Below are positions 1 to 35,216 of a DNA stretch of 35,216 nt, one piece after another. How positions within the stretch are numbered: the stretch's first letter is position 1; every line of letters begins with the position of its first letter. Position numbers and translations under genes: made by a program. The stretch is from Desulfobacterales bacterium S7086C20. Lineage in GTDB: Bacteria; Desulfobacterota; Desulfobacteria; Desulfobacterales; C00003060. The stretch is from assembly GCA_001751075.1 (NCBI GenBank), contig MAVP01000009.1, positions 1-35,216 of the forward strand, read 5' to 3'. The notes beneath the pieces are model-generated. The model was not told the origin of the DNA. It ran no database searches and was given only the letters and a program-made list of their open reading frames with translations.

Positions 1-1728
1 GATATTCTCCTTCCTCTTAATGATGGCCATAACGTTCGGGGCATCATTCAGGTGGCGGACGCAAAAAACATGAAACGCTCTATTGCCATTGCCCTTCAGT
101 ATGCAGAGTATGGTTTGCCGATGCTCCTTGACGTCAACATGATTGACGAGGCTCCACCCCGTGGGATCAGAATCGACATCAAAAAACTTGCTGAGATTCT
201 TGGCGTCGATGTCTGTAAAACCATCGCCAGAGAGGGGATGGGGGTTCGACGGGTGATGTCAAGAATAGCGGACATGAAAATTCCCAACAAACTAATCCAA
301 TATCCAGACCGGATCGAACAGTTCCTTGAGATCGTAGGAAAACTTCTCAAATCGTCCGACATATCTACAAGAGTCGTTGGGCTCCTATTGCTTGCAGGTG
401 ACAGAGGCGTCGAAGAATATGTAAAAGGCAAATTTGGCTTAGGCATGCTGGATCAACTCAAGGATCTGGCCGAGGAATATTGCAGAGAGGCTCCAGGATC
501 CTGCACGATGCTTCTGACAAGCCTTTATCACAAAAAAGCCGGACAAATCATCGATGAGGTTCAAAAGGTGACGCCGTCACCGCGAAACCCCTTTCTCGTC
601 CAATTTGGTGATTGGTGCACTCAGCTTTCCACCGGCGTACCAATTGCAGTTGTCATGCTGTGCGTCATGTACTTATTTGTGGGTTCTTTTGGGGCAACGT
701 TTCTGGTTGACATCATTAACAGCACTATTTTCGAGGGCTTCTTGATCCCGTTGACCACCAGGCTGGTTGAACCAATACCTAGCGCATTCATCAGGGACAT
801 GATCATAGATCCGGATTTCGGGATTCTGCCCACAGGGGTCTTTTTGGCGCTCGGATTGGTGTTGCCTGTGCTCTTTTGTTTTTACATCGCCTTTGGCATA
901 CTTGAAGAATCCGGATATCTTCCTCGGATCTCAATCTTGCTCGATAAACTACTCCAAAGGATGGGTCTTAACGGAAAAAGTGTTATCCCCCTTGCAATGG
1001 GCTTTTCATGTATTACGATGGCTATTCTTACGACTCGTATGCTGGATACGAAAAGAGAGAAAAACATTGCTACTTTTCTCCTTCTTCTCGGCATGCCCTG
1101 CGCCCCGCTGTTGGCAGTGATGTTCATTATACTGGGCAGAATGCCTGTATCAGCTTCAGTAACCGTATTTGGATTGATCTTTTTGCAGATAATTATAGCT
1201 GGTTTTCTGTCAAACAAAATACTGCCGGGAGAACGAACCCCGCTTATCATGGAAATACCACCCATGCGGTTGCCCAAGATTATTCAAATCCTGAAGATGT
1301 CTGCTTCAAAGACGTATTTCTTTATGAAAGAGGCTGTGCCTATCTTTGTTTTGGCGTCACTGTTGGTCTTTTTGTTTGAAAGAGTGGGAGGCCTGGCGCT
1401 ACTGGAACGAATATCCAAACCTGTGATTAACGGCTTCATGGGCCTTCCCGAAAAAAGCGTACAGGTGTTTATCAAAACCATGATCAGAAGAGAGAGCGGC
1501 GCTACCGAAATTGCACATCTCAGCATTATTTATGACAATGTTCAGCTTGTTGTGAACTTATTGGTGATGACCTTTCTCACACCGTGCATCAATGCAACTA
1601 TCGTGCTCTTCAAAGAACGTGGAAGCAAGGTAGCTGTTGCTATAATTGGAACAGTGATGATCTACGCTGTATTCCTCGGAAGTATTGTCAACCATAGCTG
1701 CCGTTTTTTGGGTATCACTTTTTCTTGA
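1..1728 (+). CDS. feoB: Ferrous iron transport protein B (FeoB), 5'-truncated by window edge
   Basis: FeoB is an inner-membrane Fe(II) transporter with a cytosolic G-protein domain. The reading frame is open from base 1, so the gene starts upstream; about 575 codons are visible. The P-loop (G1) lies outside. The G4 motif NMID is near visible residues 46-49, in the usual FeoB context (LLDVNMIDEA, then RGIRID and LGV). A helical linker follows, then a membrane domain with roughly eight to ten hydrophobic segments. The Gate-like repeat region contains GKSVIPLAMGFSCITMAILTTR and a downstream MPCAP. The Cys in GFSC and in MPCAP fits the FeoB pore regions. The stop is followed after 15 bp by the DtxR-FeoA gene, so the two are probably cotranscribed. 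Family assignment is secure; the 5' end cannot be judged. Confidence 0.95.
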   Translation, partial: DILLPLNDGHNVRGIIQVADAKNMKRSIAIALQYAEYGLPMLLDVNMIDEAPPRGIRIDIKKLAEILGVDVCKTIAREGMGVRRVMSRIADMKIPNKLIQYPDRIEQFLEIVGKLLKSSDISTRVVGLLLLAGDRGVEEYVKGKFGLGMLDQLKDLAEEYCREAPGSCTMLLTSLYHKKAGQIIDEVQKVTPSPRNPFLVQFGDWCTQLSTGVPIAVVMLCVMYLFVGSFGATFLVDIINSTIFEGFLIPLTTRLVEPIPSAFIRDMIIDPDFGILPTGVFLALGLVLPVLFCFYIAFGILEESGYLPRISILLDKLLQRMGLNGKSVIPLAMGFSCITMAILTTRMLDTKREKNIATFLLLLGMPCAPLLAVMFIILGRMPVSASVTVFGLIFLQIIIAGFLSNKILPGERTPLIMEIPPMRLPKIIQILKMSASKTYFFMKEAVPIFVLASLLVFLFERVGGLALLERISKPVINGFMGLPEKSVQVFIKTMIRRESGATEIAHLSIIYDNVQLVVNLLVMTFLTPCINATIVLFKERGSKVAVAIIGTVMIYAVFLGSIVNHSCRFLGITFS

Positions 1729-1743
1729 CCAGGAGATTGAAGC

Positions 1744-2424
1744 ATGCTGAGTGAAAAACAGGAAGAAATCATGGAAGCCATTTGGGGGGCTGCTGAAAAC
1801 AAGAATTATTCCATCGACGCCATAAAGAAAAGGTGTGTCATCGAGTTTTCCGAAGGTGACCTCACTGAGCTTGAACAACAGGGCATGATCGTACGTAGTG
1901 CCGACAAGATCCTGTTTTCAAGTGAGGGGAAAGCCTTGGGCGAGGCAATCTTGCGTCGTCACCGACTTGCCGAGGTGCTGGTGTCGAGTGTCCTCAGACT
2001 CAAGAATTCCGCCATGGAAGAAGTTGCATGCAAGGTGGAACACTGCCTGGCCCCTGAAGTTGAAGAATCTATATGTACCTTGCTTGGGCATCCAGGGATC
2101 TGTCCCGACGGCAAGCCGATTCCAAAAGGCAGGTGTTGCAGGAAAAGGCTCAGAGTCGTTGATAATACTGTCGTGAGCTTGAGCGAACTCAAACCCAGCG
2201 AAAAAGGCAAGATTACATACATCAGACCGGGCAGCCACTCGAACTTGCATCAATTGATATCCATGGGATTGCAACCTGGTGTCACCGTAACGGTGCACAG
2301 AACAAATCCTGCTTTTTGTATCAAATTCGAAAACACGGAACTCGCATTGGATAAAGAGATAGCTAAGAATATTTTTGTATGGAAGATTAATTCACCACCC
2401 ACCAGTTCAACGGCAATCTCTTGA
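1744..2424 (+). CDS. DtxR-family metalloregulator with C-terminal FeoA domain
   Basis: This is a 226-aa putative iron-dependent repressor. Residues 1-65 form a winged-helix DNA-binding domain. Residues 66-140 match the DtxR dimerisation and metal-binding domain (RHRLAEVL, VEHCLAPEVEESI, LLGHPGICPDGKPIP). Residues about 147-218 are a FeoA/SH3-like domain (GKITYIRPG, LISMGLQPGVTVTV, ALDKEIAKNIFV). A Cys pair (GRCCRKRL) sits between the metal-binding and SH3 parts. It begins 15 bp after feoB with GGAGATTGAAGC upstream of the ATG. Location next to feoB suggests Fe(II)-responsive control of iron uptake; this is inference from context. The last nine residues (PPTSSTAIS) extend beyond the usual FeoA end. 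Confidence 0.9.
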   Translation: MLSEKQEEIMEAIWGAAENKNYSIDAIKKRCVIEFSEGDLTELEQQGMIVRSADKILFSSEGKALGEAILRRHRLAEVLVSSVLRLKNSAMEEVACKVEHCLAPEVEESICTLLGHPGICPDGKPIPKGRCCRKRLRVVDNTVVSLSELKPSEKGKITYIRPGSHSNLHQLISMGLQPGVTVTVHRTNPAFCIKFENTELALDKEIAKNIFVWKINSPPTSSTAIS

Positions 2425-2606
2425 ATATCTTGGCAAAACAGGGCATCCGAGGCTTCCGTTATTACGGGTTTCATCCAGGCAATGGCATCGGTTACACCTG
2501 CATCTTCACGTATCGTCATGATTACCGAGCTTTGGATGTCGAGGTATTCTCTCATGAGGTTCTGAATAACCTTGCCCGCGCTTGCTCCTTTTGTCGGATT
2601 GTGCAA
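2250..2606 (-). CDS. Doubtful 118-aa frame downstream of aroB', convergent with the DtxR gene
   Basis: An open frame with a TTG start lies 16 nt after the aroB' stop on the same strand. Its first 65 or so residues cover DNA with no other gene and read like protein (KVIQNLMREYLDIQ, AIAWMKPVITEASDALF). The rest is antisense to the FeoA domain of the upstream regulator, which is clearly coding on the other strand. I do not recognise a family. AGGAGC appears just inside the frame rather than ahead of the start, so translation signals are poor. It may be a remnant, a short real gene with an alternative end, or chance. Confidence 0.15.
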   Translation of the reverse strand: MHNPTKGASAGKVIQNLMREYLDIQSSVIMTIREDAGVTDAIAWMKPVITEASDALFCQDIQEIAVELVGGELIFHTKIFLAISLSNASSVFSNLIQKAGFVLCTVTVTPGCNPMDIN

Positions 2607-2622
2607 TACAGATTAATCAAGG

Positions 2623-3621
2623 CTATTTTTCGACTATCGTCTCGTCAATCTTCACTCCGAAGTGTCTACCCGCTTCTTCCAGGTACGCGAGCACGCTGTT
2701 GCCAGGCTTCAGACGGGCAATTGAGACAGGTTCGCCCCCTGGCTTGGTCAGCCGGATGGTCTCAGCGTTCTGCAGCACCAGTGAGAGGGTTTTGCCCTTG
2801 TAGGCAGCTTCTACCAGCATCATGGGCCTCTTTTCCACCTTTGCCCTGCCCACAAAACCAACCTCGCTCCTGCCCTTGTAGTCGATGATCAAGACCGGGT
2901 CGCCGATGCTAACATCGGCCAAGTAAGCTGTCTTGCCATCAGGCACGCGCACGTAAGCATGGACCGCCCCGGCGTTGACGCGGAAGGGGCGTGTGGCGCA
3001 ATAGGGTGTTTCCACGTTTTCGGCGTGTACCAGGAACATGCCCGAGCTGGAATTCCCAACGAGCATGCCTTGGCCAGGCTCCATGTTGGCAATAGTATCA
3101 ACGCAGACCCGGTCTCCTATGCCCAGCGGTCGCACGGACTTTATGATTGCCTGAACCAGATGCAGGCGCTCTGCCTGCTCTCGGACAACGGCAGCGGTCC
3201 GCTTGATCTCAGAAAAATCAGTTGAGGCTAAAACGATCCCGTCAACCCCTCGCTCCATGATCTTCAATGCAACTTTGGCCTCCTCTGCGCTACGCACCCA
3301 GGCCAGCAGGCCTTTGCCTCTCTTGGCGATCAGGTTTTCAAGCGGAATTATTTTCCAGTCACTGGCCTTGATTAGCAGCAGCTTCTCGGCGGGGATCTTG
3401 AGCGCCCTGGCCTCGTCCTTTTCGGAGGAAATGGTTACCTCGACTACGTCCTCACCGAATTTCAAGTCGCCGTCCGGCGCTACTGTCTTGATAAGACCAA
3501 GATCACGGACCTTTTTGGACTGGCCTCTGGGAACAATCACAGCATCGGCGCCACTCTCCAGGGCAGTGGTTACAACTTCTTTATTGTAGGGCCTCGCATT
3601 AACCCAAAACAACCTCGTCAT
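2623..3621 (-). CDS. aroB': 3-dehydroquinate synthase II (AroB')
   Basis: This 332-aa enzyme makes 3-dehydroquinate from 2-amino-3,7-dideoxy-D-threo-hept-6-ulosonate by NAD+-dependent oxidative deamination and cyclisation. It is the second step of the archaeal-type entry to the shikimate pathway. Family signatures are plain: RLFWVNARPYNKEVVTTALE at the N-terminus, VCVDTIANMEPGQGMLVG followed by SSGMFLVHAE, and ATRPFRVNAGAVHAYV. Length equals the family norm. The ATG has a good Shine-Dalgarno (AAAGGAGTG). It lies 75 bp downstream of aroA' on the same strand, so the two act as a unit feeding aromatic amino acid synthesis. No DAHP synthase or classical aroB is in the window. Confidence 0.95.
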   Translation of the reverse strand: MTRLFWVNARPYNKEVVTTALESGADAVIVPRGQSKKVRDLGLIKTVAPDGDLKFGEDVVEVTISSEKDEARALKIPAEKLLLIKASDWKIIPLENLIAKRGKGLLAWVRSAEEAKVALKIMERGVDGIVLASTDFSEIKRTAAVVREQAERLHLVQAIIKSVRPLGIGDRVCVDTIANMEPGQGMLVGNSSSGMFLVHAENVETPYCATRPFRVNAGAVHAYVRVPDGKTAYLADVSIGDPVLIIDYKGRSEVGFVGRAKVEKRPMMLVEAAYKGKTLSLVLQNAETIRLTKPGGEPVSIARLKPGNSVLAYLEEAGRHFGVKIDETIVEK

Positions 3622-3696
3622 GACACACTCCTTTGTTCTCTCTTAGGGGCTAAATTTTGGCCACCGAACCTTGCCAAACAAGACTAGGTGTCGACC

Positions 3697-4497
3697 CTAT
3701 GCCTCACCATTAAGAATTTTCATTGCCTCTTTCACAGCCTTCCCCTCGTGAACAATGGCGCAAGCCGCAGACACCAAAAGGACCGGATTGTCGTGCTGGA
3801 AAGCATTGCGGCCCATTGAAAGTCCGGCTGCTCCGGCTTGCATCGCACCCTCTACCATCTTTAGGGTGTCCTCATCGGAAAGCTTAGAACCCCCGGCTAT
3901 GACCACAGGAATGGGACTCCCAGACACCACCTCCTTGAAGGTTTCAGGAGATCCGGTATAGGGGACCTTGACGATGTCCGCCCCAAGCTCGGCACCTACT
4001 CGAGCCGCGATCTTTACGTTCTCGACGTCTTTCTCATTATCGACTTTGGGCCCGCGGGGATAAACCATTGCAAGAAGCGGCATGCCCCAGTAATCGGCAG
4101 CTTCCGAAACCTTGCCGAAAGCCTCAAACATTTCTCCTTCATTCTCGGCACCGATGTTGACGTGGATACTGACAGCATCCGCCCCAACTCGAACTGCACG
4201 CTCCACCGAGCATACCAGTACTTTGCGGTTCGGACTGGGGGATAGAGCCGTGCTTCCCGAAAGATGTACGATCAGGCCTATATCACGCCCATAACGGCGA
4301 TGCCCCTGGCCTACCATGCCCACATGTTCGACTACCGCATTCGCACCGCCCTTGGATACCAAGTCCACGGTCTTGGGCAGATTGATCAGACCCTTGATCG
4401 GGCCCACTGTGACACCGTGGTCCATTGGAACGATAACGATCTTACCGGTTTCCCGGTTTATGATACGTTCTTTTCGAACATCTTTACCAATACCCAT
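3697..4497 (-). CDS. aroA': 2-amino-3,7-dideoxy-D-threo-hept-6-ulosonate synthase (AroA')
   Basis: A 266-aa class I (DhnA-type) aldolase fold protein that condenses 6-deoxy-5-ketofructose 1-phosphate with aspartate semialdehyde, the first step of the archaeal-type shikimate route. The Schiff-base Lys is K177 (DIVKVPYTG), with D26 in PMDHG and Y146 in MVYPRG. These three align by a constant offset with the catalytic Asp/Tyr/Lys recalled for the Methanocaldococcus enzyme. The phosphate-binding ends IAGGSK and GLSMGRN are present. A strong GGAAGGAGGG precedes the ATG. It is the first gene of the aroA'-aroB' pair. A paralogous DhnA aldolase function is possible, but adjacency to aroB' argues for the shikimate role. 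Confidence 0.93.
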
Positions 4498-4590
4498 TTT
4501 TTCGCCCTCCTTCCTAACAATGGCATGAAACAGCGGTTCTGAAATGGTGATTCACGAGTCTGCACAAGAATGTTTCCCGCTGCTGGTGTG

Positions 4591-4604
4591 GTGATATGTA
4601 TCAC
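4591..4604. promoter_or_regulatory. CRP/FNR-family operator-like palindrome upstream of aroA'
   Basis: GTGATA-TG-TATCAC is a perfect 6+6 inverted repeat with the GTGA-N6-TCAC core used by CRP/FNR-family regulators. It lies 94 bp upstream of the aroA' start. The outer bases (G/G) differ from the TGTGA/TCACA ideal. No certain -35/-10 pair was found beside it, so its role is inferred. Confidence 0.35.
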
Positions 4605-5060
4605 GGTTTTGACATTATGTAGAGCAAAAAATACATGGCCAATAACACAACAGGCTTCGGGTCCTTACCAATGGCGGATACCTGCCTGGAACCACACACC
4701 GGCAACATCTGCTGACATTGGATGTCTCTTGGCACTTTAAAGATATTTAGGGACTCTGCTTGGTATCTATAATATACGCCCTTCCGCAAATCGATCTGCC
4801 ATGTTCGATTTCTTGTGAAATCTCGATTCTCTTAATCTACCCAGGCCCGACGGCGTGCAGCACCTACCTTCTATTTTTATTCTCTCAATGGGCGTTCTCA
4901 ATCCACCTTAACGCCTCTACGTCACTGACCGTTCCAAGACGTCAAAATCTTGACCAATTAGAGGCTTGCAATTCCGGCTTGCTTTAAGTTTCCATCTAGA
5001 ACCACAAACAACAATGGTTTAACTTGGCGAATTTGCGTAAAATGTTGTTTCGCCTCGCGC
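4605..5060. other. Non-coding stretch between divergent aroA' and the histidine kinase
   Basis: The divergent intergenic region runs from 4498 to 5136. Apart from the palindrome at 4591 and the sigma-54-like site at 5062, I see no gene, tRNA, strong hairpin or repeat. Short open frames of 60-90 codons on both strands have no recognisable family and no convincing ribosome binding site. Confidence 0.5.
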
Positions 5061-5061
5061 T

Positions 5062-5077
5062 AGGCACGTTTCATGCA
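5062..5077 (+). promoter_or_regulatory. Sigma-54-like promoter ahead of the histidine kinase
   Basis: AGGCACGTTTCATGCA has GG and GC dinucleotides separated by exactly 10 nt (GG 5063-5064, GC 5075-5076), the -24/-12 spacing of sigma-54 promoters. It also keeps most of the TGGCACG-N4-TTGC consensus. Predicted transcription would start near 5088, about 49 nt before the kinase ATG. This is a pattern match only. Confidence 0.4.
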
Positions 5078-5136
5078 CGCAAAGGGAAGAGCGAAAGAGC
5101 GGTAGAATTTCTATTAATTGTCGGACAAATGAACCC

Positions 5137-7812
5137 ATGAAAGCTTATAGACTTAGAAACCGTGTCCTCCTTCCGTTGGCACTGGCTATAGCCGTCCTGC
5201 TAGGGGCATTCATATTCAGTTTCTACCGGTTAGAACAAAAACACATGTCTGACGACGTGATGAGCAAATTGGAGTCTGTAGAAGACCTGTTCGCCGCGCA
5301 GTTGGACAGTGATGCCGGTATGATGGGCGCAGGGCTAGGAGTGATCCTGCGTGACGAACAACTCAAAGCTGCATTGAAGGCTAAGGACAGGGAATCGCTA
5401 CTTAGGCTGGCTCGACCTCTATTTGAAGAGTTGCGCTCTGAGCACCGGGTCACCCATTTCTATTTCACGGGTCCCGATCGCATCAATATCTTACGGGTTC
5501 ATAAACCAGAAAAGCATGGCGATAAAATCAATCGCTTTACGACGTTGGAAGCCAAGAACACCGGTAAACAGTCTTACGGTATAGAGCTAGGCCCTCTGGG
5601 AACGTTTACTCTCAGGGTAGTCGAACCATGGTACGACGCAGAACAGTTGATTGGCTATGTTGAACTGGGCGAGGAGATCGAGCACATCGTAGACAAAGTG
5701 GAAAAAATCCTCGGCGTCGTAATCTACATTTTCATCGAGAAAAAATACCTGAACCGTGAGAACTGGAAGGCTGGCATGCAGATGCTCGGCCGTCAAGCTG
5801 AATGGGATCGGTTCCCTTCGGCCGTTATGATTTACCAGGGTATGGAGACATTCCCTGAATGTTTTGCCGAGTTATTGCCTAAAGAACAACATACGTCCAA
5901 ATCGACGTGTGTAAATGTTTCATTGAATGATCGCCGCTATCACGGCAGATTCATCTACTTAAATGACGCTGGTGGCCGCCATGTTAGCGACATGGTGGTT
6001 ATGGACGACGTCACCGGTTTAACAGAAAATCTCTACACCGCCCTTTTCCTTGTTGGAGGAGTCTGTGTAACAGTCGGCGGGGCCTTGTTTGTCCTATTCT
6101 ACATGTTTATGGGCCGAGTTGAAAGGCAATTGAAAACTGCTAACCAGGATCTGGGCGAAGCCAACAAACAGCTTGAACAGGAGATCGAGAGAGCTAGCGA
6201 GTTGGCCAAACAAGCTGAGATGGCCAACCGTTCCAAAGGTGAGTTCTTGGCAAGCATGAGCCACGAGATCCGCACGCCTATGAATGGGGTGATCGGTTTT
6301 ACGGACATGCTTTTAGATACCAACCTGGATGATGAGCAGATCGATTTTGCTGAGACGATAAAACGAAGCGGTGAGGGACTGCTTACCCTGATCAACGACA
6401 TACTTGATTTTTCCAAGATCAAGGCCGGCCATTTGGAGCTTGAAACTGTTGATTTTGACCCCGAAGTTACTGCCTATGACGTTTGCGAGTTGATTCGTCC
6501 CAAAGTGCAAGAAAAGCCTGTCGAGATAATGTGCCGCATAGGCGATGAAGTTCCAGCATATGTCAGTGGCGACCCTGGTCGCTTTAGACAAGTGCTGATA
6601 AACCTCATGGGCAATGCTGTCAAGTTCACTGAAGCAGGTGAAATAGAACTATCTATTGAACTAACAGAGGAACACGATGATAGGATAAAACTGCATGCCA
6701 GTATTCGGGATACTGGAATCGGTATCCCCAAAGATAAGGTTGACACCATCTTTGATGTCTTTCAACAAGCCGATATATCCACGACTCGAAAATACGGCGG
6801 TACCGGTCTGGGACTTCCTATCTGCAAGAATATCGCCCAGATTATGGGTGGTGATGTGTGGGCAGAAAGCCCTTCGACTTCGCTCAGGACGGGCGAACCT
6901 GGCAAGGGGAGCACCTTTCACTTTACGGCTTGGCTGGGAAAGCCCGAAAATAAACAAGTAAAGAGACTTGCCCCAGTTTCGCTTTCCGGTAAGAAGGTTC
7001 TCATTTTTGATGATAATGAGAAAAACCTGGCTATTGTAACTCACATTGCGGAATCAGCTGGTATGCATGCAGTCGGAATCACAGCGGCGGACAAAGCCGT
7101 ACCAACTGTGAAAAGTTTCATTGAGTCTGGCGCTCCCGTTGACGTTTGTATTCTGAACATCCAGATACCTGGAAAAAGTGGATATGACATAGCAAGTGAA
7201 ATTCGAAATGCACAATCACAGATTGCTCACATGGTTTTGATTGCTTTTTCCTCTTCCGCGGAGCGGGATGCGAAGAAGTGCTTAGATGCAGGCTTTAACG
7301 GTTTTTTGCCCAAACCGATCCATCGGATAAAACTCTTGAATATGATGGCAAAGTTACTGGGTAAAGGCAGAGAAAAGAAGAAAGAGGGTACAATTGTCAC
7401 ACAGCATTCCATGCGGGAGGAGGCTAAGCATTCTGCTCGTATCCTTTTGGCAGAGGATAATCCTGTCAATCTGAAGTTGGCAAAAATGATAATGACAAAG
7501 GCTGGCTATCAAGTGGAGGTCGCCAACAATGGCCGAGAGGCAACCGAGAAATTCACATCATCTCCCGACGACTACGACCTGATCTTCATGGATATCCAGA
7601 TGCCAGAGATGGACGGCATGAAAGCAACAAGAGCAATCAGAAAAAAGGGATTTAGCACCATTCCGATCATTGCTATGACAGCCAATGCAATGAAAGGCGA
7701 TAGGGAAAAGTGTCTTGAAGCAGGCATGGATGATTATATTCCAAAACCGATCAAGAGGGAGATTGTGTTTGAGATGCTTGAGAAGTGGGTTTTGAACAAG
7801 GAAGATTCATGA
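5137..7812 (+). CDS. Membrane hybrid sensor histidine kinase with two receiver domains
   Basis: An 891-aa sensor. TM1 spans about residues 10-30. Residues 31-296 form an extracytoplasmic sensor region resembling a Cache-type fold. TM2 is about 299-325, then a coiled coil (330-370). HisKA has H376 in SHEIRTP. HATPase_c has the N-box near N489-N493, DTGIGIP at D525 and GGTGLGL at 554-560. Receiver 1 (about 618-740) has the acidic pair D625-D626 and K726, but Asn674 where the phosphoacceptor Asp should be. Receiver 2 (about 767-885) is intact (E773-D774, D819, T848, K870). Residues 579-586 are an 8-aa insertion from a 24-bp repeat, between ESP-type and GKGSTF motifs of the ATPase domain. No good Shine-Dalgarno precedes the ATG. 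No output partner is adjacent. Confidence 0.93.
6871..6894. repeat. 24-bp repeat inserted in frame in the kinase ATPase domain
   Basis: The 24 bases read CTTCGACTTCGCTCAGGAC at their core and encode PSTSLRTG. Homologous kinases run directly from WAES into EPGKGSTF, so the gene carries an exact 8-codon addition. The core resembles a short dispersed repeat commonly seen in environmental bacterial genomes, from memory. No second copy was noticed in this window. Confidence 0.6.
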
Positions 7813-8037
7813 AATATCTACACGTTCCCGCTGGCGCACAATGCCTTGCTATTGTTTCAATCTCTGTTTGAACCTCCTACAATTTTGAAGACCCCTCCGA
7901 GTTGCGTATACCTGCTAACCCAAACGACTCCCGGCCGTAATGTCTGCCATGCCTGACCTGGCTGAGATCATATCGGGATTTCGAGGTATACTCCTGGACA
8001 CGTTGATCTGAGATGTTGTAGATCCTTCTGATATAAT

Positions 8038-8114
<77 letters not shown>

Positions 8115-8126
8115 ATAAGGTAGGTG

Positions 8127-8203
8127 TGGGGTGAGTGATGGGACTTGAACCCACGGCCACCAGGGCCACAACCTGGTGCTCTGCCAACTGAGCTACACTC
8201 ACC
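8127..8203 (-). tRNA. tRNA-His (anticodon GTG)
   Basis: The minus strand reads GGTGAGTG at the 5' end, including the extra G(-1) typical of tRNA-His. The D arm is GCTCAGTTGGCAGAGC. The anticodon stem-loop CCAGGTTGTGGCCCTGG holds GTG, and the T arm is GTGGGTTCAAGTCCCAT. The acceptor CACTCAC is followed by C and an encoded CCA. Cotranscribed with the tRNA-Arg. Confidence 0.96.
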
Positions 8204-8219
8204 ATATAATGCAACTTGT

Positions 8220-8248
8220 TCTATATCATAACATATTTGAATGTTCAA
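8220..8248 (-). promoter_or_regulatory. Predicted sigma-70-type promoter of the tRNA pair
   Basis: On the minus strand, TTGAAC (8248-8243) and TATAGA (8225-8220) are separated by 17 bp. This would start transcription about 10 nt before the mature 5' end of tRNA-His. Confidence 0.55.
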
Positions 8249-8382
8249 GCAATTTAAGGATGGTTCTTACTTCGAGGCTATTGATAAACTTATGATTGAC
8301 GCTTACTATGATTTTTTATACAAATAGGGATTAGAAATACTAATTCTTGTAATGTCGTAGTCGGCCAGAGAAAGGTGATTTC

Positions 8383-8562
8383 TTGAATAAGCTTGTTGTC
8401 TTTGTGATTCGCTTGATCCTTGGAGCTATATTTGCTGTTATATTGACACGTTTTTTCTATCCAAAGGCGGGTATTGTCTTCATAGTTGGCGCCGGAATAA
8501 CACTTGTGGGGTTGGCTTACATTACCGAATATTTTCGCACCAAAGGAAGAGACAGTGACTGA
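8383..8562 (+). CDS. Small two-helix membrane protein upstream of selB
   Basis: A 59-aa frame (TTG start, MNKLVVFVIRLILGAIFAVI at the N-terminus) has AGAAAGGTGAT at good spacing upstream. Two hydrophobic segments (about 5-22 and 29-48) are joined by a short polar turn (TRFFYPKAG). The C-terminus is charged (EYFRTKGRDSD) and probably cytoplasmic. Its stop overlaps the selB start by 8 bp, a translational-coupling arrangement that supports it being real. Function unknown; I do not recognise a named family. Confidence 0.7.
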   Translation: MNKLVVFVIRLILGAIFAVILTRFFYPKAGIVFIVGAGITLVGLAYITEYFRTKGRDSD

Positions 8563-10483
8563 AGGCTCATCATTGAAACATGTTATTCTCGGTACTGCAG
8601 GTCACATTGATCACGGGAAGACGAGTCTGATTAAGGCTGTTACCGGGATAGACACGGACCGGCTCAAGGAGGAAAAGCGTCGTGGTATTACTATTGAGCT
8701 AGGTTTTGCTTGGCTTGAGCTTCCTAGCGGACAATCTGTTGGAATTGTGGATGTGCCGGGCCACGAAAAGTTTGTAAAAAATATGGTAGCCGGCGCAACA
8801 GGAATTGATCTGGTAGCGTTGATTATAGCAGCCGACGAAGGTGTTATGCCGCAGACTAGAGAGCATCTGGACATATGTAAACTTCTTGGCATAAAGCACG
8901 GTTTGGTTGTCGTTACCAAGGTTGATATGGTGGAAGAAGAATGGCTTGAATTGGTGACCGATGACTTGGAATTGTTTCTAGAGGGTAGTTTCTTAGAGGG
9001 CGCCCCTATTGTACGAGTTTCTTCGGTTACAGGTCAAGGAATTGATGAATTTGTTAACGTCCTGGAGGGCTTGTGCCAAGAGATCCCGGAGCGATCCGCA
9101 AGCGGTTTGTTCAGACTTCCGGTAGATCGTGTTTTTTCCATGAAGGGGTTTGGTACGGTTATTACGGGAAGTCTCATGTCCGGCAGGATCAATGTTGGTG
9201 AGACCATTATGGTCTATCCGTCCGGGATACAGTCCAAGGTTAGGGGTATTCAAATACATGGACAACCGGCGGAGGAAGCAACTGCTGGGGTTAGAACGGC
9301 AATTAATTTTCAAGGACTCGATCGTACATCAATTAATCGAGGAGATATGTTGGCTCGAGTCAATACACTCAAACCTAGTTACATGGTGGATGTTGTTCTC
9401 AATTTCTTGGGGTTTGGCAAAAAGCCCCTTAAGAACCGCACTAAGGTGCGGTTTTACACGGGCAGTAGCGAGATAGAAGGAAACATCATTTTAATGGATA
9501 GGGATGAGCTTCAGGCAGGTGAACAGGTTCTTGCACAATTACGTCTTGAAACTCCTGTGTCGCTGGCAAGAGATGACCGCTTTGTCATTCGAAGCTATTC
9601 TCCCGTAAGAACAATAGCGGGTGGTTATGTAATTGATCCGATTCCAGCCAAACACAAGCGTTTCACGGAAGGTGTCATAGCGCATTTAAAATATTTGGCT
9701 AAAAGTGATCCAAGTGAACTTGTGTCTTATCAGGTAAAAGAATCCGGTTTGCAAGGTGTTTCCTTCTCGGATCTTGTTATTATGACAAACATGTCGGAAA
9801 AGGAACTGGAACAAGAACTGCAGAACCTGCTTTCCAAAAAGATCGTGCTTCAAATGGATCGTGACAAAAGGCTTTTCCTTCATGGACGTGTCTTTGATGA
9901 GCTACAACAAAACGCCCTTGGCATCCTTAAGGCTTTTCACAAGGAAAACCCGTTAAAACCCGGAATGATAAAAGAGTTGTTTAAATCGAAGCTCTCCAAG
10001 GCCCTAGGTTTCCATGGGTTTAGTCTCTTGGTCCAAACTCTGATTAAGTCCGGATTGGCGGTTCAGGAAAAGGAATTGATTCGTCTCGCAGAGCATAAGA
10101 TTGCTTTAGAAGCTGACCAGAAAGAGATTAGGCGTAAAATTCAGAAGGCTTATCTCGATAGTGGGCTTCAGCCTCCGTATTTCAAAGAACTCATAACGTC
10201 AATAGGGCAAAATGCCGGCAATATGAAGGATGTTTTGGGTCATATGGTTAAAGAAGGTGTGCTCATCAAGGTAAAGGAAGATCTTTATTTTGATCGGGGT
10301 GCCATTGAGGGTTTGAAAGAGAAGGTTGTGGGCTTTTTGCGGACAAATGGAGAGCTTACAACGCCACAATTCAAGGAAATGGCGGAGGTTTCGCGCAAAT
10401 ATATGATTCCTCTGATTGAGTATTTCGACGATACAAAGCTGACTATTCGTGTTGGAGATGTCCGAAGACTGCGAGAGGGATAG
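8555..10483 (+). CDS. selB: Selenocysteine-specific elongation factor SelB
   Basis: SelB brings Sec-tRNA(Sec) to the ribosome at UGA codons marked by a SECIS hairpin. The chosen start is GTG 8555 (AAGGAAGAG upstream), giving 642 aa that begin just ahead of the GTPase. G1 is GTAGHIDHGKTS (13-24), followed by RRGITIELGF, DVPGHEKF and TKVD. EF-Tu-like domains II/III follow (FSMKGFGTVITGSL), then the C-terminal winged-helix repeats that bind SECIS RNA (LFKSKLSKALGF, DLYFDRGAIEGL, TTPQFKEMAEVSRKYMIPLIEY). Length is normal. selA, selC and selD are not in the window. Its presence supports reading the TGA in hdrA as selenocysteine. Confidence 0.96.
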   Translation: MTEGSSLKHVILGTAGHIDHGKTSLIKAVTGIDTDRLKEEKRRGITIELGFAWLELPSGQSVGIVDVPGHEKFVKNMVAGATGIDLVALIIAADEGVMPQTREHLDICKLLGIKHGLVVVTKVDMVEEEWLELVTDDLELFLEGSFLEGAPIVRVSSVTGQGIDEFVNVLEGLCQEIPERSASGLFRLPVDRVFSMKGFGTVITGSLMSGRINVGETIMVYPSGIQSKVRGIQIHGQPAEEATAGVRTAINFQGLDRTSINRGDMLARVNTLKPSYMVDVVLNFLGFGKKPLKNRTKVRFYTGSSEIEGNIILMDRDELQAGEQVLAQLRLETPVSLARDDRFVIRSYSPVRTIAGGYVIDPIPAKHKRFTEGVIAHLKYLAKSDPSELVSYQVKESGLQGVSFSDLVIMTNMSEKELEQELQNLLSKKIVLQMDRDKRLFLHGRVFDELQQNALGILKAFHKENPLKPGMIKELFKSKLSKALGFHGFSLLVQTLIKSGLAVQEKELIRLAEHKIALEADQKEIRRKIQKAYLDSGLQPPYFKELITSIGQNAGNMKDVLGHMVKEGVLIKVKEDLYFDRGAIEGLKEKVVGFLRTNGELTTPQFKEMAEVSRKYMIPLIEYFDDTKLTIRVGDVRRLREG

Positions 10484-10486
10484 AAC

Positions 10487-11641
10487 ATGACACAGGATAA
10501 AGACAATAACGGTGTGCCGGCTATAGAGCAAAAGTCAGAAGGCAATGGGGGCGGTTTTAAGCAATTTCGCAGCTTTCGAGTTGTCGTAGGTGTTATTTTT
10601 GCAGGAATTATCCTTTGGGGTTTTTGGTTTCTATTGGGGCTTTTTGAAGGATCGGACAAACCGCATGTGATAATGCCGTTGGAAGAGGAAGTAGTCCATG
10701 GCATTGAGGAAACTGAAGGCCTTCCCCACAGCATTGAAGGCAGCTACCTGCTTGGAGAGCATGATACTAAAGCCGAAGAGGATGAGGTGGACAAACACGA
10801 TGTTACCCTTGGCCAGGGTGGTGTACATCAACCCAAGATGTTGCCTGAACATGAGATTTTGGGTGAACGTGGTTCTTCACATCACCCAAAACCCCTTGGC
10901 GTACACTTTGTTGAGGCTACCATTTTGGTGTTGAACTATGAGTTGAGTGAGCGGTTTTGGGGTTGGCGCCGCAATGATTTGATCCGGTTTACCGACAATG
11001 TGGAGAATATGCAGTTGGGCACACTTGAGGTTGTCCGCAGAGCCAGTGTCGTCCTTATGGAGCGGATTTCTCGCCATGGGCCGTCGGCCACTATTGATAT
11101 AAATCTGCAGAATGCCATGAATTGGCTGATGATCAAACCTGAGAAGTACTGGTTGCCTGCGGCGGAGCAAAAGTATCTCGATAGCATGGAGGAACTGCGC
11201 GCGTATGCACAAAAGCTCGAAAAAGGTGCGGCCCACTTCTACGATCGCACAGATAATTTGATTCCACTTCTGATCAGTTTTGCGGATTTGGCCGGCAGTT
11301 GTGATGAAAACCTGGTCAAGGCGGAAGAAGATGACGGGTCCTCTGTGAGTTGGTTTAAGGTAGATGACTATTTCTATTATGCAAAGGGTATCGCAAGGGC
11401 TATGGAAAAGATACTCCATGGTGTCAGGGAAGATTTTTCTAGTGTTTTGGAGACACGGCATGGTGTTGACTTGCTTCATCGTGCTATTCATGCCTGTCAT
11501 GTGGCAGCCGAGCTAGATCCATGGCTGGTTACAAATGCTTCCCTAGACGGCATTTTGGCAAATCATAGGGCCAATATGGCGGCAGAGATTAGCCATGTGC
11601 GTTATTTCCTTAATGCTCTGGCGAAGGCGCTTTCCACTTAG
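10487..11641 (+). CDS. DUF2333 family membrane-anchored protein
   Basis: A 384-aa protein with a short polar cytoplasmic N-terminus, one membrane helix at about residues 31-52 (VVVGVIFAGIILWGFWFLLG), an acidic, low-complexity, His-rich linker (60-135) and a C-terminal alpha-rich domain. The domain matches what I recall of DUF2333 (LSERFWGWRRNDLIRFTDN, NWLMIKPEKYWLPAAEQKY, DDYFYYAKGIARAM, LHRAIHACHVAAELDPWLV). It would sit in the periplasm anchored to the inner membrane. The start is 3 bp after the selB stop with AGAGGGAT upstream, so it is translated from the selB transcript. Function unknown. Confidence 0.8.
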   Translation: MTQDKDNNGVPAIEQKSEGNGGGFKQFRSFRVVVGVIFAGIILWGFWFLLGLFEGSDKPHVIMPLEEEVVHGIEETEGLPHSIEGSYLLGEHDTKAEEDEVDKHDVTLGQGGVHQPKMLPEHEILGERGSSHHPKPLGVHFVEATILVLNYELSERFWGWRRNDLIRFTDNVENMQLGTLEVVRRASVVLMERISRHGPSATIDINLQNAMNWLMIKPEKYWLPAAEQKYLDSMEELRAYAQKLEKGAAHFYDRTDNLIPLLISFADLAGSCDENLVKAEEDDGSSVSWFKVDDYFYYAKGIARAMEKILHGVREDFSSVLETRHGVDLLHRAIHACHVAAELDPWLVTNASLDGILANHRANMAAEISHVRYFLNALAKALST

Positions 11642-11682
11642 GGCTGAACCATGAAACAGTGAGCCTGAATGACGTCTCTTTC

Positions 11683-11868
11683 TAACGGTTCACGGGGATC
11701 AGGGATCAGACCTTTTTCTGAATAGATCTTCGCAAACCATTCAGCATTCTACCAATCTCTGCTGTTCTATTGAGCGTTTTGTCTATACTTCTAAATCTCG
11801 ATAACTTTTTGGCGTCACCAACTTCTCCTGGCCCCCGAACCCTGATTGCTGACCCCCATGAACCGTTA
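11683..11868. repeat. 186-bp inverted-repeat-bounded insertion next to pyrD
   Basis: The left arm (11683-11709, starting TAACGGTTCACGGGG) and right arm (11842-11868, ending CCCCCATGAACCGTTA) are imperfect inverted repeats of about 27 bp. Both include a GATCAG/CTGAT block. The right arm ends at the base before the pyrD stop codon. The interior holds a truncated four-helix-bundle gene. Confidence 0.5.
11706..11822 (-). pseudogene. Remnant of a four-helix-bundle (S23/IVP-type) protein gene
   Basis: The minus strand reads RTAEIGRMLNGLRRSIQKK and then a TGA. This matches the C-terminal end of small four-helix-bundle proteins (family consensus around EI-RMLNGLIKSL), which are common in rRNA intervening sequences and scattered chromosomal sites. 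Only about 35 codons survive. No start codon, ribosome binding site or N-terminal helices remain. Confidence 0.45.
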
Positions 11869-12789
11869 CTATGTTTCTTTTAGACTTCCTACAATCTCAC
11901 TGATATCGGAGATGTTGTGTTTTTCCAGATAGGTTTCAAGGCCTTCCACGATTTCAACAGAAGCCTTTGGATTTACCAAGTTGGCGGTGCCAACCTGTAC
12001 GGCAGTAGCGCCTACGATGAGAAATTCCAGGGCGTCTGTTGTATTCATGATGCCGCCAATTCCGATGACAGGTATACAAAGCGCCTTAACAGTATTCCAT
12101 ACCATCCGCAGCGCAATGGGCTTGATGGCAGGCCCGGACAGCCCACCTATGATGTTTGCGAGCTTCGGTTTGCGAGTTTCTATATCTACAGCCATGGCAG
12201 AGATCGTATTAATCAAGGAGACGGCATCTGCTCCCGCTTCTTCCACGCTTTGAGCTATAGCTACAATATCCGTAACATTCGGTGAGAGTTTGACGATTAT
12301 GGGAAGCTTTGTCTTGGCTTTTACCTTCTTTGTGACTTTAAATGCCGCTGTCGGATCAGTGCCAAATGCCATACCTCCTTCCTTTACATTGGGACAGGAG
12401 ATGTTTACCTCAATTGCCGCTATTCCACTGAGAGTGTCGATACGTTGCGCCAGTTCACCATATTCTTCAGTGCTCTGAGCGTATATATTTAGGATGACAG
12501 CAGTATCCAAAGACTGTAGAAATGGAAGTTTTCTTTCGACAAATGCCTCGAATCCGACATTTTCGAGGCCAATAGAGTTAATCATTCCTCCGCAGGTCTC
12601 AACGGTGCGTGGAGGTGGATTGCCATGTGTTGGCCGGAGGGAAAGGCCTTTGGTTATTACGGCTCCCAAGCGGTTTACGTCAAAGAATGGCGAAAACTCC
12701 CGACCATATCCAAAGGTGCCGGAAGCTACCATTACAGGATTCTTTAGCTTGATGCCGCCTATATCTACTGCAAGGTTCGGTTTTTTCAT
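11869..12789 (-). CDS. pyrD: Dihydroorotate dehydrogenase, class 1B catalytic subunit
   Basis: A 306-aa FMN enzyme that oxidises dihydroorotate to orotate in pyrimidine synthesis. Visible are the FMN barrel start (NPVMVASGTFGYG), the KGLSLRPTHGNP and NSIGLEN substrate loops, the class 1 catalytic Cys132 in VNISCPNVKEGG, IVKLSPNVTDI, and the phosphate-binding end (IGIGGI, AVQVGTANL). Class 1B enzymes use an NAD+/Fe-S partner, PyrK, which is not adjacent. No strong Shine-Dalgarno is seen. It is transcribed divergently from the kor-hdrA operon, with 144 bp between starts. Confidence 0.94.
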   Translation of the reverse strand: MKKPNLAVDIGGIKLKNPVMVASGTFGYGREFSPFFDVNRLGAVITKGLSLRPTHGNPPPRTVETCGGMINSIGLENVGFEAFVERKLPFLQSLDTAVILNIYAQSTEEYGELAQRIDTLSGIAAIEVNISCPNVKEGGMAFGTDPTAAFKVTKKVKAKTKLPIIVKLSPNVTDIVAIAQSVEEAGADAVSLINTISAMAVDIETRKPKLANIIGGLSGPAIKPIALRMVWNTVKALCIPVIGIGGIMNTTDALEFLIVGATAVQVGTANLVNPKASVEIVEGLETYLEKHNISDISEIVGSLKET

Positions 12790-12860
12790 TTCAACTGGTT
12801 TTTACGATATTTAAGTGAACCGAAAATGTCAATTACAATGGGAGAAAAAGTGACAAAGGA

Positions 12861-12890
12861 TTGACACATAGCCGTGTTTTTTGATATTAA
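12861..12890 (+). promoter_or_regulatory. Predicted sigma-70-type promoter of the kor-hdrA operon
   Basis: A consensus TTGACA (12861-12866) and TATTAA (12885-12890) are separated by 18 bp, in the divergent region before korA. Transcription would begin near 12897, leaving a leader of about 37 nt to the ATG at 12934. Confidence 0.5.
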
Positions 12891-12933
12891 ACAAACTTTT
12901 GCTGTGAATCTAAACCCTTTTTGGAGTGTGATT

Positions 12934-14034
12934 ATGACCAAGGATAAGAAGGGGGATAATAAAAGGGTCCTCATTACCGGCAATGATGCTGTGGTCGAAG
13001 GGCTGTGTTGCGCCGCCGGCAACAAAAGACGTATCGTCTATGCGGGTTATCCTATAACACCTGCATCAGAGATTGCCACACGTGCCTCAGTGGTATTGGC
13101 GAAACATGGCGGGACTTTTATACAAATGGAAGATGAAATTGCTTCCATACAGGCAATTTCCGGGGCGGGCCTTGCGGGAGCGATTGCCGTCACAGCCACT
13201 TCAGGACCCGGTATGAGCCTGATGTCTGAAGGCCTCGGGTTTGCCGCCATGATTGAATCACCTATTATTTGTGTGAATGTCCAGCGTGGAGCGCCTTCTA
13301 CCGGCATGCCCACATGGATGGGACAAGGGGACATGATGCAGGCAAGGTGGGGAACTCATGGGGATAGACCTGTGATTGTGCTTGTGCCTAACAGTGTTGA
13401 AGAGACGCTGCTTCTTACCTACGAGGCCTGCAAGCTGTCTCAAGAGTATTTAAATCCTGTTACTTTAATGCTGGATGAGATCATTGGGCACATGGAAGAG
13501 CCGATCAGTATCCCTAAACTTCCTCCAATACCGGTAAACCCTGATTCCCAGATTATCGGCAATGGACATCGTTTTCATCGAACCGGCCTTACGCATGATT
13601 TGGAAAGTTGTCTTCCCAGTATTAATCCTGAGACTCAAGAAAAACTGGTGAGGAAGTTGCTTGATAAGGTTAAAAAAAATGCAGACAAGATTATCAAGTA
13701 CGAAACATATGGTTCCTTGTCGGAGGCCAAAGTAATCATTGTCTGCTATGGATCTGAATCGCGTTCTGTTAAGGCGGCTTTAAAGCAGATTAGCGGAAAG
13801 AAAATGAAAGTGGCTATGCTAAGACTGATTACGGCTTGGCCAACTCCAAAAGATCTTATTTGCAAACTTGATAAGAAAGATAGGATCTTTCTAGTTGCAG
13901 AGATAAATGATGGACAGATAAAGATAGAGTTTGAACGTTATATAAAGAAAGGTGATGTCGAGGGTTTGAATCTCATGGGTGGTAGGATTCACACGCCCGG
14001 TGAGATATTGGAAGCAGTTGAGAGACTGATCTAG
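12934..14034 (+). CDS. korA: 2-oxoacid:ferredoxin oxidoreductase alpha subunit (KorA-like)
   Basis: A 366-aa pyrimidine-binding (alpha) subunit of a TPP-dependent oxidoreductase converting a 2-oxoacid plus CoA to acyl-CoA, CO2 and reduced ferredoxin. Domain I includes the family signatures YAGYPITPASEIA, QMEDEIASIQAISGAGLAG and ATSGPGMSLMSEGLG. The stretch NVQRGAPSTGMPTWMGQGD resembles 2-oxoglutarate-type enzymes. Domain II follows (VIIVCYGSESRSVKAAL, PTPKDL). ATG 12934 is preferred over upstream starts because TTGGAGTG precedes it and conserved sequence begins soon after. It lies 139 bp before the beta-gamma gene. Substrate (2-oxoglutarate, branched-chain or aryl 2-oxoacid) cannot be fixed from sequence alone. 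Confidence 0.9.
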   Translation: MTKDKKGDNKRVLITGNDAVVEGLCCAAGNKRRIVYAGYPITPASEIATRASVVLAKHGGTFIQMEDEIASIQAISGAGLAGAIAVTATSGPGMSLMSEGLGFAAMIESPIICVNVQRGAPSTGMPTWMGQGDMMQARWGTHGDRPVIVLVPNSVEETLLLTYEACKLSQEYLNPVTLMLDEIIGHMEEPISIPKLPPIPVNPDSQIIGNGHRFHRTGLTHDLESCLPSINPETQEKLVRKLLDKVKKNADKIIKYETYGSLSEAKVIIVCYGSESRSVKAALKQISGKKMKVAMLRLITAWPTPKDLICKLDKKDRIFLVAEINDGQIKIEFERYIKKGDVEGLNLMGGRIHTPGEILEAVERLI

Positions 14035-14142
14035 AGTGCCTAAAGTGAGCTAAAGTGCCTTGAGTGCCTAAAGTTATGGATTGGCATTTCACTTGAACCC
14101 TGGCATCTTTTCAAGGCGAAAGCCGCAATCCTTGAACCCTGG
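14034..14142. repeat. Short direct repeats between korA and korB
   Basis: Two unrelated short direct repeats lie in this gap. GAGTGCCTAAAGT occurs at 14034-14046 and 14062-14074, with a partial copy between. CTTGAACCCTGG occurs at 14092-14103 and 14131-14142. Copies are too few and units too short for CRISPR. They look like eroded insertions inside an otherwise compact operon. Confidence 0.55.
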
Positions 14143-14173
14143 AATCCTCTTTAAAAAATGAAGGGAGCAAGAG

Positions 14174-15574
14174 ATGGATATTAGCCAGCATCCATATGCT
14201 GAGTTACTCAGAAAAGAGATGATGCCCAACATTTGGTGTTCTGGTTGCCGCATTGGAAGAATCAAGAACGCCTTTATAGAGGCGGTTCAACATCAAGGTT
14301 ATAACCCTGACAAGTGTGCCGTGGTTTCCGGCATTGGCTGCTCTTCACGTATTGCGGGCTATCTGAATCTTGACGGTATTCATTCTACCCATGGCAGAGC
14401 CATACCTACCGCCCTTGGCGTGAAATTGGCCGATCCCGAATTAATGGTTACTGTCATGGGGGGCGATGGAGATATCTTGGGTATTGGTGGAAATCATTTC
14501 CTTGCCTTGGGAAGGCATGGAAAAGACTTAAATATCATCTGCATGAACAACTATGGGTACAGCATGACGGGGTTTCAACATGGTCCCACGACCCCCTTTG
14601 GGGCAAAAACCGTTACAACTTCAGGTGGTAATCCGTATGCACCACTTAATCCTATTGCCGTGGCCTTAGCGGCAGGATACACCTTTGTGGCGCGTTCCAC
14701 ATCTTCACACCCCTATCATCTTGTAGACTGTCTGGTATCTGCCATGAACAACAAGGGGCCGAGTTTTATCGAGGTCCTTGTACCCTGCATGCTTTTTGAA
14801 AGGCGCAACAAGATCAAGTCTCTTGATGCGTTGTTTTTGGAAAAGGCTACAATTAAAGAAACCCTTAGCCAGGCGGATATTCATCAAAACGCATTTTCGG
14901 AGGAGATCAGCCTTGGTGTTTTTAGAGACTCTCAGATTCCGGACAGGCCGGCACCGGCGTTTGCAAAGGCTGTCAAAAAGAAGGCCGGCAAGAAACCAAG
15001 AGTGACCTTCAAGTCAAAAGACAGTGGCATCGATTATATGCAGATTCGTATGGAGGGAACAGGTGGGCAGGGGATTGTCCAGGGCGGCAAGACGATGATT
15101 AATGCTGCCATGAACATGGACCCAAAGCTAAATAGTACCCTGATAAAGCGATACGGGCCGGAGATGAAGGGAGGAAGTTGTTTGACTGATATAGTCTTAT
15201 CTTCTCAACCCGTTGATTATCCTTTTGTTGAAATCCCCGATTTGCTGATTATGATGTCAGGTTTGATTACCAAAGAACGGGGTGGAAAAGTAATAGTAAA
15301 CGAGAATGGAACGGTTGTTATAGACGAGTCTACGGTTGATCTGAGTCTGTTGGATGATCTTGCCGATACGGTTAAAATCTTTAAGGTTCCGGCAACTCAG
15401 ATTGCCAGAGAGAATTTCAGAGTTGTAGTTGCCAATAATGTGATGATGGGCTTTGTTTGTAAAACAACATCGATTATTGACAAGAATTGCATAAAGGCGG
15501 CAATCGTTAAATCTGCTCCTCCCGGAACGGAAGAGATGAACTTGGCGGCGTTTGAAAAGGGTTATGAGTTATGA
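14174..15574 (+). CDS. korB: 2-oxoacid:ferredoxin oxidoreductase beta-gamma fusion (KorB-KorC)
   Basis: A 466-aa fusion. Residues 1-215 are the TPP-binding beta subunit: IWCSGC (C22, C25), GIGCSSR, and the TPP/Mg motif GGDGD (96-100) with ICMNNYGYSMTG. A linker rich in Lys/Ala/Pro (255-285) leads to a gamma domain from about 288 (MEGTGGQGIVQGGKTM, RYGPEMKGGSC), which binds CoA or shapes the acyl transfer site in this family. Usually beta and gamma are separate genes. A clear AAGGGAGCAAG precedes the ATG. The stop overlaps the ferredoxin start by 4 bp (ATGA). It would pair with the KorA product to form the catalytic core. Confidence 0.92.
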   Translation: MDISQHPYAELLRKEMMPNIWCSGCRIGRIKNAFIEAVQHQGYNPDKCAVVSGIGCSSRIAGYLNLDGIHSTHGRAIPTALGVKLADPELMVTVMGGDGDILGIGGNHFLALGRHGKDLNIICMNNYGYSMTGFQHGPTTPFGAKTVTTSGGNPYAPLNPIAVALAAGYTFVARSTSSHPYHLVDCLVSAMNNKGPSFIEVLVPCMLFERRNKIKSLDALFLEKATIKETLSQADIHQNAFSEEISLGVFRDSQIPDRPAPAFAKAVKKKAGKKPRVTFKSKDSGIDYMQIRMEGTGGQGIVQGGKTMINAAMNMDPKLNSTLIKRYGPEMKGGSCLTDIVLSSQPVDYPFVEIPDLLIMMSGLITKERGGKVIVNENGTVVIDESTVDLSLLDDLADTVKIFKVPATQIARENFRVVVANNVMMGFVCKTTSIIDKNCIKAAIVKSAPPGTEEMNLAAFEKGYEL

Positions 15575-15894
15575 AAAACGAAGTTTCCAGCTCACGATAC
15601 TGGAATATCAAGGATTGTACGATACCAATCGGGAAAGTGACGATATTACCCAGTTATTGCAAAGGCGGCGATGATTGTGATGACTGCATAAGATTTTGTC
15701 CGGAAAATGTCCTTGAGCGGGGCACGGAGCCTAACGAACGAGGGTATTTCCCCCCGATTATAGTAGAAGAGGGAAAGTGCACTGTTTGTGTAAGGTGTCA
15801 ACTCTATTGCAGTGAAAATGCAATTTTTGTTCAAAAGACCGGTGAGCGTATCGTAACAGCTGAAGAAGTATCATTAGCACGAGAGGAGAATTGA
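15571..15894 (+). CDS. korD: 2[4Fe-4S] ferredoxin subunit (KorD-like)
   Basis: A 107-aa ferredoxin-like electron-transfer subunit. Two clusters are visible: C30-x5-C36-x2-C39-x3-C43-P (an atypical wider first spacing) and C70-x2-C73-x2-C76-x3-C80. About 25 residues precede the first cluster (WNIKDCTIPIGKVTILPSYC). It is translationally coupled to the beta-gamma gene (4-bp overlap) and followed 6 bp later by hdrA. It probably carries electrons from the TPP site toward HdrA; that transfer is inference from gene order. Confidence 0.88.
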   Translation: MKNEVSSSRYWNIKDCTIPIGKVTILPSYCKGGDDCDDCIRFCPENVLERGTEPNERGYFPPIIVEEGKCTVCVRCQLYCSENAIFVQKTGERIVTAEEVSLAREEN

Positions 15895-15900
15895 TAATAT

Positions 15901-18300
15901 ATGCCGGATGATCGCATAGGAGTCTTTATCTGTCATTGCGGGACCAACATTAATGGCATGATAGATTGTCACAAGGTCAACGAAAAGGTTTCGCAAAGCG
16001 GGGTTGCTTTGGTTAGAGAGCATTCCTACATGTGTACCGGGGGCCAGGCACAGATCATTAGCGATATCGACGAATACGAACTGGATAGGGTTGTGGTAGC
16101 GGCTTGTTCTCCCAGGATACACGAGGAAACCTTTCGCTCTGTGTGTTCAGTAGCTGGAATCAATCCATACCTGATGGAAATGGTCAATATTCGTGAGCAG
16201 TGCTCTTGGTGTCATTCCTACGTGCGTGATGAGGCCACTGAAAAGGCTGCAGAGCTTGTGCTAATGGGGATTGAAAAGATTAAGCTCAACGAGCCGTTGA
16301 CTCCTTTAAAGGTTCCCATGACCAAAAAAGCGCTGGTCATAGGCGGGGGCATCAGTGGCATAGAAGCGAGCTTGCAACTTGCTGATCTGGGACACAAAGT
16401 GATCTTGGTGGAAAAGGGTCCGACCATTGGTGGTAAGATGGCCCAGCTAAATAAGATCTTTCCGGATCAGAATTGTAGCCCCTGAATCCTTGGGCCTAAG
16501 ATGGTGGATGTCGGTCGACATCCCAACATTGAATTGCTCACCATGTCTGAGGTAGTAGCGGCTAGTGGTTATATTGGAAACTTTGAGGTCCTGTTAAGAA
16601 AGCATCCCAGGTACATTACTGAAGAGTGTACTTTTTGTGGTGAGTGTCTTGAGCGTTGTAATGTCTTCACGGAAGATGAGTTCAACGTGGGACGTGGTTT
16701 GAGAAAGGCAATATATGTCCCGTTTTTACAGTCTGTTCCCAGACAATATGTGATTGATGATAAGGCATGTATCTATTTTTCCGATCAGGGATGTGAGAAA
16801 TGTGTGGAAGATTGCAAAAAGCACGCTATTGATCTTTCTCAAACCATTGAGGAAGAAACAGTACATGTGGGTACGATCATTGCGGCTACAGGGATAAAAC
16901 CATACGATCCTACGGGATTATATGGTTACGGTGACGCGCGTTTCCCTGATGTTATAACTTCCATGGAGCTGGAAAGGATGATGTCAGTGGAAGGCCCCAC
17001 ACAAGGGCATGTATTTAGGCCTTCCACGGGGAAGCGGCCTGAAAGTATCGCCTTTATTCAGTGCGCAGGTTCCAGATCCTTTAAGGAGGGGCAACTATCC
17101 TATTGTTCGAAGCTATGCTGTGCAAATACGATAAAGAATGCCTTGCTATTAAAAGAGCACTTTCCGGACCTTGAGATCTACGTTTTTCACAATGGCATTA
17201 GGACTAGTGGAAACAGGCAAGAAAGGATGTTTTTGGAGGCAAGAAAGCAAGGTGTTATCTTTGTCAATGCCTTCCCGGAGATTGGTGAAGGTCATATCCT
17301 AAGCTTTTCCGACCCTATACTGGGGCAAGAGAAACTGATTGAAAAGTCCTTTGATCTTGTAACTTTAGCTGTAGGACTTGTTCCCACAGCGCAGGAGATG
17401 TCAAGTGCGCTTGGGGTTCCATTGGGAAAAAGGGGCTTTATCAAGGAAGACAATCAGTTGTCTCCAACCGCAACCCCTACCAATGGCATCTATATTGCCG
17501 GTGCTGTAGGTGCACCTGCCGACATAAAACAATGCATTGAACAGGCCGGCAGCGCTTCTATGCAAGTGGCAAAGCACTTTCAGAAAGACTATGCCGAGCT
17601 TTCTCCTGTTATTGCCAGAGTAGATCTTGATAAATGTACGGGCTGTGGGAAATGTGTCAAACAATGCCTGTTTGGGGCGATTCGTGTCGAGGACAAGGTT
17701 GCTTCAATTACTCAGGCATTGTGTCGAGGATGCGGCAATTGTGAGGACGCCTGTGAATTTGATGCAATCTCCATAGCAAATTATACCGAAGAGCAAATGA
17801 AGGCCCAACTGAGAGAGGCCTTGAGGGAGCCTGAAGACAAGATTATCGTATTCGCGTGTAATTGGTGTTCTTATGCAGGTGCTGATTTTGCTGGGACCAG
17901 CAGGCTTCAATATGGAGCAAATACGAGAATTATCAAGACCATGTGTTCTTGTCGCGTCAGTGTTGATCTCATAACACACGCGTTTGCCTTAGGGGCGCCC
18001 AAAGTAATTGTTTCGGGCTGCCATCCTGGGGATTGTCATTATCTTGACAATAACATGTTTACAAAAAAACGAGTGACGAGATTAAAGGAAAAACTTGAGC
18101 GAAAAGGGCTTAATCCTGACAGATTGATGCTGGAATGGGTCTCGGCTGCTGAGGGCCGGAGATTTGCCGAAATGATTCATAGGATGGAAGAACTGGAAGT
18201 AGATGAATCCGAGGTCGAAATGAGCAAGATGATCTTCAGCCAAACCAAGAAGAAAAAGGTGAAAAAGAAGATGCCAACTAAAGAGGGTAAAGGGGTTTGA
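15901..18300 (+). CDS. hdrA: HdrA-MvhD fusion, selenoprotein with in-frame TGA (Sec195)
   Basis: A single 799-codon frame interrupted only by TGA at 16483-16485. The residues around it (NCSP-U-ILGPKM) match the CS-x-C-IL-PKM motif of HdrA, with Sec at the second Cys, and homology continues without a frame change. Domains: N-terminal CHCG region (C11, C13; C101, C104); FAD motif GGGISG (148-153); Fe-S Cys C243/C246/C249/C253 and C290/C298/C301/C305; NAD/FAD region to about 565; two ferredoxin clusters (C579-C589, C608-C618); then a C-terminal MvhD-like [2Fe-2S] domain (C653, C656, C682, C684, C707, C712) and a Lys-rich tail. It is the last gene of the kor operon. HdrA carries the bifurcating flavin in known Hdr complexes. 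No hdrB, hdrC or mvhAG lies nearby. Confidence 0.92.
16483..16524 (+). promoter_or_regulatory. Selenocysteine codon (TGA 16483-16485) and bacterial SECIS hairpin
   Basis: Downstream of the TGA, GGATGTC (16506-16512) pairs perfectly with GACATCC (16517-16523) around a GGTC loop (16513-16516). The loop starts 28 nt after the TGA. Bacterial SECIS elements sit within about 16-40 nt of the UGA and carry a GU in the apical loop. The GGUC loop is the same as the one recalled for E. coli fdhF. T16505 could bulge beside a further G-C pair. Confidence 0.8.
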
Positions 18301-18338
18301 AGAAAGGACGGAGCTTTTCAGGGAAAGCGTGTGGAGTG

Positions 18339-18360
18339 AAGATGGCATAGGAGCCATCTT
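18339..18360 (+). terminator. Stem-loop downstream of hdrA, possible terminator
   Basis: AAGATGGC (18339-18346) and GCCATCTT (18353-18360) form a perfect 8-bp stem with a 6-nt loop, 38 bp after the hdrA stop. Only a short T run follows, so termination strength is uncertain. Confidence 0.4.
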
Positions 18361-18485
18361 TAGCGGGAGCAACCTGACCTTTTCGGTTTTAGGATTTTGA
18401 TATCTATGATTTCAACAACGACTTCTTGTGTACCGTGTTTTAGTGGTTTTCTACGCTGGAATAACGTATGTTGATGAGAATGCAA
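18360..18485 (-). pseudogene. Decayed or unassigned coding fragment
   Basis: The minus strand has a 41-codon frame with a protein-like composition (GTQEVVVEIIDIKILKPKR) ending in TAA. I do not recognise it. It has no convincing start and may be the tail of the same degraded gene as the fragments at 18540-18790. Confidence 0.2.
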
Positions 18486-18539
18486 CCTTTGAACTTCTGA
18501 ACCGCTGATCTCGTGAACGGTCCCTAAGCACCTAAGCGT

Positions 18540-18790
18540 TCAGCCGTGAGCTGAAAGAGCATGGTGTCTGTGACGAATCGCTTTTAGCTGCTTTAAAATG
18601 GGTTCGATGCGTTCTTCATGTTCCGGCGGGATCATAATGGCGGGCATAGCTATGTTTCGGTAACGTCTTGCGTGCAGCAAAGGCAGCAACTAAGTTTGCA
18701 GGTTACGGGAAGGTTCTTTGAATAATCATCGTAAACCCCGTATATCTTATCTAAGATATCAAGATCGGGGGCATCAAGGTCGAGGGCCAT
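18540..18790 (-). pseudogene. Broken small gene(s) downstream of oadG, including a Cys-cluster fragment
   Basis: Five bases after the oadG stop an ATG (18790) opens a 46-codon frame, MALDLDAPDLDILDKIYGVY and on to CKLSCCLCCTQDVTET, then TAG at 18652-18650. The Cys cluster resembles the start of YkgJ-type zinc/iron-binding cysteine-cluster proteins, which continue for 100 or more residues. A second frame begins 3 bp later (MPAIMIPPEHEERIEPILKQ) and ends at 18540. The parts look like a frameshifted or deleted remnant, though two tiny real genes cannot be excluded. Confidence 0.35.
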
Positions 18791-18795
18791 TTTCC

Positions 18796-19041
18796 TTAAT
18801 AGTGTTTCTTGTCATACAAATACAGGGCCATGCCTACGGCAGCGGCCTGGTCTTCAGTGATGGTTCCGGACAAGTTTGTGGCGCCGTTGGTTTCTTCAGC
18901 ACTCTTTTTTTGCAGGTCAATGCGAGCAAATATCCGTCCGGTAATTTGCATGATGACTTGAAGGATACCTAAAACGACGAATATCCCAACAAAACGTATG
19001 ACCAAAGTGGCGATGGCATAATTCCAGTCAATGACTTCCAT
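18796..19041 (-). CDS. oadG: Na+-pump decarboxylase gamma subunit-like protein (OadG family)
   Basis: An 81-aa protein with one N-terminal membrane helix (about 10-33: IATLVIRFVGIFVVLGILQV), a polar linker and a conserved tail (TEDQAAAVGMALYLYDKKHY) of the OadG type. The chosen ATG at 19041 has GGAGGAAATAAGG upstream; an upstream in-frame start would overlap oadB and lacks support. Gamma subunits stabilise the membrane complex of Na+-translocating decarboxylases. It follows the beta-subunit gene by 62 bp, the reverse of the common gamma-before-beta order. No biotin carrier or carboxyltransferase gene is nearby. Confidence 0.8.
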   Translation of the reverse strand: MEVIDWNYAIATLVIRFVGIFVVLGILQVIMQITGRIFARIDLQKKSAEETNGATNLSGTITEDQAAAVGMALYLYDKKHY

Positions 19042-19103
19042 ATGAGATTCCTTATTTCCTCCGCTAACTAACTTAAAAGCCCTCAAACAGTTAGCATTAT
19101 CGA

Positions 19104-20252
19104 TCAACCAAACATGGCGATTAACATGCCTGCCGCCGATGCGCTGCCGATTACCCCTGCCAGATTTGGGCCGATGGAATGCATGAGAAGAAAATTGTTC
19201 GGATCCTCTTGTTGACCCACCATCTGTGACACCCGTGCGGCCATGGGGACGGCGGAAACGCCTGCCGAGCCGATTAATGGGTTCAACTTATCCTTGAGGA
19301 AAAGGTTCATAATCTTGACTGTGAGGATGCCGCCTACGGTGCAAACGGCGAAATCAAGCAGCCCAAAGGTGAAGATAAGCATCGGTTTGGCGGTAAGAAA
19401 TTTATCAGCCTGCATAGTGGCGCCTACCGAAATGCCCAGAAATATGGTGACGATATTCATCAAAGATCCCTGGGCAGAGCCTGCCAGTCTGTCCACCACG
19501 CCGCTTTCCCGCATGAAATTTCCAAACATGAACATGCCCATTAAAGGGGTTACAGCGGGAATTAAGATTGCAATAACGGCGGATACGATAAGGGGGAAAA
19601 AAATCTTTTCAAGCTTTGACACCGGCCTGAGTTGTTTCATCCTTATTTGGCGTTCCTTCTTGTTTGTCATTAACCGCATTATGGGCGGTTGAATCAAAGG
19701 AACCATGGCCATATAAGAATAGGCGGCAAGGGCATTGGCTCCCAGCAGGTGAGGCGCAAGTTTGGCCGTCAGATATATGGTTGTCGGCCCGTCCGCACCG
19801 CCGATAATGGCAACGGATGCGGCTTCTTTCATGGTGAAGCCAAACAGGAGTACGCCGAGAAACGTAATAAATACGCCAAGCTGTGCGCCGGCGCCTATGA
19901 TCATTGTCTTAGGGTTGGCGATGAGGGGCCCAAAGTCGGTCATGGCGCCCAGTCCTAGGAATATGATACACGGGATAACCTCCCATTCGATACCGTAATG
20001 GTAAAATATGTTGAAAAGCTCCCGCTTGCCATGGTCATCGAATCCCATTAGGGGTACTAGTGGAAAGTTGACGATAAAGATTCCAAAGCCTATGGGCAAA
20101 AGAAGCAGGGGCTCGTATTTTTTTACAACAGCTAGATAGATAAAAAACAGAGCGATTGCCCACATAATAGCGAGCTTATAATGAAGATGAAAAAGCCCGG
20201 TCTGTGTATATAGGATATTAAATAAAAGATCTGTGAAACTGCTCCAGGTCAT
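19104..20252 (-). CDS. oadB: Na+-translocating decarboxylase beta subunit
   Basis: A 382-aa integral membrane protein of the OadB/GcdB/MmdB family, which decarboxylates carboxybiotin and pumps Na+ outward. Hallmarks are IPCIIFLGLGAMTDFGPL, the re-entrant motif GGADGPTTIYL with D154, and the second half FLGISVGATMQADKF and PLIGSAGVSAVPMAARVSQ near the C-terminus (DPNNFLLMHSIGPNLAGVIG). About nine to eleven hydrophobic segments are visible. Whether the partner carboxyltransferase acts on oxaloacetate, methylmalonyl-CoA or glutaconyl-CoA cannot be told, because the alpha subunit is not in the window. Confidence 0.93.
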   Translation of the reverse strand: MTWSSFTDLLFNILYTQTGLFHLHYKLAIMWAIALFFIYLAVVKKYEPLLLLPIGFGIFIVNFPLVPLMGFDDHGKRELFNIFYHYGIEWEVIPCIIFLGLGAMTDFGPLIANPKTMIIGAGAQLGVFITFLGVLLFGFTMKEAASVAIIGGADGPTTIYLTAKLAPHLLGANALAAYSYMAMVPLIQPPIMRLMTNKKERQIRMKQLRPVSKLEKIFFPLIVSAVIAILIPAVTPLMGMFMFGNFMRESGVVDRLAGSAQGSLMNIVTIFLGISVGATMQADKFLTAKPMLIFTFGLLDFAVCTVGGILTVKIMNLFLKDKLNPLIGSAGVSAVPMAARVSQMVGQQEDPNNFLLMHSIGPNLAGVIGSASAAGMLIAMFG

Positions 20253-20352
20253 AGTAGCACCTTATTTTATATTTCGGGTTCAAGGATTTTACGAATGAAA
20301 ATCGGGCAAAGCCAGCCTGAAACTGAGATGCGAAAATGTTAAGTTATTTGTA

Positions 20353-20496
20353 ACTCAGGTAATTAGACTGAAGGCCGAAGGCAAAAAAACAGCAACGTAG
20401 CCATTAATATCTCTATTTGAATGGAACCATGTAAATATTGGTCGGAAGTAGATGTATTTTCCTTCAGTCTTCAGCCTTCTAACTAACCACCTGAGT
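20353..20496. repeat. 144-bp element with inverted ends upstream of oadB
   Basis: ACTCAGGTAATTAG plus a GACTGAAGG-type block (20353-20381) is inverted at 20461-20496 (CCTTCAGTCTTCAGCCTTCT ... CCACCTGAGT). The arms are imperfect, with a roughly 80-bp AT-rich interior and no coding potential. It could be a MITE-like insertion or a large hairpin in the leader of oadB. Confidence 0.45.
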
Positions 20497-20584
20497 AGCG
20501 TAGGAATGGGGTTTATAGTAAAACAAGTATAAGGTCAAGAAGATTTAGCCATTGGGTGTGTCGAAGATTCCCGCGTTGCGGGGG

Positions 20585-22081
20585 TCATGCTTGCTTACGA
20601 ATAATGCTACTTTCACCCGGCTGTAATTTTGTATCGCCTTCTATGGTGATTGTCAGGTTTTGCTTCATTTCTATATCCAGGATCTCTCTTCGTTTTTTGT
20701 TTTGAAGGTAGTCGGCGACATTGACGGGCACAATACCTTTGACGTGCCTTGAATTGTTGTTCTTGAGTATTTCGGAACGAAGTCGTCTCATAAACTCGAG
20801 AGCAAGCCTTTCAGCTGAGGCAACTAAGCCTTTTCCGTGACAGTGAGGACAAGGGATGAAGCTGCCATACTCGATAGAGGCAGTGATCCTTTGCCGAGAC
20901 AGTTCCAAGAGACCAAATTTGGAAATGGTCCCAATGCTGATTCGTGCTTTGTCCGGCTTGGTGTGTTCTTTAATAGCTCCAATTATGGCCTGATTATGCT
21001 TGCGATCTCTCATATCGATAAAGTCGATAACAACCAGCCCTCCGAGATCGCGTAGCCGTAGCTGCCTGGCAATTTCGGGTGCTGCCTCAAGATTTGTGGA
21101 ATATGCCGTTTTCTCCATAGACCCTCCACGAGTAGATTTGCCGGAATTGACATCAATGGCGACTAGGGCCTCCGTTGGATTAATGACAATGTGGCCGCCT
21201 GATTTCAAACGGACTTTACTTGCAAAGATAGAAGAGATCTGATCTTCTAGCTGATGTTTGGTGAACATCGGCTGTGGGTCTTTGTATAGTTTTACTATCC
21301 CAGTGTGTTTGGGAGATATAATCCGCATAAACTCCCTGAGATCTTTATGGATCTCTATGTTATCCACAAGGATCTCCTTGACATCGGCCGTGAATAGGTC
21401 CCTGATAGCACGGATGGCAAGATGGCGTTCCTTGTATAAAAGGCGAGGGGCCGGCTCAGTAAGGCCTCGTTTTTTGATGCTTTCCCACAGCCGATGCAAA
21501 TAGCGGATATCTTTGGCAATATTACGCTTGTTTTGCCCATTTCCTGCTGTGCGAACGATTGTACCAAACCCCTCTGGAATCTTTAGAGATTCAACAATTT
21601 TCTTAAGTCGTTGTCTTTCTTTTTCATCTTCAATCTTCCTTGAAACCCCTGAGCTTTTTGATCCCGGCATCAAGACTGTGTAGCGACCCGGCAAGGAAAT
21701 GAACGTTGTAAGCATGGCGCCTTTGTGTAATATGGGTTCCTTGGATACCTGAACCAAGAGTTCTTGGCCAGATTCGATCAAATCTAGTATAGTCGACTTT
21801 TTCTTGTTACAGGCTTTAGGTTTATCGGCAAAGTAATCGCTATGTATTTCGTGTTGTTGTAAAAAACCGTGCTTTTCTGCTCCATAGTTAATAAATGCAG
21901 CCTGAAGGCTTGGTTCCACGCGGGCTACTTTTCCCTTATAGATGTTTCCGCGGATCAGTTCCCTGGCGGCGGTTTCAATACTAAAATTTTCCAGGTGGCC
22001 CTTTTTGACCAAGGCGATTCGGCATTCTTCAGGGTCAACAGCATTTATCAGGATCTTGTACTGTTCTTCCTGTTTTTTCAT
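20585..22081 (-). CDS. rng: Ribonuclease E/G family endoribonuclease
   Basis: A 498-aa single-strand-specific endoribonuclease for rRNA/mRNA processing; the length fits RNase G rather than RNase E. N-terminal S1-type domain (GNIYKGKVARVEPSLQAAF, HGFLQQHEI). Catalytic Asp310 in ALVAIDVNSG and Asp353 in VVIDFIDM are 43 residues apart, as in E. coli RNase E. The Zn-link CPHCHGKG (C411, C414) is present and the long RNase E scaffold tail is absent. The start lies 8 bp after the activase stop with AGAGGTAG upstream, so it is translated from the same transcript. A short GC hairpin (CCCGC-AAC-GCGGG) overlaps the stop region. Confidence 0.93.
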   Translation of the reverse strand: MKKQEEQYKILINAVDPEECRIALVKKGHLENFSIETAARELIRGNIYKGKVARVEPSLQAAFINYGAEKHGFLQQHEIHSDYFADKPKACNKKKSTILDLIESGQELLVQVSKEPILHKGAMLTTFISLPGRYTVLMPGSKSSGVSRKIEDEKERQRLKKIVESLKIPEGFGTIVRTAGNGQNKRNIAKDIRYLHRLWESIKKRGLTEPAPRLLYKERHLAIRAIRDLFTADVKEILVDNIEIHKDLREFMRIISPKHTGIVKLYKDPQPMFTKHQLEDQISSIFASKVRLKSGGHIVINPTEALVAIDVNSGKSTRGGSMEKTAYSTNLEAAPEIARQLRLRDLGGLVVIDFIDMRDRKHNQAIIGAIKEHTKPDKARISIGTISKFGLLELSRQRITASIEYGSFIPCPHCHGKGLVASAERLALEFMRRLRSEILKNNNSRHVKGIVPVNVADYLQNKKRREILDIEMKQNLTITIEGDTKLQPGESSIIRKQA

Positions 22082-22089
22082 ATTCTAAT

Positions 22090-25000
22090 CTACCTCTGCA
22101 TCTCATTTTCTAAAAATAGTTCGTGGCGCCTGTGTACCTGATACATGAAGGCCTCAAGGCGAGTGGATGTGTTTGTTTCCGTCTGTCCGTCATAAGATAG
22201 ATTCAAATAGGGGATGTTATTATTCTCTTCTTTGAATCGCTTAAGCAAGGCGCTGACAATGGTGCCGGGCATGCATGTAAATGGCATGATACTGACAAGG
22301 CCCGCGGTTTGCCTTTTTATGTAATCAACGCTCTTGCCGAGACTTAGAACAGATTCTCCCCTAAAGGAAGGATGGATATAAGGCATAGCGTTTTTCAGGA
22401 TACTCCTTGTGGATGGTTCCCACAAATAGCGGAGCATTCCGTCAAAGACGGCACTGTACCTGTGTTCATAGCGCCTTTGAAGGTAATCGACCCAGACATT
22501 TTTTAACCACGTTTTAAGCTGTTTCTTTTGAAGGCTTCGTTCTTTGGCTATGTAATTGATGTAGAGTACCCACTCGGCAACGGGGGACATCCAGGCCTCC
22601 GCGCCTAGAGCTTCGATCTTCAGTATAGCGTCTTCATTGGCAAACCGGTTGGCCCTGGTGTAGATCTCTCCTACTATCCCAACGAACGGTTTTGTACCCA
22701 AACCGTTTTTTGGTATGGTTTCAAAAGAGGCCTTGGTTTCTCTTAAGGTCCGCACAATGTTTCCTCTGTTTTCGACCGTACGACATATCTTTTCAAGTGC
22801 ATCCGAATAGGCTCGATTTGATGCCCCGGGTTCTCTTTCGTAAGGCCGGACCTGTCTGACCAACTTTTCTAATAGATCGACAGCCACCAAACCCTGCCAG
22901 CCAAGTTTGGGGAAGTCGCCGTTGACCATTCCGAGTTCCTTGTAAAAGACTTCACTCTGGTTGGGCGCATAGATGGGAACATTCCCATACCCCAATCTAT
23001 CCAAGACAAGTCTGTGAAAACGGTGGTACTGTCCATAACGACACGGTCCTGTCCCGGAGGGCATAAAAAAGGCCGATCTGTCCGGGTCAAAACCAGTGTT
23101 GCGCACACGTTTTATCATATCTCCGGTAGTGAGAATGCATGGGTAGCATTCCTTGCCCGAGGTGAACTGGTGACCAATGCTTAGGGTTTGTTCATCAGAT
23201 TCTGGAAGGACTTCAGAGTCTACTCCACAGGCCCTGAAGGCAGCGGCCACAGCGTAGGCTTGATCGCTCATGGGTGGAATGAATACCTTCCGCCGGTATG
23301 TTCCGTTGTGCCTGTGATAGACTTGGCTCCGGGTCTTTTTCGGTTTCAGTCTCGCATTGTTTAAGCTATCTAGAAAGGCCTCCAGGCGGGTGATTGCGCC
23401 GACATCAGCGCTGTGTTCATCAATTTCGATTTCAAGATATGGTTTTCCCTGGAGTCGGTCGTGAAAAAAATGCGAGATGAACGAATCGGGTCCACATCCG
23501 AAGTTTGTGATATAGATGGCGAAAAGTTGGGGGTTATCCCTGATGATCTCCGCTGCGCTCATAATCTTTTGGCCAAAGCGCCAATACTGGCTGGTGATAC
23601 TTGAATTGTCGGGTGAGTGCTCATCAAGGCGGAGGAAATCGACCGGCATGGCAAGGGTATCAAGATCGCGAAGTTTTTTGGGCAGGTTTAGGTTAATGCC
23701 GGGATCGAATCCATTATATGGTCTGCTCACAATTATCATGAGTTTTTCATCAGGCGCCAAGCCGGAAAGTATCTCATCCCCACGATTTCTCAGCCTGTTG
23801 TAAAATCTTTCCTGTGCTTTCCAGGCGGCGGCGGTAGCATTATTGATAGCCCGTGAGTTTACAGCCAGCGACTTAGAAAGCGATTTCAGCCCCCTCAAGA
23901 GTTTCGAATACCCTCTTCCAAAATAGAGGACTGGTTGTAAAGCCCGCACTTGCGCCTTTTTAAAATCTATGGATGAATGAATCATATAGGCCAGTGTTTG
24001 GGCGTAGGGACACAAATAACTAAAAGATGATTGAGAAGCATGTTTCAAATCAACCACATGGGGAAGGAAAATGGTTTTGACCCCTTTGTCAAAGAGATCC
24101 AATATGTGACCATGGGCGACCTTTATGGGGAAACAGGTTTCTGCCACTGTGCACTCTAGACCCTTGTGGATGAGCTTTTTGTGTGTTTGTTCGGAGATAA
24201 TGACCTCATAGCCTAATGTTTCGAGGAAGGTAATGAAAAAAGGAGCCAGCTCCATAAAGAACATCGTTCTGGGGATTCCAATAGTTCCGTGCCTTCCACG
24301 TGGGGCTGTGTAAACCATTTCTTGAAAAGGGGTTTCAAGGAGCCACTCTTGTCTTTGGGCGAAAAGATCCGGGAGCTTGCGATTTTCTGTACTTTGGCGT
24401 TTGTTTTCGTACCTCTCACAGCGGCCACCGTAAAAAAGCGGTCTTCTGCTTTCCACAGACACTTTTCTTATCTCGCATCTATTGGGACACTTTGCACATT
24501 CGAAAGAAGTGGTAGTGTATTGAGATTTGCTTACGTCAAAACCCTTGAAACGACTTTCTTTCCAATTCCGCTCCTTCATGGCAAGGAGTCCTGCCCCGAT
24601 GGCTCCTGTCACATCGCAATGAGGGGGAACAGTAACAGGTTTTCCCACTACCTTTTCAAATGCGGCCACAATGCCGGCGTTTTGGGCGGTTGCCCCTTGG
24701 TAAAAGATAAGGTCTCCTACCTTTCGTTGTTCCACAACACGATTCAGATAGTTTTCAACAATAGAATAGCTTAAGCCTGCCACCAGATCATCTTTGTTAG
24801 ACCCTTGTTGCTGATAATGGACAAGATCCGATTCCATAAAGACCGTACAGCGTTCACCAAGACGGATCGGATTTTTTGCAGAAATGGCAAGGCTTCCAAA
24901 TTCCTCTTTGATGGACATTCCCAGTTTTTCCGCCTGCTCCTCGAGAAAGGAGCCGGTTCCTGCGGCGCACACTTTGTTCATCATGAAATCCACAATAACG

Positions 25001-26364
25001 CCGTTTTTGAGACTGATATACTTGGAATCCTGACCACCTATTTCAAATATGGTATCTACCATGGGATCGATGTCGGCGGCGGCTGTGGCCTGGGCGGTAA
25101 TCTCATTTCGTATGATATCCGCTCCGACAAAATCCCCCGTAAGATATCTTCCCGAACCGGTAGTGGCTGCTCCGACCACCTTGACCTTTCCGGCGTACTT
25201 TTCGCCGATGATCCTAAGTCCCTCTTTTACCGCCTCGAGAGGCCTTCCCGCTGTCATGAGGTATACTTTGGCCACGAGTTTCCTGTTGTTATTAATCAAA
25301 ACGACATTTGTGCTTATAGAGCCGACGTCGATGCCGAGGTAAACCTCTTCTGGTTGGCCGCTTTTTTGTCCTTCCGGCCTGGTTGTTTGTTCGTTTCCAT
25401 GGATATTGTCCCGGCGAGCGGCCTTGTATTCAAGAGGAGGAAGATGCTTTGCCTTGGCAGTGTGGGTAGCAATATATTCGTTTAAACGCTCAAGGCCATT
25501 AAAGCGTTTAACAGACGTCCCATTTTCCATAGTTTTTAAAACAGCTCCAATGGCGCCCATCGAAGCAAAGTGCTTGGGAACAATAAGTTGTCCGTCGTTA
25601 AGTTTTAGGACCTCTTGAAATGCCTTACGGACTCCATGATTGGCCGCAACACCCCCTTGAAATACGACAGGGGCCAAGAGATTTTTACCTTTTCCGATGT
25701 TGCTTTTTAGATTCCGGGCTAAGGCAAAACACAGCCCCGCAATGATCTCAAAGTCCGGGGTAGCTGCCTGCTGAAGGTGAATCATATCGGTCTTTGCAAA
25801 GACTGTGCATCGACCGGCGATACGAGGAGGAGTTTCTGATTGCAAGGCAAGCTTGCTAAAATCTTCAATGCTGTAACCCATCCGATGCGCTTGCTGATCC
25901 AGAAATGATCCGGTGCCGGCAGCACAAAGGCTGTTCATTGCAAAGTCTTCTATGATGAGGTTCCCTGCGCTGTCACGGTGTGTCAAGATCAGCTTTGCAT
26001 CTTCCCCGCCCATCTCGATAATTGTCTTTATGTCCTGGTGAAAATGCTCAGCAGCTTTTGTTTGGGCAATAATTTCATTGACGAATATCCCTCCAAGCAC
26101 CTTTGCAAGATGGGTTGCTCCTGTGCCGGTAAGTGAACATGATGCGATTGTCTCGGTTGGGATCTTTTCATAAAGGCGTGTTAGAACAGATGCGGTTGTT
26201 TCTAAGGGCCTTCCTCTTGTTCTGCTGTAGTCTTCCCAGACGATTTCACTGGAGTCGTTTACAAGGACAGTGTTCACACTGATAGAGCCTACGTCTATTC
26301 CGAGATGGACCAATGTTTTCGGGACGGAAGCCGTAGATGCATTTGTTTCGGTTATTTCAGACAT
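22090..26364 (-). CDS. Giant acyl-CoA dehydratase activase-like protein (tandem BadF/HgdC ATPase + DUF2229)
   Basis: A 1424-aa protein with two ASKHA ATPase domains (about 20-280 and 342-610), each starting GIDVGSIS and containing the CAAGTGSF and RCTVF cysteines (C147/C186 and C466/C506). In HgdC these bind the inter-subunit [4Fe-4S] cluster. A Cys motif (CAKCPNRC, GGRCERY) leads to a DUF2229-type region (PRTMFFMELAPFF, ECTVAETCFPIKVAHGH). The C-terminal third resembles HgdA/B-like cluster proteins (NFGCGPDSFISHFF, SGKECYPCILTTGD, SGTGPCRYGQYHR, MPFTCMPGTIVSALL). It may be an all-in-one ATP-driven low-potential electron donor; substrate unknown. ATG 26364 is preferred because GAGAGGTG lies 8-9 nt upstream. 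Cotranscribed with rng. Confidence 0.88.
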   Translation of the reverse strand: MSEITETNASTASVPKTLVHLGIDVGSISVNTVLVNDSSEIVWEDYSRTRGRPLETTASVLTRLYEKIPTETIASCSLTGTGATHLAKVLGGIFVNEIIAQTKAAEHFHQDIKTIIEMGGEDAKLILTHRDSAGNLIIEDFAMNSLCAAGTGSFLDQQAHRMGYSIEDFSKLALQSETPPRIAGRCTVFAKTDMIHLQQAATPDFEIIAGLCFALARNLKSNIGKGKNLLAPVVFQGGVAANHGVRKAFQEVLKLNDGQLIVPKHFASMGAIGAVLKTMENGTSVKRFNGLERLNEYIATHTAKAKHLPPLEYKAARRDNIHGNEQTTRPEGQKSGQPEEVYLGIDVGSISTNVVLINNNRKLVAKVYLMTAGRPLEAVKEGLRIIGEKYAGKVKVVGAATTGSGRYLTGDFVGADIIRNEITAQATAAADIDPMVDTIFEIGGQDSKYISLKNGVIVDFMMNKVCAAGTGSFLEEQAEKLGMSIKEEFGSLAISAKNPIRLGERCTVFMESDLVHYQQQGSNKDDLVAGLSYSIVENYLNRVVEQRKVGDLIFYQGATAQNAGIVAAFEKVVGKPVTVPPHCDVTGAIGAGLLAMKERNWKESRFKGFDVSKSQYTTTSFECAKCPNRCEIRKVSVESRRPLFYGGRCERYENKRQSTENRKLPDLFAQRQEWLLETPFQEMVYTAPRGRHGTIGIPRTMFFMELAPFFITFLETLGYEVIISEQTHKKLIHKGLECTVAETCFPIKVAHGHILDLFDKGVKTIFLPHVVDLKHASQSSFSYLCPYAQTLAYMIHSSIDFKKAQVRALQPVLYFGRGYSKLLRGLKSLSKSLAVNSRAINNATAAAWKAQERFYNRLRNRGDEILSGLAPDEKLMIIVSRPYNGFDPGINLNLPKKLRDLDTLAMPVDFLRLDEHSPDNSSITSQYWRFGQKIMSAAEIIRDNPQLFAIYITNFGCGPDSFISHFFHDRLQGKPYLEIEIDEHSADVGAITRLEAFLDSLNNARLKPKKTRSQVYHRHNGTYRRKVFIPPMSDQAYAVAAAFRACGVDSEVLPESDEQTLSIGHQFTSGKECYPCILTTGDMIKRVRNTGFDPDRSAFFMPSGTGPCRYGQYHRFHRLVLDRLGYGNVPIYAPNQSEVFYKELGMVNGDFPKLGWQGLVAVDLLEKLVRQVRPYEREPGASNRAYSDALEKICRTVENRGNIVRTLRETKASFETIPKNGLGTKPFVGIVGEIYTRANRFANEDAILKIEALGAEAWMSPVAEWVLYINYIAKERSLQKKQLKTWLKNVWVDYLQRRYEHRYSAVFDGMLRYLWEPSTRSILKNAMPYIHPSFRGESVLSLGKSVDYIKRQTAGLVSIMPFTCMPGTIVSALLKRFKEENNNIPYLNLSYDGQTETNTSTRLEAFMYQVHRRHELFLENEMQR

Positions 26365-26468
26365 CTTATATGCACCTCTCATCTGTCGGAGAAAGATGAA
26401 GAGATTAGTGGTAGGGAATTTACGATAAAATGGGTATTAGCATCGATGCGAGGGAAAAACAATCTTTT

Positions 26469-27401
26469 CTATCCTTTGCTAGAGAAATCGACGATCCATC
26501 TAATAAGGTTGATACCGATGAGAATGAAGCCTTCCATTCGGGAGACTCGAAAACCTGTGCGCATAAAAATAACCACTAGTACGACTACTGCCACCAGAAG
26601 ATAGACACTGTGCAGGCCGGCGGGGTCAATCTGAAGAGGCCCAAGCATGCCGGCCAGCCCAAGAACCCCTAGGATATTATACAAATCACTGCCGATGAGA
26701 TTGCCAATAGACATTGCGTAACGCCCCTTGATGGCGGCCATAAGTGAAGTGGCAAATTCAGGCGCTGAAGTGCCCGCTGCAACGATGGTAACGCCGATAA
26801 CCCATTCTGATAGGCCGAGTCCTCTTGCTAAGGATGTCGCTGACCATACGAGTAAGTGACCACCACTTACAACACCGACAATTCCTGCAACCAGTATCGG
26901 TACGTCTTTTAAGGAGGCTTCTTGTCCATGATCTGTCTCCGTGGTAGGGGATTTTTTCCAAAAAAGATAGCCAATATAGATGACGAGAGAAGAAAATAGT
27001 ATAAGGCCTTCATGAGGTGTTAGACGCAAGTCCGTGAGAAATAAAGCTAAAACGGTTGACATTGCAATCAAGAAAAGACCGTCTCTCCATACTATGGTTG
27101 GGGTTGTGACGATTGTCCGGATAGCGGCACATCCGCCCAGTATAAATCCAAGATTGAAGATATTAGATCCTACCACGTTGCTTACAGATATATCGGACAA
27201 TCCACGAAGGGCGGCATTTATTGTTACGGCAAATTCGGGTGCAGAGGTTCCGATGGCCACAACGGTTAGTCCAATAGCCAAATCTGACATGTGTAGTTTG
27301 TGTGCAATGCGAACAGCTGAATCTACGACCCACTCAGAACCCTTCCAAAGGAATCCAGCGGACACGACTATTAGGAGTATATCTAGAAATATATTATGCA
27401 T
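26469..27401 (-). CDS. Ca2+(or Na+)/cation antiporter, CaCA family
   Basis: A 310-aa inner-membrane exchanger with about ten hydrophobic helices in two inverted halves. The alpha repeats are clear: IGLTVVAIGTSAPEFAVTIN with VSNVVGSNIFN, and IGVTIVAAGTSAPEFATSLM with SIGNLIGSDLYN. The conserved Glu and Asn/Asp of these repeats coordinate the ion. A short hydrophilic loop (KKSPTTETDHGQEASLKD) separates the halves. This architecture fits YrbG-like K+-independent exchangers. Start ATG 27401 has AAGG at short spacing. It sits 104 bp upstream of the activase gene on the same strand; functional linkage is not evident. Confidence 0.9.
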   Translation of the reverse strand: MHNIFLDILLIVVSAGFLWKGSEWVVDSAVRIAHKLHMSDLAIGLTVVAIGTSAPEFAVTINAALRGLSDISVSNVVGSNIFNLGFILGGCAAIRTIVTTPTIVWRDGLFLIAMSTVLALFLTDLRLTPHEGLILFSSLVIYIGYLFWKKSPTTETDHGQEASLKDVPILVAGIVGVVSGGHLLVWSATSLARGLGLSEWVIGVTIVAAGTSAPEFATSLMAAIKGRYAMSIGNLIGSDLYNILGVLGLAGMLGPLQIDPAGLHSVYLLVAVVVLVVIFMRTGFRVSRMEGFILIGINLIRWIVDFSSKG

Positions 27402-27430
27402 GATGCCTTATCTTTTCTTTATCTCATTTT

Positions 27431-27455
27431 TGACGACTTCGCAAAAGGTCTGATT
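27431..27455. repeat. Truncated end of the 34-kb MITE-like repeat family
   Basis: TGACGACTTCGCAAAAGGTC followed by TGATT matches the left end of the element at 34244 with one mismatch. No right end or conserved GTACG core is found nearby, so only one terminus remains. It lies between the exchanger start and the glycosyltransferase stop. Confidence 0.6.
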
Positions 27456-27552
27456 TTGTTCTTTCCGTGCACGATTCTGGAAAGGGTTCTAGGAGTCAAG
27501 GATTCAAGGGGCCGAGTGCTTTTGTTTTATTCGCTGTTTTCAACTGAATAAC

Positions 27553-28395
27553 CTAACTGCTCAGCTTGAATCTTTTCTTCAGTTCCAGATAGTAGTTTGC
27601 CTCATCAGTTCGTCCCCGTTTTGAACACCCAGCTGCATAGATGGCGCATTTTTTTGATAGTACATCAATAGCTGCCGCGTATTGTGCCTCTGATAAACCA
27701 CCTTTTGGAGGGCTTTCAAGGATTTTGTGCAAGGCATAAATGCGGAAACGATCCAGCCCTGGTGATCTTGAAAGTTGATCCTCATGCCCTCCTCGTTTAA
27801 TTACAAGGGGTGTGGCTATCAAGTAAACCGGGAATCGACAGGTTGTCCTCAGCCAAAGGTCATAGTCTTCGCAAGACGGCATGCTCTCGTCATATAACCC
27901 AACCTCATCGAACAGACTTCGTCGCATCATAACGGCGGAAGGACTTATGAGACACAACTCTAATGAATCCTCAAAGATCATCCCTGAGCGCTTCTTGTGG
28001 CGGTTTTTTGGATTTGCCCTAGTGCCGTTTCTTAACCAGATTTCCTCAGTTTGACAAATAAGGGCGGCAGGATGTTTTTCATAAAAGGCTACTTGGGCCG
28101 ATAGCTTTTCGGGAAGCCAGATATCATCAGAGTCCAAAAAGGCTATCAACTCACCATTGGCATGCACGATACCGGCATTTCGGGCCGCACTCACACCGCG
28201 ATGCTCTTGTCGGATTGTACGGATTTGGTCGTAAGATTTAAGTAATTCGTGGGTTTCATCCGTTGAACCGTCATCTACCACAATTAGCTCAAAATCGTGA
28301 AACTTTTGAGACAAAACCGATTCAATGGCCTCTTTCAGTATCCATGCGCGATTATAACAGGGGATGACAATACTTACTAAAGGCATGATAGGCAT
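27553..28395 (-). CDS. GT2-family glycosyltransferase
   Basis: A 280-aa GT-A fold enzyme that would transfer a sugar from a nucleotide sugar at the cytoplasmic side of the membrane. Motifs: VSIVIPCYNRAWILKEAIES at the N-terminus, IVVDDGSTDE, GVSAARNAGI, FLDSDDIWLPEKL (metal-binding DSDD), and SCEDYDLWLRTT as the likely catalytic-base ED region. The C-terminal 60 residues are helical and not diagnostic. No membrane segment is seen. A second in-frame ATG (MPLVSIV) lies three codons inside; neither has a clear Shine-Dalgarno. Divergent from mreB, so not part of the shape operon. Acceptor unknown (LPS, capsule or protein). Confidence 0.9.
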   Translation of the reverse strand: MPIMPLVSIVIPCYNRAWILKEAIESVLSQKFHDFELIVVDDGSTDETHELLKSYDQIRTIRQEHRGVSAARNAGIVHANGELIAFLDSDDIWLPEKLSAQVAFYEKHPAALICQTEEIWLRNGTRANPKNRHKKRSGMIFEDSLELCLISPSAVMMRRSLFDEVGLYDESMPSCEDYDLWLRTTCRFPVYLIATPLVIKRGGHEDQLSRSPGLDRFRIYALHKILESPPKGGLSEAQYAAAIDVLSKKCAIYAAGCSKRGRTDEANYYLELKKRFKLSS

Positions 28396-28532
28396 AAGTT
28401 CTCAAAAAGTACGGGTTATACGATTAATATAGACCATGGGTATGGAGAAATTACTGATAGGCCTTCTAAAACCACAGGATGATGCAAATTTCAAATTCTT
28501 TTCCATTTAGTTTGGAAGAAATCTTTTTTCTC

Positions 28533-28561
28533 TTGAAATAACAGGTTGGCCTTGCTAATAA
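28533..28561 (+). promoter_or_regulatory. Possible sigma-70-type promoter upstream of mreB
   Basis: TTGAAA (28533-28538) and TAATAA (28556-28561) are 17 bp apart, about 120 bp before the mreB start. A plausible housekeeping promoter alongside the sigma-54-like site at 28593. Confidence 0.4.
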
Positions 28562-28592
28562 TCCGAAAACAGTTGAGAAATTTGGGTCATTG

Positions 28593-28609
28593 TTGGCACG
28601 ATTTGTGCT
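28593..28609 (+). promoter_or_regulatory. Sigma-54-like promoter upstream of mreB
   Basis: TTGGCACGATTTGTGCT matches the sigma-54 consensus closely: TTGGCACG, then GC 10 nt after GG (GG 28595-28596, GC 28607-28608). The only clear departure is G for T in the -12 TTGC. Transcription would start near 28620, leaving a leader of about 63 nt. No activator site was identified. Confidence 0.5.
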
Positions 28610-28670
28610 GCAGGTAGACTGTGATAGACTGCAACTGGTGGGTGAATCAACACAATAGTCTAATGTATAG

Positions 28671-29717
<1,047 letters not shown>

Positions 29718-29766
29718 TGTCATGTTTTAGCATGTCGTCCGGAAAAATCCTTTATCGGCCACGGTT

Positions 29767-30600
29767 ATGTTTTCAAGAAGACTTCTAGCGATTTTTTGTC
29801 TAATCCTCTTTGCCCTGACCAATCTTGTCCTTCTTTCCGCCAGTGCTAAGCGTCCTCATAGTAATAGTATAATCGGTCGAATGGTGATGGCGGCAGTTGC
29901 GCCATTCCAGGAAGGGGTGACCCGATCTGTTGGTTTTTGTGAATATGTTTGGGATCACTACCTATATGTTGTTTCTGCAAGACAGGAATGTGACAAAGTA
30001 AAAAGAAGCCTTGCGAGTTTAAGGTTTGAGAAAAGCCGATATGTTGAGTCCGAACACACATGTTTGAGACTTCACAAACTATTGGAGATAAAGGAAAGCC
30101 TTTCCCACAACCTTCTTGCGGCGCAAGTGGTTGGGGTCGATCCTTCCGGATGGTTTCATTCTATTATCATCAATGTCGGGACCCGGGATGGCGCCGTTAA
30201 GGGTATGCCTGTAGTAGCACCGGAGGGAATTGTTGGTCAAATCGTTAAGGTATCATTTGGTTATTCGAAGGTTATGTTAATGATTGACCGGAGCAGTGCC
30301 ATAGATGCCCTGGTTCAACGAACCAGGGTAAGAGGCATTGTCGAGGGGAAGACCGATGAATATTGTCGGTTCAAATATGTTTTAAGAAAGGTTGAAATCG
30401 ATAGGGGAGACGTTGTTGTTTCGTCAGGATTCGACGGGATTTTCCCTAAAGGCCTTCGGATAGGTTCCGTAAGGGATGTTTCCAAGTCTCGTGCCGGTAT
30501 TTTTCAAAATGTCAAAGTTGAGCCATTTGTTGATTTCACGAGGCTAGAAGAAGTGTTGGTAATTACAGATTCATCCGCGTCCAGAGGACGTGGTTTTTGA
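29767..30600 (+). CDS. mreC: Rod shape-determining protein MreC
   Basis: A 277-aa inner-membrane-anchored periplasmic scaffold that activates PBP2/RodA. One N-terminal membrane helix (about 6-26), a short coiled-coil (70-105, ECDKVKRSLASLRFEKSRY), and the beta-rich domain with the family patterns VVGVDPSGWFHSIIINVGTRDG, KGMPVVAPEGIVGQIVKV, SKVMLMIDRSSAIDALVQRT and DVVVSSGFDGIFPKGLRIG. Lies 49 bp after mreB; the stop overlaps the longest possible mreD frame. Confidence 0.95.
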   Translation: MFSRRLLAIFCLILFALTNLVLLSASAKRPHSNSIIGRMVMAAVAPFQEGVTRSVGFCEYVWDHYLYVVSARQECDKVKRSLASLRFEKSRYVESEHTCLRLHKLLEIKESLSHNLLAAQVVGVDPSGWFHSIIINVGTRDGAVKGMPVVAPEGIVGQIVKVSFGYSKVMLMIDRSSAIDALVQRTRVRGIVEGKTDEYCRFKYVLRKVEIDRGDVVVSSGFDGIFPKGLRIGSVRDVSKSRAGIFQNVKVEPFVDFTRLEEVLVITDSSASRGRGF

Positions 30601-30607
30601 CACTGCA

Positions 30608-31102
30608 ATGAAGATTATCTGTACATATATATTCCTTGGTATCGCGATAGTTGTTGGACAAACGACAATATTGAAGCTGACCCTCCTTCAAAACGGAGTG
30701 TATGACCTGCTGATTCCGATGGTTGTGTTTGCTCGACTCAATCTGTCAGTAAAGACAGCCGGCGTGATTGCGCTTGTCATGGGGTATGTGATGGATTTAT
30801 TCTCAGGGGGGCAGTTTGGGCTCTATATTACCAGTTATTTATGGATCTTGATAGGGGTGAAGGTTATCTCAGGTTACTTTTCAATACAAGGGAGTATATC
30901 CTGGGCCATATTGATTGCACTTTGTGTGTTGTTTGAGAATGTTATTTTTTTCCTTTTTTCCGGTGGTCCTGTCCAAGAGGTCTTGATGGAGGGGCATAAG
31001 CTTAGATCTGTGATATTGCAAACCAGTCTTGCGGCAATTTCAGGGCCGGCCATTGTTATGGGTCTTGAGAGAATATATCAGCGGATAGAGGGTGTTGAGT
31101 AA
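30608..31102 (+). CDS. mreD: Rod shape-determining protein MreD
   Basis: A small integral membrane protein (164 aa from ATG 30608) with about five hydrophobic helices and the MreD pattern MVVFARLNLSVKTAGVIALVMG followed by GYVMDLFSGGQFGLYITSYL. An upstream in-frame GTG at 30590 would overlap mreC by 11 bp and add six residues. AGAGGA lies too close to that GTG and too far from the ATG, so the start is uncertain. The stop is 2 bp before mrdA. Works with MreC in the elongasome. Confidence 0.9.
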   Translation: MKIICTYIFLGIAIVVGQTTILKLTLLQNGVYDLLIPMVVFARLNLSVKTAGVIALVMGYVMDLFSGGQFGLYITSYLWILIGVKVISGYFSIQGSISWAILIALCVLFENVIFFLFSGGPVQEVLMEGHKLRSVILQTSLAAISGPAIVMGLERIYQRIEGVE

Positions 31103-31104
31103 TT

Positions 31105-32928
31105 ATGTACAACACCTATCTAAAAACAGTTGACAGTGAGTGGTTTAGGCAACGGCTGTCAGGTGCCGCGATCTTTGTCTTGGCCGTTTTTCTGATTCTT
31201 ATGGCCCGCCTTTATTACTTGCAGGTGGTGAAGGGGGCTGAATTTAGACGATTGTCTCAAAACAACTGCGTACGACTCCAAAGCATAGCCCCTGCCCGCG
31301 GTCTTATCTTTGATCGAAATAGTTACCTCATGGTGGATAACAGGCCGTCTTTCAATGTTTCTATTGTTTTGGAAGATGCCAAGAATCCCGAAAAAGTGCT
31401 GAGCAAACTGGCAGCAATCTTGGGGGTTGATCGCCAGGACCTTTTGGCCAAGCTCGATGTTGGAAAAAGGTGGCCTTCTTTCAAGCCTATTCTCCTTAGA
31501 CGTGATCTGGACCGAGATGCCATAGCTGTTGTGGAGTCCCACAAATTGGATCTGCCGGGTATTTTGATTACAGTTGAACCGATACGTCATTATGTAGAGG
31601 GGAAGCGTGCATCTCATTTGATTGGATATTTAGGTGAGATAAGTGAAGATGAGCTTGACAGTGGAGACTTTCCCGGCAATAGAGGGGGCGATTTCATAGG
31701 CCAGTTTGGGATTGAAAAGAGTTATGAATCATACTTTCGTGGTAAGCCGGGGAAAAGACAGGTTCAAGTCGATGCCCTTGGCCAGGTGAAAAGGGTCCTT
31801 AAGACAGAGCCGGCCGAAGCAGGTAAAAATGTCTACCTGACTCTCGATATTGGGCTTCAGCGCAAGACGGAGGAAATGTTTGCTGAAAAGGTGGGGGCTG
31901 CTGTGGCCATGGATCCATCAAACGGCCACATCCTTGCCATGGTCAGCAGCCCGGCATTTAACCCTAACGCCTTTGTGGAAGGTATGAGCTTTGAAGCGTG
32001 GAATGAACTTGTTGCTGACAAGTTCCATCCTATGGGGAACAAGGCCATTCAGGGGCAGTATCCCCCCGGATCTATATATAAGATCGTAACCGCTATGGCC
32101 GGACTTGTTGAAGAGGGAGTGATTGACGAAGATACCCAATATTACTGTCCTGGCTACTACAGATATGGAAATCGCACATATCGGTGCTGGAGGAGGGGAG
32201 GGCACGGATCTGTTGAAATTACAAAAGCGATAGCTCAATCTTGTGATGTCTTTTTTTTCCAGGTTGGAGAAGAATTGGGGGTGGATCGTTTGGCACGGTA
32301 TGCCAGGGCATGCGGACTTGGAAATCCTACTGGGATTGAGTTGGATAATGAGGCATCAGGTTTGGTGCCCACTTCGGCGTGGAAACTAAGAAAGATTGGG
32401 GTACCATGGCAAGGGGGGGAGACTCTTTCTGTGGCCATCGGACAAGGATTCAATCTTGTAACACCGATGCAGATGGTTTCTTTGACAGCTGCTTTGGCAA
32501 ATGGGGGAATGCGGTATAAACCATTGCTTGTAAAACGGATTGAGGATATTTACGGTAAGGTGCAGTTCATAGAGCCGGAACCCCTAGGCAAATTGCCGGT
32601 TTCTGATGATATACTTCGGCTTCTTGAAGGTGCCTTAGTTGCAGTAATCAACACTCGCAGAGGTACCGGCCGAATTGCACGGATTGAGGGCATTGAGGTG
32701 GCGGGTAAGACGGGAACGGCCCAGGTTATTGCCATTAAAGAGGATCATGATGAGGTTCCGGTTGACGAGGTCCCTTATCGCTTCCGTGATCATGCCTGGT
32801 TTGTGGCATTTGCACCTGTTTCGGCTCCGAAGATTGCTGTTTCTGTGCTTGTGGAACATGGTGGCCATGGTGGTAGCACGGCAGGACCTATTGCTAGAGA
32901 GATGATTAAAGAGTATTTAGGGATTTAG
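31105..32928 (+). CDS. mrdA: Penicillin-binding protein 2 (elongasome transpeptidase)
   Basis: A 607-aa class B PBP that cross-links peptidoglycan during sidewall growth. One N-terminal membrane helix (about 20-40), pedestal domain (IAPARGLIFDRN, HLIGYLGEIS, GGDFIGQFGIEKSYE), and transpeptidase domain with SxxK S323-K326 (PPGSIYKI), SxD S379-C380-D381 and KTGT 535-538. A Cys-containing insert (YYCPGYYRYGNRTYRCW) precedes the SxD motif, as in other PBP2 proteins. It follows mreD by 2 bp and is followed by rodA 16 bp later, giving the standard PBP2-RodA pair. Confidence 0.96.
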   Translation: MYNTYLKTVDSEWFRQRLSGAAIFVLAVFLILMARLYYLQVVKGAEFRRLSQNNCVRLQSIAPARGLIFDRNSYLMVDNRPSFNVSIVLEDAKNPEKVLSKLAAILGVDRQDLLAKLDVGKRWPSFKPILLRRDLDRDAIAVVESHKLDLPGILITVEPIRHYVEGKRASHLIGYLGEISEDELDSGDFPGNRGGDFIGQFGIEKSYESYFRGKPGKRQVQVDALGQVKRVLKTEPAEAGKNVYLTLDIGLQRKTEEMFAEKVGAAVAMDPSNGHILAMVSSPAFNPNAFVEGMSFEAWNELVADKFHPMGNKAIQGQYPPGSIYKIVTAMAGLVEEGVIDEDTQYYCPGYYRYGNRTYRCWRRGGHGSVEITKAIAQSCDVFFFQVGEELGVDRLARYARACGLGNPTGIELDNEASGLVPTSAWKLRKIGVPWQGGETLSVAIGQGFNLVTPMQMVSLTAALANGGMRYKPLLVKRIEDIYGKVQFIEPEPLGKLPVSDDILRLLEGALVAVINTRRGTGRIARIEGIEVAGKTGTAQVIAIKEDHDEVPVDEVPYRFRDHAWFVAFAPVSAPKIAVSVLVEHGGHGGSTAGPIAREMIKEYLGI

Positions 32929-32944
32929 GGATTGGCGTAAGCTT

Positions 32945-34060
32945 ATGTTTGATAGAAGGCTGATTCAGCATTTTGATTGGGTCTTGTTGGGCTTGACCTT
33001 GGTGTTGGCCGGCATAGGTATTCTTACGCTTTACAGTGCCGTAAATGCAAGTGCAGCTCTTGGTCGTCCAACAGGACCGCCGGTTTATCTGAAGCAACTG
33101 TATTCGTTTGGTGTTGCAACGATTGCTATGGTGGTAATGTTCCTTTTTAATTACAAGTTGTTACATAGATGGGGAGGTGTCATTTACGGCTTTTCCATTG
33201 CCTTGCTTTTGGCAGTGCTCCTTGCAGGAAAAGAGGTTTCTGGTTCCCAGCGCTGGCTTATGCTGGGGCCATTGTCCTTTCAACCATCGGAAATTGCGAA
33301 AATCACCGTCGCTATTGTGCTTGCAAGGTATTTTTCTGATCATATGTCGCAGGAGGGTTTTGGGCTAAGAAATCTATGGAAACCTCTTTTTTGGTGTTTG
33401 TTCCCCTTTTTGCTTATAGCGAGGCAGCCGGATCTTGGCACAGGCTTGGTTATTCTTTTGATTGCCGCATCTATGACGTTATTTGTCAAGGTTGAGCGAC
33501 GTGCCATGATTTGTCTGACTGGCGCCGGGGTTTTTATGTGTTCGGTGGCCTGGTTTTTCCTAAAGGAGTATCAGAAGCAGCGGATAGCCATCTTTGTGGA
33601 TCCGGGAAAAGACCCCCTGGGAGCCGGCTATCACATTATTCAGTCTAAGATTGCTGTGGGGTCCGGAATGTTTTGGGGAAAAGGGTTTCTGGAAGGGACT
33701 CAAAATGCCCTTTCTTTTTTGCCCGAACAGCACACAGACTTTATTTTTTCCGTTTTGGCGGAAGAATGGGGTTTTTTGGGTTCAGCCGTATTTGTAGGGT
33801 TTTACGTTGCGACAATCGTGTGGGGGTTGAGTATCGCAATGCGTTCCAAGGAACCATTCGGGACAGTTTTGGCCGTGGGTATTACGAGTATGTTGTTTTG
33901 GCAGGCGGTGATAAATGTGGGCATGGCGTTGGGGCTGTTACCCGTGGTGGGAGTTCCGCTTCCACTGATCAGTTATGGGGGTTCATCACTGCTCGTTACG
34001 TCGATTGGGATAGGAATTCTCATGAATATTAGTATGAGAAGATTCATGTTCAAGAGCTGA
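32945..34060 (+). CDS. rodA: Peptidoglycan glycosyltransferase RodA
   Basis: A 371-aa SEDS-family membrane glycosyltransferase that polymerises lipid II with PBP2. About ten membrane helices. Diagnostic segments: GSQRWLMLGPLSFQPSEIAKI, RQPDLGTGLVIL (the putative catalytic Asp), GAGYHIIQSKIAVGSG, FLPEQHTDFIFSVLAEEWGFLG and PLPLISYGGSSLLVTSIGIG. The last codons (MRRFMFKS) end at a TGA that is also the first three bases of a repeat element, so the native C-terminus may have been set by insertion. The ATG lacks a strong Shine-Dalgarno (TTAGGGATTGGCG lies upstream). Confidence 0.96.
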   Translation: MFDRRLIQHFDWVLLGLTLVLAGIGILTLYSAVNASAALGRPTGPPVYLKQLYSFGVATIAMVVMFLFNYKLLHRWGGVIYGFSIALLLAVLLAGKEVSGSQRWLMLGPLSFQPSEIAKITVAIVLARYFSDHMSQEGFGLRNLWKPLFWCLFPFLLIARQPDLGTGLVILLIAASMTLFVKVERRAMICLTGAGVFMCSVAWFFLKEYQKQRIAIFVDPGKDPLGAGYHIIQSKIAVGSGMFWGKGFLEGTQNALSFLPEQHTDFIFSVLAEEWGFLGSAVFVGFYVATIVWGLSIAMRSKEPFGTVLAVGITSMLFWQAVINVGMALGLLPVVGVPLPLISYGGSSLLVTSIGIGILMNISMRRFMFKS

Positions 34061-34211
34061 CGACTTCGCAAAAAGCCCATCTGCGGCGTTGCGCTTCATC
34101 TTTCGTCACTGCGACGTACGATAAGTACGTCTCATTCCTCAACATAGCGCCACTGAAGTGGCTTGAGGACAGTACGCGCGCCTTGCATCTGGAGCTTTTT
34201 ACTGTGTCGTC
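34058..34211. repeat. MITE-like palindromic element, copy A (inverted relative to copy B)
   Basis: The left end GACGACTTCGCAAAAAGC (34059-34076) is inverted at 34194-34211 (GCTTTTTACTGTGTCGTC) with 14 of 18 matches. The core holds GACGTAC-GATAA-GTACGTC. Its reverse complement aligns over about 75 bp with copy B. The first bases TGA form the rodA stop codon. It has no coding capacity. Its palindromic ends could fold in RNA and influence read-through to bactofilin. Confidence 0.65.
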
Positions 34212-34243
34212 CGTTTGTGGACTTTTTACAAGTCCATCAAAAC

Positions 34244-34396
34244 TGACGACTTCGCAAAAAGTCTGATTTAGACGGTCTTGTAAGAAGTTCAAATTCAAGG
34301 CGTGCAAATTTTGTAATCATGAGGCGTACTTATCGTACGTTGAATGATTGCGAAATGCAGCACAACACAGAAGTTGGACTTTTTACGAGACCGTCA
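34244..34396. repeat. MITE-like palindromic element, copy B
   Basis: TGACGACTTCGCAAAAAGTC (34244-34263) and GACTTTTTACGAGACCGTCA (34377-34396) are 20-bp inverted ends, 16 of 20 matching. The core GCGTACTTATCGTACGTTG is the reverse complement of the copy A core. The 153-bp element ends 24 bp before the bactofilin start. Between copies, 34212-34243 carries an extra end-like fragment (GACTTTTTACAAGTCCATCA). Confidence 0.65.
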
Positions 34397-34419
34397 AAAC
34401 TTATGGTATGGAGGTTCGT

Positions 34420-34803
34420 GTGAAGAAGGCAAAAAAGGGGATACAGACATTTCTGGGGCCGGACACTACCCTGGAAGGCAAACTTGCTTTTGAGGGGACA
34501 GTTAGGTTGGATGGGCATTTTACTGGTACCATAGAAAGCAAAGATGGTTTGATGATTGTAGGAGAAAAGGCAGTTGTTCGAGCGGACATTTTGGTCCATA
34601 CCGCTACTGTTCATGGGGAGGTAAGCGGTAATATTCGAGCAACGCATTGCATTGAATTGCATCCGCCGGCACGGGTTAATGGTGATCTTAATGCTCCCGT
34701 AGTAGTTATTGACGCCGGGGTGGTTTTTCACGGCAACTGTACCATGAAGCCCGACAATGAACCGGCAGGCAAAACGATCAATTTGGCTGAATGGCAGAAC
34801 TAG
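34420..34803 (+). CDS. Bactofilin family cytoskeletal protein
   Basis: A 127-aa polymer-forming protein with a right-handed beta-helix core. The core repeats appear as TFLGPDTTLEGKLAFEGTVR, GHFTGTIESKDGLMIVGEKAVVRADI, TVHGEVSGNIRATHCIELHPPARVNGDL and APVVVIDAGVVFHGNC. The N-terminal Lys-rich tail (VKKAKKG) is membrane-binding in some bactofilins. GTG 34420 is chosen because GGAGGT ends 4 nt upstream; ATG 34408 would place that GGAGGT inside the gene. It follows the elongasome genes, fitting a role in shape or polar organisation, but repeats A and B separate it from rodA. Confidence 0.9.
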   Translation: MKKAKKGIQTFLGPDTTLEGKLAFEGTVRLDGHFTGTIESKDGLMIVGEKAVVRADILVHTATVHGEVSGNIRATHCIELHPPARVNGDLNAPVVVIDAGVVFHGNCTMKPDNEPAGKTINLAEWQN

Positions 34804-34828
34804 TTTTAAAATAAAAAGAAAAAAACCT

Positions 34829-34857
34829 TTGACAACGTTGGGATGGTGGTGTATAGA
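34829..34857 (+). promoter_or_regulatory. Strong sigma-70-type promoter of the ATP synthase operon
   Basis: A consensus TTGACA (34829-34834), 17-bp spacer and TATAGA (34852-34857) lie about 90 bp before the b' gene. This implies a transcript separate from the shape genes. Confidence 0.65.
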
Positions 34858-34945
34858 CGGTCAGCTTCTCAGGTGAGCAAGATTTCAGTTGATTCGTTTG
34901 GTTAGTGTTAAATCCTTTATAATATCAAGAAGGTGAGAGTGAGCC

Positions 34946-35216
34946 ATGATAAGTGTTGATTGGACTATGTTTCTCCAGATTGCCAACTTTATTGTTTTGA
35001 TTTTCATCCTCAATGCCGTCCTCTACAAACCAATTAGAAACATCCTCATCGAAAGAAAGAAAAAAGTTCAGGGGTTTGAAGAAGGAATCGCAGGTTCTGA
35101 GCAGAAAGCGCAAGAAGCTCAAGAGTCCTTTAAGGAAAAGATGAATAGTGCGAAGATGAAGGGGTATCAGGAAAAAGAGGTCTTAAAACAGGCTGGCGAG
35201 GAAGAAGAAAAACATC
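34946..35216 (+). CDS. atpF': F1Fo ATP synthase subunit b' (AtpF'-type), 3'-truncated by window edge
   Basis: At least 90 residues are visible; no stop before the window end. The N-terminus MISVDWTMFLQIANFIVLIF is a single membrane helix, followed by NAVLYKPIRNILIERKKKV and a charged coiled coil, the b/b' peripheral-stalk pattern. The b' identity is inferred because it is the first of an expected b'-b pair in Desulfobacterota and from the YKPIR-IL-ERK pattern. AAGAAGGTGAGAG precedes the ATG. The stalk holds F1 against the rotating ring. Confidence 0.85.
   Translation, partial: MISVDWTMFLQIANFIVLIFILNAVLYKPIRNILIERKKKVQGFEEGIAGSEQKAQEAQESFKEKMNSAKMKGYQEKEVLKQAGEEEEKH

Follow-up and report, generated by a model that had tools for sequence, protein, structure and literature searches.

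The window, which is the whole 35,216-nucleotide stretch of DNA analyzed here, contains a rodA gene followed by a bactofilin gene. The gap between the two genes is nearly filled by two homologous elements, A (34058 to 34239) and B (34244 to 34396), that lie head to head. The bactofilin GTG start codon at 34420 is 24 bp beyond the end of B and has a GGAGG sequence upstream. The features of the locus are listed below, with the ends, cores and the shared AAAACT identified directly in the sequence.

32945 to 34060, + strand: rodA (PF01098, E = 7e-99); its TGA stop at 34058 to 34060 is the junction between target site and element A
34053 to 34058: left target-site copy of A, AGAGCT, whose last T opens the rodA stop codon; four of six bases agree with the AAAACT on the right
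34059 to 34238 (34058 to 34239 with flanking T and A), + strand: element A, a MITE of the amplified subfamily of about 180 bp (GACGAC...CCATC), 93 to 96% identical to many copies in the same genome
34116 to 34128, + strand: core of A, GTACGATAAGTAC
34191 to 34211, - strand: inner right end of A, GACGACACAGTAAAAAGCTCC; homologues share the doubled end
34219 to 34238, - strand: outer right end of A, GATGGACTTGTAAAAAGTCC
34239 to 34244: AAAACT, the right target copy of A and the left target copy of B
34245 to 34395 (34244 to 34396 with flanking T and A), - strand: element B, a 151-bp MITE of a second subfamily, oriented opposite to A, 89 to 94% identical to copies in its own and other genomes; RNA fold z = -10.7
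34245 to 34269, + strand: outer left end of B, GACGACTTCGCAAAAAGTCTGATTT; a near-identical lone end occurs elsewhere
34271 to 34395, + strand: hairpin body of B, from inner left end to right end, based on folding and on covariation over 47 homologues
34326 to 34338, - strand: core of B, again GTACGATAAGTAC
34396 to 34401: right target copy of B, AAAACT, a perfect 6-bp duplication with 34239 to 34244
34420 to 34803, + strand: bactofilin gene with a GTG start (PF04519, E = 4e-26)
27431 to 27456, + strand: lone remnant of an outer end of the B type, identical to 34244 to 34269 at 25 of 26 positions

Boundaries of the elements and orthologous loci

An earlier note had described the region as two inverted copies of a MITE-like palindromic family, and most of its layout is borne out. 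The outer limits of 34058 and 34396 stand, as do the inverted ends (arms 34058 to 34135 and 34319 to 34396, 78 nt, 72% complementary), the shared core and the 24-bp distance between B and the bactofilin start. The length of about 154 bp proposed for both copies is right for B (153 bp) but not for A (182 bp). Similarly, copy A was said to provide the rodA TGA. This codon does lie at 34058 to 34060, but only its GA comes from the element and its T comes from the target site, so it is a junction codon.

Element A carries about 28 bp of additional end on its right, where the outer end lies next to the inner end. In B, the doubled end is mirrored on the left, with 34245 to 34269 next to 34271 to 34290. 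This mirroring agrees with the orientation given in the earlier note and is what two homologous, oppositely oriented elements would show. The two are about 75% identical over only about 80 bp and belong to different subfamilies. The closest relatives of B are other copies, at 89 to 94% identity, and its subfamily is rarer than that of A. The terminal T and A of both elements act as target bases, which leaves 34059 to 34238 and 34245 to 34395 as the elements proper.

The lone end previously placed at 27431 to 27455 is real. It comprises 26 bp, is one base off the outer left end of B, and zero such matches are expected from shuffled sequences. This end has no partner and is located about 30 bp upstream of a Na/Ca exchanger gene (26469 to 27401, - strand).

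The end of rodA in relatives G016 and G017 provides a natural empty site, AAGGAGTGATTCC (AAGGAG TGA TTCC), with the bactofilin start a few bases downstream. Two copies of AAGGAGT enclose an element in G015, exactly at the point defined by this empty site. The length of the G015 rodA product is unchanged, and the bactofilin Shine-Dalgarno sequence AAGGAG is restored behind the element. The G015 insertion reads best as a 7-bp duplication rather than a 6-bp one, which counts against the explanation favored below. Another copy is present at the rodA stop in G006, and no element occurs in the rodA-bactofilin gaps of G019, G012, G011 and G018. Element A is about 90% identical to the G006 copy over 87 bp, with one internal segment missing, versus 93 to 96% for dispersed copies in its own genome, which favors the view that this stop codon was hit independently in the two genomes. 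Among the species checked, the A-B pair is unique to this one. The idea that the region is a conserved orthologous spacer, which the earlier note had offered as a refutation, was rejected because the gaps in relatives are empty or contain a different copy.

A high-copy family with a palindromic target site

The ends of the family are GAYGRHYTCGYAAAAAGTC, with the general form GA(C/T)G...C(G/A)TC. When the end pattern TGAYGRMYTCGYAAAAAGTC was scanned through the 2.65-Mb host genome with up to three mismatches allowed, 266 matches were found (138 on the + strand and 128 on the - strand), versus seven for the reversed pattern used as control. This number corresponds to roughly 130 copies. The 371-bp region has 84 BLAST matches in the host genome. 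For closer analysis, about 1.0 Mb of this genome was sampled as stretches. The earlier note had named further genomic copies as a test, and many were found, so the refutation it proposed, an absence of such copies, fails. Inward-facing end pairs in this genome cluster at about 154, 183 and 233 bp. Elements are 80 to 320 bp long and contain no transposase gene; between end pairs that lie farther apart there are ordinary genes.

At least one exact end is present in 22 of 22 genomes of the genus, and element A is matched in 30 of 60 relatives. Exact ends are also found in many MAGs of Desulfobacteraceae, Desulfobacterales and Syntrophaceae, and in a few labelled Nitrospirae (L225 and L264) or Aminicenantes (L212 and L229). 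The ends in MAGs outside Desulfobacterota reflect either horizontal transfer or mis-binned contigs. Element B is 90 to 93% identical, over about 138 to 153 bp, to MAG copies from the genus and from other families of the order (L236, L195, L261, L215 and L285), and this closeness suggests recent activity or horizontal spread.

Five stretches from IMG/VR contigs classed as viral (L185 to L189) carry family ends, all in short elements, and a search of a plasmid collection for the family gave no match. Several copies (L036, L038, L039, L040, L044 and, in G015, L137) contain an additional palindrome, CCCTGTTAAAT...ATTTAACAGGG, at one fixed internal position. This insert is about 50 bp long, is shorter in G015, and its occurrence in two species suggests that the subfamily is old or shared. 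On contig C4 of G000, two copies (5885 to 6067 and 11905 to 12087; L073) also have near-identical flanks and thus represent a local duplication that includes flanking DNA.

An exact 4-bp duplicated core flanks 45 of 83 delimited copies, where 1.9 are expected and the maximum in 1000 shuffles is nine. Identity between the flanks is 91% and 89% when one base is added on each side and falls to background further out, which sets the duplication at 6 bp. Also, in several copies with a non-consensus terminal base, the same base is found in the opposite flank, and this is direct evidence that the terminal bases belong to the target. At least five of six bases are duplicated at 143 copies (60 in the host genome and 83 in other records), and all six at 95 of these. 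The target logo is the palindrome TYAANNTTRA, including in copies away from stop codons, and the duplicated 6 bp are mostly AANNTT. At the rodA locus, B is inserted in the AAAACT that adjoins A and has a perfect duplication; that of A (AGAGCT and AAAACT) agrees at four of six bases, and A is either older or altered since. The order in which the two elements were inserted is not certain.

These data show that the family works like a MITE. The defining features that were tested are present apart from a known parent, and the earlier note correctly described a MITE-like palindromic family. The family has more than 100 copies, which end in inverted repeats, duplicate 6 bp of target and carry no internal transposase, and orthologous sites in relatives are empty. 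Fixed-length target duplications with terminal inverted repeats are typical of DDE transposition, whereas Y1 enzymes are not expected to produce them. The palindromic shape and its covariation (see below) might instead point to dispersed structured RNA genes, or to extragenic palindromes of the REP/BIME kind that a Y1 (RAYT-type) transposase mobilizes. However, the constant 6-bp duplication and the inverted repeats at the ends speak against this, and a search of Rfam gave no match at the gathering score and none that is credible. We consider readings of this kind extremely improbable.

The explanation that we strongly favor is that A and B are separate insertions of a high-copy, noncoding MITE family whose copies are piled at stop codons by target preference and selection. 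Inverted ends together with a duplication of constant length suggest a DDE-type transposase that would move the element in trans, with a preference for TYAANNTTRA and duplication of 6 bp, mostly AANNTT. Where the junction follows the T of a stop, it would read T-GA (the hyphen marks the junction), leaving the gene at full length with a TGA stop. In tight operons, the duplicated bases could also preserve the Shine-Dalgarno sequence of the next gene. Because the target motif includes T-RA, and because selection in a gene-dense genome would remove insertions elsewhere, copies would accumulate at stop codons. At this locus, A would have entered the rodA stop codon and B the site adjoining A. Points against this explanation are the imperfect duplication of A, the G015 insertion, the simple ORF models behind the stop-codon counts and the unsuccessful search for a parental transposase.

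A parental transposase with the same ends, for which the earlier note had proposed a search, was sought without success in a collection that includes many MAGs and is incompletely sampled. None was found at the 378 near-perfect ends examined, in ORFs inside 21 unpaired ends, or between inward-facing end pairs 0.7 to 2.8 kb apart at all loci examined. Genes for DDE_Tnp_1, ISNCY and IS1634 transposases were collected over 60 relatives, and none of the fetched loci, when scanned for family ends, has such a gene flanked by them. An origin from IS1634 was rejected, because IS1634-type genes of the same order lie in delimited elements whose ends differ (CTCAAGTTTCGCACCCC and CCGAGTTT). Multicopy insertion sequences are frequently missing from MAG assemblies, so the absence of a parent is weak evidence.

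Insertion at stop codons

Because the element begins with GA, a copy that lands behind the T of a stop codon (T-GA, T-AA or T-AG) recreates TGA. The rodA TGA is one such junction. For the 143 copies, the element and one target copy were removed, and stops of ORFs of at least 100 codons were counted within 60 bp. In the reconstructed empty sites, 21 of 97 stops lie exactly at T-RR (11 TGA, five TAA and five TAG), versus seven at the next best position. The accumulation is replicated, with nine cases in the host genome and 12 in other genomes; two of these represent one shared insertion, which leaves 20 independent cases. The peak at T-RR is firm.

Since TYAANNTTRA contains TRA (TAA or TGA), part of this effect is sequence preference. 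Logo-weighted stop and intergenic positions predict that 3.4% of copies are at stops, yet nine of 60 copies in the host genome (p = 2e-4) and 20 of 142 in the full set (p = 1e-7) are found there. With less strict criteria, a previous test had yielded 28% observed versus 11% expected. The excess beyond target preference is suggestive, because the gene models are simple ORFs of at least 100 codons. Perhaps the target specificity and the terminal GA together make stop codons a safe harbour, which the element would enter more often than sequence predicts, leaving a working TGA and converting TAA or TAG to TGA; we advance this reading tentatively. Alternatively, the transposition machinery might actively recognize the ends of translation or transcription, beyond target sequence and selection, as the roughly fourfold excess over the sequence-weighted expectation would allow. 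However, the target motif itself contains T-RA, and the expectation only partly models essential neighbourhoods and survivorship. Active recognition is unlikely.

RNA folding and relation to known repeats

The 47 homologues, which come from many species, are nearly all 152 to 155 bp long and align end to end. Their consensus hairpin has 35 pairs, with 96.5% of cells paired versus 34 to 44% when the partners are slid. Both sides changed in 126 cells versus 43.7 in shuffles, although this shuffle test is inflated by relatedness and the slide control is stronger. Judged from these alignments, the palindrome is maintained across species by compensatory changes.

The earlier note had also proposed that A and B could form one long RNA hairpin controlling read-through. 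Such a pair would be a dedicated device that terminates or attenuates transcription between rodA and the bactofilin gene. The 72% complementarity of the 78-nt arms, the very stable folds and the shared operon order in relatives are consistent with this idea. However, A and B fold locally at -69.0 kcal/mol (z = -5.1) and -69.6 kcal/mol (z = -10.7), about -139 kcal/mol in total, versus -74.2 kcal/mol for the A-B duplex, and the joint minimum-free-energy structure has 50 pairs within A, 50 within B and 13 between them. Moreover, the gap is empty or different in relatives, and of the species checked only this one has the pair. Copies follow the background of gene orientations (44 tandem, 12 convergent and 10 divergent, versus 343, 69 and 79), with no convergent bias, and a search for intrinsic terminators (a G+C-rich stem with a U-tract) found one versus 0.9 in shuffles. 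A dedicated A-B device is very unlikely. By analogy with Correia and ERIC elements (PMC10969869), any effect on the rodA-bactofilin message would most likely be passive, in that a stable 3' hairpin may influence RNA stability or cause mild attenuation.

No published description of this MITE family was found in the open-access literature searched. Its closest parallels include the Correia elements (NEMIS) of Neisseria, which are likewise high-copy hairpin MITEs with terminal inverted repeats, occur as 107- and 155-bp species and are mostly intergenic (PMC2229807, PMC10969869). Most bacterial repeats of this kind have been described with a 5'-TA-3' terminal motif (PMC2229807). In contrast, the present family has another sequence, GA...TC ends that rebuild TGA and a TYAANNTTRA target of which 6 bp are duplicated, and membership in the Correia, ERIC or RUP families was rejected. 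ERIC sequences of enterobacteria resemble it as conserved imperfect palindromes in intergenic regions and at the 3' ends of genes (PMC10969869), but differ in sequence, in hosts and in the 6-bp duplication found here. A precedent for a repeat as the source of a stop codon is BOX of Streptococcus pneumoniae, which supplies the stop of the upstream gene in 36 cases, without strong evidence for truncation (PMC3049150). However, BOX is modular and unrelated in sequence, whereas the present family restores the stop at a single, fixed base of the junction, T-GA. MITEAba12 of Acinetobacter is also a MITE with terminal inverted repeats and constant length that is spread over a family, with intact duplications in about 40% of copies, but its duplications are 9 bp, its parent is ISAba12 and it has no target motif (PMC6382973), in contrast to the specific target and 6-bp duplication described here.

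The MITE family spans Desulfobacterales and relatives, many of them bacteria of the sulfate-reducer type, and is new relative to the literature searched. It indicates how a gene-dense genome can take up many copies of a mobile element and suffer little, the junction itself rebuilding the stop codon. The predicted consequences are that stop codons are converted to TGA, that many operons gain 3' hairpins, and that a transposase exists whose target can be read.
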